From: Marinobacterium jannaschii DSM 6295
GTDB taxonomy: Bacteria; Pseudomonadota; Gammaproteobacteria; Pseudomonadales; Balneatricaceae
Length of the DNA stretch: 64,000 nt
NCBI RefSeq assembly: GCF_000620085.1
Contig: NZ_JHVJ01000022.1
Location: 1-64,000, forward strand
Direction of reading: 5' to 3'
Numbering within the stretch: position 1 is the stretch's first letter; every line of letters begins with the position of its first letter. Positions 1 through 64,000 of this stretch are shown in pieces. Below the pieces are notes generated by a model. The model worked only from the letters and a program-made list of their open reading frames with translations, did no database searches and was not told the DNA's origin. Both the position numbers and the translations under genes were made by a program.

Positions 1-338
1 CGCTACGGAGTAAAAAAGTTGCGTTGGTTTATCAAGAGCTCTGGGGCATGTTGCTCGCTTACAATGTGATCCGCCGGGAGGCCGCGCTGGCAGCCATCGC
101 TTATCAGAGAACGCCAAGCGAGATAAGTTTTAAAGCGGCCTATTGTTACATTGCCAGCCAACTAATCGTGATGGCTCAGGCTCAGCCTGTATCCAAAACA
201 GGGCAGCGATTAGCGAACTTAAGATCCGGCATAGGTGAGTTGTGCATCCACTACCGTCCCAGGCCTTCAAGACCCAGGACGGTGAAAATGAGCAAGACCC
301 GCTATCCGGTTGATCGCAGTGCTGCCCCTCTTAAGTGA
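1..338 (+). CDS. IS4-type transposase, C-terminal fragment (cut by window edge)
   Basis: The frame is open from the first base, so the 5' part lies outside the window. The visible part begins LRSKKVALVYQELWG and continues LLAYNVIRREAA. This resembles the region just after the catalytic Glu of IS4-family DDE transposases (LRSK...QELWxxLLAYNxxR). The basic tail, rich in Arg, Pro and Lys and ending SAAPLK, is also typical of the family's C-terminus. The stop (TGA) is at 336-338. No unambiguous terminal inverted repeat is visible in 339-388, so the right edge of the element is not defined. It lies only about 50 bases from the end of folK, so the insertion is in or right beside the folate genes. 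Whether the element is intact depends on sequence to the left. Confidence 0.72.
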   Translation, partial: LRSKKVALVYQELWGMLLAYNVIRREAALAAIAYQRTPSEISFKAAYCYIASQLIVMAQAQPVSKTGQRLANLRSGIGELCIHYRPRPSRPRTVKMSKTRYPVDRSAAPLK

Positions 339-388
339 ACAGCATTGGCTGGTTAAGCCGCCTTCTGTTCAATGCAGAGATGTTCTGT

Positions 389-913
389 TCAGGCCGTACC
401 GGCCTGACAGGAGATCTGCACGTCCTGCCAGATAAAATCAACCGGCCAGAGCTTCTGCTTCGACTTATCGTAGTCAGACCAAAGCTGGGCATAACTCTGC
501 TGACTCAGCGGGTGACAGGTCTCGGCCGCAATCTCGGCCAGCGGCCAGAGTACGAACGCATTGCGGGTGATCTCATCCCGCGGCAGCTGAATACCATCAC
601 AGTTCCCCTGGCAGTCATCGTAAGTCAGGATATCGATATCCAGGGTCCGGCCAGAGAACTTAGGTCCCTGACGGCAGCGGTCATGCTCATCCTCTATCTG
701 CTTCAGGCGCACAGACAGCTCACCAACAGGCAAAAGGGTCTGAAAACCTGCAACCATATTCAGGAAAGGGTCACCTGCGAAGCCCACGGCTTCGCTTTCA
801 TAAACGGATGAAAGCTGAAGCGCACCGAACTCTTTCTGCAGCGCATCCAGGCAGCTGCTGATATAACGTTCACGGTCCATGTTACTGCCAATACTGACAT
901 AGACCTGTGCCAT
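389..913 (-). CDS. folK: 2-amino-4-hydroxy-6-hydroxymethyldihydropteridine pyrophosphokinase
   Basis: HPPK transfers pyrophosphate from ATP to 6-hydroxymethyl-dihydropterin, the step before dihydropteroate synthase in folate synthesis. The N-terminus VYVSIGSNMDRE carries the family start (xSxGSNxxxR). FLNMVAGFQT (about residues 50-59) and the signature GRTLDIDIL (about 88-96) form the pterin and ATP sites. The loop before the signature reads PKFSGRTLD rather than the RWGPRTLD of the E. coli type. At 174 residues it is a little longer than E. coli FolK (159). Its TGA overlaps a small hairpin (390-406). The ATG overlaps the folB stop as TGATG, so the two are translationally coupled. The close insertion element could have altered the C-terminal residues; comparison with relatives would tell. 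Confidence 0.93.
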   Translation of the reverse strand: MAQVYVSIGSNMDRERYISSCLDALQKEFGALQLSSVYESEAVGFAGDPFLNMVAGFQTLLPVGELSVRLKQIEDEHDRCRQGPKFSGRTLDIDILTYDDCQGNCDGIQLPRDEITRNAFVLWPLAEIAAETCHPLSQQSYAQLWSDYDKSKQKLWPVDFIWQDVQISCQAGTA

Positions 914-1269
914 CAGAAACGTTCTCCGCGTTCGATTACCACGCCCACATCCTTTGCCTTAGGCACCGCTCCAGGTTTACCCAGGCGCAGGCGCAGCCAC
1001 TTAACATTGAACTCACTAAGGATAATGGTCGCGATCTCCTCTGCCATGGTTTCCACCAGCAGAAACTCGCTGCCCTCGATAAAGCTGATCAGGCGGTCGG
1101 AAACAGACTTGTAATTCAGCGTGTTATCGATATCCTCGGAGGAAGCGGCAGTCCGGATGTCGGTAGCCATTTCCAGATCAAGGTTTACGGTCTGGCGGAT
1201 CTCCCGCTCCCAGTCGTAGATACCGATGACCGTTTCGACCGCTAATTCACGTATGTAGACTATATCCAT
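913..1269 (-). CDS. folB: Dihydroneopterin aldolase
   Basis: Cleaves 7,8-dihydroneopterin to 6-hydroxymethyl-dihydropterin and glycolaldehyde, giving the substrate of the FolK encoded next to it. At 118 residues it has the standard length. Family residues are visible: Glu21 in GIYDWERE, Glu73 in LLVETMAEE, and the catalytic Lys98 in LGKPGAV. The start MDIVYIRELAVET is the usual N-terminus. folB and folK form a two-gene minus-strand unit divergent from plsY, with only about 25 bases between the folB and plsY starts, so any promoters must overlap the coding ends. Confidence 0.95.
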   Translation of the reverse strand: MDIVYIRELAVETVIGIYDWEREIRQTVNLDLEMATDIRTAASSEDIDNTLNYKSVSDRLISFIEGSEFLLVETMAEEIATIILSEFNVKWLRLRLGKPGAVPKAKDVGVVIERGERF

Positions 1270-1294
1270 TTACTTCAACCTGTTGGATCGCTTG

Positions 1295-1882
1295 ATGCAG
1301 GGAATTGAGCTTGTTTTACCAGCACTGATACTGACAGCGTACCTGCTGGGCTCGCTTCCTACTGCTATTCTGGTGTGCCACTCTATGGGCATCAGAGACC
1401 CCCGTCAACAGGGCTCAGGCAACCCCGGTACAAGTAATGTATTACGTGTCGGTAATCGACTGGCTGCCCTGTTCACGCTGATCGGAGATATGGGCAAAGG
1501 TATCCTTGCCACGTTACCGGCTATCTGGCTGCAGCTTCCGGTGCTGGAACAGGGCTTCTGCGCTGCAGCCGCCCTGCTGGGCCACATCTATCCTCTCTAT
1601 ACCCGCTTTCAGGGCGGCAAAGGTGTGGCGACCTTTTTTGGCTGCTGCCTGGCGCTGCACTGGCCGACCGGCATCCTGCAGGTCATTTTCTGGTTACTGA
1701 TGTTCAGCGTCGGCCGTATCGCTTCCCTTGCCTCGATCAGTACCGCCCTGGTGACGCCACTATTTGTATGGCTGCTGGCACCGCAGCTGATGGGGATGAT
1801 CTGCCTGATGGGAATCATCCTGATGCTGACCCACCGGGAAAATATAGAAAAACTGCTCGCTGGCGAGGAAAGCCGGTTTTAG
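1295..1882 (+). CDS. plsY: Acyl-phosphate:glycerol-3-phosphate acyltransferase PlsY
   Basis: Integral membrane enzyme that moves the acyl group from acyl-phosphate to glycerol-3-phosphate in phospholipid synthesis. Family motifs are intact: LLGSLPTA near the start, GSGNPGTSNVLR followed by GDMGKG, and the later QGGKGVAT. About five hydrophobic segments cover the 195 residues. The open frame extends back to a TTG at 1283, but the ATG at 1295 gives the canonical start with weak TGGA seven bases upstream, so it is preferred. The gene sits head to head with folB and tail to tail with tsaD, a common arrangement in gammaproteobacteria. Confidence 0.93.
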   Translation: MQGIELVLPALILTAYLLGSLPTAILVCHSMGIRDPRQQGSGNPGTSNVLRVGNRLAALFTLIGDMGKGILATLPAIWLQLPVLEQGFCAAAALLGHIYPLYTRFQGGKGVATFFGCCLALHWPTGILQVIFWLLMFSVGRIASLASISTALVTPLFVWLLAPQLMGMICLMGIILMLTHRENIEKLLAGEESRF

Positions 1883-1900
1883 CGCAGCTTCGAGCCCGCA

Positions 1901-1928
1901 GCTACGAGCTACGAGCTACGAGCTACGA
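1901..1928. repeat. Four tandem copies of the heptamer GCTACGA
   Basis: Four exact GCTACGA copies run without interruption from 1901 to 1928 and continue with a partial GC. They lie in the 63-base gap between the convergent ends of plsY and tsaD. A degenerate related stretch (GCTTCGAGC) lies at 1888-1895. No gene uses this segment, and it has no T-tract hairpin that would make it a terminator. Confidence 0.9.
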
Positions 1929-1945
1929 GCCCAGCATGCTTCGGC

Positions 1946-2977
1946 TTATCGTATCGCTTCCAGCGTGTCCATCGGCCAGCGTGGTTTGGCGAGGATGGTC
2001 AGATCACTCTGCTGCCCCGCCATCAGGCGCTGGCAACCGGCAAAGGCGATCATGGCACCATTATCGGTACAGAATTCGGGACGGGCATAAAAGAGCTTCG
2101 CCCGTTCTTTCCCGACCATCGTCTCCAGGCGCTCACGCAGATGGCGGTTTGCACTCACACCACCGGCGATCACCAGCTGCTTCATACCGGTCTGCTGCAG
2201 AGCGCGTCGACACTTGATGGCAAGGGTTTCCACCACCGCTTCCTCAAACGCATAAGCGATATCGGCAATCGTTTGCTGATCCAGCTTGCCGTTTTCATCA
2301 CGGTGCGCGTTGGCGGTATTCAGGGTAAAGGTCTTGAGGCCGGAAAAGCTGAAATCGACCCCCGGACGATCGGTCATCGGACGCGGGAATTTAAACCGGC
2401 CCGGCGTACCCTGCTGCGCCAGACGCGCCACTTCAGGCCCGCCCGGATAATCCAGCCCCAGCATCTTGGCCGCCTTATCGAAGGCCTCGCCGGCCGCATC
2501 ATCTAGTGACTCGCCCAGTAGCTGGTACTCACCGATACCATCGACGCGAACCAACTGGGTGTGTCCACCGGATACCAACAGGGCGACAAAAGGAAACTCC
2601 GGCGGCGTCTCTTCCAGCATCGGCGCCAGCAGGTGACCTTCCATATGATGCACCCCGATCGCCGGCTTATCCCATGCCAGCGCCATCGCGCGACCGGTAG
2701 AAGCACCCACCATCAGCGCACCGATCAGGCCAGGGCCTGCGGTATAGGCTACCGCATCCACATCACCCAGCGGCAGGTTCGCCTGACTGAAGCACTCGCG
2801 GATCAGCGGCAACAACCGACGGACATGGTCACGGGATGCCAGCTCAGGAACCACGCCACCGTATTCCGCGTGCATTTTGACCTGACTGTAAAGCGTATCT
2901 GCCAGCAAACCCTGCTCGCTATCGTAGATGGCTACACCTGTTTCATCACAGGAGGTTTCGATTCCCAGTACTCGCAT
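1946..2977 (-). CDS. tsaD: tRNA N6-threonylcarbamoyladenosine transferase subunit TsaD
   Basis: Transfers the threonylcarbamoyl group onto A37 of ANN-decoding tRNAs, acting with TsaB, TsaE and TsaC. The protein has 343 residues (E. coli 337). It shows the Kae1/TsaD features: N-terminal [10 protein letters not shown] (ASKHA fold), the iron-binding H111-MEG-H115, [10 protein letters not shown], and [10 protein letters not shown] near the C-terminus. It is divergent from rpsU, the usual arrangement at this locus. A sigma-70-like promoter lies about 35-65 bases upstream. Confidence 0.97.
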
Positions 2978-3012
2978 CGTTCATTCGTTCTGATTAAGTT
3001 GGAGAGATCACT

Positions 3013-3041
3013 ATTATCCGGCAAAAAGCGTTTAATTTCAC
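3013..3041 (-). promoter_or_regulatory. Putative sigma-70 promoter of tsaD
   Basis: On the minus strand, GTGAAA (3041-3036; four of six to TTGACA) is followed after exactly 17 bases by GATAAT (3018-3013; five of six to TATAAT). The predicted start near 3006 leaves a leader of about 30 bases before the tsaD ATG. On the plus strand, TATACT at 3048-3053 could serve rpsU, but it has no convincing -35 partner. Confidence 0.4.
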
Positions 3042-3159
3042 CGTTGTTATACTTTACACAGACAGGTGCAACGTCTAAAATTTTGCGCCTTCTAAGCTAT
3101 GTGCCTCGTGCCTGGCTGGAAAATCCCAAATCAACCTACTTATTTAAGGTCTGTTACAG

Positions 3160-3375
3160 ATGCCTTCAGTAAAAGTTAAAGATAACGAGCCATTTGACGT
3201 TGCTCTGCGTCGTTTCAAGCGTTCTTGCGAAAAAGCCGGCATCCTGGCTGAAGTTCGTCGTCGTGAATTCTACGAAAAGCCAACTTCTGTTCGTAAGCGT
3301 AAAGCAGCAGCCGCTGTTAAGCGTCACATGAAAAAAGTATCTCGCGAACAGTCTCGTCGCGTTCGTCTGTACTGA
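3160..3375 (+). CDS. rpsU: 30S ribosomal protein S21
   Basis: Small basic ribosomal protein of 71 residues, the same length as E. coli S21. The N-terminus [27 protein letters not shown] and the Arg/Lys-rich C-terminus ending RRVRLY are characteristic. AAGG about ten bases upstream of the ATG is a reasonable ribosome site. Codons are strongly biased (CGT for Arg, GTT for Val), as expected for a highly expressed gene. It is the first gene of the classic rpsU-dnaG-rpoD macromolecular synthesis group, here with yqeY inserted. A short hairpin (ACTAAA/TTTAGT, 3381-3395) follows the stop but has no T-run. Confidence 0.98.
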
Positions 3376-3468
3376 TCGTTACTAAAGCTTTTAGTCCTAC
3401 TAACTGCTGTACTGATTAAACGTACTGAGCTGAGATAGATCCTTCATTCAGATAGCGAGATTCATACT

Positions 3469-3918
3469 ATGTCCACGTTGAAGCAACAGATTACTGATGC
3501 CATGAAAAACGCCATGCGAGCCAAAGAAAAGCTACGCCTGGGGACTATCCGCATGATTCTGGCCGAACTCAAGCGCATCGAAGTCGATGAGCGCATTGAA
3601 CTGGATGATGCCCGGGTTCTGGTTGTTCTGGACAAAATGTCCAAGCAACGCCGCGACTCGATCTCGCAGTACGAAGAAGCGGCCCGCACGGATCTTGCGG
3701 ATGCTGAGCGACAGGAGCTGGAGGTGATTAAAACTTTCCTGCCGCAACCGCTAAACGATGAAGAGCTGACCGCACTGGTCGACCAGGCGATCGCTGCGTC
3801 AGGCGCAGCGACGATGCAGGATATGGGTAAAGTGATGGCCGTCCTGAAACCTCAGGTTCAGGGGCGCGCTGACATGGGCCAGGTTTCCAAACTCGTCAAA
3901 ACGCGTATCGCCGGTTAA
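3469..3918 (+). CDS. yqeY: GatB/YqeY domain-containing protein
   Basis: A 149-residue protein homologous to the tail domain of the amidotransferase subunit GatB. The start MSTLKQQITDAMKNAMRAKEK, the central KQRRDSISQYEEAARTDLA segment and the C-terminal MGKVMAVLKPQVQGRADMG are typical of YqeY. Its biochemical role is not settled; binding to tRNA is assumed from the GatB homology. It lies between rpsU and dnaG, as in Pseudomonas and many marine gammaproteobacteria, and is probably cotranscribed with dnaG 34 bases downstream. Confidence 0.93.
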   Translation: MSTLKQQITDAMKNAMRAKEKLRLGTIRMILAELKRIEVDERIELDDARVLVVLDKMSKQRRDSISQYEEAARTDLADAERQELEVIKTFLPQPLNDEELTALVDQAIAASGAATMQDMGKVMAVLKPQVQGRADMGQVSKLVKTRIAG

Positions 3919-3952
3919 ACTGCAGCTGATTCAGGAATCAGCCGCATAGAGA

Positions 3953-5899
3953 ATGGCCGGACGCATACCGCAACACTTTATCGACGACCTTTTGGCGCGC
4001 GTCAACATCATTGACGTGCTGGATGGTCGTGTTAATAAACTAAAGCGCACCGGCAAGAACTACTCCGGCCTCTGTCCATTTCACAAAGAAAAAACCCCCT
4101 CATTTACCGCCAATCAGGAAAAACAGTTCTATTACTGTTTCGGCTGCGGTGCAGGCGGCAACGCCCTCGGCTTCCTGATGGAATACGAACGCCTCGACTT
4201 CCCCCAGGCGATCGAAGAGCTGGCAAAAATGGTTGGCATGGAAGTTCCACGAGAGCAGTCCAGCCCCCAAAGCCAGCAGAAAGACAGACATCTCAAAGAC
4301 CTCTACCAGTTACTTGAAAGCTCTGCAGACTTCTTCGCACAGCAACTGCGCAGCCATCATCAACGCAGTGACGCCGTCAATTACCTCAAGCAGCGCGGCC
4401 TGAACGGCCAGATCGCCAAGGCCTTTGGCATTGGCTATGCCCCACCCGGCTGGGACAACCTGATGCGCGAGCTGGCAGACAGCCCGGAACAGACCCGCCT
4501 GCTGGAGAAAGCTGGCATGCTGATCCACAAGGAAGAGCGCAACAGTTATTACGACCGCTTCCGTAACCGCATCATGTTTCCCATCAGGGATCAGCGCGGA
4601 CGGGTGATCGCATTTGGCGGGCGGGTCCTGGGCGATGAGAAGCCCAAGTACCTGAATTCGCCAGAAACTGACACTTTTAACAAGAGCCGTGAGCTCTACG
4701 GCCTCTATGAAGCGCGCAAGCACAGCAATAAGCTAGAGCGCCTGATCATCGTTGAGGGTTATATGGATGTGGTTGGGCTGGCGCAGTTTGGCATCCATTA
4801 CGCGGTCGCCACCCTGGGTACCGCCGCAACCAAACAACATCTGGAGCGCCTGTTCAAACTGGTGCCTGAGGTGATCTTCTGCTTTGACGGCGATGAAGCC
4901 GGTCGCAAGGCCGCTCGCCGCGCACTGGATACCGCCCTGCCTGTGATCGCGGACGGCCAGGAAGCCCGCTTTCTTTTCCTGCCGGAAGGCGAAGACCCGG
5001 ACACCCTGGTGCGCAAAGAGGGGCGGGATGGCTTTGAACAGCGCCAGCAGGAATCCCTGCCAATGTCAGAGTTCTTCTTTAAGTGCCACTCAGAGCATGC
5101 GGACCTGACCAGCATGGATGGCCGCGCCCGCTTCAGCAAGGAGGCACTCCCGGCTCTGCGAGAGATGAAACCCGGTATACTCCAGCAGATGATGCTGGAT
5201 AAGGTATGTGATATTACCGGCCTCTCACTGGAACAGTTACAGAGCGTCGCCAACCTGCAACAGGCAACCCAGACCGCCATTAAAAAGACAGAGCCGAAGC
5301 CCGACATTCCGCAGATCTACCAGCCCCCTGCTTATGACGACGGCTACGATGACTACCCTGCAAATGATTACGATTATCCGGAGCCGGATAATTACAGCAT
5401 CGGCTACGACAGCCCTGCCAGCCCTCCGGGCAGACAACCCGAGCGACAGCTACACAACAGAGGCAGTGGAAAAAAAGTCCGTAGCCTGGCGCTGAGCGAC
5501 CGCATCATCTCGTTGCTGCTGCACTTTCCCGCTCTGGCAAAAAGCTGCCCGCTTCCAGCTGAGCTGCCTCTGCTTCCGGAACCGAATATCAGCCTGTTGA
5601 TTGAGCTGAGCGAATACCTGTGCGAAGACCCCCAGGCAACACTGGGAACTCTGGGCGTCGACTGGCAGGACGGCGGTCAGCGCAGCCAGTATCTGCAAAA
5701 ACTGAATGAGATCACCTGGACTGACCCTGTCGATAGCGAAGAGCAGGCCCGCCAGATACTTGCAGACGCCCTGAAAGTGCTGGAACAGCGCATCGACGAA
5801 CAACGCCTTGAAGCGCTCAAGCGAAAGCCCGCATTAACACAAAGCGAGAAACAACTGTTAAACACTCTCCTGCTAAAACGCCTGAAGCCCGGCGACTAG
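3953..5899 (+). CDS. dnaG: DNA primase
   Basis: Makes RNA primers at the replication fork. The 648-residue protein begins with a CHC2 zinc ribbon: Cys41, His44, Cys62 and Cys65 in CPFH...YYCFGC. The TOPRIM catalytic core carries Glu268 in IIVEGYMD and Asp312/Asp314 in FCFDGDEAG, close to E. coli Glu265, Asp309 and Asp311. The C-terminal part (about 520-648) is the DnaB-binding domain. Between core and C-terminal domain, at about 455-500, lies a linker unusually rich in Asp, Tyr and Pro. Several short hairpins follow the stop (for example 5949-5965) but none has a T-run, so some transcription into rpoD is possible. Confidence 0.97.
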   Translation: MAGRIPQHFIDDLLARVNIIDVLDGRVNKLKRTGKNYSGLCPFHKEKTPSFTANQEKQFYYCFGCGAGGNALGFLMEYERLDFPQAIEELAKMVGMEVPREQSSPQSQQKDRHLKDLYQLLESSADFFAQQLRSHHQRSDAVNYLKQRGLNGQIAKAFGIGYAPPGWDNLMRELADSPEQTRLLEKAGMLIHKEERNSYYDRFRNRIMFPIRDQRGRVIAFGGRVLGDEKPKYLNSPETDTFNKSRELYGLYEARKHSNKLERLIIVEGYMDVVGLAQFGIHYAVATLGTAATKQHLERLFKLVPEVIFCFDGDEAGRKAARRALDTALPVIADGQEARFLFLPEGEDPDTLVRKEGRDGFEQRQQESLPMSEFFFKCHSEHADLTSMDGRARFSKEALPALREMKPGILQQMMLDKVCDITGLSLEQLQSVANLQQATQTAIKKTEPKPDIPQIYQPPAYDDGYDDYPANDYDYPEPDNYSIGYDSPASPPGRQPERQLHNRGSGKKVRSLALSDRIISLLLHFPALAKSCPLPAELPLLPEPNISLLIELSEYLCEDPQATLGTLGVDWQDGGQRSQYLQKLNEITWTDPVDSEEQARQILADALKVLEQRIDEQRLEALKRKPALTQSEKQLLNTLLLKRLKPGD

Positions 5900-6020
5900 C
5901 TTAAAAAACACTCTAATTGCTCTTAGGGCATTGAAATCCCTGAAACAATCCCCATTTAAAGGGGACGGGTTACCTTTAGGCAAAGCGGACTTTCTGGTCT
6001 ATGTTTAAGGTACACCCAAC

Positions 6021-6045
6021 CCACCGGCCCAATCTTTTCCGGTGG
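6021..6045. repeat. Perfect 7-bp inverted repeat upstream of rpoD
   Basis: CCACCGG (6021-6027) and CCGGTGG (6039-6045) flank an 11-base spacer. The right arm overlaps the -35 position of the putative rpoD promoter. It could be an operator or an RNA hairpin on transcripts entering from dnaG. No T-run follows, so it is not a standard terminator. Confidence 0.5.
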
Positions 6046-6071
6046 TAAATATCTCGAACGCCCGTTATAAT
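6043..6071 (+). promoter_or_regulatory. Putative sigma-70 promoter of rpoD
   Basis: A perfect TATAAT lies at 6066-6071. Seventeen bases before it, TGGTAA (6043-6048) matches TTGACA at only three positions, so the promoter rests mainly on the -10. The expected start near 6078 gives a leader of about 38 bases before the rpoD ATG at 6116, which has AGGG at 6107-6110 as ribosome site. Confidence 0.5.
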
Positions 6072-6115
6072 GTCGGGCTTGATTTTCCGTACAATCTTCG
6101 TCAGAACAGGGTCCC

Positions 6116-7957
6116 ATGTCCGATACTTCTCAGCAGCAATCGCGCCTAAAGGAATTGATCGCCCGTGGTAAGGAGCAGGGCTACCTTACCTACGCAGAAG
6201 TCAACGACCACCTCCCGGAGGATATTGCCGATCCGGATCAGGTCGAAGATATTATTCGTATGATCAACGATATGGGTATTAAAGTATCCGAAGAAACACC
6301 GGATGCAGAAACCCTGTTGATGACCGAAGGTGACTCCGCCGAAGAAGCCGACGACGATGCCGTAGCCGCACTGGCTGCCGTAGAATCTGACGCGGGACGC
6401 ACAACAGATCCGGTCCGCATGTATATGCGCGAGATGGGTACTGTAGAACTGCTTACCCGTGAAGGCGAGATCGATATCGCCAAGCGTATCGAGGAAGGCA
6501 TCCGCGAAGTAATGACCGCACTGGCTTACCTGCCTGGCAGCGTCGATACCATTCTGGATGCATATAAGCTTACTTTGACTGAAGAGGGACGCCTGAGCGA
6601 CATCTTCAGTGGCTATATCGACCCGGACGATGGCTACCCTGAAGCTCCGCCTGTCGTTGTCGCGGAACCTGATGCTGATGATGAGGATGACGACGAAGAC
6701 GATAAAGACGAGAGCGACGACGATAGTTCCGACGAGAAGGAACGCGGTCCCGATCCGGAAGAAGCCAAGCAGCGCTTTGGCCTCATCGACGAGTGCCTGA
6801 CAGAGCTTAAGGCCGCCGTTGAAGCCCATGGCCGCAATTCAAAGCAGGCCGAACTGGCTCTGATTGAACTGGGGACCGCATTTTCTCCGATTAAACTGGC
6901 ACCTCGCTATTACGACGAGCTGGTTTCACGTGTCCGCTATGCTATCGACAGTGTCCGTCATCAGGAGCGCACTATCATGCGCATCTGTACACAGCGCTGC
7001 AAGATGCCTCGTAAGCAGTTTATCCAGACCTTCCCGGGCAATGAAACAAACCCGGATTGGTTTAACACGCTAATCGACGCTAACGCCGACTATTCTCCGC
7101 GTATAAAACGCAATATCGTCGAGCTGAAACGTGCACAGAAACGCCTGATTCAGATTGAGCAGGACTACACCCTGTCTCTGTCTGAAATTAAGGAAGTTAA
7201 CCGCCGCATGTCGATTGGTGAGGCACGTGCCCGCCGTGCCAAGAAGGAGATGGTCGAAGCCAACCTGCGTCTGGTTATCTCTATTGCCAAGAAGTACACC
7301 AACCGTGGTCTTCAGTTCCTCGACCTGATCCAGGAAGGTAATATTGGTCTGATGAAAGCGGTGGACAAATTTGAATATCGCCGTGGTTATAAGTTCTCAA
7401 CCTATGCCACCTGGTGGATTCGTCAGGCAATCACCCGCTCAATCGCCGACCAGGCACGTACGATCCGTATCCCGGTTCATATGATCGAAACGATCAATAA
7501 ACTGAACCGTATCTCACGCCAGATGTTGCAGGAGATGGGACGCGAGGCTACGCCGGAAGAACTGGCAGAGCGTATGGAGATGCCGGAAGATAAGATCCGC
7601 AAGGTGCTCAAGATCGCCAAAGAACCGATCTCGATGGAAACCCCGATCGGTGACGATGAAGACTCCAGCCTGGGTGACTTTATCGAAGACATAACCCTCT
7701 CCTCTCCGGTGGACTCAGCGACAGGTGAAGGCCTGCGCGAAGCGACCCGAGAAGTTCTGGCTGGTCTGACTGCCCGGGAATCAAAAGTCCTGCGCATGCG
7801 CTTCGGTATCGATATGAACACCGACCACACCCTTGAGGAAGTGGGCAAACAGTTCGACGTTACCCGTGAACGTATTCGCCAGATCGAAGCCAAGGCCCTG
7901 CGCAAGCTGCGCCACCCAAGTCGCTCTGAGCATCTGCGCGGCTTCATCGACGAATAA
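6116..7957 (+). CDS. rpoD: RNA polymerase primary sigma factor (sigma-70)
   Basis: The housekeeping sigma factor, 613 residues, the same length as E. coli RpoD. Region 1.1 is at the N-terminus ([20 protein letters not shown]). A long non-conserved section contains an acidic run of Asp/Glu/Ser at about residues 183-208. Regions 2.1-2.4 are nearly canonical ([14 protein letters not shown], then [21 protein letters not shown]). Region 4.2 carries the helix-turn-helix [21 protein letters not shown] strong intrinsic terminator follows at 7979-8019. Confidence 0.99.
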
Positions 7958-7978
7958 ATCCATAGTTTTCAAGCTATT

Positions 7979-8019
7979 GCGCCAATGACTCCTTATCGGT
8001 ATCATTGGCGCTCGTTTTT
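7979..8019 (+). terminator. Intrinsic terminator of rpoD
   Basis: GCGCCAATGA (7979-7988) and TCATTGGCGC (8002-8011) form a perfect 10-bp stem with a 13-base loop, followed by CTCG... and a five-T run at 8015-8019. It begins 21 bases after the rpoD stop. Confidence 0.9.
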
Positions 8020-8055
8020 ACAGGATAGGCTCTTCTGTCTCGTAAAACCTGGTGA

Positions 8056-8132
8056 GGGCCTTTAGCTCAGTTGGTTAGAGCATCCGACTCATAATCGGCA
8101 GGTCCTGGGTTCAAGTCCCGGAAGGCCCACCA
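8056..8132 (+). tRNA. tRNA with CAT anticodon, probably tRNA-Ile2 (lysidine-modified)
   Basis: A 77-nt cloverleaf with encoded CCA. The acceptor stem GGGCCTT (8056-8062) pairs with AAGGCCC (8122-8128), followed by A and CCA. The D arm is GCTC...GAGC, the anticodon loop CTCATAA, and the T arm contains GGTTCAAGTCC. A CAT anticodon can mean initiator Met, elongator Met or Ile2. It lacks the three G-C pairs in the anticodon stem of initiators. The acceptor pairs C4-G69 and C5-G68 match those known to favour TilS (tRNA-Ile lysidine synthetase) and differ from elongator tRNA-Met (U4-A69, A5-U68). Ile2 is therefore the better call, with Met as the alternative. The first anticodon-stem pair (27-43) looks mismatched. 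Confidence 0.9.
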
Positions 8133-8452
8133 TCCCCTCTTGCTACTCCCCACATGACCGTCATATGAATAACCCAATCAACTGATAGTCTGCTTCACTC
8201 CTAAAAGGTAAGGTAAATTCCGGCCGCTGTGTGCTGGCTTATTAGAGTGTGTTATCTGCTTCAGGGAACGAGCAGTGAAAAGCAATAGGGAAGCATGAGC
8301 CTGCAGAGACAGTGCCCCCCTTCTTCTACCTCAATCCATGAGCGAATAACTCCTCAGTCCGGTATTATATGAGCCTAGCCTGATCACCGATCGGATAAGT
8401 CAGCCAGTGCTACGGATTATTTATAAGTATCTGTCGTGGAGTGATATGTAAA
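8133..8452. other. Non-coding gap between the tRNA and galU
   Basis: About 320 bases with no convincing open frame on either strand. No T-run terminator is seen right after the tRNA. Possible -10 boxes upstream of galU are TATTAT (8363-8368) and TATAAG (8422-8427), neither with a good -35. A short palindrome CCGATCGG lies at 8387-8394. The segment before the galU ATG contains GTGGAG (8436-8441), the likely ribosome site. Confidence 0.5.
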
Positions 8453-9337
8453 ATGGTTACAAAAGCTGTGATTCCTGTCGCCGGCCTGGGCACCCGTGTT
8501 TTGCCCGCCAGCAAGTCAATCCCCAAAGAGATGCTGCCCGTCGTCGATAAGCCCGCTATACAGCTTGTGATCGAAGAAGCGATTGAAGCCGGTATCAAAG
8601 AGATTATTCTGGTCACCCGCTCTGGCAAGGAAGCCATCGAGAATCACTTTGATAAACACTATGAACTGGAAGCCGAGCTGGAGCGCAAAGGCAGTAGCAA
8701 GGCGGCTATTCTTGATAGCGTGCGCAATATTCTGCCTGCTGACGTGCGTATCTGTGCGGTGCGGCAGCCAGACGCAAAAGGCCTTGGCCATGCCATCCAC
8801 TGCGCAGCCCCTTTTGTCGGAGAGGAGCCCTTTGCCGTTCTGTTACCTGATGTTCTGGTTGACTGCCGGGATACTGAGACTCACGACCTCCAGAGAATGA
8901 TCAGTACATTCAATCAGAATGGTTGCACTCAGGTAATGGTGGAAAAAGTCGCGCAGGAAGATATCAGTAAATATGGTATTGCCGATTGCAAGTACTCCCC
9001 TGAAGCCGGTAACAGCTGCAAAGTTAATGGATTTATCGAAAAACCTGATCCAGCTATCGCTCCTTCAGACCTTGCCGTCGTGGGACGCTATGTTTTTCCA
9101 GCTCGCATCATGAGCCTGCTGGCCGATACGCAGCCCGGAGCAGGCGGTGAAATCCAGCTGACGGATGCCATGGACGAATTGCGTCATGAGCAGAGCATGC
9201 AGGTTTACCGTATGAGTGGATTGACCTTCGACTGTGGCAATAAGGCCGGCTATGTCGAAGCCGTCCTTCACTATGCCCTGCGACACCCCGAAACCAAAGA
9301 CGCCACCAGAAAACTAATCAATAACCTGAGCGATTGA
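8453..9337 (+). CDS. galU: UTP-glucose-1-phosphate uridylyltransferase
   Basis: Makes UDP-glucose from UTP and glucose-1-phosphate for envelope polysaccharides. The 294-residue protein begins MVTKAVIPVAGLGTRVLPAS followed by KSIPKEMLPVVDKPAIQ, the nucleotide-binding start of GalU. GFIEKPDP and the C-terminal FDCGNKAGYVEA are also typical. The frame opens with a GTG at 8441, but the ATG at 8453 gives the canonical start with GGAG about eleven bases upstream, so it is preferred. The stop is two bases before the pgi ATG. galU, pgi and a Ugd homologue form a tight operon on sugar-nucleotide supply; by eye the DNA is more AT-rich than the flagellar block (not computed). Confidence 0.96.
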   Translation: MVTKAVIPVAGLGTRVLPASKSIPKEMLPVVDKPAIQLVIEEAIEAGIKEIILVTRSGKEAIENHFDKHYELEAELERKGSSKAAILDSVRNILPADVRICAVRQPDAKGLGHAIHCAAPFVGEEPFAVLLPDVLVDCRDTETHDLQRMISTFNQNGCTQVMVEKVAQEDISKYGIADCKYSPEAGNSCKVNGFIEKPDPAIAPSDLAVVGRYVFPARIMSLLADTQPGAGGEIQLTDAMDELRHEQSMQVYRMSGLTFDCGNKAGYVEAVLHYALRHPETKDATRKLINNLSD

Positions 9338-9339
9338 TT

Positions 9340-10980
9340 ATGCTGCAGACCGAACGCGAGGAGTGGCATTTACTTCAAGCCCACGCGAAAAGTATGAGCC
9401 GAGAACATTTATTTGATCTGTTCAATCAAAGTAATAAGCGCAGCGAAGCCCTGTCATTTCGAAATAATGACCTGTTTATAGATTTCTCCAAACAGCGAAT
9501 TTCAGAAGAAACACTACAATTACTAGTCGATCTTGCCAATGCCAGCCAGCTGCAGCAAAAGATCGAAGCCCTGTTTCAGGGAGAGTCAGTAAATCGCTTT
9601 GAACAACGCCCGGCTCTCCATATGGCGCTACGCTCTCCCGAAGAAGCCCGACTTGAGCTCAACGGTATCGATATAATTGGCCAGATCCATGAACAGCTCA
9701 GTCGGATGGACAAGCTGGTCTCTCAACTCCACTCAGCCCAGTGGCGTGGTCATACAGGACGCCCTATACGTAATCTGGTTCATATCGGTGTTGGCGGCTC
9801 TGACCTTGGCCCTCTGATGACAAACAGAGCCCTGTGTGACCTGAAGCCCCCGACAGAACATGACCTTAGCGTTCACTTTGTATCATCCATGGATGGCAGT
9901 CAGCTTTCGCTGCTACTAAAAGAGCTGGAACCTTCAGAAACCCTGTTTGTTATAGCTTCAAAGTCCTTCTCGACAATAGATACCATGGCCAATGCGGATA
10001 CCGCTTTGCACTGGCTTCGCAATGGACTGGGCGCCGAAGACAGAAAGATACTTCAGCACCACTTTATAGGCATCTCTGCCAACCCTGAAAAGATGACCCA
10101 GTTTGGTATTGCTGCAGATAACCAATTGATGTTCTGGGAATGGGTCGGTGGTCGCTACTCTTTATGGTCATGCATTGGATTCCCCATTGCAGCTCGTATC
10201 GGGATGGATAATTTCCGCCAGCTACTGGCAGGTGCCCATTGCATGGACGAGCACTTCCGGACAACCCCTTTCCTGGAAAATATTCCGGTGCTGTTGGCCT
10301 TGATTGGCATCTGGAATGTAAACTTCCTCGATATACATGCACATGCCATTCTTCCCTACGATGGGCGCCTGGCAAGCCTGCCGGCATATCTCGAGCAGCT
10401 GGAAATGGAGAGTAATGGCAAGCACACCACGATTGAGGAGCATGAAGTCAGCTATTCCACTTGTCCTATTATCTGGGGCGATATAGGCCCTAATGCACAG
10501 CATGCCTTCTATCAGCTGCTGCATCAGGGCACAGAAAGAGTTATGTGTGATTTTATCGCCCCAGCCAGACGCTATCACTGCGAACAATCTGGAAATGATG
10601 AGCTGAAAGTGCAGCACACCCTTGCGCTATCGAACTGCCTGGCACAATCTCGCGTTCTGGCATTTGGCGATAATATTCTTAAGACTGAAAATCAGGTTCC
10701 CGCCTATAAGCGCTACCACGGCAACCAACCAAGCACTACAATTCTTCTCGATGAACTTTGTCCATTTTCGCTTGGCCAACTCATCGCCCTCTATGAACAC
10801 AAGGTATTCGTTCAGTCGGTTATCTGGAATATCAATCCTTTCGATCAGTGGGGAGTCGAGTTAGGAAAAGTGATGGCAAATGAGACCTATCAAGCGCTGA
10901 CACAATCCACGGACAGGCCGATGATGGATCAATCCACCGAAGCCATTCTTCGGGAAATTCAGGCACTTCAGGAGAGCTAG
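9340..10980 (+). CDS. pgi: Glucose-6-phosphate isomerase
   Basis: Interconverts glucose-6-phosphate and fructose-6-phosphate. The 546 residues compare with 549 in E. coli. Family signatures are present: HIGVGGSDLGP, SKSFSTIDT (phosphate binding), GGRYSLWSCIGF, and ESNGKHTT with the catalytic Glu. WGDIGPNAQHAFYQ carries the catalytic His, and FDQWGVELGK near the C-terminus the catalytic Lys. The ATG at 9340 follows the galU TGA by two bases; an alternative TTG at 9334 overlaps galU. Four bases after its TAG the Ugd-like gene starts, so the three genes are probably one transcript feeding glucose phosphates into UDP-glucose. Confidence 0.97.
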   Translation: MLQTEREEWHLLQAHAKSMSREHLFDLFNQSNKRSEALSFRNNDLFIDFSKQRISEETLQLLVDLANASQLQQKIEALFQGESVNRFEQRPALHMALRSPEEARLELNGIDIIGQIHEQLSRMDKLVSQLHSAQWRGHTGRPIRNLVHIGVGGSDLGPLMTNRALCDLKPPTEHDLSVHFVSSMDGSQLSLLLKELEPSETLFVIASKSFSTIDTMANADTALHWLRNGLGAEDRKILQHHFIGISANPEKMTQFGIAADNQLMFWEWVGGRYSLWSCIGFPIAARIGMDNFRQLLAGAHCMDEHFRTTPFLENIPVLLALIGIWNVNFLDIHAHAILPYDGRLASLPAYLEQLEMESNGKHTTIEEHEVSYSTCPIIWGDIGPNAQHAFYQLLHQGTERVMCDFIAPARRYHCEQSGNDELKVQHTLALSNCLAQSRVLAFGDNILKTENQVPAYKRYHGNQPSTTILLDELCPFSLGQLIALYEHKVFVQSVIWNINPFDQWGVELGKVMANETYQALTQSTDRPMMDQSTEAILREIQALQES

Positions 10981-10983
10981 CCC

Positions 10984-12273
10984 ATGTACATAGTAATATA
11001 TGGCACAACCCTCCCCGCCCTTGTTGCGGCTGGACTACTGGCACAGGCAGGCAATCAGGTTAGGCTCCCTATAACGGTGACAGAGTTATTGTCTCGCAAG
11101 GTAACGCTGAAGGAACCAGGATTAAAAGACCTCCTAACAAAGCAATTTGAAACAGGCCGACTACAACCCTATGACCCCTCTCGCCCTCCTATTAAGGCTG
11201 ATCTTCACTGGCTTTGTCTGGAAGCAGATGAACTCCAGAAGGCCGAACAAATAGTCGATCATGTAGCAAATCACTCAGGAGGCCCTCTCTTATTCTTAAA
11301 TCAGAGCCTATTCGGCATCGGCTCTACCGCAAAGCTTAATGAGCGCCTCACAAATCAGGAGCAGCGTTGCATGGTATTTGTGCCGGATAACCTGAGAGAA
11401 GGCCAGGCCCTGAGCTCATTTAGCAACCCCGACCAGGTCATACTAGGCAGCGACTCCAGTTGGGCGATTAATCGTATCAGCGCCATGATCCGGGTTTTGC
11501 TGGGCCATACAAACTGCACCCGAATTATGTCCACCAAAGAAGCCGAATTCAGCACCCTGGCTGCCAATGGTATGCTGGCGATGCGGATTAGCTATATCAA
11601 TGAACTGGCAAACCTGGCTGACAGTATGGGAGTAGATATCGAAGTAGTACGCGATGCGATGGCCGGAGACAGTCGAATTGGCCAGCACTTCCTCAGCCCG
11701 GGCTGTGGCTTTGGCGGCCAGAAGTTTTCCGAGAACCTTCTGTTGTTCTCTGACTTCCTGAAAGAGCGTCGTCGCTCTTCCCTGTTACGCACGGTCATTG
11801 ATATTAACGAGCATCAAAAAGAGACCCTGTTCCGCCGCCTCTGGCGCGCTTATGACGGTAACCTCAAGGGTAAAAAAATAGCGATCTGGGGAGCGGCCTA
11901 TAAACCCGGCAGCGCTAATATCGAGAATGCCCCCTCGATATGTACAATTGATGCCTGCCTTGCACAGGGTGTCGAGGTTCGGGTGCATGACCCCCTAGCG
12001 CTGGACAATGTTGCCGCTCATTATCACAATTCAGATAAACTGATTTGTTGTAACACCCCTGAAGAGGCCGCTGCGGGCAGTGATGCTATTCTGCTGGTCA
12101 CCGAGTGGCCGGAGTACGGTATGCGCGACTTCCCTGCCATTCTCTCGGAGATGCGTCGCCCGTTACTACTGGATGGCCGTAATATGTTTGATCCCGGTCA
12201 GATGTCAGAGTACGGCTTTCAGTATCAGGGAATCGGACGCGGCCAGGTGCAGGAAGCCGATAGCTTATCCTGA
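10984..12273 (+). CDS. UDP-glucose 6-dehydrogenase homologue lacking the catalytic residues (probable pseudoenzyme)
   Basis: The 429 residues follow the UDP-glucose/GDP-mannose dehydrogenase fold throughout. The C-terminal UDP-binding domain is well kept (AIWGAAYKPGSANIENAPSI, VTEWPEYG, DGRNMFDP), as is the central AANGMLAMRISYINELANL helix. The catalytic positions are changed. The nucleophilic Cys of GFGGSCFPKD is Lys247 (GFGGQKFSEN), the Lys of ATKISxxNE is Arg201 (AMRISYINE), and the Glu of NPEFLKEG is Asp135 (PDNLREG). The N-terminal Rossmann motif GxGYVG reads GTTLPAL, and the GTPxxxDG loop is missing. The frame is intact and tightly coupled to pgi and galU, so it looks maintained rather than decaying. 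A regulatory or UDP-sugar-binding role is possible but unproven; ordinary UDP-glucuronate synthesis is unlikely. Confidence 0.85.
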   Translation: MYIVIYGTTLPALVAAGLLAQAGNQVRLPITVTELLSRKVTLKEPGLKDLLTKQFETGRLQPYDPSRPPIKADLHWLCLEADELQKAEQIVDHVANHSGGPLLFLNQSLFGIGSTAKLNERLTNQEQRCMVFVPDNLREGQALSSFSNPDQVILGSDSSWAINRISAMIRVLLGHTNCTRIMSTKEAEFSTLAANGMLAMRISYINELANLADSMGVDIEVVRDAMAGDSRIGQHFLSPGCGFGGQKFSENLLLFSDFLKERRRSSLLRTVIDINEHQKETLFRRLWRAYDGNLKGKKIAIWGAAYKPGSANIENAPSICTIDACLAQGVEVRVHDPLALDNVAAHYHNSDKLICCNTPEEAAAGSDAILLVTEWPEYGMRDFPAILSEMRRPLLLDGRNMFDPGQMSEYGFQYQGIGRGQVQEADSLS

Positions 12274-12296
12274 GCATCGCTACCTTGCCCATACAG

Positions 12297-12332
12297 CAGA
12301 TCTGATTCCAGTGCCGATGAATCAGATCTGTT
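12297..12332 (+). terminator. Putative terminator after the galU-pgi-ugd-like operon
   Basis: CAGATCTGATTC (12297-12308) and GAATCAGATCTG (12319-12330) form a perfect 12-bp stem with a 10-base loop, starting 23 bases after the stop. The following TTACTTTA is only a broken T-run, so efficiency is uncertain. Confidence 0.55.
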
Positions 12333-12469
12333 ACTTTAGGCAGCAACGTTCGCCCCCCAATTCAAGTCCGCCTAAAGGCTCCTGCCTAAGGCACTAATCC
12401 TCACCCTAAGTGCAGCACAATCCCTCTTTATCGCGATATACTGCTGCTTTTTATCATTGAATATCTGAA

Positions 12470-14446
12470 ATGCCTCAGCCAGACCACCTGCTAAACCCTG
12501 CTTCACTGGAGTGGCAAAATGAAGCCCCTCTCAGCCAGCAATATGAAGATATGTACTTCAACCTTGAAGAAGGGATTGAAGAATCAGAATTTGTCTTTGT
12601 CACAGGTAACCGGCTTGAAGATCGCTTCGTACAGGTTAAACAGTGCTTCACTATTGCCGAAACAGGATTTGGTACCGGACTTAACTTCTTCTGTGCACGC
12701 AGGCTATGGCTGGATCAGGCACCCGCCGATAGCAGACTGCACTATATCTCCGTTGAAAAGCATCCATTGAATCCACAGGACCTGGAGCGGGCACTGTCGG
12801 CCTGGCCTCAGTTCAGAGACGGCTGCCAGCAGCTTTTAGCACAGTACCCGGTCGCTGTTGCGGGCTTTCACCGCCTCAGCTTTGACGGGGGAAGAATCAC
12901 GCTCACTCTGCTATTTGGCGATGCAGCCGCATCATACAGTAAGCTGGATGCATCGGTAGATGCGTGGTTTCTCGATGGATTTGCCCCCTCAAAAAATCCG
13001 GATATGTGGCAGCAGTCACTGTTTGATCAGATGGCAAGACTCAGTCATGAAGCAACCAGCTTCGCAACCTTTACTGCCGCTGGATTTGTTAAAAGAGGCT
13101 TGCAACAGGCGGGATTTACAGTCGAGAAAGCAAAAGGCTTTGGTCGAAAAAGAGAACGCCTGATCGGCCGCTTCAGTATGGATGAAAATACCGAGACAAT
13201 ATCACCTTCCCCATGGTTTGACCGTCCGGCGGCTACAAGCGTCAGACAGGTTACCGTCGTTGGCGCCGGGCTTTCGGGTTGCAGCACAGCGGCAGCCCTC
13301 GCAGCCCGGGGGATCAAGGTCACACTGCTGGATCAGTCAGATAGCATCGCTACTGCAGGTTCCGGTAACCGGCAAGGCGCATTGTATGCCAAGCTTCCGA
13401 TGGAACAGACACCTCAGGGACAGTTACACCTGAGTGGCTTTCTGTACAGTCTGCGGCTTTTACGACAGTTAGATCCGGATCAGAATTTCTGGTCCGATTG
13501 CGGACTAATTCAGCTGGCCTGCACGGAAAAGGAGCAAGGTCGCCAGCAGACTCTTTTGGAACGTCAGCTCTACCCTAGATCGGTAGTACGGGGTGTAACG
13601 ACCAGCGAAGCGACTGAAATTGCGGGGCAAGCAACTCCCTTTGATGGACTGTACTTTCCACAGGCGGGCTGGGTACACCCCAAAGCCTTGTGCAGAGAGC
13701 TGATCCAGCATCCTCTGATCACCTGCATAACCCATCAGAAAGTGTCAGGTTATCAATATGATAGCGCCAAAGAACAGTGGAAGCTTTCGACCGCTGAAGG
13801 CAACCATTATGCCTCCAGTCACCTGGTGATCTGTACTGCGGAAGCGGCTAATCAGCTGCCACAGACTTCATACCTGAAGCTGAAACCGATCCGTGGTCAG
13901 GTCACTCACTGCAGCAGCGATGAAAGCGCTACCAAGCTAGAGACCGTGGTCTGCGGCGACGGCTATATATCACCCGCGATGGACGGGCAGTATTGCTTTG
14001 GTGCTACTTTTGACCTGCATACGCGTCATAGCGAGATCAGGGAGGAAGACCACGACTATAACTTCGGAAAACTGCAGAAAGCACTGCCCGGACTGGCTGA
14101 CTCACTGAGATCGAAGCCTAAGACTGGCCGGGTGGCCTTCCGCTGTGCCACACCGGACTACCTGCCCATAGTCGGGCCGGTGCCGGACTACGATGCCTTC
14201 GTTTACCGCTATGCCAAACTAGGTAAAGATCGCAAATGGCCATTCCCCGCTGAAGTCCCTCCGCATCACCCGGGCCTGTATCTCAATACCGGTCACGGAT
14301 CAAAGGGCCTTATCACTTGTCCAATCGGAGGAGAGTTGGTGGCCGCGATGATCTGCAATGAGCCACTGCCTGTAGAGTATTCGCTGGCGGCAATACAAAA
14401 CCCAGCCAGATTTATTATTAAGCAACTGATCAAGGGGACGATATAA
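12470..14446 (+). CDS. mnmC: Bifunctional tRNA mnm5s2U34 biosynthesis protein MnmC
   Basis: Finishes the wobble-uridine modification mnm5s2U: the FAD-dependent C-terminal domain removes the carboxymethyl group, and the N-terminal domain adds a methyl group from SAM. In the 658 residues, the methyltransferase half shows AETGFGTGLNF (about 64-73) and DAWFLDGFAPSKNPDMW (about 164-180). The oxidoreductase half starts with the dinucleotide-binding motif VTVVGAGLSGCSTAAA (about 261-276) and has GSGNRQGALYAK, typical of the family. The length matches E. coli MnmC (668). It stands alone on the plus strand. TATACT at 12437-12442 is a possible -10 but has a poor -35. Confidence 0.97.
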   Translation: MPQPDHLLNPASLEWQNEAPLSQQYEDMYFNLEEGIEESEFVFVTGNRLEDRFVQVKQCFTIAETGFGTGLNFFCARRLWLDQAPADSRLHYISVEKHPLNPQDLERALSAWPQFRDGCQQLLAQYPVAVAGFHRLSFDGGRITLTLLFGDAAASYSKLDASVDAWFLDGFAPSKNPDMWQQSLFDQMARLSHEATSFATFTAAGFVKRGLQQAGFTVEKAKGFGRKRERLIGRFSMDENTETISPSPWFDRPAATSVRQVTVVGAGLSGCSTAAALAARGIKVTLLDQSDSIATAGSGNRQGALYAKLPMEQTPQGQLHLSGFLYSLRLLRQLDPDQNFWSDCGLIQLACTEKEQGRQQTLLERQLYPRSVVRGVTTSEATEIAGQATPFDGLYFPQAGWVHPKALCRELIQHPLITCITHQKVSGYQYDSAKEQWKLSTAEGNHYASSHLVICTAEAANQLPQTSYLKLKPIRGQVTHCSSDESATKLETVVCGDGYISPAMDGQYCFGATFDLHTRHSEIREEDHDYNFGKLQKALPGLADSLRSKPKTGRVAFRCATPDYLPIVGPVPDYDAFVYRYAKLGKDRKWPFPAEVPPHHPGLYLNTGHGSKGLITCPIGGELVAAMICNEPLPVEYSLAAIQNPARFIIKQLIKGTI

Positions 14447-14655
14447 TCTTAAGAGGGGAGAAAATATCGAACCATCACTCTGTTAACAAAACTGATAGCT
14501 GTTAAATTGGTACTTACAGTTCAAGGCGGGACCTGACAGAGAGCCGCGACAGCACTCCATCAGGAGAAGTCGCAGGCCCGACCTTTAACCAGAACCAGAG
14601 GTTGTGAGAGCGTCACCGTTGTCCGATAGTAATTGATTCGATCAGAGGGTTTATT

Positions 14656-15297
14656 ATGGCGCTAGTAGTTTATGATCACGGCTATCGAATCAATACGCCA
14701 CTGGAATCGATCTTCCCCCCCAAAGGCGTAACCCCGCTTGAACAGATCAAGCATCTGCCACGTACTGCAGATACAGAGGACGCTTTCGAAAAGCTGTTAC
14801 CTGAAGGCGCCAGGCCCTCAACATCAGGAGGTAGCGGAAGCCCCCAACCTCACTCCAACGCGACCCAGGCCTACCAGAAAACTGCCAGCTCAGTAAATGA
14901 CCGGCGCCGTTTAGCTGTTTCTCATATTATGAGCAGCCCGGTACATAGCGTACCGACTGAAACCAGTGTCAGTCTCGCCTGGCAGCGCATGAAAGAGCTG
15001 CAGATCCGCCACCTGGTAGTCACCAGCGACGACGGTCGTCCACTGGGACTGCTATCGGAGAAAGACCTGTTCCAAATGGAAAATGAGCAAGAGATCAGCG
15101 TTTCCGAAGTCTATAGCCGGCAACTCATCGCAGCCTCGCCTGATACGCTGGTCCGTCAGGTGGCCAACAGCTTTATCGAAAACAGTATCAACTCCATGCC
15201 GGTCGTAGATGATACGGATAAAGTGATAGGCATTGTGTGCCGTACCGATCTGCTGCGTTTACTGGTCAGCGGACCGAATCTGGAGCGCTGGGCCTGA
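14656..15297 (+). CDS. CBS-pair domain protein
   Basis: A soluble 213-residue protein with two CBS domains. The first spans about 88-142 (VSHIMSSPVHSVP ... LGLLSEKDLF) and the second about 149-207 (SVSEVYSRQLIAASP ... IGIVCRTDLLRLL). CBS pairs bind adenosyl nucleotides and usually regulate a partner. The first 85 residues carry no recognisable domain and include a low-complexity Ser/Gly/Pro stretch at about 54-70. No enzymatic domain is fused, and no neighbour is an obvious partner. Its 3' end overlaps the 3' end of the convergent DUF4126 gene by 32 bases. Function unknown. Confidence 0.85.
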   Translation: MALVVYDHGYRINTPLESIFPPKGVTPLEQIKHLPRTADTEDAFEKLLPEGARPSTSGGSGSPQPHSNATQAYQKTASSVNDRRRLAVSHIMSSPVHSVPTETSVSLAWQRMKELQIRHLVVTSDDGRPLGLLSEKDLFQMENEQEISVSEVYSRQLIAASPDTLVRQVANSFIENSINSMPVVDDTDKVIGIVCRTDLLRLLVSGPNLERWA

Positions 15298-15916
15298 GAG
15301 ATTCATCCGGCTTCCCTGCGAAAAGAGAAGATAGCTTTCGCCCTATCGCCCGGATGGCCCGCCAGATGCGCGGTAATAACCATACCAGCAGCAGCAGGAA
15401 TAACCCCAGCCCAAGCAGGAATAACAGGGGATTATTCAGAGCAACCCAAAGCCCACCCAGCACAGCCAGATCCTCTGCTACCGATGCCGTCCAGTTACTT
15501 AGAGGCTCCGGTGAGGTGTTGATCAGTAAACGCGAACCCGCCTTGGTGGCATGGGTACCTGCTGCAATACCGCCTCCCACCAATGCCGCAGCCAGCTCGG
15601 CGGCAGGAGATATATCCCCCAGTGCTGAGCCTGCCAGAACAGCGCCGGCAGGTATGCGGATAAAGGTGTGCAAGCCGTCCCAGCCGGAATCAATCCCGGG
15701 GACCTTATCGGCAAAAAACTCAACGCAATACATAAAGCCAGCAGCAGCGATAACCATCGGATCTGCCACCAGAGCCAGCCCCGGCGGTAGCTCTATATGA
15801 CCCAGCTGGGACATGAGTCCCAGCATCGTCAGCGTGGCATAGAGGTTAATTCCGCTGGCCCAGGCAAGCCCCATCGATAAAGCCAGCAATCCGGATATCT
15901 GTTCGAGATGTTCCAC
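15266..15916 (-). CDS. DUF4126 family membrane protein
   Basis: A 216-residue protein with about five hydrophobic segments and a basic cytoplasmic tail. The N-terminal GLALSMGLAWASGINLYATLTMLG, the FFADKVPGIDSGWDGLHTFIR loop and the Gly/Ala-rich ALVGGGIAAGTHATKAGSRLLINTSPEP stretch match what I recall of DUF4126. The function is unknown; the Gly-rich amphipathic segments could form a channel or transporter. It is the last gene of the minus-strand run from zipA-ligA, 68 bases after the YheU homologue, and its end overlaps the CBS gene by 32 bases. Confidence 0.75.
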   Translation of the reverse strand: MEHLEQISGLLALSMGLAWASGINLYATLTMLGLMSQLGHIELPPGLALVADPMVIAAAGFMYCVEFFADKVPGIDSGWDGLHTFIRIPAGAVLAGSALGDISPAAELAAALVGGGIAAGTHATKAGSRLLINTSPEPLSNWTASVAEDLAVLGGLWVALNNPLLFLLGLGLFLLLLVWLLPRIWRAIRAIGRKLSSLFAGKPDESLRPSAPDSVR

Positions 15917-15984
15917 AGGCGCCTCCTTACTACAGCAACAGAGTCACTGGTCAGGAGGCCTTTTACGGCTAGCGATGAATGACC

Positions 15985-16203
15985 TCAGTGGTCCAGTGAA
16001 TTGCTTAACACTATATTGCACAGCCCTGTACTTTCGCTGAATAGCAGTACCGCCTCTCCGCGCTGTAACATCTGCTTCACCTGCAGCACCCTTTCATTCA
16101 GCGTTATCTCCTGCTCGCCATAATCGGTGCCATCACGGGTCACAAACTCTTCAATCAGTCCGTTCAGAGCATCATCACTGAGGGCATCGAAAGGAATAAT
16201 CAC
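15985..16203 (-). CDS. YheU family protein (UPF0270)
   Basis: A 72-residue cytosolic protein, the same length as E. coli YheU and similar along its length: it begins MIIPFDALS and has FVTRDGTDYGEQE and GEAVLLFSE. The function is unknown. It starts three bases after the ligA stop on the same strand, so it is almost certainly cotranscribed with ligA. Confidence 0.85.
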   Translation of the reverse strand: MIIPFDALSDDALNGLIEEFVTRDGTDYGEQEITLNERVLQVKQMLQRGEAVLLFSESTGLCNIVLSNSLDH

Positions 16204-16206
16204 AGC

Positions 16207-18579
<2,373 letters not shown>

Positions 18580-18726
18580 TTATGCGGGGAAATCCATCGC
18601 CCGGGCGTCGAGAGCCTATTTTAAGGCAAGTAACAGTACAGAGGGAGCGGATTTCTAAAGGCGATTGAAGTTGCTAAGCAGAGGCTGATACCCAGGCAGG
18701 TAAAAGCCTCCAGCAAGAAAACAGAC

Positions 18727-20451
18727 TTAACCGGGGCGGCGTGAGCGTTTATGCATCTCAAAGTCACGGATGCGCTGGCGGTAATGCTGTTTGGTTTGCG
18801 GACGCATCACCGAACGATTCTCATCCAGCAGCTCTGCCTTCATATGCTTTGCGACAGTTTCCGCCGTTGCCAGCATGCACTCATAGGCATTCATCACATC
18901 GTCAGGCTCTTCCATCGACATAAAAAAGCTGACGGCAGGGGTCTGCAGGCTATCCAGTCGGGAAAGCTCGAAGCTGCCCGGACTGACCGCGTTTGCCATA
19001 CTGAACTGAATCGCGCCCTGACCTTTACCATCCTCAAAGCGATGATAGATATCCATATCACCGTGCTGCATACCACAGGCTTCAACCAGCTTGTGGAGCA
19101 CTGCGCCACCAATTGGACGGTCTTTACCGGCGACCACGGTGATGACCAGTACATTCTCCGGATCAGGCGTTTCGCTGAGCGCGCGGCGTTTACCGGCAGG
19201 ACTCGCCACAGAATCAGCAGATCTCTCTTCAGCCTCCGGCTCCACTGAGGTCCCGGGTATTGAAGAACCTGGGTCGGCAGAAGACGGACTCTTTTCGCTC
19301 GGAACAGAATGACGCGCGGGGCGCGCGGCTGATAGCTGGTCCCCTCCGGGCAGCTCCTCAAAAGAGTCGTCTGCGCGTTCAGGCACACCCGGTTCAGCCG
19401 GACTATCTGTGGAGACATCCTCCGTCCCGGCCAGCACGTCCGTAATCAGAGGAGGCATCTGCTCCTCCAGGGGCGGATTAGGTACGCTGGCTTCAACGTC
19501 TTCAGCCAAAAGGCTGTGTTGCTCAAAATCCTGACAGGACGTTGTGTCAGTCTCTGACGCGTCCATCAGCTGAGAGATTGGCCGGTTAAAGTCAAATTCC
19601 TCATCGGCAGTGGTCAGTGCCGGGCCGAACTCGGCAGACTTCTTGTCATCAGCGGTATCCGGTTCGCCAGCCATATCAACAATGCCAGCGGTGCCCGAAA
19701 ACTCATCATTGTTGCGATCCGTTTTATCCTCGGTGCCCGGAGTAGCTGGCTCTGGGGCCAGCTCCTGACTTTCCAGGGCAGAGGCAGTAAAGCCAGCCAT
19801 TGCGGTCGGATCAGTGTCAGATTGGTCGCTTTCAAAAGCCGGATTCAGCGAAGGTTCCGGCTGCAGAAGCGGCATTGCCCCCGGGTCAGAGAACAGCGGA
19901 TCCGAATCATCCCACTGACGAGCTGCCTCGCGGGGTTGCTCTGAGCTGAACTGTACCGAAGGTGCAGTTTCTGTCGGCGATTGACTATCTTCCGACAACA
20001 GCGAAGCATCTAAATGTTCCGGCGCCCCCCGATAGGAATCTGCTTCAGTCACTGGCTCAGCGTGATTGCTGTCAGAACCTGGATAATGCACGGAGTGATC
20101 TGCAGGAGACTGGATATCCCTCTCCGCCGATTCAGAGGTATTGTACTGACGCTCGGCGCGCGGGTAAGAAACCTCAGACTCCAGATGGATATCAGTATCG
20201 AATGTTGGCTCGATGTGATGTCGTTCATCGGCAAACTCAGGATGATCGCCGATTACCCGGGCACCACCATTTGGCAGTTCCGGGTTATAACTGTCATCCT
20301 GTTCTTCCGAATATTCCGCCACCAACTGCCGGTCGATTTTCATCCGCAACTGCGCTTTGTTGCTGCGCATGCGCCGCCAGCCATCCAACACAATCAGGGC
20401 AATAAGAATTATCCCCCCGATTACCAACCATTCTCGCAGACCGATTTCCAT
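18727..20451 (-). CDS. zipA: Cell division protein ZipA
   Basis: Tethers FtsZ to the inner membrane. The N-terminal anchor is WLVIGGIILIALIVLDGW (about residues 8-25), followed by a short basic patch. The C-terminal FtsZ-binding domain starts near residue 431 (ENVLVITVVAGKDRPIGG) and contains DIYHRFED and PAVSFFMSMEEP. Between them lies an acidic, Pro/Ser/Glu-rich linker of about 360 residues with no domain. At 574 residues it is much longer than E. coli ZipA (about 330), entirely because of the linker. The last residues are basic (MHKRSRRPG). ligA follows after 168 bases. Confidence 0.92.
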   Translation of the reverse strand: MEIGLREWLVIGGIILIALIVLDGWRRMRSNKAQLRMKIDRQLVAEYSEEQDDSYNPELPNGGARVIGDHPEFADERHHIEPTFDTDIHLESEVSYPRAERQYNTSESAERDIQSPADHSVHYPGSDSNHAEPVTEADSYRGAPEHLDASLLSEDSQSPTETAPSVQFSSEQPREAARQWDDSDPLFSDPGAMPLLQPEPSLNPAFESDQSDTDPTAMAGFTASALESQELAPEPATPGTEDKTDRNNDEFSGTAGIVDMAGEPDTADDKKSAEFGPALTTADEEFDFNRPISQLMDASETDTTSCQDFEQHSLLAEDVEASVPNPPLEEQMPPLITDVLAGTEDVSTDSPAEPGVPERADDSFEELPGGDQLSAARPARHSVPSEKSPSSADPGSSIPGTSVEPEAEERSADSVASPAGKRRALSETPDPENVLVITVVAGKDRPIGGAVLHKLVEACGMQHGDMDIYHRFEDGKGQGAIQFSMANAVSPGSFELSRLDSLQTPAVSFFMSMEEPDDVMNAYECMLATAETVAKHMKAELLDENRSVMRPQTKQHYRQRIRDFEMHKRSRRPG

Positions 20452-20514
20452 GCCCCAGCCGCAACCTCAAACAATTACCAACACAAATTGATGCCACTAT
20501 AGAACGTCTGGACG

Positions 20515-21756
20515 TTACTCTACAACCTGATCAATGACTAACGACAAAGTTTTATCATCCCCACGCACACTCACCGGAGACAATTTACCGACCAGATCCC
20601 CGGAGCTGCTCTCCGGCTGGCCGGAAACAGATACCTTGGCCGTTACTTCAACTTCATCCACGCTGGAGAGTCGCGCCTGCGGTGTCATTGCCTGGCTATC
20701 ATCCAGTGTAAGCTCCAGCGGAAGATCTGCGACGGAAATCCGCGCGGCTGCCAGAGGCATTCGCCCACCGACAGGACGAGCGAAGACAAACACAACCTGA
20801 TCTTCGCTTGCCCGGGTCTGTAGTTCTTCGCTCAGGCTTACATGCACCTTAATACGGGCTTCAGCCAGTTCCGGCATATCAGGTACGGTCTTTCCTTCTG
20901 CTTTCAGGGCAGCGACGGCGCGCTCTATCCCGGAGCGCAGAGAGCCCTCAGCAGCACCACCGGCATTCTGCAATGCCAGTCTCCAGCTTTGAATTGCAGC
21001 TTCGTAGCGGGCTTGCTCAAACGCATCGATCCCCTGTAGACCCAGTGCAGTCACTTCCATCGGCTCGAACGCCAGTGTCGCGCTGATCTGCTTACGCACC
21101 GCATCATTCATTTTGCCGCCATTGGCAAAAAACATCGCCTGGGCATACTGCCCCATCACACCGCTATACTGAGGTGAGGTTTTCGGCAGCAACTCCAGTA
21201 CTTTGGCAAATCCCTGCACACTGTCATCGTAACGTCCCATACTGAGGTAGGTGCTGGACAGCATATACCAGCCCTCGGCATTTTCAGGACGCTGCTGCAG
21301 CTCCTCTTCCAGCTTGGCGACCGCCTCTTCCAGACTTGGCGTGCGGCCGTTAAACGGATCGGCCGGCTTGTTCAGCGCCAGCTGGAGATCATCAGAGCGG
21401 CCATATTCCGCGTAGATGCCCAATGCCATTGTCGGCACCAGCATGGCAAACAGGGTCACCGTCAGCAAATTAGACCGGGTACGGGCATTAAACTGCTCTT
21501 CTTCCGGCTCATCCTCTGCATCGATCAGCAGGTTACGTTCCAGCTCCAGCTTCAGTGCTTCGAAGGCTTCGTCATCAAGTGCACCGTTATGTCTTTCCTG
21601 CTCCAGTTCTTCCTGGCGTTCGCGGAAGATGGTGATATTCTGCAGCCTACGATCCGCCTGATCCTGCTGCTTCTGTCCGGCCTTCAAGAAGGGCCAGAAT
21701 ACGATTGCTATAGCCAGCGCTGTCAGTAGCGCTATTCCTAACCAAAGAGCTGTCAT
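20515..21756 (-). CDS. ccmI: Cytochrome c maturation protein CcmI
   Basis: Membrane-anchored TPR chaperone that presents apocytochrome c to the CcmFH haem ligase. In 413 residues there are two membrane segments (about 3-23 and 95-113) joined by a charged coiled-coil loop (FRERQEELEQERHNGALDDEAFEALKLEL, split here in two helices). TPR units follow (ENAEGWYMLSSTYLSMGRYDDS and next). The C-terminal periplasmic domain begins near residue 285. Its start overlaps the ccmH stop by four bases. It closes the ccm operon, 63 bases before zipA. Confidence 0.93.
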   Translation of the reverse strand: MTALWLGIALLTALAIAIVFWPFLKAGQKQQDQADRRLQNITIFRERQEELEQERHNGALDDEAFEALKLELERNLLIDAEDEPEEEQFNARTRSNLLTVTLFAMLVPTMALGIYAEYGRSDDLQLALNKPADPFNGRTPSLEEAVAKLEEELQQRPENAEGWYMLSSTYLSMGRYDDSVQGFAKVLELLPKTSPQYSGVMGQYAQAMFFANGGKMNDAVRKQISATLAFEPMEVTALGLQGIDAFEQARYEAAIQSWRLALQNAGGAAEGSLRSGIERAVAALKAEGKTVPDMPELAEARIKVHVSLSEELQTRASEDQVVFVFARPVGGRMPLAAARISVADLPLELTLDDSQAMTPQARLSSVDEVEVTAKVSVSGQPESSSGDLVGKLSPVSVRGDDKTLSLVIDQVVE

Positions 21757-22235
21757 TTATCTGAATCCTGATCGAGAAGACGCTTGAGGCGTTGCTGTTC
21801 CGCCTCATCCAAGCCGCTTGACGACTCAGACTCAACTACCTGACCGGTGTTTTTCCGGCGTCGGCGGGTGACCAGTAGCACTACAACTACACCGATCACA
21901 ACCAGCGCGGCCGGGCCATACCAGAGCAGATAGGTTTCGCTGCTCAGGCGCGGCCGGTAGAGCACAAACTCGCCGTAACGAACGACCATAAAATCGATGA
22001 TGTCAGTATCCGACTCACCCTTTTCCAGCATCCGATAGACTTCGCCACGCAGGTCTTCAGCTATCGGGGAGTTAGAATCCGCCAGGTTCTGGTTCTGGCA
22101 TTTAGGACAGCGCAACTCGGCGGTCAGTACCAGGAACCGTTTACGGGTTTCCTCATCCCGAAACTCGTAGGTATCAATCGCCGCCTGCAGAGTCAGTGGG
22201 AATAAAAGGATCAGCAGTGTAATCAGTCTTTTCAT
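21753..22235 (-). CDS. ccmH: Cytochrome c maturation protein CcmH
   Basis: Periplasmic thiol-disulfide protein that keeps the CXXCH motif of apocytochrome c reduced for haem attachment. The 160 residues start with a signal peptide or anchor (about 1-18), then the family motif LRCPKCQNQN with Cys43 and Cys46, then a membrane helix (about 106-126) and a charged tail. The short form corresponds to the N-terminal half of E. coli CcmH; the TPR half is the separate ccmI. It overlaps both neighbours by four bases. Confidence 0.96.
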   Translation of the reverse strand: MKRLITLLILLFPLTLQAAIDTYEFRDEETRKRFLVLTAELRCPKCQNQNLADSNSPIAEDLRGEVYRMLEKGESDTDIIDFMVVRYGEFVLYRPRLSSETYLLWYGPAALVVIGVVVVLLVTRRRRKNTGQVVESESSSGLDEAEQQRLKRLLDQDSDK

Positions 22236-22783
22236 TGCGCACCCGCCTGGATATCAGTACCGGTTTCCAGTCCATCCATAATACTGCGCAGCTGCTGCCA
22301 GACCTTCTCATCCACTACACCCACGTGCTTGTAACGAATCACGCCCTGGCTATCGAGCACGTAAGTTTCCGGCGCACCATAGACGCCCAGGTCGATACCC
22401 AGGGTACCGGCCTGATCGAAGACATTCAGGCTGTAGGGATCATCGTACTTTCTCAGCCACTCTTTAGCCTTGCCACGCTCGTCCTTATAGTTGACACCAT
22501 AGACCGTATATCCGGCATCCTTAATACGATTCAGCTGGGCATGCTCCTGCTTACAGGATGGACACCAGGTCGCCCATACATTCAGCAACGCGGGCTTGCC
22601 TTTCAGGTCGACCTCACTCAGCTGACGTGACTCGTCATACAGCGAAGGCAGCTGGAACGCAGGCATCGGCCGGTCTATCAGAGCCGACGGCAGGTGGGTC
22701 GGATCCAGCTGCAGTCCGCGCCAGAGAAAGACCCCCAGCGCAAAGAAGATAACCAGCGGAATAAACAATAATACGCGACGCAT
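22232..22783 (-). CDS. ccmG: Thiol:disulfide interchange protein CcmG/DsbE
   Basis: Membrane-anchored periplasmic thioredoxin that reduces CcmH or apocytochrome c. The 183 residues start with a membrane segment (about 4-20). The thioredoxin fold has WATWCPSCKQEH with Cys74 and Cys77, an acidic GVNYKDERGKA segment, and the cis-proline loop GVYGAPETYVLD. It overlaps the ccmH start by four bases and lies twelve bases after ccmF. Confidence 0.96.
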   Translation of the reverse strand: MRRVLLFIPLVIFFALGVFLWRGLQLDPTHLPSALIDRPMPAFQLPSLYDESRQLSEVDLKGKPALLNVWATWCPSCKQEHAQLNRIKDAGYTVYGVNYKDERGKAKEWLRKYDDPYSLNVFDQAGTLGIDLGVYGAPETYVLDSQGVIRYKHVGVVDEKVWQQLRSIMDGLETGTDIQAGAQ

Positions 22784-22794
22784 GTATAAACTCC

Positions 22795-24750
22795 TCAGGC
22801 GGCAACGGCCTGACGGCGGGCTACTTTTCGATAACGAGGATCACTGGCAGCCAGCAGGCCACCGAAGGTCATCAGCAGCCCACCCAGCCATAACCAGCGC
22901 ACGAACGGCTTATGCTGGACCCGCACAGCCCAGGCACCATCCGGCAGCGCTTCACCCAGCGCCACATACAGATCTCGGCTCAGGCCCGGATCGATTGCAG
23001 CCTCGGTCATCACATTGCCACGCGCTTGATAAAAGCGTTTCTCAGGATAGAGGGTGGTCTGGAGTTCACCATCCTTATAAACCACAACCGTACCCATATC
23101 AGAGCGATAGTTAGGTCCCTGCACCTGATGCGCGCCCTGGAACACAAACTCGTACTGCTTAAATGCCACCCGATCGCCCGGCGCCATACGCAGGTCCCGT
23201 TCTTCCGTATAGATTGAGACCATACAGATTCCCACAGCGGTCACAGCCACACCGATATGTGCCAGCACCATGGCGTAATAGCTACGGGACAGGTTCCGTA
23301 ACCCTCCGATCTTATCGGCCTTATTCGCGACTTTATTGCTCAGGTCACGCAATCCCACGAAAAGAATCCAGAATGCCAGCATCATTCCCAGCGCGGTATT
23401 CAGATCGAACGCCCCGTCATAGATATAAGGGAAAGCAGCACCGGCAACAATACTGAGCACAGCCGGCAGCCAGATCTGGCGCACAATGTACTTAGGATCG
23501 GTCTTGCGCCAGCGACTCATAGCGCCGATACCCAACAGCACCACCAGTCCGGACATCAACGGAATAAACAATGCGTTGAAATACGGCGGGCCAACGGAAA
23601 TCTTACCCATACCCAGTGCATCAATCAGCAGCGGGTAGATAGTTCCCAGCAATACCGTCATCGCCACGATGACCAGCAGAATATTGTTCATTAACAGCAG
23701 GGATTCCCGCGATACCAGCTCAAAACTGGACTCACTTTTCACATGCACCGCCTTGATGGCATAGAGCAGCAACGAACCACCAATAGTGATGGCCAGCAGG
23801 GCAAGGATAAAGTAACCGCGCCCCGGATCAGCCGCAAAGGCATGAACGGAGGTCAGGACGCCGGAACGCACCAGGAAGGTCCCCAGCAGGCTCAGCGAGA
23901 ACGCAAATATCGCCAGCAGTACTGTCCAGCTCTTGAAGACTCCACGCTTTTCCGTCACGGCAAGGCTGTGCACCAGCGCAGTCCCGACCAGCCACGGCAT
24001 AAATGAGGCGTTTTCAACCGGATCCCAGAACCACCAGCCACCCCAGCCCAGTTCGTAATAAGCCCACCAGCTGCCCAGCGCAATACCCAGGGTCAGGAAG
24101 GCCCAGGCGACAGTAGTCCAGGGACGGGACCAGCGCGCCCATGCGGCATCAAGGCGGCCGCTCAGCAAGGCTGCTATCGCAAATGCAAAGGCAACGGAAA
24201 AGCCCACATAACCCATGTAGAGCATTGGAGGATGAAGGATCAGACCAATATCCTGCAGCAGCGGGTTCAGGTCACCACCTTCATTGGGGAAGTTCGGCAG
24301 GTATCGCTCAAACGGGCTGGAGGTCAGCAGCGTAAAGAGGATAAAGCCAACAGAAACCAGCCCCATCACACCCAGCACCCGGGCAACGATATCCAGCGGC
24401 AGCTCTCGGCTTTTCACTGCAACCGCGTAGGTCCAGCCGCCCAGGATTACCACCCAGAGCAACAACGAACCTTCATGGCCACCCCAGATAGCACTGATCT
24501 TGTACTGTACCGGAAGCGCAGTATTGGAGTTTGAGGCCACATATTTAACCGAGAAATCATCTGTCACGAAGGCATAGCCCAGGCAGAGGATGCTGATCAT
24601 CAGAAACAGAAACATACCCTGCGACAGCGGCCTGGCGTAGCCCATCCAGAGGCGATGACCGGTCGCAGCACCGAACAATGGCACAACCGCCAGCAGCGAG
24701 GCCATGCAGAGTGCCAGTATCAGTGAGTACTCACCTAGTTCAGGTATCAT
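22795..24750 (-). CDS. ccmF: Cytochrome c haem lyase subunit CcmF
   Basis: Polytopic membrane protein that, with CcmH and CcmI, attaches haem to apocytochrome c. At 651 residues it matches E. coli CcmF (647). Visible features are [12 protein letters not shown] (about 89-100), the tryptophan-rich WWD domain [19 protein letters not shown] (about 236-254), and conserved His173 and His261 flanking it. The long C-terminal periplasmic domain contains the [12 protein letters not shown] segment. Start overlaps the ccmE stop by four bases. Confidence 0.97.
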
Positions 24751-25208
24751 TTATTAAACTCCTCAGCGGAAGGCATTGGCATCTGGCCGGACTTCTCCAG
24801 CGCATCCGCAACTTCTGGAGGCATATAGTTCTCATCGTGCTTCGCCAGCACTTCTACCGCCTGAAATACTCCCCGGTTATCCAGCGATCCCTGAGCCACA
24901 ATCCCCTGTCCCTCACGGAACAGATCCGGCAGAATACCGGTATATTCAACATCGACCGTTTCTTGATAGTCGGTCAGCGCAAAGCTGACTCTCAGGCTTT
25001 CAGGATCCCTCTTCACACTGCCTTCAACGACCATGCCGCCGGCACGGATACGTGCCTTCTCCGGAGCCTCACCCTCAGCAATCTGGGTAGGGGAGTAAAA
25101 CAGGTTGATATTCTGACTCAGTGCATACATGGTCAGGCCGACGGCAATGCCGACTCCGAACACAATAAACAGCACAATCATCAAACGTTGTTTACGCTTA
25201 GGATTCAT
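24747..25208 (-). CDS. ccmE: Haem chaperone CcmE
   Basis: Binds haem covalently in the periplasm and passes it to CcmF. The 153 residues contain an N-terminal membrane anchor (about 8-29), the beta-barrel ([11 protein letters not shown] ... [17 protein letters not shown]) and the haem-binding motif [11 protein letters not shown] with His124. Its ATG overlaps the ccmD stop (ATGA). Confidence 0.97.
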
Positions 25209-25384
25209 ACGGCCTTTTTCTCCCGACGCAGGCGGCGCAGCAACTCAGCTTTGAGCTGCTTTTTACGCAGCAGAGGACTTACAAGATTAATCGTTACGAT
25301 AGTGGCAGCGATGGCATAGCTCAGCCAGACATAGAGACCATGCCCATCCATAGCCAGAAATTCTGAAAAACTGTTAAAGCTCAT
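25205..25384 (-). CDS. ccmD: Haem exporter protein CcmD
   Basis: Small 59-residue inner membrane protein that helps release holo-CcmE from the CcmABC complex. Read directly from the minus strand, it starts [20 protein letters not shown], the typical CcmD N-terminus with a Gly-His-Gly-x-Tyr-Val/Trp pattern. One membrane helix follows (about 20-39) and then a strongly basic tail ([20 protein letters not shown]). It lies six bases after ccmC and overlaps ccmE. Size, sequence and position all fit. Confidence 0.92.
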
Positions 25385-25390
25385 AGCAAC

Positions 25391-26149
25391 TTACTCCCCA
25401 CCGATCATCTGACGGACCCAGCCTGCACGACGTTCACGGTGTAGGATCTCGTTACGAATTCTTAACATCAGCGACACGGCAAAGAAACAGTAGAAGCCGA
25501 TCACCATCACCAGCAGCGGTACCCACATTTCAGCCGGCATCGCTGGCCGTTCGGTCAGGGTGAACGTAGCTGGCTGATGCAGTGTGTTCCACCACTCCAC
25601 CGAGTATTTGATGATCGGGATATTCACCAGTCCCACTAAGGACAGGACAGCCGCTGACTGTGCAGCAGTCACTTCATTTTCGATGGCAGAATGCAGTGCG
25701 ATAACCCCCAGGTAGAGGAACAGCAGGATAAGCATTGATGTCAGACGCGCATCCCAGACCCACCATGAACCCCAGGTCGGCTTACCCCAGATCGCGCCGG
25801 TTGCCAGCGCCAGCAAGGCAACACTGACACCGATAGGTGCGCAGCTTTTCGCCACCATATCAGCAACTTTCATCTTCCAGATCAGACCAATGGCACCGGC
25901 TACCGCCATCATCATGTAACAGGACTGGGCCAGAATTGCGGCGGGCACGTGAATATAAATGATTCGAAAGCTGTTGCCTTGCTGATAATCAGCCGGAGCA
26001 AACAGCAGCGCCCAGACAGTCCCGACTCCCAATAGCAGAAGGGCGGCGATAACAAAACCCGGTAACAGCTTACCGGTAATGTCGTAACACCAACGCGGCG
26101 ACGCCAGTTGATAAAACCAGCGTGGCATCCATTTTTTCTGACCTGACAT
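25391..26149 (-). CDS. ccmC: Haem transporter subunit CcmC
   Basis: Six-helix membrane protein that loads haem onto CcmE. The tryptophan-rich motif KPTWGSWWVWDARLTSML and the periplasmic His segments (IYIHVPAAI near the start, NTLHQPAT later) are present. The ATG at 26149 (MSGQKKWMPRWFYQL) gives 252 residues. The frame also extends to a GTG at 26167, inside ccmB, which would add six residues. Neither start has a strong ribosome site at good spacing, so the start is uncertain. Confidence 0.95.
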   Translation of the reverse strand: MSGQKKWMPRWFYQLASPRWCYDITGKLLPGFVIAALLLLGVGTVWALLFAPADYQQGNSFRIIYIHVPAAILAQSCYMMMAVAGAIGLIWKMKVADMVAKSCAPIGVSVALLALATGAIWGKPTWGSWWVWDARLTSMLILLFLYLGVIALHSAIENEVTAAQSAAVLSLVGLVNIPIIKYSVEWWNTLHQPATFTLTERPAMPAEMWVPLLVMVIGFYCFFAVSLMLRIRNEILHRERRAGWVRQMIGGE

Positions 26150-26159
26150 AGCTCTTTGC

Positions 26160-26879
26160 TCACCCACTCACAGAAATTCTTAATGCAGCCCCGATCGCCA
26201 GCGGAGCCATCACCACACCCAGTGCCAGCATCGCGCCCAGTAACGCGAGATGACCACTCACCGGCAAGCCATTAATCGCAGCCTGTACCGCACTGGAGCC
26301 AAAAATAAGCACCGGGACATAAAGCGGTAAAACCAGTAACGACAATAGTACACCGCCTTTACGTAACCCGACCGTTAATGCCGCCCCAATCGCACCGATC
26401 AGGCTCAGTGTTGGCGTGCCCAACAGTAAAGTCAGCACCAGCCCGGCCATCCCGTCTGCCGGCAAAAACAGCATCACGGCAATCAGCGGTGCCAGCAGCG
26501 TCAAAGGCAGGCCGGTCATTATCCAGTGGGCCGACACCTTGGCCAGTCCGACCACAAACATCGGTTGCGGGCTGAGCAAGGTCTGCTCCAATGTGCCGTC
26601 GTCAAAATCCGACCGGAAAAGCCCATCCATCGACAACAGCGTCGAAAGTAAAGCCGCGACCCAGACCACACCCGGCGCTACCTGGGCAAGGAAAGTCGGG
26701 TCCGGACTGACTCCCAGGGGAAACAAAGATGCGACCAGCAGAAAAAACACCAGAGGATTGAGCAGATCACTGCGACGGCGAAAAAACAGTAACAACTCTC
26801 GACGCAATACCGCCCAATACAAGCTTCCTACAGACCTTCCGGCACTATAATCCGGCTCTTTAGTCAGGGTATCAGCCAT
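26160..26879 (-). CDS. ccmB: Haem exporter membrane subunit CcmB
   Basis: Membrane partner of the CcmA ATPase in releasing haem-loaded CcmE. The 239 residues have about six hydrophobic segments; RRELLLFFRRRSDLLNPLVFF and FRSDFDDGTLEQTLLSP are characteristic. It is slightly longer than E. coli CcmB (220) because of about 18 polar residues at the N-terminus. Its ATG overlaps the ccmA stop as TAATG. Confidence 0.95.
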   Translation of the reverse strand: MADTLTKEPDYSAGRSVGSLYWAVLRRELLLFFRRRSDLLNPLVFFLLVASLFPLGVSPDPTFLAQVAPGVVWVAALLSTLLSMDGLFRSDFDDGTLEQTLLSPQPMFVVGLAKVSAHWIMTGLPLTLLAPLIAVMLFLPADGMAGLVLTLLLGTPTLSLIGAIGAALTVGLRKGGVLLSLLVLPLYVPVLIFGSSAVQAAINGLPVSGHLALLGAMLALGVVMAPLAIGAALRISVSG

Positions 26880-27520
26880 TAAGTTCCCGCCAATTGATCA
26901 AGGTTAATTCGACGCATATGGCTGCCGAGGTGGAGTTCATGATGGGTTGTCAGGATAACGCTTCCGCCCAACTCTGCATGTCGCTGGATCAGCATCTCCT
27001 GCTTGGCAACGCCGGCCTTATCAATGGCGGTAAAGGGTTCATCGAGAATCCACAGAGGGGCTGCAGTCATATACAGCCGTGCCAGACTAACCCGGCGATG
27101 CTGGCCCGCTGACAGGGAGTGGCAAGGCACATCCTCATAACCGTTCAAGCCAACTGCATCCAGCGCGGTCGCCATCCGATCCAGATCGATAGCCGGGTGC
27201 ATTGCCGCGTACCACCGCAGATTCTCTTCCGGGGAAAGCATGGCCTTCACACCCGGCTGATGTCCGAAATACAGCATATCGCGGCGAAAGTCGTCCTGAA
27301 CATCCATAAGAGGCAGGCCACGCCAGTAGATATCACCTTCAAAATGACTGGAGAGGCCGGCCAGAATTCGCAGTAGCGTGGTTTTTCCGCTGCCATTCTG
27401 CCCTTCGATCTGTAACACCTCACCCTTCATCAGTGAGAAACCTAAATCCTCGAACAGAACCCGGTCATCGCGCTCGCAATACAGGTTTTCAACGATCATT
27501 AACGGGTCAGACAAAACCAC
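26879..27520 (-). CDS. ccmA: Cytochrome c biogenesis ATP-binding protein CcmA
   Basis: ABC ATPase of the CcmABCD complex. In 213 residues, Walker A is GQNGSGKTT (about 40-48), the signature is LSAGQHRRVSLARL and Walker B LWILDEPFTAID. The GTG at 27520 is chosen because AAGGTG lies just upstream; the ATG at 27499 (MIVENLYCERDD) would give a protein aligned exactly with the E. coli N-terminus, so either is possible. It is the first of nine ccm genes with overlaps or gaps under 15 bases, so ccmA-I is one operon. It is divergent from the FliK-like gene. Confidence 0.95.
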   Translation of the reverse strand: MVLSDPLMIVENLYCERDDRVLFEDLGFSLMKGEVLQIEGQNGSGKTTLLRILAGLSSHFEGDIYWRGLPLMDVQDDFRRDMLYFGHQPGVKAMLSPEENLRWYAAMHPAIDLDRMATALDAVGLNGYEDVPCHSLSAGQHRRVSLARLYMTAAPLWILDEPFTAIDKAGVAKQEMLIQRHAELGGSVILTTHHELHLGSHMRRINLDQLAGT

Positions 27521-27591
27521 TTCACCTTATACCAGTCAGCGCTGGTGATATGTAACAGACGGCTACCGGAGCGACTTCAGTCGGGTCGCGG

Positions 27592-27618
27592 TATACTTTT
27601 CCTATCTGCCGCCGATAA
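27592..27618 (+). promoter_or_regulatory. Sigma-28 (FliA) promoter of the FliK-like/FlhB-like pair
   Basis: TATACTTT (27592-27599) matches six of eight bases of the -35 consensus TAAAGTTT. After exactly 11 bases it is followed by GCCGATAA (27611-27618), a perfect match to the FliA -10 consensus. Predicted start is near 27625, 55 bases before the ATG at 27681. FliA itself is encoded at 39255-39968. Confidence 0.8.
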
Positions 27619-27629
27619 ATAAGCGGTAG

Positions 27630-27659
27630 ATTATATACAACTCGGTTCATAAACGTCAG
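27630..27659 (-). promoter_or_regulatory. Putative sigma-70 promoter of the ccm operon
   Basis: On the minus strand CTGACG (27659-27654; four of six) is followed after 18 bases by a perfect TATAAT (27635-27630). Transcription would start near 27623, giving a leader of about 100 bases before ccmA. The start falls almost on top of the predicted FliA start on the other strand, so the two polymerases could hinder each other. Confidence 0.45.
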
Positions 27660-27680
27660 CCAAACTAACGGGGCTATATC

Positions 27681-30170
27681 ATGATCAGCACTCTTTCCAT
27701 CCCCGTTCAGGTTCAGACGTCCAAACAAAGTGACAGTGCCGCTCTTGATTCCCTGCTCCCGCGGGATAAAACGGTAAAAGCCAGCGTAGTCAGCAGCCAG
27801 CCCTCACAATCACCCGATGTCAGCCGGGTAAAGCTGCAGCTACAGAATCAGTTGCTGGAGATCCGTCTGCCACAACAGCTACAGGCGGGGCAGCAAGTTA
27901 CACTTAACCGCCAGGCCAGCGGTCAGATCCTGCTCACCCTGCTGGAAAACAGCAGCAAGGCATCAGCCCCCCAGCAGCCCCGGCCAGCCCCTGAAGCGAA
28001 TCGAGCAGTTCAGCCCGCAGCCGTCAACACCAGCGCAGACAAACAGAACAGCATTCAGCTGAAGCTCCCGCCGGCTGCCAGGGAGGCGTTGAATAATGCC
28101 TTCAGGCATACCGCCAGCGGGGCGGTCAGCGCCGTTGTCATCAGCAGCCAGGCGGCTAAATCCAAGTCCGCCTCCCCGGCTTCACCGCCTCAGTCCCATC
28201 CATCGCAGCGTGCCCCGGCAGGCGATCAGACTGCTTCCAGATCGGCGCCCGCTCTCGCCGCTACAGCCACAAGCATACAGGGTTCTGCACAAAGCCCGAC
28301 ATCCGGAGTAAATGCCCAGCAAGCGTCCGTAAACAATGGCCCAGGCGTCCAGACGCCACAACCAGCCACCCAGGGTCCCGCTGCGACAATAACGCCCCTT
28401 CAGACGCAGGCTGCGAAGCAAGCCGCCCGACCGACATCGCCGGCCGCAACGCCAAACACTCCTCCTGCAACAGCCGGTAGCACACCATCAGCTCCGACTC
28501 CTGCTGCCGTCGGACAACCCGAGCGCGCCGCGCCGGCCATTTCGGGAACCTCCAGCTCAAACTCACCGCAGGGAAATCAAGGCCAGACCAACCCGCCTGC
28601 CTCGACTGGAGCACAACAGGCTCAGACCAGCCATCCTAAATCCCGCAGTACGCCGGTGCCCCCTCCCTCGACGGCTGCCCCACCGCCCGATCAGCCCAAG
28701 GCCACGACAGCCAGCGGTAGCGTGGCTCAAGACAGGGGAGCTATTCCGGCAACCACTTCCTCCCCGACACCGCCCCAGACTCCGGGTTCAAATCAGTCTA
28801 CATCGGCCCAGGTCTTGCAAGCACCCGGCCAAGCTCAACAGACCGGGACGGGATCGAAAACCGGGACAGTGCCGTCAATCGCGGCATCGGCATCGGCAAA
28901 CCAGGCTTCAGCCTCATCAGCACCTCAGACCACAGCCACAACTGCGACAACAGCCCGTGATGCAATGTCCACAATGCCCCCTGTCCGTGAACCAGCGCCC
29001 CCCCAAACGGTCGCAGGTACCGCAGCTTCCAGACCATCACCGGAAAGCCAGAGCAACAGTCGCGGTGTGCTACCCCAGCCCGGACCATCGACACCCGTTG
29101 GCGGGAAAGAAGGCACGCCAGCCGCAACCGCCTCAACTGCTGACTCAAAATCGCTGCCGACCGCAGCGCCCCTTACCTCTGTGGTCAGCCAGCCGCCACC
29201 AGCGGTAAGGAATACCACCTTCCAGCTTCAGCTGGCACTGAATAACGGCAGTAATATTCAGCTGCAGAGCGACAAGCCACTGCCGCAGGGCAGTCAGCTG
29301 CAATTTAATCTACAGCCGGACGGGTCGGTCGTTTCAAAAGTACTGCAAGCGTCCTCTGCAACCACTATGTCCGCACTGGATCAGCTCGAAATTCAGTCCT
29401 CCTTACGGCAGGCGTTACCTCAACAAATATCGTTAGGTAACGCCCTGACACAGCTCAATCATTTTGCAACAGAGCCTCAAAACAGTCCGGTAAGCTCCGT
29501 GGTACGATCGATGCTGCAGCTTTTTGGCTTTAAGCCCGCGCAACGCAGTCCATCGATTATTCAGCAGAATATAGAGCTGGGTGGACACCAGACCGAAAAT
29601 CAGCTCGCAAAGACCCATCAAACCAATAGCCAGGATATGAAATCCCAGCTGTCGATATTACAGCAACTTTCAAAGCAGTTACCGGAAGCAGAAGCCAACC
29701 GGCTGGATCAACTTGTCCAGGGCATTAAGGCCAGAATCACCGGGCAACAGATTCAGGCCCTGCAACAGCGAAAGGAACAGCCCGACGGCCAGTTTGAACG
29801 AGTTCTGCAACTGGATATTCCGGTGCATTTTCAGAATAAACTGGAAAATGTAGAACTGAAGATCAGTCATGAAGCCCAGGCCCATCACGGCGAGGAACTG
29901 AAACCTCAGTGGCGGGTACGCCTGCACTTTGATTTGCAAGAAGATGGTAGTGTCGATGCGGAGATCCGCCTGCGGGAGAATGATCAGTTAAGCACCCAGT
30001 TCTGGTGCAACAAACAAAGCACCTACCTGAAGCTTCAGCAACGTCTTGATGAGTTTAACCAACGCCTGCTGCAACAGGGATATACTGAGGCTGAGCTTCA
30101 GTGCCATCATGGCAGCGCCCCGGAAAAACAAGCGCCGGTTCAGAAGCAACTAATCGACCTGCGCACCTGA
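27681..30170 (+). CDS. Second FliK-like flagellar hook-length control protein
   Basis: 829 residues. A small folded N-terminal part (about 1-95, with LQNQLLEIRLPQQLQAGQQVTL) is followed by a disordered region rich in Pro, Ala, Ser, Thr and Gln (about 96-510). The C-terminal half ends in a Flg_hook/FliK_C-like domain (about 690-790; LDIPVHFQNKLENVELKI, LHFDLQEDGSVDAEIRL). This differs from the canonical fliK at 50024-52276. GGGG lies seven bases before the ATG. The gene has its own sigma-28 promoter, and 16 bases after it comes a stand-alone FlhB C-terminal domain, the known partner of FliK in the export switch. A late-acting ruler or switch variant is plausible, but its role is not established. 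Confidence 0.78.
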   Translation: MISTLSIPVQVQTSKQSDSAALDSLLPRDKTVKASVVSSQPSQSPDVSRVKLQLQNQLLEIRLPQQLQAGQQVTLNRQASGQILLTLLENSSKASAPQQPRPAPEANRAVQPAAVNTSADKQNSIQLKLPPAAREALNNAFRHTASGAVSAVVISSQAAKSKSASPASPPQSHPSQRAPAGDQTASRSAPALAATATSIQGSAQSPTSGVNAQQASVNNGPGVQTPQPATQGPAATITPLQTQAAKQAARPTSPAATPNTPPATAGSTPSAPTPAAVGQPERAAPAISGTSSSNSPQGNQGQTNPPASTGAQQAQTSHPKSRSTPVPPPSTAAPPPDQPKATTASGSVAQDRGAIPATTSSPTPPQTPGSNQSTSAQVLQAPGQAQQTGTGSKTGTVPSIAASASANQASASSAPQTTATTATTARDAMSTMPPVREPAPPQTVAGTAASRPSPESQSNSRGVLPQPGPSTPVGGKEGTPAATASTADSKSLPTAAPLTSVVSQPPPAVRNTTFQLQLALNNGSNIQLQSDKPLPQGSQLQFNLQPDGSVVSKVLQASSATTMSALDQLEIQSSLRQALPQQISLGNALTQLNHFATEPQNSPVSSVVRSMLQLFGFKPAQRSPSIIQQNIELGGHQTENQLAKTHQTNSQDMKSQLSILQQLSKQLPEAEANRLDQLVQGIKARITGQQIQALQQRKEQPDGQFERVLQLDIPVHFQNKLENVELKISHEAQAHHGEELKPQWRVRLHFDLQEDGSVDAEIRLRENDQLSTQFWCNKQSTYLKLQQRLDEFNQRLLQQGYTEAELQCHHGSAPEKQAPVQKQLIDLRT

Positions 30171-30186
30171 TGAAGTAAGCCGATAG

Positions 30187-30459
30187 ATGAAGTACGAGAA
30201 CAAGAAAGCCGTCGCACTGAGTTACAAGCACCAGCAACAGCGAGCGCCGCTGGTCGTCGCAAAGGGCCAGGGGGAGATAGCCGAGCAGATCATTCGACTA
30301 GCCGAGGAAAACGAAATTTTTCTGCACCATTCACCAGAACTGGTCGAAGTCCTGGTCAGACTGGAACTGGGGGAAGAGATACCGGAAAGTCTGTATCTGG
30401 CAATCGCCGAGGTGATCGCCTTTGCCTATGGCCTGAAGTCCCAGACCACACCGCAATAA
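30187..30459 (+). CDS. Stand-alone FlhB C-terminal domain protein (FhlB type)
   Basis: 90 residues matching only the cytoplasmic C-terminal domain of FlhB (EscU/YscU switch family). AVALSYKHQQQRAPLVVAKG and ESLYLAIAEVIAFAYGLK align with SVALKYEEGRGDAPILLAKG and AGLYMAVAQVLAHVYQLK of the full FlhB encoded at 44594-45736. The membrane domain is absent, and the protein begins at about the position following the NPTH cleavage site, so it resembles the product left after FlhB autocleavage. Known relatives include B. subtilis FhlB (YlqH). It lies 16 bases after the FliK-like gene and ends two bases from the convergent DUF2802 gene. Confidence 0.85.
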   Translation: MKYENKKAVALSYKHQQQRAPLVVAKGQGEIAEQIIRLAEENEIFLHHSPELVEVLVRLELGEEIPESLYLAIAEVIAFAYGLKSQTTPQ

Positions 30460-30461
30460 GG

Positions 30462-30905
30462 TTAACGTTTGTGCCCCAGCGCTTCGGTCGAACTCAATTC
30501 GTTATGCAAGAGAGCCATCAGCTCGGCTTCAGGACGGCCAATACCGCAGTTCTTAACCAGATCATCCACATCTGCGCCCATCTCCATCAGTTGGGCTGCC
30601 TGGTTATAGGCCATATTACCGGGATCGCGGTTTTCCAGTTCCAGCTGCTTTTCCGCCGTGATATTCAGTTTCTGCTCGATTTCGAGCAGACGCCGCCCCA
30701 TACCAATGGAACCATTGGTCATGGCCTGAATTTCGTTGCGCAATACATTAATCAGCGCCTGGTAACGTCGCTCATGCTTCCTCAGGCGCCGGAACAGAAT
30801 AAAACAGCAGAACACTGCGATTAATGTCACCACAGACAGAGCAGATACCAACAGATATATACCTTCGCTCACACTCGACCTCAGATCAGCGGGCCAGGTG
30901 CCCAC
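30462..30905 (-). CDS. DUF2802 domain protein of the chemotaxis cluster
   Basis: 147 residues: an N-terminal membrane helix (about 15-38), a coiled coil rich in Arg/Glu (about 40-90), and a C-terminal DUF2802 part (YNQAAQLMEMGADVDDLVKNCGIGRPEAELMALL, split into two helices) that resembles a helix-turn-helix. In Pseudomonas and Vibrio the same gene ends the che/mot/par cluster just after cheW. The function is unknown. Here it follows parP directly, with 24 bases between. Confidence 0.8.
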   Translation of the reverse strand: MGTWPADLRSSVSEGIYLLVSALSVVTLIAVFCCFILFRRLRKHERRYQALINVLRNEIQAMTNGSIGMGRRLLEIEQKLNITAEKQLELENRDPGNMAYNQAAQLMEMGADVDDLVKNCGIGRPEAELMALLHNELSSTEALGHKR

Positions 30906-30929
30906 GGAATAACCAAATGGCTAATACTA

Positions 30930-32149
<1,220 letters not shown>

Positions 32150-32153
<4 letters not shown>

Positions 32154-32938
32154 ACAACCACCTCAGCATCAACCGCTTCCATCAGAGAACGCAGCAGCCG
32201 CGCATAAGCGTGTACACCGCGGCTACCGGAATCCATTGAAGAAGGTACCAAGCCTTTAATACTGGCATTGCGGAACTTGGTATCAACAGGAATCACCGCA
32301 CTGGATATATTTTCAGCATAGCGATTATGCAATTCCCGCAGGCTCTGCACCGAGGCTTGCGTCCGACGGTCATAAAAGGTCGGGATAATAGTAAAGCTCA
32401 GTTTTCTCTGCCGGGCACGGTTAATCATATTTATCGTCCGCACCATCCGTTCCAGGCCTTTAAGGGCAAGGAATTCGGTCTGTACAGGCACCAATAGCTG
32501 CTGGCAGGCCGCCAGTGCATTCACCATTAACACACCGAGGACCGGCGGGCTGTCAATCAGTACGAAATCATATTGCTGACGCACATGACGTAACGCCTTG
32601 GCAATCTGCAGCCCCATGCCTTCCTGACCGACGGCCTTGCGTTCAAGGGTCGCAAGGGCTGTTGATGCCGGAATCAGGGTGATTTTTTCATGGCTGCTAC
32701 TCTTTAGCAGACTATTTACCAGTGCTGCATCCACTGCTCCGTCGCCTGCGAACAGATCATATACGCTGTTATCCAGCTCATCCGGGTCATAACCGAAATA
32801 ACTGGTCAGCGAGCCATGTGGATCCAGATCTATCAGCAGTACCCGATAGCCGACTTCCGCCAGGAGGCCGGCAAGGGTAACTACCGTTGTTGTTTTGCCA
32901 ACCCCCCCTTTCTGGTTAGCAACCGCCCAAACCTGCAT
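32150..32938 (-). CDS. parC: ParA-family ATPase for polar chemotaxis arrays (ParC-like)
   Basis: 262-residue ParA/MinD ATPase. The deviant Walker A is KGGVGKTTT (about 10-18), Walker A' IDLDPHGSLT, and Walker B-like FVLIDSPPVLG. It lies between motD and parP, where Pseudomonas and Vibrio carry the ATPase that positions chemoreceptor arrays at the pole. No parB or parS-like site is nearby, which argues against chromosome partitioning. The name is by context. Confidence 0.85.
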
Positions 32939-32943
32939 AGCGA

Positions 32944-33873
32944 CTATTCCTGAACTCTACTTTGATCAATAGGTGCCATCTGCCGGTACAAAACACCCCC
33001 TCCGGGTTTCTGGACCTGCTCGATAGCACCGGTATTTTCCGATTGATTCAGCTCTGCAATCACACCGGATACAGCATCTTTACTAATCTGCTCACTGCCA
33101 AAAGCCGATAACGCCCTGCGCACCTTTTCATCACGGGATACAACGATTACTACCCTGCGGTTCAGACTGCGCCCCGACTCAGTGCGGTTACTGTAGGCCG
33201 GCTGATGTTCGCCGTATCCTACTGCAGCAAGCCTGATCGGATCCACTCCATTCAAAGCCAGAAGCCTGACAACAGCAGCAGCCCTGGCTGCCGATAATTC
33301 CCAGTTGGAGGGAAACTGGTCCGTCGAAATAGACCTGTTATCGGTAAAGCCTTCAACATGTATCGGATTGCCATGGCCCTGCAGAATCGCTGCGATCTTT
33401 TCCAATAACTGATCGGCCGCAATAGTGGGTAGTGCGTCACCGGATTCAAACAATAAACTGGAATTCAGTTCGATCGCCAGCCATAGCTCATTGCTCTTCA
33501 GGCGGACACCTCCCTCATCGACAAGATGGGGAAAAGCACTTTCCATCTTCTGCCTGAGGGTCAGTAGCTCCCGGGTCTTTTCAGCATCCGGTGCCGCGAC
33601 CAGAGGCTTAAGCGAAACAGGACTGCCACTATCGCCGGTAATCATCTCCTCGGCCATCCGGTCCGGTGACTCCAGCCCTAACCGGTCGCCACCACCCAGG
33701 CCGATGAAAGCGCTGTTCAGCGCATCCGACAACTCCCGGTACTTCTCCTCGTTTACCGAGGACAGAGAGTACATCACGACAAAAAACGCAAACAACAGTG
33801 TAACGAAATCGGCATAGGACAATACCCAGCGATCTTCTCTTACGTAATCCGTTGGCGGTTCGCGTCTGGGCAT
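32944..33873 (-). CDS. motD: Flagellar motor protein MotD (MotB family)
   Basis: 309-residue stator subunit. A single membrane helix (about 18-38, SYADFVTLLFAFFVVMYSLS) carries the MotB Asp (Asp22 in SYADF). A C-terminal OmpA/MotB peptidoglycan-binding domain follows (about 145-265; IHVEGFTDNRS, LSAARAAAVVRLL, GYGEHQPAYSN). The Tyr-Ala-Asp start of the helix and the pairing with MotC are as in Pseudomonas MotCD. It lies two bases after motC. Confidence 0.93.
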   Translation of the reverse strand: MPRREPPTDYVREDRWVLSYADFVTLLFAFFVVMYSLSSVNEEKYRELSDALNSAFIGLGGGDRLGLESPDRMAEEMITGDSGSPVSLKPLVAAPDAEKTRELLTLRQKMESAFPHLVDEGGVRLKSNELWLAIELNSSLLFESGDALPTIAADQLLEKIAAILQGHGNPIHVEGFTDNRSISTDQFPSNWELSAARAAAVVRLLALNGVDPIRLAAVGYGEHQPAYSNRTESGRSLNRRVVIVVSRDEKVRRALSAFGSEQISKDAVSGVIAELNQSENTGAIEQVQKPGGGVLYRQMAPIDQSRVQE

Positions 33874-33875
33874 CG

Positions 33876-34616
33876 TTACTTCACAAAGCCCCGAAGGCGC
33901 TGTTCGATATTACGGGTATTTTGTCCCTGTGCAATCGCCATCATCCCTTCAAGCATCATCTCGTGATAGTGGTAGCGCATCAGCACCAATGTCTTGATCT
34001 TATTCGCCAGGGGAATCAGTAACAGGTTAGCGATTCCTACACCGTAGATCGTAGCAACAAACGCCGTGGCGATACCGGCCCCGAGTGCACTCGGATCATC
34101 CAGGCTGTTCATGACGTGAATCAACCCCAGTACAGCGCCGATAATACCCATGGTCGGGGCGTAGCCCCCCATACTCTCAAGCACCCTCGCGCCTTTAAGG
34201 TCGCTCTGCTCCTGGCTGATCAGTTCGACGCTGAGATTGGTCCTCAGTACATCTGCGGTCCTGCCATCAATCAGAAGCTGCAGACCCGAGCGAATGAAAT
34301 CATCTTTCTCCCGCTCCATCACCGGCTCCAGTTCGAGCAGGCCATTGCGGCGCACTCTCGAACTCCATTCAGTGATATTGCTAATCCCCTTATTAAAGTC
34401 CGGCCGGTTTGAAGAAAATGCCCAACCAATCAGCCTGAACGCCCGCCCCAGCTCTCCTCTGGGCGACTGGACTGTCGCTGCTGCCAGCGTACCGCCAAGC
34501 ACAATAACCAGCGCAGGCAGGTTAACCAGCTGCGCCGCCTGCCCGCCTTCCAGATAGTTTCCGCCAAACAGTGCCAGCCCCGCCAGGGCCATACCAAGTA
34601 ATGTCAGAAGATCCAT
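33876..34616 (-). CDS. motC: Flagellar motor protein MotC (MotA family)
   Basis: 246-residue stator subunit with four membrane segments. The N-terminus MDLLTLLGMALAGLALFGGNYLEGG and the loop LVNLPALVIVLGGTLAA are typical, as is the third/fourth-helix region MGGYAPTMGIIGAVLGLIHVM with the conserved proline. The large cytoplasmic loop (about 65-145) is charged and would contact FliG. Its ATG overlaps the cheB stop by one base, and motD follows. Confidence 0.94.
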   Translation of the reverse strand: MDLLTLLGMALAGLALFGGNYLEGGQAAQLVNLPALVIVLGGTLAAATVQSPRGELGRAFRLIGWAFSSNRPDFNKGISNITEWSSRVRRNGLLELEPVMEREKDDFIRSGLQLLIDGRTADVLRTNLSVELISQEQSDLKGARVLESMGGYAPTMGIIGAVLGLIHVMNSLDDPSALGAGIATAFVATIYGVGIANLLLIPLANKIKTLVLMRYHYHEMMLEGMMAIAQGQNTRNIEQRLRGFVK

Positions 34617-35815
34617 TATCGCGCTCCCATACGGCTCAGAATCGGGCCGATCTCCTGCAAATCAAGAATCTCATCCGCTAACCCGGCATTGATCACTGCC
34701 TGAGGCATGCCGAAGATCGTCGAGCTTTCCTTATTCTGGGCCCAGACGGTAGCTCCGCAGCGCTTCAGCATCTTCGCCCCCTCACAGCCGTCAGCTCCCA
34801 TGCCGGTAAGGATCAGCGCCAGGACCCTGCTGCCATGACTTTTAGCGGATGAGCCATAGGTAACATCCACACTCGGTTTATAAGTCAGACGTTCATCTCC
34901 GGGCAGCACCCGGACCCGGCTACTGCGACGGCCATCGAGGATCATCTGATGGCCGCCCGGTGCCAGTAGCGCCAGACCGGGCTTAATCTGATCCCCGTCC
35001 CGGGCCTCCCTTACCTCAATCGCACACTGCTGATTCAGGCGCTGAGCAAAAACCGAGGTAAAGGTACCCGGCATATGCTGCACCAGAAGGATCGGATAGG
35101 GAAAGTTTGCAGGAAGCTGAGTCAGTATCTGCTGCAGAGCAGCAGGCCCGCCGGTAGATGAGCCGATAACCATCAGGTCACAATTGACCCTGGGACGTCG
35201 CAGAGGCCTGGCCACCGCATGAGCAGGAGCGGGCGCTGAAACCGGAGCGTTTGTTCCCCGCGGTGCAACCGAGGCCGCCGGGGCGGGTCTTGAGGTAGCT
35301 TTCCCTGCAGCCAGCGGCACGGCTTTCTCCCGCTGCTGCGGGCGAAACACCATCGTAGTGCCGGTTGCAGCCTCACTCCCAGGCCGCCCGGCAAACAGTC
35401 CCCGCCGGGAGCTGGCCCGAAAGCGACTGATTTCGACGACCTTGTCGCAAAGCTGGGTTTTCAGGCTGTCATTTTTATCCATCCAGGCGCGCATGTCCTT
35501 GGAAAGAAAATCGACAGCGCCGGCATCAAGGGCATCCAGGGTCACCCTGGCCCCTTCATGAGTGAGCGAGGATAACATTAATACATGGGTCGGATTTTCA
35601 CGCATAATGATGCGCACCGCTTCGATGCCATTCATCTGCGGCATCTCCACATCCATCGTCACCACGTCCGGCTTCAGTTGCTTAACCTTTTCGACCGCCT
35701 CAATGCCATTACTGGCAGAGCCGATCACCTCAATCCTCCGGTCGGAGGAGAGGAGATCAGCTATACGGTGGCGAAAGAATCCGGAATCATCAACAATCAA
35801 AACCTTTACTGGCAT
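34616..35815 (-). CDS. cheB: Chemotaxis protein-glutamate methylesterase CheB
   Basis: Removes methyl groups from chemoreceptors, and in many bacteria deamidates them. The 399 residues start with a receiver domain (VLIVDDSGFFR, phosphoacceptor Asp55 in TMDVEMP). A long Ala/Pro-rich linker (about 145-208) follows, then the methylesterase domain with the triad Ser220 (GSSTGG), His247 (LVQHMPG) and Asp342 (TGMGADG). No cheR is in the window. It follows cheA by 24 bases. Confidence 0.96.
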   Translation of the reverse strand: MPVKVLIVDDSGFFRHRIADLLSSDRRIEVIGSASNGIEAVEKVKQLKPDVVTMDVEMPQMNGIEAVRIIMRENPTHVLMLSSLTHEGARVTLDALDAGAVDFLSKDMRAWMDKNDSLKTQLCDKVVEISRFRASSRRGLFAGRPGSEAATGTTMVFRPQQREKAVPLAAGKATSRPAPAASVAPRGTNAPVSAPAPAHAVARPLRRPRVNCDLMVIGSSTGGPAALQQILTQLPANFPYPILLVQHMPGTFTSVFAQRLNQQCAIEVREARDGDQIKPGLALLAPGGHQMILDGRRSSRVRVLPGDERLTYKPSVDVTYGSSAKSHGSRVLALILTGMGADGCEGAKMLKRCGATVWAQNKESSTIFGMPQAVINAGLADEILDLQEIGPILSRMGAR

Positions 35816-35838
35816 AGATGCTCCTGATCAGTCAGTGA

Positions 35839-37944
35839 TCAGGAAGCGTAATGCTTCAGCAGATTTGGAATATCGATGATAAGGGCGATGCGGCCATCGC
35901 CTGTGATAGTGGCTCCGGACAGTCCGGGCGTACCATGCAGGATGGTGCCAAGAGGCTTGATCACCACTTCCTCCTGTCCCACCAACTGGTCCACCACAAA
36001 ACCGACGCGCTGAGTGCCTACAGTAACGATAACCACATGCCCCTGCTCTGGCAGATCAGCATATTGCTGACCGTCGATCAGCCAGCGTTTGAGATGGAAC
36101 AGCGGCAACGCCTGATCACGCACAATAATAACCTGCTGACCGTCAACAACGTTGGTCTGAGTCAGATCCAGGTTAAAGATTTCATTCACGTTAACCAGCG
36201 GCAGTGCGAACGCCTGATCTTCCAGAATAACCATCAGAGTCGGCATGATAGCCAGTGTCAGCGGTACCTGAATCGCAATACGTGTGCCCTGACCAATCAC
36301 CGAATCGATGCTGAGCGTTCCGTTCAGCTGAGTGATCTTGGTCTTGACGACATCCATGCCCACGCCACGTCCAGAGACATCGGAGATCTCGGTCTTGGTC
36401 GAGAATCCGGCCTGGAAAATCAGGTTAAAGCATTCCTGCTCAGTCAGGCGACGCGCAGCTTCAAGGTCCAGCATTCCACGGTCGACAGCCAGCTGTCGCA
36501 GCTTCTCTGCATCCATACCGCCGCCATCGTCCTGAATAATCAGCAGGATATGGTCACCTTCCTGTTCGGCGGAGAGCAGAACATGCCCTTCGCGCGGCTT
36601 GCCGGCGGCCTCACGTACATCAGGTCCTTCGACCCCATGGTCTACCGCGTTTCGTACAAGGTGAATCAGCGGGTCCGCAAGTGCCTCGACCAGGTTTTTA
36701 TCCAGATCAGTATCTTCACCGCGGAGTTCGAGGCGAACCTCTTTATGCAGGTTTCGGGAAAGGTCGCGAATCAGGCGAGGGAAGCGGCCAAATACCTTCT
36801 TCACCGGCTGCATTCGGGTTTTCATCACCGACATCTGCAGATCAGCCGTTACCATATCCAGGGTTGCCAGCGCCTTGGCCATCTCTTCGTCTTCCCGGGT
36901 AACACCCAGGCGAACCAGACGGTTGCGCACCAACACCAGCTCACCGACCATATTCATGATCTTATCCAGCAAGCGTGTGTCTACACGGACATTGCTTTCA
37001 GGGGCCGCCTTATGCTGATTATTGCTTGTTGCTTTGGCTGCTGGGGCGGATACCGATTCTGACACGGTAGGCGCTGCAACCGGGGCCGATACTGGTGCCG
37101 GAGCAACTGGCGCTTCAACAACTGCAGCCGGGGCGGCCTCAGTATCAGCTTGAGCGAACGCTCCCTTACCCTGCGCCTGAAGCTCATCCAGCAAGGCCTC
37201 AAACTCAGAATCCGTAATCAGGTCATCTGATCCAGCCGCCGGATCTGCGTCTGCCACAGCGGGCGCAGCGGCGGCGGGCACCATACCCGGAGCGCCCGAA
37301 CCGTGAAGTTCATCCAGCAGGGCTTCAAATTCATCTTCGGTAATCAGGTCGGAGCTGCTGTCGCCCGTTTCAGGCTGAGCCTCAGCAGAGATTGCCGGCT
37401 GAGTACCACCGATATCGCCCAGTAGCATCTCAAATTCAGCATCGGACTGATCGCCTACGCCACTGGCCGGTGCGACAGGCGCCACTGGCGGCGGAGCGAC
37501 CGGTTCAGGGATAGCTGGCTGCGGCGGCGCTACTGGTGCAGTAGCGGCCGGTGCAGAGCCTTTGGCAAACTGTTCCAGTAAATCGAGCAACGCCGGTGAT
37601 GCAGCCTCTGGCTCCTGTCCTGAACGAACGTTATCGAACATGACATTGACCGCATCCAGAGCCTGTAGCACGGCATCCATCAGCTCAGGTGTAATCTGAA
37701 CTTCGCCATTACGCAAAAGGTCGAACAGGTTTTCTGCCTTATGGCAGCAATCAACCATCGCCTCAAGCTGCAGGAACCCTGCACCGCCTTTAACAGTATG
37801 AAAGCCCCGAAAAATAGCATTCAAAAGCTCCCGGTCTTCCGGGCGCTGCTCCAGATCTACTAACTGTTCAGACAACTGCTCAAGGATCTCACCCGCTTCT
37901 ACCAGGAAGTCTTCGAGTATTTCCTGATCCACTTCCAAACTCAT
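35839..37944 (-). CDS. cheA: Chemotaxis histidine kinase CheA
   Basis: 701 residues. The Hpt domain has phospho-acceptor His49 in FRGFHTVKGGAGF. P3 dimerisation starts near 320 (VDTRLLDKIMNMVGELVLVRNRL). The kinase domain has its N box (HLVRNAVDHGVEGP), G1 (IIQDDGGGMD) and G2 (SGRGVGMDVVK), and a CheW-like P5 domain closes the protein. The region 130-315, where P2 normally sits, is Ala/Pro-rich with three copies of a short acidic motif: SDAEFEMLLGDI (about 167-178), ITEDEFEALLDELHG (about 201-215) and ITDSEFEALLDELQA (about 243-257). No folded P2 domain is evident, so CheY docking may depend on these motifs. Confidence 0.97.
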   Translation of the reverse strand: MSLEVDQEILEDFLVEAGEILEQLSEQLVDLEQRPEDRELLNAIFRGFHTVKGGAGFLQLEAMVDCCHKAENLFDLLRNGEVQITPELMDAVLQALDAVNVMFDNVRSGQEPEAASPALLDLLEQFAKGSAPAATAPVAPPQPAIPEPVAPPPVAPVAPASGVGDQSDAEFEMLLGDIGGTQPAISAEAQPETGDSSSDLITEDEFEALLDELHGSGAPGMVPAAAAPAVADADPAAGSDDLITDSEFEALLDELQAQGKGAFAQADTEAAPAAVVEAPVAPAPVSAPVAAPTVSESVSAPAAKATSNNQHKAAPESNVRVDTRLLDKIMNMVGELVLVRNRLVRLGVTREDEEMAKALATLDMVTADLQMSVMKTRMQPVKKVFGRFPRLIRDLSRNLHKEVRLELRGEDTDLDKNLVEALADPLIHLVRNAVDHGVEGPDVREAAGKPREGHVLLSAEQEGDHILLIIQDDGGGMDAEKLRQLAVDRGMLDLEAARRLTEQECFNLIFQAGFSTKTEISDVSGRGVGMDVVKTKITQLNGTLSIDSVIGQGTRIAIQVPLTLAIMPTLMVILEDQAFALPLVNVNEIFNLDLTQTNVVDGQQVIIVRDQALPLFHLKRWLIDGQQYADLPEQGHVVIVTVGTQRVGFVVDQLVGQEEVVIKPLGTILHGTPGLSGATITGDGRIALIIDIPNLLKHYAS

Positions 37945-37956
37945 ACGGAGCTCCTT

Positions 37957-38769
37957 TTAAAAACCCAGACTGGACAACAGTTCATCAACATCGTCCTGAT
38001 TCTGTGCTACATCAGCTTTACCAGACGTATTGATTTGTGGCCCCTCAGCCTGAATAACATCGGCTTGAGTTCTTGTTTCTTTAACCTGAGCAACTTCCGT
38101 TTTGCTTTTTTCCAGTCCGGCAATGCGCTCTACTTTAGAAGCCATATCCATCAACAACACCAGGTGTTGTTCGACATTGGTTACCAGATGAATAACCCGG
38201 CGAATCAGCTGTCCGGTAATATCCTGGTAGCTTTGCGACACCAGAATGTCGGTCAGTTGGGACCTGAGGGTTTCAATCGTAACCTCAGACTCCTCTTTAA
38301 GCTGACAAGTGCGATCATAGGTCCCCTGAAGGCCAACATACTCGCCCTCCAGCTGACCAACCAGGGAAAGCAGGTCCTTAAATCGTTCGCTCTGAGTATC
38401 CAGTCGGTCAACCAGAGTCAATGCGCTGTCAATACGATCCATCGTATCGTGGGCATTTTTTTCAGTGAGTTCAATAACATGATTCAGGCGATCAGAGGCA
38501 TCGGTAAAGACGGCCGTTGTCTCGCCGGCATCGCCAAAGTTATTGCCCAAATCATCGGAAAAAGATTTGATGGCTTCATGCAGTCCGCGTGTCAGGTGGC
38601 CTATTTCCTGATAGAACGCCTGATGGCGGTATTCATGAAGATCCCGAATCAAATCCATTGCGGAGGAAAGGTCACCCTGATCCAACACAGACACCAATTC
38701 GCGTGCTTTTTCCTGCAGCTGTCCCTCGAAGCGTTCTACACCTGATTTGTTGATATCTGCAGCAGACAT
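37957..38769 (-). CDS. cheZ: Chemotaxis protein phosphatase CheZ
   Basis: Dephosphorylates CheY-P. The 270 residues form the long helical hairpin of the family. The active-site segment is SQSYQDITGQLIRRVI (about 190-205), in which the Asp and Gln of YQDxTGQ are expected to be the catalytic pair. The C-terminal peptide VDELLSSLGF is the conserved CheY-binding tail. It lies between cheY and cheA, 12 bases before cheA. Confidence 0.95.
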   Translation of the reverse strand: MSAADINKSGVERFEGQLQEKARELVSVLDQGDLSSAMDLIRDLHEYRHQAFYQEIGHLTRGLHEAIKSFSDDLGNNFGDAGETTAVFTDASDRLNHVIELTEKNAHDTMDRIDSALTLVDRLDTQSERFKDLLSLVGQLEGEYVGLQGTYDRTCQLKEESEVTIETLRSQLTDILVSQSYQDITGQLIRRVIHLVTNVEQHLVLLMDMASKVERIAGLEKSKTEVAQVKETRTQADVIQAEGPQINTSGKADVAQNQDDVDELLSSLGF

Positions 38770-38787
38770 AAAGATCCCTAACCCTAA

Positions 38788-39174
38788 TTAACCGTCAATT
38801 CGTTCAAAAATCTTATCGATTTTTTCTTTGAGTACCGCTGCAGTAAATGGCTTAACAACGTAACCATTGACGCCCGCCTGAGCCGCAGCAATAATCTGCT
38901 CCCGTTTCGCTTCTGCGGTTACCATCAAAATTGGAATGTGGGACATATTTGGATCAGAACGAACATGTCCAATCAGCTCAATACCCGTCATTCCGGGCAT
39001 ATTCCAATCGGTGATCAGAAACTCAACACCACCCTGTTTCAGGATAGGCAGTGCAGTCTGACCGTCATCCGCTTCGATAACATTTGTCAGCCCCAGATCA
39101 CGCAGCAGATTTTTAATAATCCGTCTCATTGTGGAGAAATCATCAACCACAAGAATCTTTATGTCTTTTTTCAA
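38788..39174 (-). CDS. cheY: Chemotaxis response regulator CheY
   Basis: 128-residue receiver domain. Asp11 and Asp12 (VVDDF), phospho-acceptor Asp56 (LITDWNMPG), Thr in MVTAEA and Lys in VVKPFTAA are all present. The start is taken as the TTG at 39172-39174 (read on the minus strand), because a strong GGAGG lies six bases before it and the product [13 protein letters not shown] matches the usual CheY N-terminus. The open frame runs further upstream without a better start. CheY-P binds FliM, encoded at 48412-49383. Confidence 0.93.
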
Positions 39175-39254
39175 GACATGCCTCCAGTTAAAAACTACGC
39201 AATTTTTTGAGTCTAGCCTTAAATACCACAATTACATGAAATTGTGAGTAACTT

Positions 39255-39968
39255 TTAAGAAGTCCAGTCGCTTAATCGGGATCTTAGTCGCAATGCAGCC
39301 TGACTGTGAATCTGGCTCACCCGGGATTCACTGACACCAAGCACTTGCCCGATCTCTTTAAGGTTCAGCTCTTCGTCATAATAAAGCGCCAGCACAAGCT
39401 TTTCACGCTCGGGCAGGTTACTGATCGCACCGGTAAGGGCTTCCATAAAAGCCCCCTTTTCAACCTGTGCATTTGGCCCGGGATCATCACCGGCGATCAT
39501 CTCCCCAGGTTGATTTTCTGTCGACGAAGTTATCTCATCCAGACTGAAAAGCCGGCTTTCCAGCGAATCCTTTAATAAGCTGTGGTACTCGTCCATCGAG
39601 ACACCCAGCTCTTTTGCCACTTCTATGTCACTGGCATCCTTTCCCGTACGGGCTTCGATAATCTGAATGGTTTCGGCAATCTTCCGGCCATTTCGGTGGA
39701 CTGAACGGGGGGTCCAGTCTCCGCGGCGAACCTCATCGATAATAGAACCGCGTATACGAATGCCGGCGTAGGTCTCAAAACTGGCCCCCTTTGAGGGATC
39801 ATACTTGGTTGAGGCCTCCAGCAACCCAACCATGCCCGCCTGCAGCAGGTCATCCAGAACAACCGATGAGGGAAGCCGCGCCAGCAGATGATGAGCTATA
39901 CGCTTTACCAGCGGGGCGTACTGCCTGATTAATTCTTCGCTGGAAGTAAACTGTAGCTGGTTGTACAT
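39255..39968 (-). CDS. fliA: Flagellar sigma factor FliA (sigma-28)
   Basis: Directs transcription of late flagellar and chemotaxis genes. The 237 residues carry sigma-70 regions 2 (YAPLVKRIAHHLLARLP, DLLQAGMVGLLEA, FETYAGIRIRGSIIDEVR), 3 and 4 (LKEIGQVLGVSESRVSQIHSQA). The FliA-specific GSIIDEVRRGDWTPRS segment is present. It follows fleN by 13 bases and precedes cheY. A short hairpin CACAATT/AATTGTG (39227-39246) lies between fliA and cheY, without a T-run. No flgM is in the window. Confidence 0.97.
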   Translation of the reverse strand: MYNQLQFTSSEELIRQYAPLVKRIAHHLLARLPSSVVLDDLLQAGMVGLLEASTKYDPSKGASFETYAGIRIRGSIIDEVRRGDWTPRSVHRNGRKIAETIQIIEARTGKDASDIEVAKELGVSMDEYHSLLKDSLESRLFSLDEITSSTENQPGEMIAGDDPGPNAQVEKGAFMEALTGAISNLPEREKLVLALYYDEELNLKEIGQVLGVSESRVSQIHSQAALRLRSRLSDWTS

Positions 39969-39981
39969 GCCACCTCGGTCT

Positions 39982-40812
39982 TCAATTCCCTGTGCGTGCG
40001 CCTTGAACTAAACGCTCTACAAAAAACTCCAGATGACCTCTGGGCGTAGTGAGCACAGGCCAACTCTCTACTTTGTTGGCTAACTGACGATATGCTAATG
40101 CAGCCTTACTCTTGGGAAACGCTTTTAAAACAGCAGCTTGCCTTTGAACCGCCTTACGTACCGACTCATCATAAGGTATTGATCCGACATATTGAAGGGT
40201 AACATCAAGAAAGCGGTCGGTAACGGTCTGGAGCTTACTGAACATATTCCGCCCCTCCTGTTCGGTACGCACCATATTGGCAAGTACCCGGAAGCGTGTC
40301 ATCTGATAATCGCGGTTGAGCAGTTTAATCAACGCATATGCATCTGTAATTGACGTAGGTTCGTCACAGACGACAACCAACACTTCCTGAGCCGCCCGGA
40401 CAAAGTTAATCACAGAATCCGAAATACCCGCAGCTGTATCCACAACCAGTACATCCATCTGATCCGCTACATCATTAAACGCATGGATCAGTTCAGCATG
40501 CTCATGCACACTGAGGGCCGTCATCTCCTGAGTGCCCGAGCTGGCCGGAACAATACTCATAAAGTCATTGTACGGCACCATCACTTCAGACAGCCCGCAA
40601 CGGCCATCCAGTACGTCAGCTATGGTCTTAGAGGGTTTAAGTCCCAGCAACACGTCCACATTGGCCAGGCCAAGATCGGCGTCCATCAGGACCACCCGCT
40701 GCTCAGTCTGACTCAGGGCAAGTGCTAGATTAACCGAGACATTGGTTTTCCCTACCCCGCCTTTACCACCGGTCACGGCAATCACTCTTACGGGCTTGGT
40801 TGCTGTCATCAT
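39982..40812 (-). CDS. fleN: Flagellar number regulator FleN/FlhG (MinD-like ATPase)
   Basis: Limits the number of flagella, in Pseudomonas by binding FleQ. In 276 residues, the deviant Walker A is GGKGGVGKTN (about 15-24), Walker A' LMDADLGLANVDVLLG, and Walker B-like VLVVDTAAGI. A basic C-terminal tail follows. It sits between flhF and fliA, the standard place. Together with FlhF it suggests polar flagellation. Confidence 0.95.
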   Translation of the reverse strand: MMTATKPVRVIAVTGGKGGVGKTNVSVNLALALSQTEQRVVLMDADLGLANVDVLLGLKPSKTIADVLDGRCGLSEVMVPYNDFMSIVPASSGTQEMTALSVHEHAELIHAFNDVADQMDVLVVDTAAGISDSVINFVRAAQEVLVVVCDEPTSITDAYALIKLLNRDYQMTRFRVLANMVRTEQEGRNMFSKLQTVTDRFLDVTLQYVGSIPYDESVRKAVQRQAAVLKAFPKSKAALAYRQLANKVESWPVLTTPRGHLEFFVERLVQGARTGN

Positions 40813-40829
40813 TACTAATACCTTTAGCC

Positions 40830-42284
40830 TCAGCCCACTTTGTGGAACTCATTGCCACCCAAACCGGCACTGATATTACTGTAGCCTGCTTCAATCGATT
40901 TCTGTGCCGTTACAACGGCCCGGCTGACCAGATCGTGCTTACGGGCAACGCCGATGTCATCCGGTATCTTCTGCCCATCAGCTACGTAGGCCACCGACAG
41001 CTTGCGCTCAACCACAAACGACAGCGCATCACCCAAACTGCCGGATTCATCCAGCTTACTCAGAACACAGCCATGCAGCCCCAGCTTCGCGTAAGCTGCA
41101 TAACCCTGTTCCATCAACTGACGCTGACTGGAGCAGGACACCACCAGCAACTTTTTCATCCTGACGCTGATATTCTCAAGCATCTCCAGCTGGTCCTGAC
41201 TGTGCGCTTCCTGCGCATTGAGGCCGGCAGTATCTATCAGCACCAGACGCTTATTCCGCAAGCTTTTCAGAACCTCATCCAGAGGGTGGCTTTCATCGAC
41301 CACCCGTACCGGCACATCGAGAATACGTCCGAATGTCTTTAACTGTTCATGGGCGGCAATCCGATAGGTATCGGTAGTTACCAGGGCAACACTTGAGCTG
41401 CCGTTCTGCAGCACATAGCGTGCCGCGAGTTTGCCGATCGTGGTGGTTTTCCCTACTCCGGTCGGCCCGAGAAAGGCGATCATGCCACCACGCTCTATAA
41501 AGTCATCACCGATCACCGGTATCGAATCTGACAACTTAGCCAGGGTGTTGCGCCAGGCGCTTTCAGGCTCCAATCCTGACTCGACCCCACTCATCAGGTG
41601 TACTCTGAGACGATCACTGATACCCAGCAACTCAAGCTTTCTCGCCACCGGGCCCGCCTGCGCGCCATTACTTTGCGGTGGAGGCGGCGGAGGCGGCTGT
41701 TGCATCTGCTGTTGCTGCACCTGTTGTTGCTGCATTTGCTGCTGCAGCATGGTCTTAAGCTGGTTAATCTCCTGCTGCATGGCACTGATCCGTGCCTGCT
41801 CTTCTGCGGACGGATGTGCTGGAGCGGGGGGAACAGCCGGTTCTTCCCTGGCCTGAACAAAGTGGCGGTGCGCCTGATCGGCCCGGGCCTTCTGGCGGTC
41901 CTTTAAGGAGTCCAGGATGGCACGCAGATCCTCTTCGCTGTCTCTCTCAATCTGGCGGTTGCGACCACTGGGTGGTTCCAGTGGCTCACCCTGCTGAGCA
42001 GCAGCTATCCGGGCCTGCGCCTTACGCAGCTCATCAGACAGGTCCGGCTCTGGCCGCCCTTTTGAAGTCAGCGTTTTGACCTGCTCATCCCTGCGCTGTC
42101 GACGCTGACGCTCACTTTTAAACTCTGCCTGCGCGGCCTCGTACTCTTGCTCGTGAGCGGCAACTACTTCAACGCCTCCGGCCACCTTATGATTGGAGAC
42201 AATGACCGCATCAGGGCCAATCTCCTCTCGCACGCGGCGCATAGCCTGGCGCATATCAGGGGCAAAAAAGCGTTTAACTTTCAT
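40830..42284 (-). CDS. flhF: Flagellar placement GTPase FlhF
   Basis: SRP-type GTPase that places the flagellum, usually at the pole. The 484 residues start with the B domain (MKVKRFFAPDMRQAMRRVREEIGPDAVI). A low-complexity section follows with Gln runs and a run of seven prolines (about 181-203), then the N domain, and then the G domain with G1 FLGPTGVGKTT (about 271-281), LVTTDTYRIAA, VLIDTAG and LSKLDE. It precedes fleN and follows flhA after 45 bases. Confidence 0.96.
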   Translation of the reverse strand: MKVKRFFAPDMRQAMRRVREEIGPDAVIVSNHKVAGGVEVVAAHEQEYEAAQAEFKSERQRRQRRDEQVKTLTSKGRPEPDLSDELRKAQARIAAAQQGEPLEPPSGRNRQIERDSEEDLRAILDSLKDRQKARADQAHRHFVQAREEPAVPPAPAHPSAEEQARISAMQQEINQLKTMLQQQMQQQQVQQQQMQQPPPPPPPQSNGAQAGPVARKLELLGISDRLRVHLMSGVESGLEPESAWRNTLAKLSDSIPVIGDDFIERGGMIAFLGPTGVGKTTTIGKLAARYVLQNGSSSVALVTTDTYRIAAHEQLKTFGRILDVPVRVVDESHPLDEVLKSLRNKRLVLIDTAGLNAQEAHSQDQLEMLENISVRMKKLLVVSCSSQRQLMEQGYAAYAKLGLHGCVLSKLDESGSLGDALSFVVERKLSVAYVADGQKIPDDIGVARKHDLVSRAVVTAQKSIEAGYSNISAGLGGNEFHKVG

Positions 42285-42329
42285 AAGTTACCTTCATATC
42301 GGCCGGGCAGTCCGAATCTTCACAAATGA

Positions 42330-44453
42330 TTAACCATTTGCCTGACCGCCCACGGTCGCGACTATAGTTACCTTTTTATTTTCAGGTATTTCCTGATAGG
42401 ACAACACATAAATCTGATGATCGCCATAGCGAACAAACTTTGCCAACAACGGCCGCACCGGCGCAGCAACCAGTAACACCGACGGCAATCCCTTTAATTC
42501 CTGCTGTGTTGCGGTCTCAGATAGCGATACCTGCAACCGCTCCGCCATCCCCGGTTCCAGTACCAGCCCGGCATCGGCGTTACCCTGATGCACCGAATTC
42601 AGCAACAGCTGTTCCAATTGCGGGTCCAGCGTAATAACCGGTAACTCGGGTTCAGCGCCATTAATAGTCTGTACTATCAACCTCGCCAGACCGACCCTCA
42701 CCGCCGCCGTTAATGCCAGCGGATCCTGCGTCCGGCTGACTGCATCGGCCAGGGTCTCGGTAATAGTCCGGAAATCCTTCAGCGGCACTTGTTCCATCAG
42801 CAGGTTCTGCAAAACCTTCAATAAAGTACTAACCGACAACTTTCCGGGTATAAGCTCTTCTACCAGTTTAGGCGAAGATTTCGCCAACATATCAATAAGT
42901 TGCTGAACCTCTTCATGCCCGAGCAATTCATGGGCATGAGATTGCAGCAGCTGATTGAGATGCGTAGCCACCACCGTCGCCGCATCAACCACGGTATAAC
43001 CCAGTGACTGCGCCTGCTCTTTATTCGACTGTTCAACCCAGATCGCGTCGAGGCCGAATGCCGGATCCTTAACTTCGATTCCCTGCACAGACCCGAACAC
43101 CTGCCCCGGATTAATCGCCAGTTCTCGATCCGGATAGATCTCGGCTTCTCCCACAATAACCCCCATCAGCGTGATGCGATAGGCACCGGGCATCAGATCA
43201 AGGTTATCCCTGATATGAACCGAGGGTACCAGGAAGCCCAGATCCTGAGAGAGTTTCTTACGCACCCCCTTGATGCGGTTCAGCAACTGGCCTCCCTGCA
43301 TCTTATCCACCATGGGGATAAGACGGTATCCAACCTCCAGCCCGACCATATCGACCGGCATCACATCATCCCAGTCAAGCTCACGCTGCTCCTCCGCCGG
43401 GGCATCCTCAGCGGCGGCAGCCACGTCCGCATCGGCCTGATTCAGGGCAGCAGCCTGTTCCTTTTTCGCCTTCTGGCTCAGCCACCAGGCACCACCGCCG
43501 GCAGCCGCGGCCAGAGACAGGAAAGCCAGATGCGGCATCCCCGGCACAGACCCCATAATTCCGAGGATAGCCGCCGTAACCGCCAGGGCCTTGGGCGAAC
43601 CAAACAACTGCCCCAGAACCTGATTACCCACGTCGTGGGTTGTGTTCTGACGCGTCACCATAATCGCAGCTGCAGTCGACAGCAGCAGCGACGGGATCTG
43701 AGCGACCAGACCATCACCGATGGTCAGCAAGGAGTAAAAGCGTGCAGCCGTTTCAAAGTCCAGGTCATGCTGCAACATCCCGATCAGCAAGCCACCGAGA
43801 ATGTTGATGACCAGCACCATGATGCCCGCGACCGCGTCGCCCCGGACAAACTTGGAGGCACCGTCCATAGACCCGTAGAAGTCGGCCTCCTGGGTCACAT
43901 CTTCGCGCCGGGCTCGTGCCTGCTCCTGATCGATCAGACCGGCATTCAGGTCGGCATCAATCGCCATCTGCTTACCCGGCATAGCGTCCAGGGTAAAGCG
44001 GGCACTTACTTCCGAAATACGGCCGGCACCTTTGGTCACCACGACAAAGTTGATGATAACCAGGATCAGAAAGACGACCAGACCGACGACATAGTTACCA
44101 CCGATCACCACCTCACCGAAGGCCTCGATCACCTTACCGGCGGCATCTCCCCCCTCATGACCGTATAGCAGGACCACACGGGTCGAAGCCACATTCAGCG
44201 CCAGCCGCATCAGAGTCGCGGCCAGCAGAATGGTCGGAAATACAGCAAAATCCAGTGGCCGCAATGAGTAGATACTCACCAGCAGTACTACAATCGACAA
44301 TGCGATGTTAAACGTAAAAAGCACATCCAGCAGAAACGGCGGCATCGGCAATGTCACCATTGCCATAATAATCAGCAGCAACAGCGGGATACCCAGGTTC
44401 CCGTGTCCTAAACTGCGTAAATTGCCGGTGACCGTACTGCGATCAATCTGCAT
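42330..44453 (-). CDS. flhA: Flagellar export gate protein FlhA
   Basis: Core of the type III export gate. The ATG at 44453 gives 707 residues starting MQIDRSTVTGNLRSL. The open frame continues to a TTG at 44498, which would add 15 residues. An N-terminal domain with about eight membrane helices includes the FHIPEP-type stretch (LNVASTRVVLLYGH; FTLDAMPGKQMAIDADLNAG). The C-terminal cytoplasmic domain (about 360-707) binds late export chaperones (LLNRIKGVRKKLSQDLGFLVP). A sigma-54-type promoter lies upstream at 44575-44593. It heads the unit flhA-flhF-fleN-fliA and probably the che genes. Confidence 0.96.
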   Translation of the reverse strand: MQIDRSTVTGNLRSLGHGNLGIPLLLLIIMAMVTLPMPPFLLDVLFTFNIALSIVVLLVSIYSLRPLDFAVFPTILLAATLMRLALNVASTRVVLLYGHEGGDAAGKVIEAFGEVVIGGNYVVGLVVFLILVIINFVVVTKGAGRISEVSARFTLDAMPGKQMAIDADLNAGLIDQEQARARREDVTQEADFYGSMDGASKFVRGDAVAGIMVLVINILGGLLIGMLQHDLDFETAARFYSLLTIGDGLVAQIPSLLLSTAAAIMVTRQNTTHDVGNQVLGQLFGSPKALAVTAAILGIMGSVPGMPHLAFLSLAAAAGGGAWWLSQKAKKEQAAALNQADADVAAAAEDAPAEEQRELDWDDVMPVDMVGLEVGYRLIPMVDKMQGGQLLNRIKGVRKKLSQDLGFLVPSVHIRDNLDLMPGAYRITLMGVIVGEAEIYPDRELAINPGQVFGSVQGIEVKDPAFGLDAIWVEQSNKEQAQSLGYTVVDAATVVATHLNQLLQSHAHELLGHEEVQQLIDMLAKSSPKLVEELIPGKLSVSTLLKVLQNLLMEQVPLKDFRTITETLADAVSRTQDPLALTAAVRVGLARLIVQTINGAEPELPVITLDPQLEQLLLNSVHQGNADAGLVLEPGMAERLQVSLSETATQQELKGLPSVLLVAAPVRPLLAKFVRYGDHQIYVLSYQEIPENKKVTIVATVGGQANG

Positions 44454-44574
44454 CCCGAAAAGCGTCAAATTTTTGTCTTCCAAACCTAAGTAAATCAACC
44501 GATATTCAAACTGCGCTTATATTAACAGCGTTGAGGGCACAGTTTTTTGACACTCTGACAAAAACCCAGAAAAA

Positions 44575-44593
44575 TTTGCAATTTTCCGGCCAA
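44575..44593 (-). promoter_or_regulatory. Sigma-54 (-24/-12) promoter of flhA
   Basis: On the minus strand the sequence is TTGGCCGGAAAATTGCAAA, with GG (44591-44590) and GC (44579-44578) exactly ten bases apart and both TGGC and TTGCA present. Transcription would start near 44566, about 110 bases before the flhA ATG. flhA is sigma-54-dependent in Pseudomonas, in line with this. A TTTTTTGACA...TGACAAAAA imperfect inverted repeat (44543-44564) follows at the start of the leader. Confidence 0.75.
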
Positions 44594-45736
44594 CTATTCA
44601 GGGTCTATTCGCAATTCATCCGGAATATCCATTTCAGATTCCCGCAACGGCTGTGGCCGCTCTGCCTGCCTCGCCTTAAACCGCTTCAGCTGATATACGT
44701 GTGCCAGCACCTGCGCCACGGCCATATAAAGTCCGGCAGGGATCTCCTGATCAACCTCAGTAGAATGATAGATCGCACGCGCCAGCGGCGGTGCAGAAAG
44801 CACCGGGACATCATGCTCCTGCGCAATTTCACGGATTTTCAAAGCAACAAAATCCCCGCCCTTAGCCAGCAGAATCGGCGCGTCTCCCCGCCCCTCTTCA
44901 TACTTCAGCGCCACGGAATAGTGAGTCGGGTTGGTGATCACCACGTCAGCCTCCGGCACCTGACTCATCATCTGCCGCTGCGCAATCTCACGCTGCAACT
45001 GACGTATGCGCCCCTTGACCTCGGGCTTACCTTCGCTGTTCTTCATCTCATCCTTGATCTCCTGCATCGTCATCTTCATTTTCTTGTTATACGAATACAG
45101 CTGGAAGGGCACATCTACCAGCGCGATCAGGATCAGAGTCGCACTCAATACCATAAAGACCCACATCAGCATCGATACAGCTTCAGCGATAGCGCCGCGT
45201 ACGTTACTTTCACTGAGAGATATCAGGTCGGCCCGGATAAGCCACAACATCGCGACAGCAAAGCTTCCCACCAAACCAAACTTCGCCAGCGCCTTGAGCA
45301 GTTCAACCAGGGCATTCATCGAAAACATCCGCTTCAGACCGGAGAGCGGATTAAGACGACTTCCCTTCGGGGCCAGTGCCTGCATACTGAAGTTCCACCC
45401 CCCCAGGGTGATCGGCGTCAGCAGAGCGGCAATCAGCAAGGCGGCAAAGAATCCGATCAGTCCGATCAGGGCGTCGCCCATCGAATGCCCGAGGTGGGTG
45501 AACATATAGGCACTGTCGTAACCCGCCTCACGCGGCAGGCTGAAGTTAAACTCCATCATGCCAATCATCCGCTCAACCAGTTGGTCGCCAAACAACATTG
45601 CCGATGCCACTGATGCCAGCAGTATTGCCATCGTTATCAGTTCACGCGATCGCGGAATATCGCCTTTGTCCCGCGCTTCCTGCAATCGCTTCGCCGTGGG
45701 CTCTTCCGAGCGTTCCTGCCCTGAATCTTCGGCCAT
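44594..45736 (-). CDS. flhB: Flagellar export switch protein FlhB
   Basis: Switches export from rod/hook to filament proteins. In 380 residues, the polar N-terminus (EKTEEPTxKRxxEARxKGxxxRS pattern: SEEPTAKRLQEARDKGDIPRS) precedes four membrane helices. The autocleavage motif NPTH is at 269-272 in VVITNPTHYSVALKY, and the C-terminal domain ends with YQLKRFKARQAER. Compare the stand-alone FlhB C-domain at 30187-30459. It closes the fliKLMNOPQR-flhB unit and its stop is at the edge of the flhA promoter. Confidence 0.97.
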   Translation of the reverse strand: MAEDSGQERSEEPTAKRLQEARDKGDIPRSRELITMAILLASVASAMLFGDQLVERMIGMMEFNFSLPREAGYDSAYMFTHLGHSMGDALIGLIGFFAALLIAALLTPITLGGWNFSMQALAPKGSRLNPLSGLKRMFSMNALVELLKALAKFGLVGSFAVAMLWLIRADLISLSESNVRGAIAEAVSMLMWVFMVLSATLILIALVDVPFQLYSYNKKMKMTMQEIKDEMKNSEGKPEVKGRIRQLQREIAQRQMMSQVPEADVVITNPTHYSVALKYEEGRGDAPILLAKGGDFVALKIREIAQEHDVPVLSAPPLARAIYHSTEVDQEIPAGLYMAVAQVLAHVYQLKRFKARQAERPQPLRESEMDIPDELRIDPE

Positions 45737-45746
45737 TAATCCCTCC

Positions 45747-46520
45747 TCACATCAGCAAACTGGTAATGTAATTCAGCATGAACTCCGACAGGCGCCGGTA
45801 CTGCCCGAGGAAGCCTCCCAGATTCGCCCAGACAATCAACATCCCCATCAACATGGTAAAAGGGAAACCAATCGCAAAAATATTCAGCTGAGGAGCCGCC
45901 CGGGTCATAATGCCAAAGGCAAAGTTCACCACCAGCAGTGAAGTCACCGCCGGTAACGCCATCAGCAATGCGGCCGAAAACAGCCAGGTACCGGAACGGA
46001 CAATCTTCCAAAGACTTGCATCCGGCAATCCACCAGAGCCAATCGGAATCAGGTGAAAGCTCCGGGCCAGTATATCGATCATTACCAGGTGCCCGTTCAT
46101 GGTAATAAACAACACCATTACCAGAGTCAGGTAAAACTGCCCCAACATAACCACAGAGATACCGTTCGCAGGGTCGGTCATCGAAGCAAAACCCAGACCC
46201 ATCTGCTGCGCAATCATCTGCCCTCCCAGCACAACCACCTGAAACAACACCTGCACCATAAAGCCCATCACGATGCCGATCAGTATCTGCTGCGCGACCA
46301 CGATCCAGGTCTCAACAGCCAGGGCGTTAAAAGACGGAATCTCAGGCAGCCCCGGCAGCAGCAGAATGGTCAACACAATTGCCAGCCCGAGGCGGATATT
46401 CACGGGCAGCAGCTGCGAACCGATAATCGGGATAACCATCAGAAAGGAGGCCACGCGGAACAGCGGCAAAAGAAAGGTCGCCACCATGGATTCGATCTGC
46501 AGGAAGCTGAGCTCGAACAC
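45747..46520 (-). CDS. fliR: Flagellar export apparatus protein FliR
   Basis: 257-residue membrane protein of the FliPQR export pore with about six hydrophobic segments. VASFLMVIPIIGSQLLPVNIRLGLA near the N-terminus and GQMIAQQMGLGFASMTDP in the middle are family hallmarks. It lies five bases after fliQ and ten before flhB. Confidence 0.96.
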   Translation of the reverse strand: MFELSFLQIESMVATFLLPLFRVASFLMVIPIIGSQLLPVNIRLGLAIVLTILLLPGLPEIPSFNALAVETWIVVAQQILIGIVMGFMVQVLFQVVVLGGQMIAQQMGLGFASMTDPANGISVVMLGQFYLTLVMVLFITMNGHLVMIDILARSFHLIPIGSGGLPDASLWKIVRSGTWLFSAALLMALPAVTSLLVVNFAFGIMTRAAPQLNIFAIGFPFTMLMGMLIVWANLGGFLGQYRRLSEFMLNYITSLLM

Positions 46521-46525
46521 GGCAC

Positions 46526-46795
46526 TTACCCGATCAGGATCGGAATATTGAGAAACAGATAATTAAACAGATCCATTAACCGGGTCAGTATCCAGGGGCC
46601 GGCCGACATCACGACCAATAGCGTGATGAGTAATCGGGGCAGGAAGCTCAGGGTCTGCTCATTGATCTGGGTGGCGGCCTGAAACATCGATATCACCAGC
46701 CCGACCATCAGACTGGGCAGCACGATCACCGAAACCAGTACCACCACCAGGAAAAATGCGTCACCAAACAGATCCAGCACTACCTCAGGCGTCAT
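46526..46795 (-). CDS. fliQ: Flagellar export apparatus protein FliQ
   Basis: 89-residue protein with two membrane helices (about 14-37 and 52-74). MTPEVVLDLFGDAFFLVVVLV, MVGLVISMFQAATQINEQTLSFLP (split at the loop) and the C-terminal PWIL motif are typical. It belongs to the FliPQR export pore and follows fliP by twelve bases. Confidence 0.96.
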   Translation of the reverse strand: MTPEVVLDLFGDAFFLVVVLVSVIVLPSLMVGLVISMFQAATQINEQTLSFLPRLLITLLVVMSAGPWILTRLMDLFNYLFLNIPILIG

Positions 46796-46807
46796 CCTGC
46801 ATCCTCC

Positions 46808-47548
46808 CTAAAGTCCGAAGCTCGCAGCCAGCGTGCCGATCACCATCGCCCAACCATCCACCAATACAAACAGCATCAACTTGAACGGTAAAGAGATAAT
46901 CACCGGTGACAGCATCATCATACCCATCGCCATCAATACACTGGCGACGACCAGATCCAGCACCAGAAACGGGATAAACAACATAAACCCTATCTGGAAG
47001 GCGGTTTTAAGCTCACTGGTGACAAATGCCGGCACCAGTACCGTGAAAGGGATATCCTCAGGCGTGGCAACCGGAGGCGTCTTTGACAGCTTCATAAACA
47101 GATCGAGATCGGTTTCCCGTGTCTGTCGCACCATAAACTGGCGAAACGGGCCGCTGGCAGCCTGAACCGCCTCAAATGCCGTCAGCTCCTCCTGGATATA
47201 AGGCTGCACAGCAACCTCGTTCACCTTATCCAGTACCGGCCCCATAATAAACAGACTCAGAAACAGGGCCAGTCCCACCAGCACCTGGTTGGAGGGCGTT
47301 TGCTGAAGTCCGAGCGCCTGACGCAATATGGCAAAGACAACGATGATCCGGGTAAAGGAGGTCATCATCATCACCATCGCCGGCAGGAACGTCAGCAATG
47401 TCATCAGCGCGAGGATCTGAATCGTCACACTGTAGTTGGTCGCACCATCCTCACCGGTAACAACATTTACAGCAGGTATTCCGGTATCGGCAGCGAGTGC
47501 CGGTACCGACAGCAGCACCAGCAGAAAGAGACTGAACAGCGACTTCAT
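46808..47548 (-). CDS. fliP: Flagellar export apparatus protein FliP
   Basis: 246 residues with a cleavable signal peptide (about 1-19, ending VPALAA), as in E. coli FliP, then four membrane helices. [25 protein letters not shown], the [18 protein letters not shown] segment and [20 protein letters not shown] are diagnostic. Its start overlaps the fliO stop by four bases. Confidence 0.97.
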
Positions 47549-47943
47549 TGGCCGGGAGTCCTCTGCTGGACGGCATCACGCAAGCGTGAGGCAAATGCCT
47601 CCCCCTCCGGCTCGCTGATGACCGGCTCGTCAAAGCGCGTCAAAAGATTGACTCTACCGGGAGCCACCCCTAACAGCATCTGTTGACCACCAACTTCTAC
47701 CAGCACCGCTTTTTCCCGGGTCCCCAGGGGCAAAACAGCCAGTGTTTTCAGCTTTTTCTGCTGAGGCACGGCGCCCATAAAGCGGCGTGCCACCCAGGCC
47801 AGCACCAGAATCAGTGCGATAACAATGGCCAGGCCTGTCACCAACTGGACAACAGCGTCCATTGCAAAGGGATCCGGAACTGAATCTTTTTCGGCTGCGG
47901 ACAGCGGCAAAGCGACCATCAACAGGCTGTATGCTATCCGCAT
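47545..47943 (-). CDS. fliO: Flagellar protein FliO
   Basis: 132-residue bitopic protein that assists assembly of the FliP ring. An N-terminal signal-like segment ([17 protein letters not shown]) is followed by a membrane helix (about 32-50, [19 protein letters not shown]) and a small cytoplasmic domain containing [23 protein letters not shown]. Ten bases after fliN, overlapping fliP. Confidence 0.92.
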
Positions 47944-47952
47944 CAGGGCTTC

Positions 47953-48375
47953 CTATTTGAGGCGACGAATACGTTCCTGCGGACTGATCACATCAGTCAG
48001 ACGAATACCGTAGCGCTCGTTAACCACAACAACCTCGCCATGGGCGATCAGCGTGCCGTTGACTTTGACATCCAGCGGCTCACCCGCCATGCGATCCAGC
48101 TCAATCACGGAACCCTGGTTAAGCTGCAACAGGTTACGGATAGCAATATCGGTCTCTCCGACCTCCATAGACAGGGTGACGGGGATATCAAGAATCACAT
48201 CCAGTTTGGGGTCAGCTACCGGCTGACCTTCATCCTGGAGCTCATCCAACTCGACTGCGCGAGGCTGTTCGCCGGCAGGCTCTTCAGCGGCCTCGTCACC
48301 GCCAACCTGCTCTTCCATTGCCGCAGCCCACTCATCCGCCAACGCCTGTTGGTCTACATCTTTATCATCAGCCAT
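47953..48375 (-). CDS. fliN: Flagellar motor switch protein FliN
   Basis: 140 residues. An acidic N-terminal half (rich in Glu/Asp, about 15-55) is followed by the SpoA/FliN domain (about 60-138): ILDIPVTLSMEVGETDIAIRNLL, LNQGSVIELDRMAGEPLDV and IAHGEVVVVNERYGIRLTDV. It forms the C-ring with FliM and FliG. 36 bases after fliM. Confidence 0.97.
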   Translation of the reverse strand: MADDKDVDQQALADEWAAAMEEQVGGDEAAEEPAGEQPRAVELDELQDEGQPVADPKLDVILDIPVTLSMEVGETDIAIRNLLQLNQGSVIELDRMAGEPLDVKVNGTLIAHGEVVVVNERYGIRLTDVISPQERIRRLK

Positions 48376-48411
48376 TCAGACCTTTCCCCGATTCTATCCG
48401 TTGGGTGAATG

Positions 48412-49383
48412 TTACTCTTTGGAAAAATCAACAATCTTGGCAGCCAGGTTACTTCTGCTACTGCCCAGCTTACACTCGAACACTGGCACCTTATTCACCT
48501 TCAGTTTGAAGGTTTCGGGCAGCTCGATCGGGATTATGTCCCCTTTTTCAAGCTCCATCACATCCCGCAGCGTCATCTCGCGCTCCGCCAGAGTGATATG
48601 GAGCTTCATCTCGGCCCGCGTGATATCGCGTCTCAGGGCAACCTGCCAACGCTCATCTTTCTCATCATCAGAACTCTTGAAGCCTGCCACCAGCAGCTCA
48701 CGAATAGGCTCCAGCATTGAGTACGGCAACGCCAGATGGAATTCGCCGCTTCCACCCTCAAGATCAACCTGAAAGGTACTGACCACTACCACCTCCGTCG
48801 GATTAACGACGTTAGCCATGGCCGGATTCACTTCATGCCCCAGGTGCTCGAACTCCACCTCAAGCACCGCATCCCAGGCATCCTTGAGATCGACGAAAAA
48901 CTGATCAATAACCTTATGCACCAGACGTGTTTCTGTCGGGGTAAATTCGCGCCCTTCAATCTTGGCATGACGTCCGTCACCGCCAAAGAAGTTATCCACG
49001 AGTTTGAATACCAGCTTGGCATCCATAATAAACAAGGCCGTTCCCCGCAGCGGCGACATCCGCACCAGGTTCATACTGGTAGGCACATAAAGAGTATGAA
49101 CGTAATCGCCATACTTCATCACCTGAATTCCACCCACCGTGACATCTGCGGCGCGCCGGAGCAGGTTGAAGAGGCTCATTCGGGTCAGGCGGGCAAAACG
49201 CTCATTTATCATTTCGAGCGTCGGCATCCGCCCGCGGACAATACGCTCCTGACTGGCAAGATCGTAGGAACGAACCTCCCCTTCCTCTTCAGATTCTTCA
49301 TCAGAGGTTTCGACATCTCCATCGTCTACTCCGTGTAACAGAGCATCGATTTCATCCTGTGAGAGAAGGTCCTTTACTGACAT
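48412..49383 (-). CDS. fliM: Flagellar motor switch protein FliM
   Basis: 323 residues. The N-terminal CheY-P-binding peptide is LSQDEIDALLHGV (about 7-19), followed by an acidic linker (about 20-36). The middle domain contains EMINERFARLTRMSLFNLLRR and the GGDG motif (NFFGGDGRHAK). A C-terminal SpoA domain binds FliN. Length and motifs match E. coli FliM (334). 19 bases after fliL. Confidence 0.97.
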   Translation of the reverse strand: MSVKDLLSQDEIDALLHGVDDGDVETSDEESEEEGEVRSYDLASQERIVRGRMPTLEMINERFARLTRMSLFNLLRRAADVTVGGIQVMKYGDYVHTLYVPTSMNLVRMSPLRGTALFIMDAKLVFKLVDNFFGGDGRHAKIEGREFTPTETRLVHKVIDQFFVDLKDAWDAVLEVEFEHLGHEVNPAMANVVNPTEVVVVSTFQVDLEGGSGEFHLALPYSMLEPIRELLVAGFKSSDDEKDERWQVALRRDITRAEMKLHITLAEREMTLRDVMELEKGDIIPIELPETFKLKVNKVPVFECKLGSSRSNLAAKIVDFSKE

Positions 49384-49402
49384 TGCTTTATACCCGGCCT
49401 GC

Positions 49403-49939
49403 TTACTGCATTACAAAGTTGGTAAACAATACGGTTTCCACACCCGGCTTGCCGATGCGCTCCATCATGACCTCCCTGACCAGGTCGGTCGCATGCTGGC
49501 GCAACGCTACCTTACCGGACTGAGTCTGAAGCGTCTCAAAGGTCTGCGTGGAGAAAAATGCATTCAGGCGAGAGACAACGACTGGCATATGCAGTTTCAG
49601 CGCATCTGCCACCACCTGGTCGCGGCTTTTGGCTTCAACATAGGCCTGCATATAGTGTGAGCGACCATCCGCCGACTGCAAAGTCACAACGAACATCGGC
49701 CGCCCTTCCATCGTCCTGACCTTGGTATAGATCGCCTGTTGACGTTCGGTGGACTGTTCAGCCTCAGCCTCTTCCGTTTCGGCGACCTCTTCGCTGGAAT
49801 CGCCCAACAGAAAGTAAGCGGCACCCGCACCACCACCGCCTACAACTAAAAGGGCAACTACAAGAATGATAATCAGCTTGAGCTTCGACTTTTTCTTTCC
49901 GCCGCTCTCTTCTGCTGCATTATCCTGTTCGTCGGCCAT
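49403..49939 (-). CDS. fliL: Flagellar basal body-associated protein FliL
   Basis: 178 residues: a polar N-terminus with KKKSKLK, one membrane helix (about 22-46, Gly/Val-rich), and a periplasmic domain with YTKVRTMEGRPMFVVTLQ, HYMQAYVEAKSRD and the C-terminal VLFTNFVMQ. FliL surrounds the stator and influences torque. A strong hairpin separates it from fliK upstream, so its expression may be partly uncoupled. Confidence 0.93.
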   Translation of the reverse strand: MADEQDNAAEESGGKKKSKLKLIIILVVALLVVGGGGAGAAYFLLGDSSEEVAETEEAEAEQSTERQQAIYTKVRTMEGRPMFVVTLQSADGRSHYMQAYVEAKSRDQVVADALKLHMPVVVSRLNAFFSTQTFETLQTQSGKVALRQHATDLVREVMMERIGKPGVETVLFTNFVMQ

Positions 49940-49960
49940 ATTAGCGTCCCTCGTGTGTTA

Positions 49961-49998
49961 AAAAGAATATTTACCGGTCGTACCCAACCGGTAAATAT
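49961..49998 (-). terminator. Hairpin between fliK and fliL (possible attenuator)
   Basis: ATATTTACCGGT (49967-49978) and ACCGGTAAATAT (49987-49998) form a perfect 12-bp stem with an 8-base loop. On the minus strand it is followed by TC and a five-T run (49965-49961). Flanking GTGTGTTA and TAACACAC add a second, outer pairing. It fits an intrinsic terminator, but no new promoter for fliL was found, so partial readthrough is more likely than a full stop. Confidence 0.6.
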
Positions 49999-50023
49999 AA
50001 CACACAGATTTACCCGCTATACA

Positions 50024-52276
50024 TCAGGCGTAGTAATCTACCAGAGAAATTGCACGCCCATCGGCCGGAGAAGGTTCGGCATCCGCCGGGGTACCGTCAG
50101 CGGCAGCGCCGGAATCGTAACCTGCGAACTCAGACTGCGCACGCTCGCGCCCTTCATTCGCCTGGCCGCCAGACTGATCTGACACGGATGAATCAGCCAG
50201 TGTCATACCCTGTTCGGCAAACATCTCCCGCAGCCGGGGCATCGCCTGCTCCAGTGCATCCCTGACAGCGCCATGAGGCGAGCTAAAGCTCAGGCTGACC
50301 TGATCCTGATTGACCTGAACCCTGACCTTCAATGCCCCCAGCTCGGGTGGATCAAGCTGAATCTCGGCCACCTTACTGTTTTGCGCAGACAGCCAGACCG
50401 CTTTTTCACCCACCTCATTACGCCATGCCGGCGTATTCAGCTGCGGCTGACTGTTCATCTGCATCTGATGAGGCGTTTCCCTGACGGCAGCCGCACTCCC
50501 GGTGGTAGCTGACTGCAATGCAGATACCGTCGCAGCAGCAGCCTCAGTCCGGCTCAGACTCTCTACGCCCGGGGTAGCCGACTGCGAGGAGATATCCATT
50601 GGAAGTGACTTCTCCTGTTGCACTGGCCGCTGCAACAGCGCCTGTAGATTCTCAGGTAAGGCGGCTTCAAACCGGCCGGCAGAAGAATTCACCAGTTCAA
50701 CGACAGGGGCCGCAGTCGTAACTCCCTGGACGGCTACGGGCTGTTGACGCTGTGCTGCCGCCCCTGGTGGCGGCTGCTCGGATTCAAGGCTCCCGACATC
50801 GACAGAGCGCACCTGGGAAAGCGGCTCATTGCTCCTGGCAGAAGCCAGTCTTCGCTGCTCAGCCGTAAGGCTGTCAGCAGCTTCCTGTACCACTGCAGCC
50901 GCTGCCGCAGACTGCGGTGCCAGCGTCGACCCTGCAACTGACTGGGTCTCGGACACCGGTCGTGCAGGCTCATCAATCGTGACGTCCGCAGCCGGAGCCG
51001 CGCTCAACACCGGGGTATCAACGGCCGTGCGCGGCTGATGACTGCCCTGATCGGCTTGAATTGCAGGCGATTTCTCAGGCAGGCTACTGTCAGCCAGTGC
51101 ATCCGGCCGGACACCGTCCAGGGTTAATGCATCAACCCCCCTGGTGGAGCGGGTAGCCTCGGATACAGCGCCCGACACCCCAGGATCATTTGCCGGATGC
51201 TGAGCACCCGGCATAACAGAGGGGCGATCAGCCAATAATTCCGGGACTTTATCGTTTGCAGGCCCGATTTCAGATCGAGACTGCTGCAGCGCAGCTTCAG
51301 ACACCGGAGGTTGCGTCATCCCAGACTGACTTCCAGCCAGCGGATCTGCCATTACGGCAGCCCCACCTTTGCCAGAGGGCATTGACTGGAGATTGTCAGT
51401 AGCGGCCTTGCCGGCTACCGCTTGATCTCGCAAAGAAACAGAGAGCGGCACTGTGTCCTGGGGAGACTGACCGATATCCGTTACTGAAGCGTCTTTTACC
51501 GGTGCCGGCGGCACGCCAACTGCGACGCCCGGCTTATCATCCGATTCCGTCTGTAAGCCCTGTGACGGCGATCCCTGAGGAGAAGATCCCGCTTGCGGTA
51601 GTGGTGATGACTCTAAGGAAGGGGCAGCCATGTCAGACACAACACCGGTGCTATTCGCTGACTGTGGATTTTCAGCCTGCACAACTCCCTCTCCGGCGAT
51701 CAGCTGCGGGGCTCGGGCGGCGGTCCCTGGCTGTAACCGTTCAGATGGCAACAAACCACTGTCCGAAGACAGGGTTTCAGGCAAAGTCTCAGCCGGCGAC
51801 GGAACAGCTGGCGTTACTTCAGCGGCCGGAGGCATATCGCTGTCATTGACTGCTGATAACTGTCGCGCCAGGGCCTGCAAAACCGGGTCATCGGACTGTT
51901 CGGCAAACTGTTTCAATCGGTCCAGATTGCGCAGCGGTTCAGGCAACATCTCGGAGAGTGCCTGTAATTGCCCGGAATTCAGTGGAGCCTGATCCGCCCG
52001 GCCATCAAGCCCTGCCAACAATTGCGGTAATTGTTGCGGTAGCTGCGGCCCGCTGCCTTCTGCGTCGGGCGGCAACGTCTCGCCCGGCAACGGCAATGAC
52101 TGGCCTGTAGCACTCCACGGCAAAGTCGCAGTGGCAGAGGCCTGCGGAGTCAGCAAGCTGGTAAATGAAAAACCGGCAGGAGCGCCGCCAGAAGTGGCCA
52201 TCAGGCCCGATGGCGCACTTCCCGGCATCTGAGTCGGGAGACTCAGAGGTAGTATGTTCGAGAGCTGGTCGCTCAT
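50024..52276 (-). CDS. fliK: Flagellar hook-length control protein FliK
   Basis: Secreted ruler that ends hook growth by acting on FlhB. At 750 residues it is much longer than Salmonella FliK (405). A long Pro/Ala/Ser/Gln-rich N-terminal part (about 1-610) precedes the conserved C-terminal Flg_hook domain (about 620-715), which contains VAEIQLDPPELGALKVRVQV, the LxPxxLGxVxV signature. A Gly/Asp-rich tail follows. GAGGAG is a strong ribosome site just before the ATG, and a sigma-54-type promoter lies at 52312-52329. It heads the fliKLMNOPQR-flhB unit. Confidence 0.93.
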   Translation of the reverse strand: MSDQLSNILPLSLPTQMPGSAPSGLMATSGGAPAGFSFTSLLTPQASATATLPWSATGQSLPLPGETLPPDAEGSGPQLPQQLPQLLAGLDGRADQAPLNSGQLQALSEMLPEPLRNLDRLKQFAEQSDDPVLQALARQLSAVNDSDMPPAAEVTPAVPSPAETLPETLSSDSGLLPSERLQPGTAARAPQLIAGEGVVQAENPQSANSTGVVSDMAAPSLESSPLPQAGSSPQGSPSQGLQTESDDKPGVAVGVPPAPVKDASVTDIGQSPQDTVPLSVSLRDQAVAGKAATDNLQSMPSGKGGAAVMADPLAGSQSGMTQPPVSEAALQQSRSEIGPANDKVPELLADRPSVMPGAQHPANDPGVSGAVSEATRSTRGVDALTLDGVRPDALADSSLPEKSPAIQADQGSHQPRTAVDTPVLSAAPAADVTIDEPARPVSETQSVAGSTLAPQSAAAAAVVQEAADSLTAEQRRLASARSNEPLSQVRSVDVGSLESEQPPPGAAAQRQQPVAVQGVTTAAPVVELVNSSAGRFEAALPENLQALLQRPVQQEKSLPMDISSQSATPGVESLSRTEAAAATVSALQSATTGSAAAVRETPHQMQMNSQPQLNTPAWRNEVGEKAVWLSAQNSKVAEIQLDPPELGALKVRVQVNQDQVSLSFSSPHGAVRDALEQAMPRLREMFAEQGMTLADSSVSDQSGGQANEGRERAQSEFAGYDSGAAADGTPADAEPSPADGRAISLVDYYA

Positions 52277-52311
52277 ATCTCCTCTCCCGGAAATAATGGT
52301 CCAGCCATATG

Positions 52312-52329
52312 TAGCAAAATAGGGGCCAA
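52312..52329 (-). promoter_or_regulatory. Sigma-54 (-24/-12) promoter of fliK
   Basis: On the minus strand TTGGCCCCTATTTTGCTA has GG (52327-52326) and GC (52315-52314) exactly ten bases apart, with TGGC and TTGCT blocks. Predicted start near 52302, about 26 bases before the fliK ATG. The -24 block lies in the 3' part of the hairpin at 52320-52337 and the -12 block in its T-run. Confidence 0.7.
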
Positions 52330-52337
52330 TCCCCCTA
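52316..52337 (-). terminator. Hairpin after fliJ overlapping the fliK promoter
   Basis: On the minus strand TAGGGG (52337-52332), a six-base loop and CCCCTA (52325-52320) are followed by TTTT (52319-52316). It starts five bases after the fliJ stop. The stem is short but the layout is that of an intrinsic terminator. Confidence 0.55.
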
Positions 52338-52341
52338 ATGA

Positions 52342-52785
52342 TCAGATAAAGTTAGTCTTTACCAGCTGAGATCGCTCATCCAGCGCTTTTTGCAGCTGCT
52401 TATCTTCCTCTTTCTCTTCCTGCTCCCGGGCCGTGCGAACCAGTTTCTCCATGCCCTTCAACTTACCGTAGGTTTGCTTCCAGTGCTGTTCCACGGCCTG
52501 CAACTCACGCTGATGCATCTCAGCCGCTTTCTGCTGCTGCAGCAAAGCGGAGGTAATCTTCTGCATAAATGCCTGCTGGTTCTGCAACTCGGCCACACTC
52601 AGGCTCTGACCTGCGTTATTCCGGTACTGCTGCTGATAATCGCCCAGAAAAGCCTGCAACTGCTGCTCGCTCATTTTATCCTGCTCAACCCGGGCACGAC
52701 TGGCTGCCAGCATCTGATCAGCTTCCTGCTTTCGGCGCTCAGCCAGGCCTCGGACCAGTTCCATTCTCTTGGACTTTTTAGCCAT
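52342..52785 (-). CDS. fliJ: Flagellar export chaperone FliJ
   Basis: 147-residue, highly charged protein predicted to form two long antiparallel helices, as in FliJ/CesA-type stalk proteins. AERRKQEADQMLAASRARVEQDK and a Gln-rich middle (QQQYRNNAGQSLSVAELQNQQAF) are visible. FliJ couples the FliI ATPase ring to FlhA. It lies 23 bases after fliI and ends the fliE-J unit. Confidence 0.88.
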   Translation of the reverse strand: MAKKSKRMELVRGLAERRKQEADQMLAASRARVEQDKMSEQQLQAFLGDYQQQYRNNAGQSLSVAELQNQQAFMQKITSALLQQQKAAEMHQRELQAVEQHWKQTYGKLKGMEKLVRTAREQEEKEEDKQLQKALDERSQLVKTNFI

Positions 52786-52808
52786 CTGTTACTCCTGCAA
52801 ACCTGCTG

Positions 52809-54176
52809 TTAGCCCTGCGCCACAGTGGCACTGTTTGCGCCCGGCTGCGGTGTCGGCGCCAACGCCATTGCCAGGTGCTGAACCGACTCCCTGAGCGGAT
52901 GAGCATCATTAATACCCTGCTGCAGGAAAGCCTTCAGCAAAGGCATTTTTTCGATCGCAAAGTCAGTATCCGGATCGCTGCCACGCACGTAGGCACCTAC
53001 GGCAATCAGATCCTCATTCTGACGGTATTTTGAGTAAATCTGTTTCAGACGCAGCATCATCTGCAGATGCTCCGGTTCAACAATCTGCGGCATCGCCCTG
53101 CTGATCGAGGCCTCGATATCGATTGCAGGATAGTGTCCCTGCTCGGCAAGGCTGCGCGAAAGCACCACGTGGCCATCCAGGATCGCACGGGCAGAGTCCG
53201 CTACCGGGTCCTGCTGATCATCCCCTTCCGTCAGCACTGTATAGAAGGCGGTCACAGAGCCTCCACCCGCCTTGCCATTACCCGCCCGCTCAACCAGCTT
53301 AGGCAGCTTCGCAAACACAGAAGGAGGATAGCCTTTAGTGGCCGGAGGTTCCCCTACCGCCAGCGCAATCTCTCGCTGCGCCTGGGCATAACGGGTCAGT
53401 GAATCCATCAGCAACAATACGTTACGCCCCTGATCACGATAGTATTCGGCAATCCGGGTCGTCAACTGAGCCGCCCTCAATCGCATCAGGGGCGAATCAT
53501 CTGCCGGTGATGCAATCACCACGGAGCGTTTCATCCCTTCTGGCCCGAGGCTATGCTCGATGAACTCCTTGACCTCTCGACCTCGCTCACCAATAAGCCC
53601 AACCACCGTGATCTCGGCTTCGGTGAACCGGGTCATCATTCCCAGCAATACCGATTTACCCACACCACTACCGGCAAACAGTCCCATGCGCTGTCCGCGA
53701 CCGACGGTCAGCACCGAGTTAATGGCGCGTATACCCACATCCAGCGTCTGTTTAATGGGATCACGAATCAGGGGGTTGATAATCTCTCCTGCCAGCGAAA
53801 CATGCTGCTCGGCATCAATAGGTCCGAGACCGTCGATCGGCTGGCCCGTGCCGTTCAGCACCCGCCCTAAAAGACCAGGTCCGACAGCAACCCCGGAGAT
53901 ATCCATCAGTGGATAAACTTTGGCACCCGGTTGCAATCCTTCAATGGGATGCAGGGGCATCAGGTAGATCCGGTCGCCGGAAAAACCCACCACCTCGGCC
54001 TCAACCCGCTGCGTTACGGAGATGGCGATCTGACAGCAGTCACCGACTGCCGCCTGAATCCCGACCGCTTCCAGCGTCAGGCCGATCATTCGGGTTATGC
54101 GGCCCTCGACCCTGAGCCTGGGTTTACGCAGTTTAAGCTGCTGATACCTCTGCAGCGAGGATAGAAGGCGACTCAT
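52809..54176 (-). CDS. fliI: Flagellum-specific ATPase FliI
   Basis: 455-residue F1-beta-like ATPase of the export apparatus. Walker A is [13 protein letters not shown] (about 167-179) and Walker [18 protein letters not shown]. The [16 protein letters not shown] signature and the family DLLAVGAYVxGxD pattern ([14 protein letters not shown]) are present. Its ATG overlaps the fliH stop by one base. Confidence 0.98.
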
Positions 54177-54991
54177 CAGCCTGCCTCTTGAGTGGACTTT
54201 TCCAGCTGCTCAGAAAACTGCTCTACGACCTGCTGAAAAGCCGCCTGAATATCAGATTCAATCAGGGTGTTAGCGGTGGTTAGCTGACAACTGCCGCGAC
54301 CAACCGTCTCTTCAGCCTGCAGCTCAATGTCAAAATTATGACGCGCCTTAACGGGTTCGACATATTCGATATCTGCCGGATTAAGCTTGATCTGAACCCG
54401 GCTGACAGGCGGGGGCAACTGCTCCAGCGCCTTAGTAATGGTACTCTGGATCAATTCAGGGCGGGTTGCCACTTCATGCTGTAAAACGGTTGAAGAGATC
54501 TTAAGTACCAGATCCAGCACCAGAGACTCCAGCTGAGCCTGCACCTGATCGCCCACCGGAGCCAGCTGGTCAGCCAGTTGCTGTAACAGTGCCTGAGCCT
54601 GAGCAATCTCTTGCTGCCCCTGGGCAAGCCCTTCCTGATGACCCTGCTCACGCCCCTCAGCCATGCCCTTCTCTAAGCCTTCGGCATGCCCTTTACTCAC
54701 CCCTTCCTCATGACCTTTAGCCAGACCTTCCTGACGGCCCTGCTCCAGGCCTTCCTGATGGGCATCGTCACGAATCTGATCCAGATCGGCTACGGTAAGG
54801 CGTTCCGGTTCGAGCTCCAGCTCCTCATCAATAACAATAGTGCTGTCTTCAGGCTCTGGCGGCGGAATCTCTTCGATCTTGCGGTGCAACGCAACGATGT
54901 GCTCACCGGTAATATCTGGCAACGCCCAGCCGAGAGCCGCCTCAACCTGGGATGCCGGAATACGCTTGATGCTTTTATCGAACGGTTTCAT
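54176..54991 (-). CDS. fliH: Flagellar assembly protein FliH
   Basis: Regulator of FliI, 271 residues. The central helix (about 75-130) carries a run of Gly-x-x-x-Gly repeats ([18 protein letters not shown] and on), a known FliH feature. The C-terminal domain (about 140-260) binds FliI ([37 protein letters not shown]). It lies seven bases after fliG. Confidence 0.95.
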
Positions 54992-54998
54992 ATAAACA

Positions 54999-56012
54999 TC
55001 AAATCATCTCTTCGCCGCCGCCGCCCAGCATGATTTCGCCATCATCGGCCAGCCTGCGGGCAACGGTAAGCACCTCTTTCTGCGCCTCTTCCACTTCACT
55101 GACACGGACCGGACCTTTTGCTTCAAGGTCGTCACGCAACAGTTCAGCTGCACGCTTGGACATATTACGGAACACTTTTTCCTGCAGTGCGGTATCGGCC
55201 CCCTTAAGACCCACCACCAGCACATCGGTAGAGACTTCACGCAATATCGCCTGAATCCCTCGATCGTCGACATCGATCAGGTTGTCAAACACGAACATCA
55301 GGTCGGAGATCTTATCGGCCAGCACTTCGTCGCTGTCCTTGATACCATCCATCAGTTCGGCCTCAATAGAGGACTCTGTAAAGTTCATAATATTGGCGGC
55401 AGACTGAATACCGCCCAGGGTGGCGGCAGCAGAACCTGCACTGCCGGTAAACTGACGCTCGAGAATATCGTTGAGTTCCTGCAGCGCCTGCGGCTGGATA
55501 CGATCCAGCGAGGCAATACGCATCAGTACGTCCAGGCGCACTTTATCATCAAAGAAACTCAGCACGCTGGCCGCGGCATCCGCTTCCAGATAAGCCAGCA
55601 CCACCGCCTGGATCTGCGGGTGCTCATAGCGAATGATTTCAGCGATCTGCCGAGGCTCCATCCAGCGCAATGTATCCAGGCCGGAGGTATTGGTGCTCAT
55701 CAGGATACGATCGATCAGGGTCTTGGCTTTTTCTTCGCCCAGCGCCTGATTCAGCATAGCCCGGATATAGCGGTCGTTGTTAATACCAATCCATGTCTGG
55801 TCTTCCACCAGCCCCATAAAATCGCCGACCACCGTTTCCACCCGGGACTGAGGAACGTTGTCCAGCTTGGACATGGCTTCACCGATCAACTGCACCTCTT
55901 TAGGTCCGAGATGCTTCAGAATCTCAGCGGCATCGGCTTCGCCCAGGCTGATTAACAGAATGGCTGCCTTATCAATATCCAGCAGCTCCCCATTTTCCCC
56001 ATTTTCACTCAT
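54999..56012 (-). CDS. fliG: Flagellar motor switch protein FliG
   Basis: 337-residue rotor protein. The N-terminal FliF-binding domain (KAAILLISLGEADAAEILKHL), the middle domain with the EHPQ motif (YEHPQIQAVVLAYL), and the C-terminal torque helix with alternating charges (MSKRAAELLRDDLEAKGPVRVSEVE, read in two parts) are all present. It overlaps fliF by eight bases. Confidence 0.97.
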   Translation of the reverse strand: MSENGENGELLDIDKAAILLISLGEADAAEILKHLGPKEVQLIGEAMSKLDNVPQSRVETVVGDFMGLVEDQTWIGINNDRYIRAMLNQALGEEKAKTLIDRILMSTNTSGLDTLRWMEPRQIAEIIRYEHPQIQAVVLAYLEADAAASVLSFFDDKVRLDVLMRIASLDRIQPQALQELNDILERQFTGSAGSAAATLGGIQSAANIMNFTESSIEAELMDGIKDSDEVLADKISDLMFVFDNLIDVDDRGIQAILREVSTDVLVVGLKGADTALQEKVFRNMSKRAAELLRDDLEAKGPVRVSEVEEAQKEVLTVARRLADDGEIMLGGGGEEMI

Positions 56013-57678
56013 CGACCACTACCCACTGACGAACCGCCTGCGCCACGCGCGCGGGATCTTCCGCGATTAGGCTGCGGATCGCATTAATCTGATAATCAAA
56101 ACTTTCAGCAGGCCCCGGTAACAGCTCACTGTCACCCTCAAGCGTCACTTCATCATCGGTAATCTCAGAATCATCCAGCCCGGCCAGCTCCGCCGACAAC
56201 TCGCCGGCGGCACCCAGTCCGGTCACGCTCGCTTCGGTGCCCGCCGTTGCCAGGCTGCGCAGAATCGGCCGCAGCACGCCGAAGATAAGCAACAGTACAA
56301 ATAGGGCCGCCAGTATCTGTTTAGACGCATCCCAGAACCACTGTTCCGTATAGAAGGGAACTTCTTCAACAACCTGTTCCGGCGGTACAAACGGAGAGTT
56401 TACGACATTTACACTGTCACCGCGCAGCGGCGAAAAGCCGACCGCATCCTGAACCAGCAGCCTCAGGCGAGCCAGTTCACTCTCACTCCAGGGAACATGA
56501 CGGGATTTACCGCTTTGCGGATCGACGCTGAGCAGATCATCCACCACCACAGCCACCGTCAGGCGACGCACCCGCCCCTGCTGATGTTTTGTGTAACTGA
56601 TAGTGCGGTCAATTTCGTAGTTACGGGTTGCCTGGCTGCGCTTGCTTCCCGGCTGTTTGGCGTTGCCACGCACACCTTCACCACTGGCCACTTCCGGTAC
56701 GGAACTCTCTCCGGGAGGCTGATTGGAAAGCGCTCCAGGTATGCCGACCGGCGCATTAGCGCCAACCCGCTCTTCATCCAGCGTTTGCTCACTGCGCAGT
56801 GACGGCAGCTCTGGATTGTAAAGTTCATCGGTCTGCTCGACTGCGGTAAAGTCGATATCTGCGGAAACCTCAGCCCTGAAGCGGTCCATCCCCACAACCG
56901 GCTGCAGAATGCTGTTGACCCGGTTTAGCAGTGTTTCCTCCACGCTCCGGGTGTATTCGAGCTGCTTGGCGGCAACCACCACGTTTTCATTGCTATCACG
57001 GGTATTAAGCAACCGCCCCTTCTGATCGACAACGGTGACATCTTCTGTTTTCAGTTCGGGAATACTGGAGGCCACCAGATTGGAGATAGCCGCCACCTGC
57101 ACCCGGTCCAGCTTACGCCCTGCAAACAGCTCCAGAAACACCGAAGCCGTAGGCTTTCGGGCATCACGGATAAAAACAGACTCTTTAGGAATGGCCAGAT
57201 GCACCCGGGCATTACGCACCGCGATCATACTGGAAATAGTGCGCGCCAACTCACCTTCAAGGCCCCGCCGATAGCGGGTGGTTTCCATAAATTGACTGGC
57301 GCCCAGACTCTGCTCCTGATCGAGCAGCTCAAAACCGACGGTTTTCTCGGTACTGAAACCCTCAGCTGCAAGTTTTAGCCGCGCCTGATGAACATTTTCC
57401 TGGGGAACCAGGATGGCGCGGCCATCAGCATCAAATTTATACGGCACGCTGAACAGCTGCAGCTGCTCTATGACCTGGTTTGCATCCTCAAAGCTGAGGT
57501 TGCTGAACAGTACCCGATACTCTTTTTCCTGAGACCAAAGCACGACAGCAAGGCCGATAGCGATACTCGCTGCCAGCCCGACCATCAAACCAATCTGACG
57601 CGCTATACCCAGGCGGTTAAAGCCAAGTATAGGGTTGCCCTTAGCAACGCCGTCAGACTCTGCTGTACTTTCAGCCAT
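56005..57678 (-). CDS. fliF: Flagellar M-ring protein FliF
   Basis: 557-residue MS-ring protein with two membrane helices (about 28-48 and 445-465). The periplasmic RBM domains include YRVLFSNLSFEDANQVIEQL, YRRGLEGELARTISSM and ARVHLAIPKESVF. The C-terminal FliG-binding tail (RSLIAEDPARVAQAVRQWV) overlaps the fliG start. It follows fliE by 36 bases. Confidence 0.97.
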   Translation of the reverse strand: MAESTAESDGVAKGNPILGFNRLGIARQIGLMVGLAASIAIGLAVVLWSQEKEYRVLFSNLSFEDANQVIEQLQLFSVPYKFDADGRAILVPQENVHQARLKLAAEGFSTEKTVGFELLDQEQSLGASQFMETTRYRRGLEGELARTISSMIAVRNARVHLAIPKESVFIRDARKPTASVFLELFAGRKLDRVQVAAISNLVASSIPELKTEDVTVVDQKGRLLNTRDSNENVVVAAKQLEYTRSVEETLLNRVNSILQPVVGMDRFRAEVSADIDFTAVEQTDELYNPELPSLRSEQTLDEERVGANAPVGIPGALSNQPPGESSVPEVASGEGVRGNAKQPGSKRSQATRNYEIDRTISYTKHQQGRVRRLTVAVVVDDLLSVDPQSGKSRHVPWSESELARLRLLVQDAVGFSPLRGDSVNVVNSPFVPPEQVVEEVPFYTEQWFWDASKQILAALFVLLLIFGVLRPILRSLATAGTEASVTGLGAAGELSAELAGLDDSEITDDEVTLEGDSELLPGPAESFDYQINAIRSLIAEDPARVAQAVRQWVVVDE

Positions 57679-57714
57679 ATTAAGAAATTCTCAGACAACT
57701 ACCGGAACTGCCAA

Positions 57715-58071
57715 TCAGATCGGCATCTTCATCACATCCTCATAAGCACGCACGACCCGGTTACGCACCTGAGTCAAAGCTTCGAAGGAGACCGAAGCTT
57801 TCTGCATACTGATCATAACTTCCGGCAAATCCACTGTTGGATCGCCTTTTTCATATGCAGTCGTCAAATTTTTGGCTTCCAGCTGGACTTCATGCACTTT
57901 GTCCACAGCCGATTTCAACAAGTTGCCGAAATCTGCCTTTTCAGTCGCCATATTGGTATGAGGATTTACTACGGGAGATACCCCGGCTTCCGCACCCGTC
58001 TGTACCTGCTGCTTAATAGCGCGCATCTGCATCAGCACGCTATTGATATCCGCTCGTTCCACCAAAACCAT
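57715..58071 (-). CDS. fliE: Flagellar hook-basal body protein FliE
   Basis: Joins the MS ring to the proximal rod; exported early. The body (VLMQMRAIKQQ ... FGNLLKSAVDKVHEVQLEAKNLTTAYEKGD ... MISMQKASVSFEALTQVRNRVVRAYEDVMKMPI, read as separate blocks) is typical FliE. The frame opens at an ATG at 58104, but that codon lies inside a TATAATG sequence and has no ribosome site. The ATG at 58071 gives 118 residues (MVLVERADINSV). AAGGGG touches it and is better spaced for the TTG or GTG a few codons later, so the exact start is uncertain within about 10 bases. It heads the fliEFGHIJ unit. Confidence 0.92.
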   Translation of the reverse strand: MVLVERADINSVLMQMRAIKQQVQTGAEAGVSPVVNPHTNMATEKADFGNLLKSAVDKVHEVQLEAKNLTTAYEKGDPTVDLPEVMISMQKASVSFEALTQVRNRVVRAYEDVMKMPI

Positions 58072-58146
58072 CCCCTTGCCATCTACGCGGCAATTTATTG
58101 GCATTATAGACAGCCGCCAAGAACCATCAAGACATGTCGATCAGGT

Positions 58147-58166
58147 TTCGCCAATTAATTGGCGAA
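58147..58166. promoter_or_regulatory. Perfect 20-bp palindrome in the fliE leader
   Basis: TTCGCCAATTAATTGGCGAA is identical to its reverse complement over all 20 bases. It lies about 25-45 bases downstream of the start predicted from the sigma-54 promoter at 58201-58217 and about 75 bases upstream of the fliE ATG. Binding of the activator FleQ downstream of flagellar sigma-54 promoters is known in Pseudomonas; whether this palindrome is such a site is a guess. Confidence 0.5.
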
Positions 58167-58200
58167 GTGATCATAAATCGAATAAAACAAGCATTTAAAA

Positions 58201-58217
58201 TGCAAAAAGCGGGCCAG
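58201..58217 (-). promoter_or_regulatory. Sigma-54 (-24/-12) promoter of fliE
   Basis: On the minus strand CTGGCCCGCTTTTTGCA matches the consensus TGGCACG-N4-TTGCA at every position except one. GG (58215-58214) and GC (58203-58202) are exactly ten bases apart. Predicted start near 58190. It lies wholly within the terminator of the upstream exonuclease gene. Confidence 0.75.
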
Positions 58218-58227
58218 CGCCCGCTTT
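58204..58227 (-). terminator. Intrinsic terminator of the exonuclease gene
   Basis: On the minus strand AAAGCGGGC (58227-58219), loop GCTG and GCCCGCTTT (58214-58206) form a perfect 9-bp stem running into five T's (58208-58204). It begins 31 bases after the exonuclease stop. Confidence 0.85.
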
Positions 58228-58258
58228 ATTTTCCGGAAGGGATTATACAGCTCAGGAG

Positions 58259-58888
58259 CTAGGCGGATACAGCCGGCGCTTCTCCATGCTTCAGGCGAAC
58301 GTACATCAGGGCAACCGTGATGGCATCACCCAATGCGGTGTGGCGTTCCAGAATAGGGATATCCAGCTGACTGGCTATAGTGTCGAAGCGGAGATCGACA
58401 CTCCCTCCCACATGCTTCCACTTGATAATATCGTGGTAGACATGTGACAGCTCTATGGCCTTATTCGGCAGGCTGAACTCGAACCGCGGCCGGATAAACT
58501 TATCCAGCATGCGGATATCATAGTTAACGTAGTAGCCCAGGATTGGCCGGTTACCGACAAACTCCAGCACCTGATCCAGCGCATCATCCAGTTCGATACC
58601 ATCACTGAGGTCGCTGGCTCTGATCTTGTGGATCTTAATCGATTCACCGGTCAGTGATTCAGGCGGCTTAAGCTTGATGTCCAGCCGCTCGCTGGTCATC
58701 ACCTTATTACCCTTAATCTTTACAGCCCCGATTGAGAGGATTTCGCCTTTCTTCACATCCAGACTGGTGGTTTCACAGTCCAGTGATACAACTTCATCAC
58801 CATCATAGCTTTCGAACAACGATGCATAAGGACCATCCTTATGGTCGTAGCGCTCTTTTATTCTTCTTATAGATCGTGGAAGGATCAT
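58259..58888 (-). CDS. DnaQ-like 3'-5' exonuclease (DEDDh)
   Basis: 209 residues with the exonuclease fold. Motif ExoI has Asp37 and Glu39 (VVSLDCETTSLD), ExoII Asp124 (GYYVNYDIRMLDKF) and ExoIII His183 and Asp188 (ERHTALGDA), all four metal ligands. It resembles the proofreading subunit but is encoded four bases after the DUF294 protein gene and is presumably cotranscribed with it. The substrate is unknown. The pairing of this exonuclease with a cNMP/CBS/DUF294 protein and a symporter is, from memory, recurrent in gammaproteobacteria. Confidence 0.88.
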   Translation of the reverse strand: MILPRSIRRIKERYDHKDGPYASLFESYDGDEVVSLDCETTSLDVKKGEILSIGAVKIKGNKVMTSERLDIKLKPPESLTGESIKIHKIRASDLSDGIELDDALDQVLEFVGNRPILGYYVNYDIRMLDKFIRPRFEFSLPNKAIELSHVYHDIIKWKHVGGSVDLRFDTIASQLDIPILERHTALGDAITVALMYVRLKHGEAPAVSA

Positions 58889-58892
58889 GTGA

Positions 58893-60722
58893 TCAACCCC
58901 CTAAGTGGTATCGCAACCCCAGATGCTTCTTAAAGCCCTTAACGATATGCAACGCATCGCGCAGCAGATCTCGTTCCATCTTATCCAAAGACTGCAGGTC
59001 AATGATATTGGGCGTTAGATCAATGCCTTCATCACTGCATTCACTGCGTTTCAGCTGCTGCCGCAGGCGCAACTGGATAAACAGCCCCAGCGCCTCCTCC
59101 AGCTCCCGGCCATGTTTCTCCTTCAGCTGCCCCTCTTCGACCAGCGCCTCAATGCGCTTAAAGGTATTAGTCGCCTTGATACGGTACTGCATTGCCATGG
59201 TCCGGATGCCATGCACAATCGGGAAAATGCCGGCTTTCTTAATATCCAGCTGCCCCTTATCTTTGAGGTTACCGAACAGTGTCAGCGGCGTATCAAACTC
59301 CAGACTGGCCTTGGCAAAGTGACTGAAGAATACGTCATTATTGCGCAGGTGACGCATAAACCAGTTACGCCCCGCCTTAAAGATCGCCGGATTACCCGCT
59401 ACCGGCTTAGCATCAACCGCAATCGCCAGGTTCATCAGCGCCTCGCCCGAACAGCTTTCGGCCCAGTCGCTCATTCGCTGAGTCCAGTCACCCAGAGAGT
59501 TCACCCAGTATGGGTTGGAAACCATAATATTGCCGGGACAGGGTGGGAAACCAAATTCAATCAGCGTACGACTGTAGCGCTCCATGGTTTCCTGCATTCC
59601 CGGCCAGACCAGACCATCGCGGTGGATAATAGCGTTGTCCTGGTCAGTCTTCATGATCTGCTCACCACGTCCCTCAGAGCCCATAACGACCAGACACACA
59701 TGCGGAAGCATATCCGCCGGCACTACTATATCGAATAGCTTAGCCATAATACGGCCATTCATCGCGGCCAGCAGATCCATAGCAAAGCGAGCCTTAACAC
59801 CCTGAGACACCAGCGCCTTGATCAGGTCGTTCAGCCCTTCTGCCGCCTCATGCAGATCATCGACCGTTTGTGCACGTTCGATTCTCAGACCAATTACATG
59901 AGAGTGGCTGGAGAAATAGCTCAGTACATCAGTCAGCTCGACGATACCGACCAGTTCTTCCCGGCGCATCACGACTACACGTTCAATGTGTTGCTGCGTC
60001 ATGACAATCAGGGCATTGAACAGGTAGTCCTCCGGGTCGATGGTAATAAGGCGGTAAGATGCTACATCGGCCACATCCGTTGACTGCGGCTGCTGACGTA
60101 TCACCAGCGCATCCAGCAGATCGGTTCCGGTCACCATGCCGTAGCGATTACCACGCTTCACCAGCATACAGTCGGACTTTTTTTCCCGCATCAGCGTGGT
60201 GGCATCGAAGATACTGGTCCCTTCGAGAATAATCAGCGGCTCACGAATGACCCCGCTCGATACTCTGGCCAGCATAAACTCGGCCATATCCTGTTCTGCA
60301 CCGTGCTGAGCAACGATTTCTGACTTCGCAGCAAGGTTCTGCTGAAAGTAGTCAGCAAACAACGAGTTACTGGACATCAGATCCAGCAGTGTCTTGGTCG
60401 ACAGTATATGGCAGATCGTTTCTTCTTCTGCAATAAAGTTATGGATCGCCGTGCCACGGATCGCCGACCAGGCACCAAAGTAATCCTCGTTGGTGTAATG
60501 CACAAAGATATGCTGTGGTGCATCGACTCCTTCCTGCTGCGCCTCACTCTCACTGACCTTGCCCTTGAGAATGATATAGACACCTTCGGGCTCATCACCC
60601 GCAGCAAGAATGGTCTCGCCACTCTGGTAATAACCGATATCCAGCCGCTGCCGCAATAACTGCTGTTCGTTCTCGTCCAGCAGGCTAAAAGGCATGGTTT
60701 CCATATTGAATGATGTGGGCAT
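58893..60722 (-). CDS. Cyclic-nucleotide-binding/CBS/DUF294 putative nucleotidyltransferase
   Basis: 609 residues. An N-terminal cyclic-nucleotide-binding-like domain (about 10-130; YYQSGETILAAGDEPEGVYIILKGKV) precedes a CBS pair (about 150-285; MREKKSDCMLVKRGNRYGMVTGTDLL, DVLSYFSS). The DUF294 nucleotidyltransferase domain contains VMGSEGRGEQIMKTDQDNAI (about 346-365), with the GS...R/E...DQD pattern typical of pol-beta-type transferases. The DUF294 C-terminal domain follows. GGGGG lies nine bases before the ATG. A nucleotide-sensing transferase is the likely general role; the target is unknown. A terminator just upstream (60744-60776) separates it from the symporter genes. Confidence 0.85.
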   Translation of the reverse strand: MPTSFNMETMPFSLLDENEQQLLRQRLDIGYYQSGETILAAGDEPEGVYIILKGKVSESEAQQEGVDAPQHIFVHYTNEDYFGAWSAIRGTAIHNFIAEEETICHILSTKTLLDLMSSNSLFADYFQQNLAAKSEIVAQHGAEQDMAEFMLARVSSGVIREPLIILEGTSIFDATTLMREKKSDCMLVKRGNRYGMVTGTDLLDALVIRQQPQSTDVADVASYRLITIDPEDYLFNALIVMTQQHIERVVVMRREELVGIVELTDVLSYFSSHSHVIGLRIERAQTVDDLHEAAEGLNDLIKALVSQGVKARFAMDLLAAMNGRIMAKLFDIVVPADMLPHVCLVVMGSEGRGEQIMKTDQDNAIIHRDGLVWPGMQETMERYSRTLIEFGFPPCPGNIMVSNPYWVNSLGDWTQRMSDWAESCSGEALMNLAIAVDAKPVAGNPAIFKAGRNWFMRHLRNNDVFFSHFAKASLEFDTPLTLFGNLKDKGQLDIKKAGIFPIVHGIRTMAMQYRIKATNTFKRIEALVEEGQLKEKHGRELEEALGLFIQLRLRQQLKRSECSDEGIDLTPNIIDLQSLDKMERDLLRDALHIVKGFKKHLGLRYHLGG

Positions 60723-60743
60723 ATCCGTAATCCCCCTGAAATG

Positions 60744-60776
60744 AAAAAAGGCATGCCAACTTTCGCTGGCATGCCT
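60744..60776 (-). terminator. Intrinsic terminator of the symporter operon
   Basis: On the minus strand AGGCATGCCA (60776-60767), an 8-base loop and TGGCATGCCT (60758-60749) form a perfect 10-bp stem followed by a six-T run (60749-60744). It lies 23 bases after the symporter stop and only 21 bases before the DUF294 ATG. Confidence 0.9.
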
Positions 60777-60799
60777 CTGCAGAGTATTAACTCAGATGC

Positions 60800-62608
60800 T
60801 TAGTGGGCGTGGGCAGCACCAGCACCGCGTGGGATACGCAGGTCTTCAACGATATCCTGAATCTCCTGTGGAGGCTCCGGAGTCATGCTGGACACAGCGT
60901 AAGCGACGATGAAGTGCAGGATCATACCGACAGTACCGAAACCACCTGGGGAGATACCCATGAAGTACTGGTCAGGAGTACCGCCAGCGAATGCGAAGTA
61001 GTACATGTAAGCCATAGTAGAGATCAGACCTACCAGCATACCGGAGATAGCACCCTGAGTGTTCATACGCTTGGAGAAGATACCCATTACGATAGCCGGG
61101 AATACGGAGGCACATGCCAGACCGAATGCCAGTGCGACTACCTGGGCTACGAAGCCCGGCGGGTTAATACCGAAGTAACCTGCAATACAGATCGCTACGA
61201 TGGCCGCGAGACGGGCATACATCAGCTCCTGCTTATCAGTGATATTCGGGTTGATAGTCTTCTTCATCAAGTCGTGCGAGATAGCGGTCGAGATTACCAG
61301 CAGCAGGCCTGCGGCAGTCGACAGTGCCGCGGCAACAGCACCGGCAGCAACCAGGGCGATTACCCAGTTTGGCAGCTGAGCGATCTCAGGGTTAGCCAGT
61401 ACCATGATGTCACGGTCTACGTATACTTCGTTGGCAAATGGCTGTTTGCTGGCATCAAACTCAGCACCGGAGACAGCATTGCTTGCCAGACGCTCACCAT
61501 GCTCACCACGGTTTTCGCCTTCGTAGGCAGGCTTGCCTTTACCTTCAAACGCTTTACCGGCAGCGTACTGTACTTTGCCGTCACCGTTACGGTCGTTCCA
61601 ACCCAGCAGACCCGCATTTTCCCAGTTCTTGAACCACTGAGGCATCTCAGCGTATTCAGTACCGGCGTTATCAGGACCGTTGATAGTCTGGATCAGGTTT
61701 ACGCGACCGAAACCTGCAACACCAGGAACCGCAGTGTACAGCAGCGCGATGAAGATCAGCGCGTAACCGGCAGAGGTACGGGCGTCTTTTACGCGAGGTA
61801 CAGTGAAGAAACGTACGATTACATGTGGCAGACCTGCAGTACCGCACATCAGCGCCACCGTCAGGAAGAACATATCAATGGTAGATTTCTTACCTTCAGT
61901 GTACTGCGCGAAGCCAAGATCCATGGACAACTGGTCCAGCGTCGCCAGCACAGACTGACCGCTTTCCAGAGTTGCGCCCAGACCAGTCTGAGGCAGGATG
62001 TGACCCGTAATCTGAGCAGACAGGAAGAACGCCGGTACGGTGAATGCCAGGATCAGTACACAGTACTGTGCAACCTGAGTGTAGGTAATACCTTTCATAC
62101 CACCCAGTACAGCGTAGAAGAACACGATCGCCATACCGAGGATAACACCGGTATTGATATCAACGTGCAGGTAACGGGAGAACACGATACCAACACCACG
62201 CATCTGACCCGCTACATAAGTGAAGGAGATTACGATGGTGCAGACTACGGCGATAGTACGTGCAGTGCTGGAGTAGTAACGGTCACCGACGAAGTCAGGC
62301 ACTGTGAACTTACCGAACTTACGCAGGTAAGGTGCCAGCAGCAGTGCCAGCAGTACGTAACCACCGGTCCAGCCCATCAGGTAGGCAGAACCGTCGCGGC
62401 CGATGAAGGAGATCAGACCAGCCAGGGAGATAAATGACGCAGCTGACATCCAGTCAGCAGCAGTCGCCATACCGTTGGCGATTGGCGGAACACCACCACC
62501 CGCAACGTAGAACTCTTTAGTGGAACCTGCACGCGCCCAGATCGCAATAGCGATATAGAGTACGAAGGACCCCCCAATAAACAGATATGTAAGCAAGTCG
62601 AGACTCAT
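60800..62608 (-). CDS. Sodium:solute symporter, large subunit (SSS family, ActP-like)
   Basis: 602 residues with about 13 membrane helices. FYVAGGGVPPIANGMATAADWMSAASFISLAGLI (given here as one region, about 32-65) is the SSS N-terminal signature. GLPHVIVRFFTVP is the second hallmark. A hydrophilic loop at about 330-390 contains DRNGDGKVQYAAG. It pairs with a DUF4212 small subunit just upstream, which marks the VC_2705-type two-part symporter rather than classical ActP. Acetate or another short organic acid is the probable substrate, but this is not shown. Codons are strongly biased: nearly the whole antisense frame is open because TTA, CTA and TCA codons are avoided, so high expression is likely. 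Confidence 0.9.
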   Translation of the reverse strand: MSLDLLTYLFIGGSFVLYIAIAIWARAGSTKEFYVAGGGVPPIANGMATAADWMSAASFISLAGLISFIGRDGSAYLMGWTGGYVLLALLLAPYLRKFGKFTVPDFVGDRYYSSTARTIAVVCTIVISFTYVAGQMRGVGIVFSRYLHVDINTGVILGMAIVFFYAVLGGMKGITYTQVAQYCVLILAFTVPAFFLSAQITGHILPQTGLGATLESGQSVLATLDQLSMDLGFAQYTEGKKSTIDMFFLTVALMCGTAGLPHVIVRFFTVPRVKDARTSAGYALIFIALLYTAVPGVAGFGRVNLIQTINGPDNAGTEYAEMPQWFKNWENAGLLGWNDRNGDGKVQYAAGKAFEGKGKPAYEGENRGEHGERLASNAVSGAEFDASKQPFANEVYVDRDIMVLANPEIAQLPNWVIALVAAGAVAAALSTAAGLLLVISTAISHDLMKKTINPNITDKQELMYARLAAIVAICIAGYFGINPPGFVAQVVALAFGLACASVFPAIVMGIFSKRMNTQGAISGMLVGLISTMAYMYYFAFAGGTPDQYFMGISPGGFGTVGMILHFIVAYAVSSMTPEPPQEIQDIVEDLRIPRGAGAAHAH

Positions 62609-62641
62609 AGCAATGCCGTCCTCAAGGATTTGTTATTGTTG

Positions 62642-62902
62642 TTATTCATGAACGTCATATTTTTCGTCGAGCTTATTCATGCTGGCTACATAAGCCCAGA
62701 TAATGCCGACGAAAACGAAGATAGAACCCTGCTGACCAAACCAGAATCCCAGCGGGAAGCCGAAGAACTGAATTTCGTTAAGCTGTTCTACAAAGAGGAC
62801 ACCGCAGCCATATGATACGACGAACCATATTGCGAGGTAGCCCATAATAATACGCAAATTCTCACGCCAGTAAGCTTGCGCCTGTTCATTGCTGATTGAC
62901 AT
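62642..62902 (-). CDS. Sodium:solute symporter, small subunit (DUF4212)
   Basis: 86 residues with two membrane helices (about 18-37 and 57-74). YWRENLRIIMGYLAIWFVVSYG and FGFPLGFWFGQQGSIFVFVGIIWAY are diagnostic of DUF4212. These proteins accompany SSS symporters of the VC_2705 type. AAGGATG lies just before the ATG. 33 bases before the large subunit. Confidence 0.9.
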   Translation of the reverse strand: MSISNEQAQAYWRENLRIIMGYLAIWFVVSYGCGVLFVEQLNEIQFFGFPLGFWFGQQGSIFVFVGIIWAYVASMNKLDEKYDVHE

Positions 62903-63175
62903 GGCACCATCCTTAATTTTTTTTATGATCGAATTGGTGAAAGTTGACAGCTAGAGACTAACAGAGCGACTACGCAAACAAAGCTCAACTTTAGTCTCAT
63001 CCAACTGTCGACAATTCAATGGTTTAACTAAACCGGTGTAATAACACCGATCTCAGGCTTAAAATAGGTAAGGGCTTGGATTTCAACAAGCTATACAAAG
63101 GTCTTAGGAGAGCTGCAGGGCGCTTATTATGCAGTTTATCCGGGCGGGTCTTTAACTAAGGGATAATGTGTCGAC
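62903..63175. promoter_or_regulatory. Divergent regulatory gap between symporter genes and SLC5-domain gene
   Basis: 273 bases without a gene. Two adjacent inverted repeats stand out: GGTTTA-AC-TAAACC (63021-63034) and CGGTGT-AATA-ACACCG (63034-63049). A longer imperfect pair is GTTGACAG...AGACTAA (62943-62961) against TTAGTCTC...AACTGTCGAC (62991-63012). These could be operator sites. No strong promoter was identified for either direction; a weak GG-N10-GC match on the plus strand (GGATTTCAACAAGC) is not convincing. Confidence 0.4.
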
Positions 63176-64000
63176 ATGCTTTCAGGCTGGAATATGATTC
63201 TCATCTCGCTCGGTTATGTCGGGCTGTTATTTGCCATCGCATACTATGGAGATAAAAACCCAGCGGCCCATAAACGCATTGGTAAGCCGGTTATCTATTC
63301 TCTATCTCTGGCGGTGTACTGCTCTTCCTGGACCTTTTACGGAGCGGTTGGACGTGCTTCTACCTCAGGCTGGGAGTTTCTGGCCACCTATATCGGCCCG
63401 GTGATTGTCTTTATTCTTGGCTGGCAGGTGATTGAAAAGATTATCCTTGTCTCAAAGCAGCAGAACATCACTACTATCGCGGACTTTATCTCCTCCCGCT
63501 ATGGTAAAAGCCAGTCACTGGCGGTACTGGTCACTATAATCGCCGTCACCGGCACCATTCCCTATATCGCCATGCAGCTCAAAGCGGTGGCAATCAGCTT
63601 CAATGCCCTGACCAGCGGCTCCGAAAGCGCCCTGAGTGCAGGCAGCGACACCGCTCTCTTTGTGGCCATGCTGATGGCTGCATTCACCGTACTGTTTGGT
63701 ACCCGTCATATCGATGCCACCGAACACCATGAAGGCCTGGTGCTGGCTATCGCCTTTGAATCCCTGATCAAGCTGACCGCATTTATCGCCGTCGGCCTGT
63801 TCGTGACGCTGGAGATCTTCGATGGCTTTGAAGATCTGCTGTTTAACGTCAGCAACCAGCTCAGCTATAACGAAAACTTTGGCAGCCTCTGGCAAGACAG
63901 TTTTTTGACGGAAACCCTGCTGGCCTGCGCCGCCATCATCTGCCTTCCGCGTCAATTTCATGTCACCATTGTTGAAAACACTGACGCCCGCGATCTGCGG
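63176..64000 (+). CDS. SLC5/PutP-type transporter domain protein, probably a sensor histidine kinase (N-terminal part)
   Basis: 275 codons from the ATG at 63176 to the window end, still open. The residues form an SSS-family domain with about seven membrane helices: YSLSLAVYCSSWTFYGAVGRAS, TIADFISSRYGKS, FGTRHIDATEHHEGLVLAIAFES, and LLACAAIICLPRQFHVTIVEN. The last pattern (CLPRQFHV) is seen in CbrA-type proteins in which an SLC5 domain is fused to a PAS/histidine kinase. The kinase part would lie beyond the window. Its divergent position next to a Na+/solute symporter suggests it controls that symporter. A plain symporter cannot be excluded from this fragment. Confidence 0.82.
   Translation, partial: MLSGWNMILISLGYVGLLFAIAYYGDKNPAAHKRIGKPVIYSLSLAVYCSSWTFYGAVGRASTSGWEFLATYIGPVIVFILGWQVIEKIILVSKQQNITTIADFISSRYGKSQSLAVLVTIIAVTGTIPYIAMQLKAVAISFNALTSGSESALSAGSDTALFVAMLMAAFTVLFGTRHIDATEHHEGLVLAIAFESLIKLTAFIAVGLFVTLEIFDGFEDLLFNVSNQLSYNENFGSLWQDSFLTETLLACAAIICLPRQFHVTIVENTDARDLR

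Follow-up and report, generated by a model that had tools for sequence, protein, structure and literature searches.

UDP-glucose dehydrogenase (UGD) is a textbook enzyme, and GalF has been described as a regulator of GalU. GalF (TIGR01105, 'GalU regulator GalF') is an example of a same-pathway paralogue acting as a regulator; it derives from GalU and not from UGD, and is used here as an analogy only. The closest described systems for the protein reported below are the long bacterial UGDs (PDB 2y0c/2y0e and 3gg2) and human UGDH, whose numbering is used for residue roles, and statements about the pocket rest on alignment to these proteins. The roles in UGD of the GxGYVG Tyr, the beta-2 Asp, Asn224, Glu161, Glu165 and the FK and DGRN motifs are those commonly assigned to them. 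Those of Cys276, Lys220, Asp280 and Arg260 in human UGDH follow passages of PMC3184952, in which Arg260 contacts the glucose across the dimer.

A second described system is the capsule (K) locus of Acinetobacter baumannii. According to passages of PMC9676051, ugd is one of eight genes present at every described A. baumannii K locus, and falls into two homology groups that account for 97.9% and 2.1% of K loci. Parts of PMC9676051 and PMC3628348 always place galU, ugd, gpi and pgm in region 3 and list ugd as UDP-GlcA-forming, and ugd is treated as a capsule gene in sections of two A. baumannii phage studies (PMC10904470 and PMC13340115). No paper on a pseudoenzyme form of UGD, or on a bacterial pseudoenzyme linked to phosphoglucose isomerase (PGI) or UDP-glucose, was found in open-licence PubMed Central; the UGD form may have been described elsewhere.

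In the window, the whole 64,000-nucleotide stretch of Marinobacterium jannaschii DSM 6295 DNA analysed here, an uninterrupted frame of 429 codons starting with an ATG at position 10984 encodes a protein with the three-domain UGD/MGDP architecture (all three Pfam UGD domains above cut-off, at 83.3, 81.8 and 35.2 bits). Its best matches among PDB sequences are solved UGDs (3gg2, 1e-58; 2y0e/2y0c). It shares with the long bacterial UGDs and human UGDH the three-domain sequence architecture and the UDP-side residues, but differs from them in lacking the catalytic Cys, the NAD motif and the GTP/EDGSADL loop and in having a changed Glu161. The NCBIfam subfamily model TIGR03026 (nucleotide sugar dehydrogenase) is just passed by the window protein (202.1 bits against a curated cut-off of 189.8) and by an A. 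baumannii member (192.8 bits), and neither of the two reaches the cut-off of any NCBIfam equivalog model. TIGR03026 names a dehydrogenase activity that the residues of the window protein do not allow. As judged from the alignment, this protein is a conserved, putative pseudoenzyme of the UGD family that has kept the UDP-sugar side and lost the residues of NAD-dependent, Cys-based oxidation, and it is very probably not a UGD enzyme.

The gene lies downstream of galU and pgi (Table 1), both of which carry the usual motifs of their families. The mechanically placed pgi start, a TTG at 9334, lies just inside galU, which ends at 9337, only 3 bp separate the pgi stop from the UGD-like ATG, and the likely ribosome-binding site of the UGD-like gene lies inside the end of pgi. 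A hairpin directly 3' of the UGD-like gene possibly marks the end of the transcription unit; no T run follows it. By its layout, galU-pgi-UGD-like looks like one unit. The next gene in the window and in several relatives is mnmC (12470-14446 in the window). Its product shares 62-65% identity in five of six pairs from the genus and so diverges faster than those of galU, pgi and the UGD-like gene (at least 81%).

Table 1. Features of the galU-pgi-UGD-like cluster and of its UGD-like protein (positions in the window).
Feature	Position	Strand	Evidence
galU, UTP-glucose-1-phosphate uridylyltransferase	8441..9337	+	NCBIfam; usual motifs present
pgi, glucose-6-phosphate isomerase, of the lineage paired with the Cys-less family	9334..10980	+	Usual motifs present
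AGGAGAG, likely ribosome-binding site of the UGD-like gene, inside the pgi end	10970..10976	+	Sequence; inference
Putative Cys-less UGD-family pseudoenzyme, 429 aa	10984..12273	+	ORF call, Pfam, PDB matches, family alignment
Degenerate Rossmann motif GTTLPAL replacing GxGYVGL	11002..11022	+	G-Y-V-G fixed in 84/84 canonical
Asp135 replacing Glu161	11386..11388	+	E in 104/104 canonical, 14/135 family
Thr191 at the true catalytic Lys220 position (AExxK.AAN)	11554..11556	+	Lys in 127/135 family members
Arg201, ordinary K/R position of 'ATK/RIS'	11584..11586	+	K 74, R 10 in 84 canonical UGDs
Arg231, equivalent to human UGDH Arg260, invariant	11674..11676	+	Conservation 1.00 in family and canonical groups
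Lys247 at the catalytic Cys276 position	11722..11724	+	Cys in 0/135 family, 104/104 canonical
Asn251 at the Asp280 position	11734..11736	+	Asp in 93/135 family, 104/104 canonical
Lys307, FK motif, C-terminal (UDP-binding) domain, invariant	11902..11904	+	Family alignment
Arg399 of DGRN, C-terminal (UDP-binding) domain, invariant	12178..12180	+	Family alignment
Hairpin directly 3' of the UGD-like gene, possibly the transcription unit end	12295..12332	+	-18.8 kcal/mol, z -3.56

We compared the window protein with its relatives in a combined alignment of 135 family members (134 distinct, with one identical pair) and 104 canonical UGDs, which are reduced to 74 and 68 at 80% identity. Left out of the counts were L234, which the ORF rule had truncated at its start and whose loop (GFGGPNF) is also Cys-less, the repeat proteins L156 and L169, canonical rows of 400 aa or fewer, and A. 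baumannii L204. The catalytic Cys of the GGxCFPKD loop is absent from the window protein, and across the family the same column contains N (68), G (26), S (18), H (11), K (6), Q (3), T (1), V (1) and A (1). Gln246 stands at Ser275, and neither Lys220 nor Asp280 has its equivalent in the window protein (Thr191 and Asn251). The Lys220 column of the family reads K in 127 proteins, R in 3, T in 4 and S in 1; the T and S residues all belong to the five genomes from the window's genus, and R to three further relatives. At the NAD site, Leu10 occupies the position of the GxGYVG Tyr, a residue found in none of the 135 family members, and Ile30 that of the acidic residue after beta 2, which is kept as Asp in less than 20% of the 74 non-redundant members. 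The canonical loop GTPxxEDGSADL is gone from the window protein and its conserved A-D-L triplet is deleted. Asn224 is kept as Asn195 (46 of 135 family members retain it), and 118 of the 135 keep the equivalent of Glu165.

A sequence-only reading of this DNA had described an intact, full-length UGD homologue with an unbroken frame, in which the Cys nucleophile had become Lys247, the catalytic Glu had become Asp135, GxGYVG read GTTLPAL and the GTP-loop was missing. Alignment to solved UGDs bears out all of this, with the GTP-loop taken as GTPxxEDGSADL, and the residues support its expectation that the protein should be unable to form UDP-glucuronate through the UGD mechanism. As contrary evidence it had named relatives that share the arrangement and retain the Cys; none appeared among the 135. 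The same reading was right that the catalytic Lys is lost but wrong in locating it at Arg201, ten residues beyond its true position; this was a misalignment, as the Arg201 column holds K or R in canonical UGDs and reads ATRISFMNE in those of the PDB. Nor is the Lys/Arg/Asp set, whose conservation it had proposed to check, the conserved signature: what characterizes the family is that the Cys, the GxGYVG Tyr and the NAD site are lost, with the catalytic Lys usually kept.

With domain limits set by us at residues 180 and 293, the family has lost 38 of the columns that are fixed in canonical UGDs: the NAD domain accounts for 23, the central domain, where the catalytic loop lies, for 11 and the C-terminal domain for 4. 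Another 47 columns are conserved in both groups (8, 19 and 20 in the respective domains), and those of the central and C-terminal domains include Arg231, Gly244-Gly245, Lys307, Asp397 and Arg399-Asn400. The UDP-glucose contact residues represented by Arg260 and by the FK and DGRN motifs are present in the window protein as Arg231, Lys307 and Arg399. This pattern of losses predicts binding of a UDP-sugar without NAD or turnover.

Cys-less proteins were found in seven families of the window's class, in Acinetobacter and in numerous bacteria of marine origin (family labels are arbitrary numbers, f1 being the home family of the window). A search for relatives at 1e-20, which also picked up canonical UGDs, returned matches in 42 of 57 genomes; within f1 the UGD-like gene is present in 29 of 36 genomes, and the loop is Cys-less in all 29 loci read. 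A scan of titled records, from which 80 loci were retained, added Motiliproteus sediminis (L033) and Candidatus Acinetobacter avistercoris (L034); the remaining 78 carry SCFPKD. The order was searched across 390 genomes, the best 30 loci were read and further members were added. In the genus of genome G284, 96 of 99 genomes gave a match at 1e-15 (best scores 354-670 bits), and the loop is Cys-less in all of the best 30 loci read. Family f43 matched in 36 of 46 genomes at 6.5e-90 or better and f37 in 80 of 81 at 1e-60, canonical UGDs included, with a full-length match better than 1e-85 in 67; each of the 41 newly read loci from these two families is Cys-less. A profile search of 274 genomes of the class yielded at least four further Cys-less proteins in three other families (L255-L258), with a score gap between the Cys-less proteins (at least 476 bits) and the matches below (at most 445 bits), of which the 24 loci read are canonical. 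One f37 copy (G107:C1:2369482-2370609) matches only up to query residue 373 and contains two in-frame TGA codons; it may be a genuine pseudogene or reflect an error in sequencing.

A first tree covered 128 proteins, of which the 91 Cys-less ones form a single clade with an SH-aLRT of 100; its stem measures 1.32 changes per site, and gammaproteobacterial UGDs lie next to it. A second sample with four extra members gave the same split (35 versus 20, SH-aLRT 100). Both trees were built quickly and without bootstrapping, and in each of them the window protein falls in the Cys-less clade together with the Acinetobacter K-locus Ugd. The members from G024 and G010 (L027 and L031; loci L130 and L134) are a fast-evolving sub-branch, with a long branch of 1.42, and have pgi but no galU directly beside them.

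Gene context was read on the same strand at 93 loci, with a flank of 1.5 kb in most. galU and/or pgi lie beside the UGD-like gene at 90 of these loci (29 of 30 in f1 plus Motiliproteus, 31 of 31 in Acinetobacter, 26 of 28 in the order sample and all four in the class sample), and pgi at 81. The order of genes varies: pgi precedes the UGD-like gene in f1 and in the class sample, the arrangement is galU-UGD-pgi in f43 and Acinetobacter, and in 6-kb flanks galU comes before pgi at many f1 loci, though not all. In f37, pgi is absent from the flank at all ten loci, eight of which have galU only and two neither gene. The loci with neither galU nor pgi in the flank are L028, L154 and L166, and the neighbours at L154 are a methyltransferase gene and one for a TamA-type Omp85 protein. 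L188 is the sole Acinetobacter locus of the 31 without pgi in the downstream flank.

Several f1 genomes encode two PGIs of separate lineages (L291-L310 and L113-L141), only one of which was seen beside the UGD-like gene. A branch with an SH-aLRT of 99 sets 18 of 20 fetched non-adjacent PGIs apart from the 33 adjacent ones; ten of the 18 are second copies in genomes with the UGD-like gene and eight come from genomes without it. The other two, L297 and L307, belong to the paired lineage or fall close to it without being adjacent to the gene, and the L307 genome has no UGD-like gene. A PGI at least 53% identical to that of the window is present in 29 of 29 f1 genomes with the gene and in none of the seven without it (best 50%), a pattern that comes from one family and hence provides no independent evidence.

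Linkage to PGI and GalU in several arrangements, with one PGI lineage adjacent, predicts a partner role at the node of fructose-6-phosphate, glucose-6-phosphate and UDP-glucose. We therefore propose, at a probability of about one half, that the window protein is a non-catalytic, UDP-sugar-binding partner that tunes PGI and GalU. It would bind UDP-glucose or a close UDP-sugar without turnover and contact its operon partner glucose-6-phosphate isomerase, GalU or both, and this contact would adjust the flow between fructose-6-phosphate, glucose-6-phosphate and UDP-glucose that feeds surface polysaccharide. Ligand binding, physical partnership and the direction of control are all elements that we infer. 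Several observations speak against a regulatory role. Adjacency to galU and pgi fits mere co-expression as well, the retention of Lys220, Glu165 and Asp280 in many members leaves room for other chemistry, the L307 genome lacks a UGD-like gene, and the expected adjacency is missing for L297, at the f37 loci and at L028.

Such retained residues would be needed by a neofunctionalised enzyme that binds a UDP-sugar and carries out an NAD-free reaction through the Lys, Glu165 and often the Asp. This alternative, which we consider unlikely, draws on the conservation of Lys220 (127/135), Glu165 (118/135) and Asp280 (93/135) and on 21 columns in which the family has a fixed residue of its own, among them Trp287 (74 of 74 non-redundant members), Arg284, Ala327 and Gln328. 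However, the Lys is lost throughout the window's genus (T or S in 5 of 5), and there is wide variation at Asn224, Ser275 and Cys276, unlike what a constrained active site would show.

The gene linkage and the single adjacent PGI lineage would also be explained if the protein served PGI or GalU in a purely structural way, as a scaffold or chaperone-like partner, and had ceased to bind sugar nucleotides, and the family-specific FRKLW-type segment is in keeping with this idea. Yet the UDP-side positions are still invariant and are not obviously needed by a pure scaffold, and we find such a role quite improbable.

Participation in UGD activity itself, either by an atypical mechanism or by joining a canonical UGD in a mixed oligomer as its non-catalytic subunit, appears very unlikely. 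A partner would be available: the window's own genome encodes one further long-type UGD on another contig (L002, with a normal GYGGSCFPKD loop), and also a weaker UGD relative (L003), and four other genomes of the genus (L113, L114, L115 and L140) have a canonical UGD gene upstream of their galU-pgi-UGD-like cluster. Against this, the NAD motif and the Cys are both gone, and 12 of the 29 f1 genomes with the gene have no second match at 1e-20, although a 388-aa UGD relative lies nearby in two of those 12 (L133 and L137). In Acinetobacter, an E. coli-type UGD match is found in 41 of 99 genomes as opposed to a UGD-like gene in 96 of 99, and passages of PMC9676051 assign glucuronate-bearing capsules to the extra genes ugd2-ugd5.

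That the gene is a decaying pseudogene of one strain, as missing catalytic residues alone might suggest, is ruled out by the intact frame, the low dN/dS and the orthologues in 29 of 36 f1 genomes and in other families. Selection on the UGD-like gene is strongly purifying where measurable (Nei-Gojobori dN/dS, own script). In Acinetobacter, the median dN/dS was 0.055 over the 59 usable of 465 pairs, which are not independent. In the window's genus, L004/L005 was the only unsaturated pair of ten and gave 0.016, the other nine being uninformative owing to saturated synonymous sites. The same two genomes gave 0.021 for pgi, 0.039 for galU, 0.031 for the canonical UGD and 0.073 for mnmC. The view of the sequence-only reading that this is a maintained protein and not debris, coupled to galU and pgi, thus holds, and the relaxed selection that would have spoken against it was not observed.

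The genus of G284 is presumably Acinetobacter, because it groups with L034 and because a protein from G496 (L184) differs from A. baumannii L202 at only 2 of 420 residues. By our own ORF comparison, galU, the UGD-like gene and gpi stand side by side in A. baumannii L202, L203 and L204, and the UGD-like protein of these three reads GTTLHA, PDVIQEG and GGENFSHD, with GGENF where canonical UGDs have GGSCF. The K-locus ugd is thus a member of the Cys-less family in these three sequences. The K-locus Ugd resembles the window protein in its clade, its Cys-less loop and its neighbours, but it keeps the Lys220 equivalent, and the order is galU-ugd-gpi instead of galU-pgi-ugd. A Cys-less K-locus ugd would explain why extra ugd2-ugd5 genes have been assigned to glucuronate-containing capsules; passages of PMC9676051 give D-GlcA as the sugar predicted from ugd2-ugd5 at 24 of 237 K loci. 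The E. coli-type UGD matches in Acinetobacter score at least 500 bits, all below the curated cut-off of the model, and the eight proteins read carry GYGGYCLPKD and PEFL.

Phage phenotypes suggest that the A. baumannii gene matters, on the assumption that the ugd of the strains concerned belongs to the family. As reported in parts of PMC13340115, a phage-resistant isolate of a KL34 strain carries a one-base ugd frameshift, and deletion of ugd in a KL34 strain led to phage tolerance, from which the state of the capsule was inferred. The word 'complemented' is absent from the text of PMC13340115 on this knockout, and polarity is possible because ugd precedes gpi. In another phage-resistant mutant an IS element has inserted into ugd at position 1,137, according to a passage of PMC10904470, and a section of PMC6872806 places ugd among the K-locus transcripts most raised in pleural fluid.

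On a broader and more tentative reading, which is possible rather than probable, a widespread but so far unrecognised family of dead UGDs would act as a UDP-glucose-gated controller of a dedicated PGI lineage, and of GalU, and would include the ugd of nearly every A. baumannii capsule locus. Its stated product, UDP-glucuronate, would then be wrong, and loss of the gene would affect the capsule non-catalytically. Such a controller would work as a metabolic valve where central metabolism feeds into surface polysaccharide, and it raises the question of whether a non-catalytic UDP-sugar binder sets the balance of glucose-6-phosphate, fructose-6-phosphate and UDP-glucose. The job of the gene named ugd is probably not the one in its name. 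If the protein is a pseudoenzyme, predictions of capsule composition and metabolic annotations have to be corrected wherever they count ugd as a UDP-glucose dehydrogenase, and there is an explanation for why ugd2-ugd5 exist. The three A. baumannii sequences (L202, L203 and L204; NZ_CP077849.1, NZ_CP064203.1 and NZ_CP104448.1) are filed in PLSDB as plasmids, typed mobilizable or conjugative and without gene annotation; at 3.66-4.09 Mb, they are evidently chromosomes.
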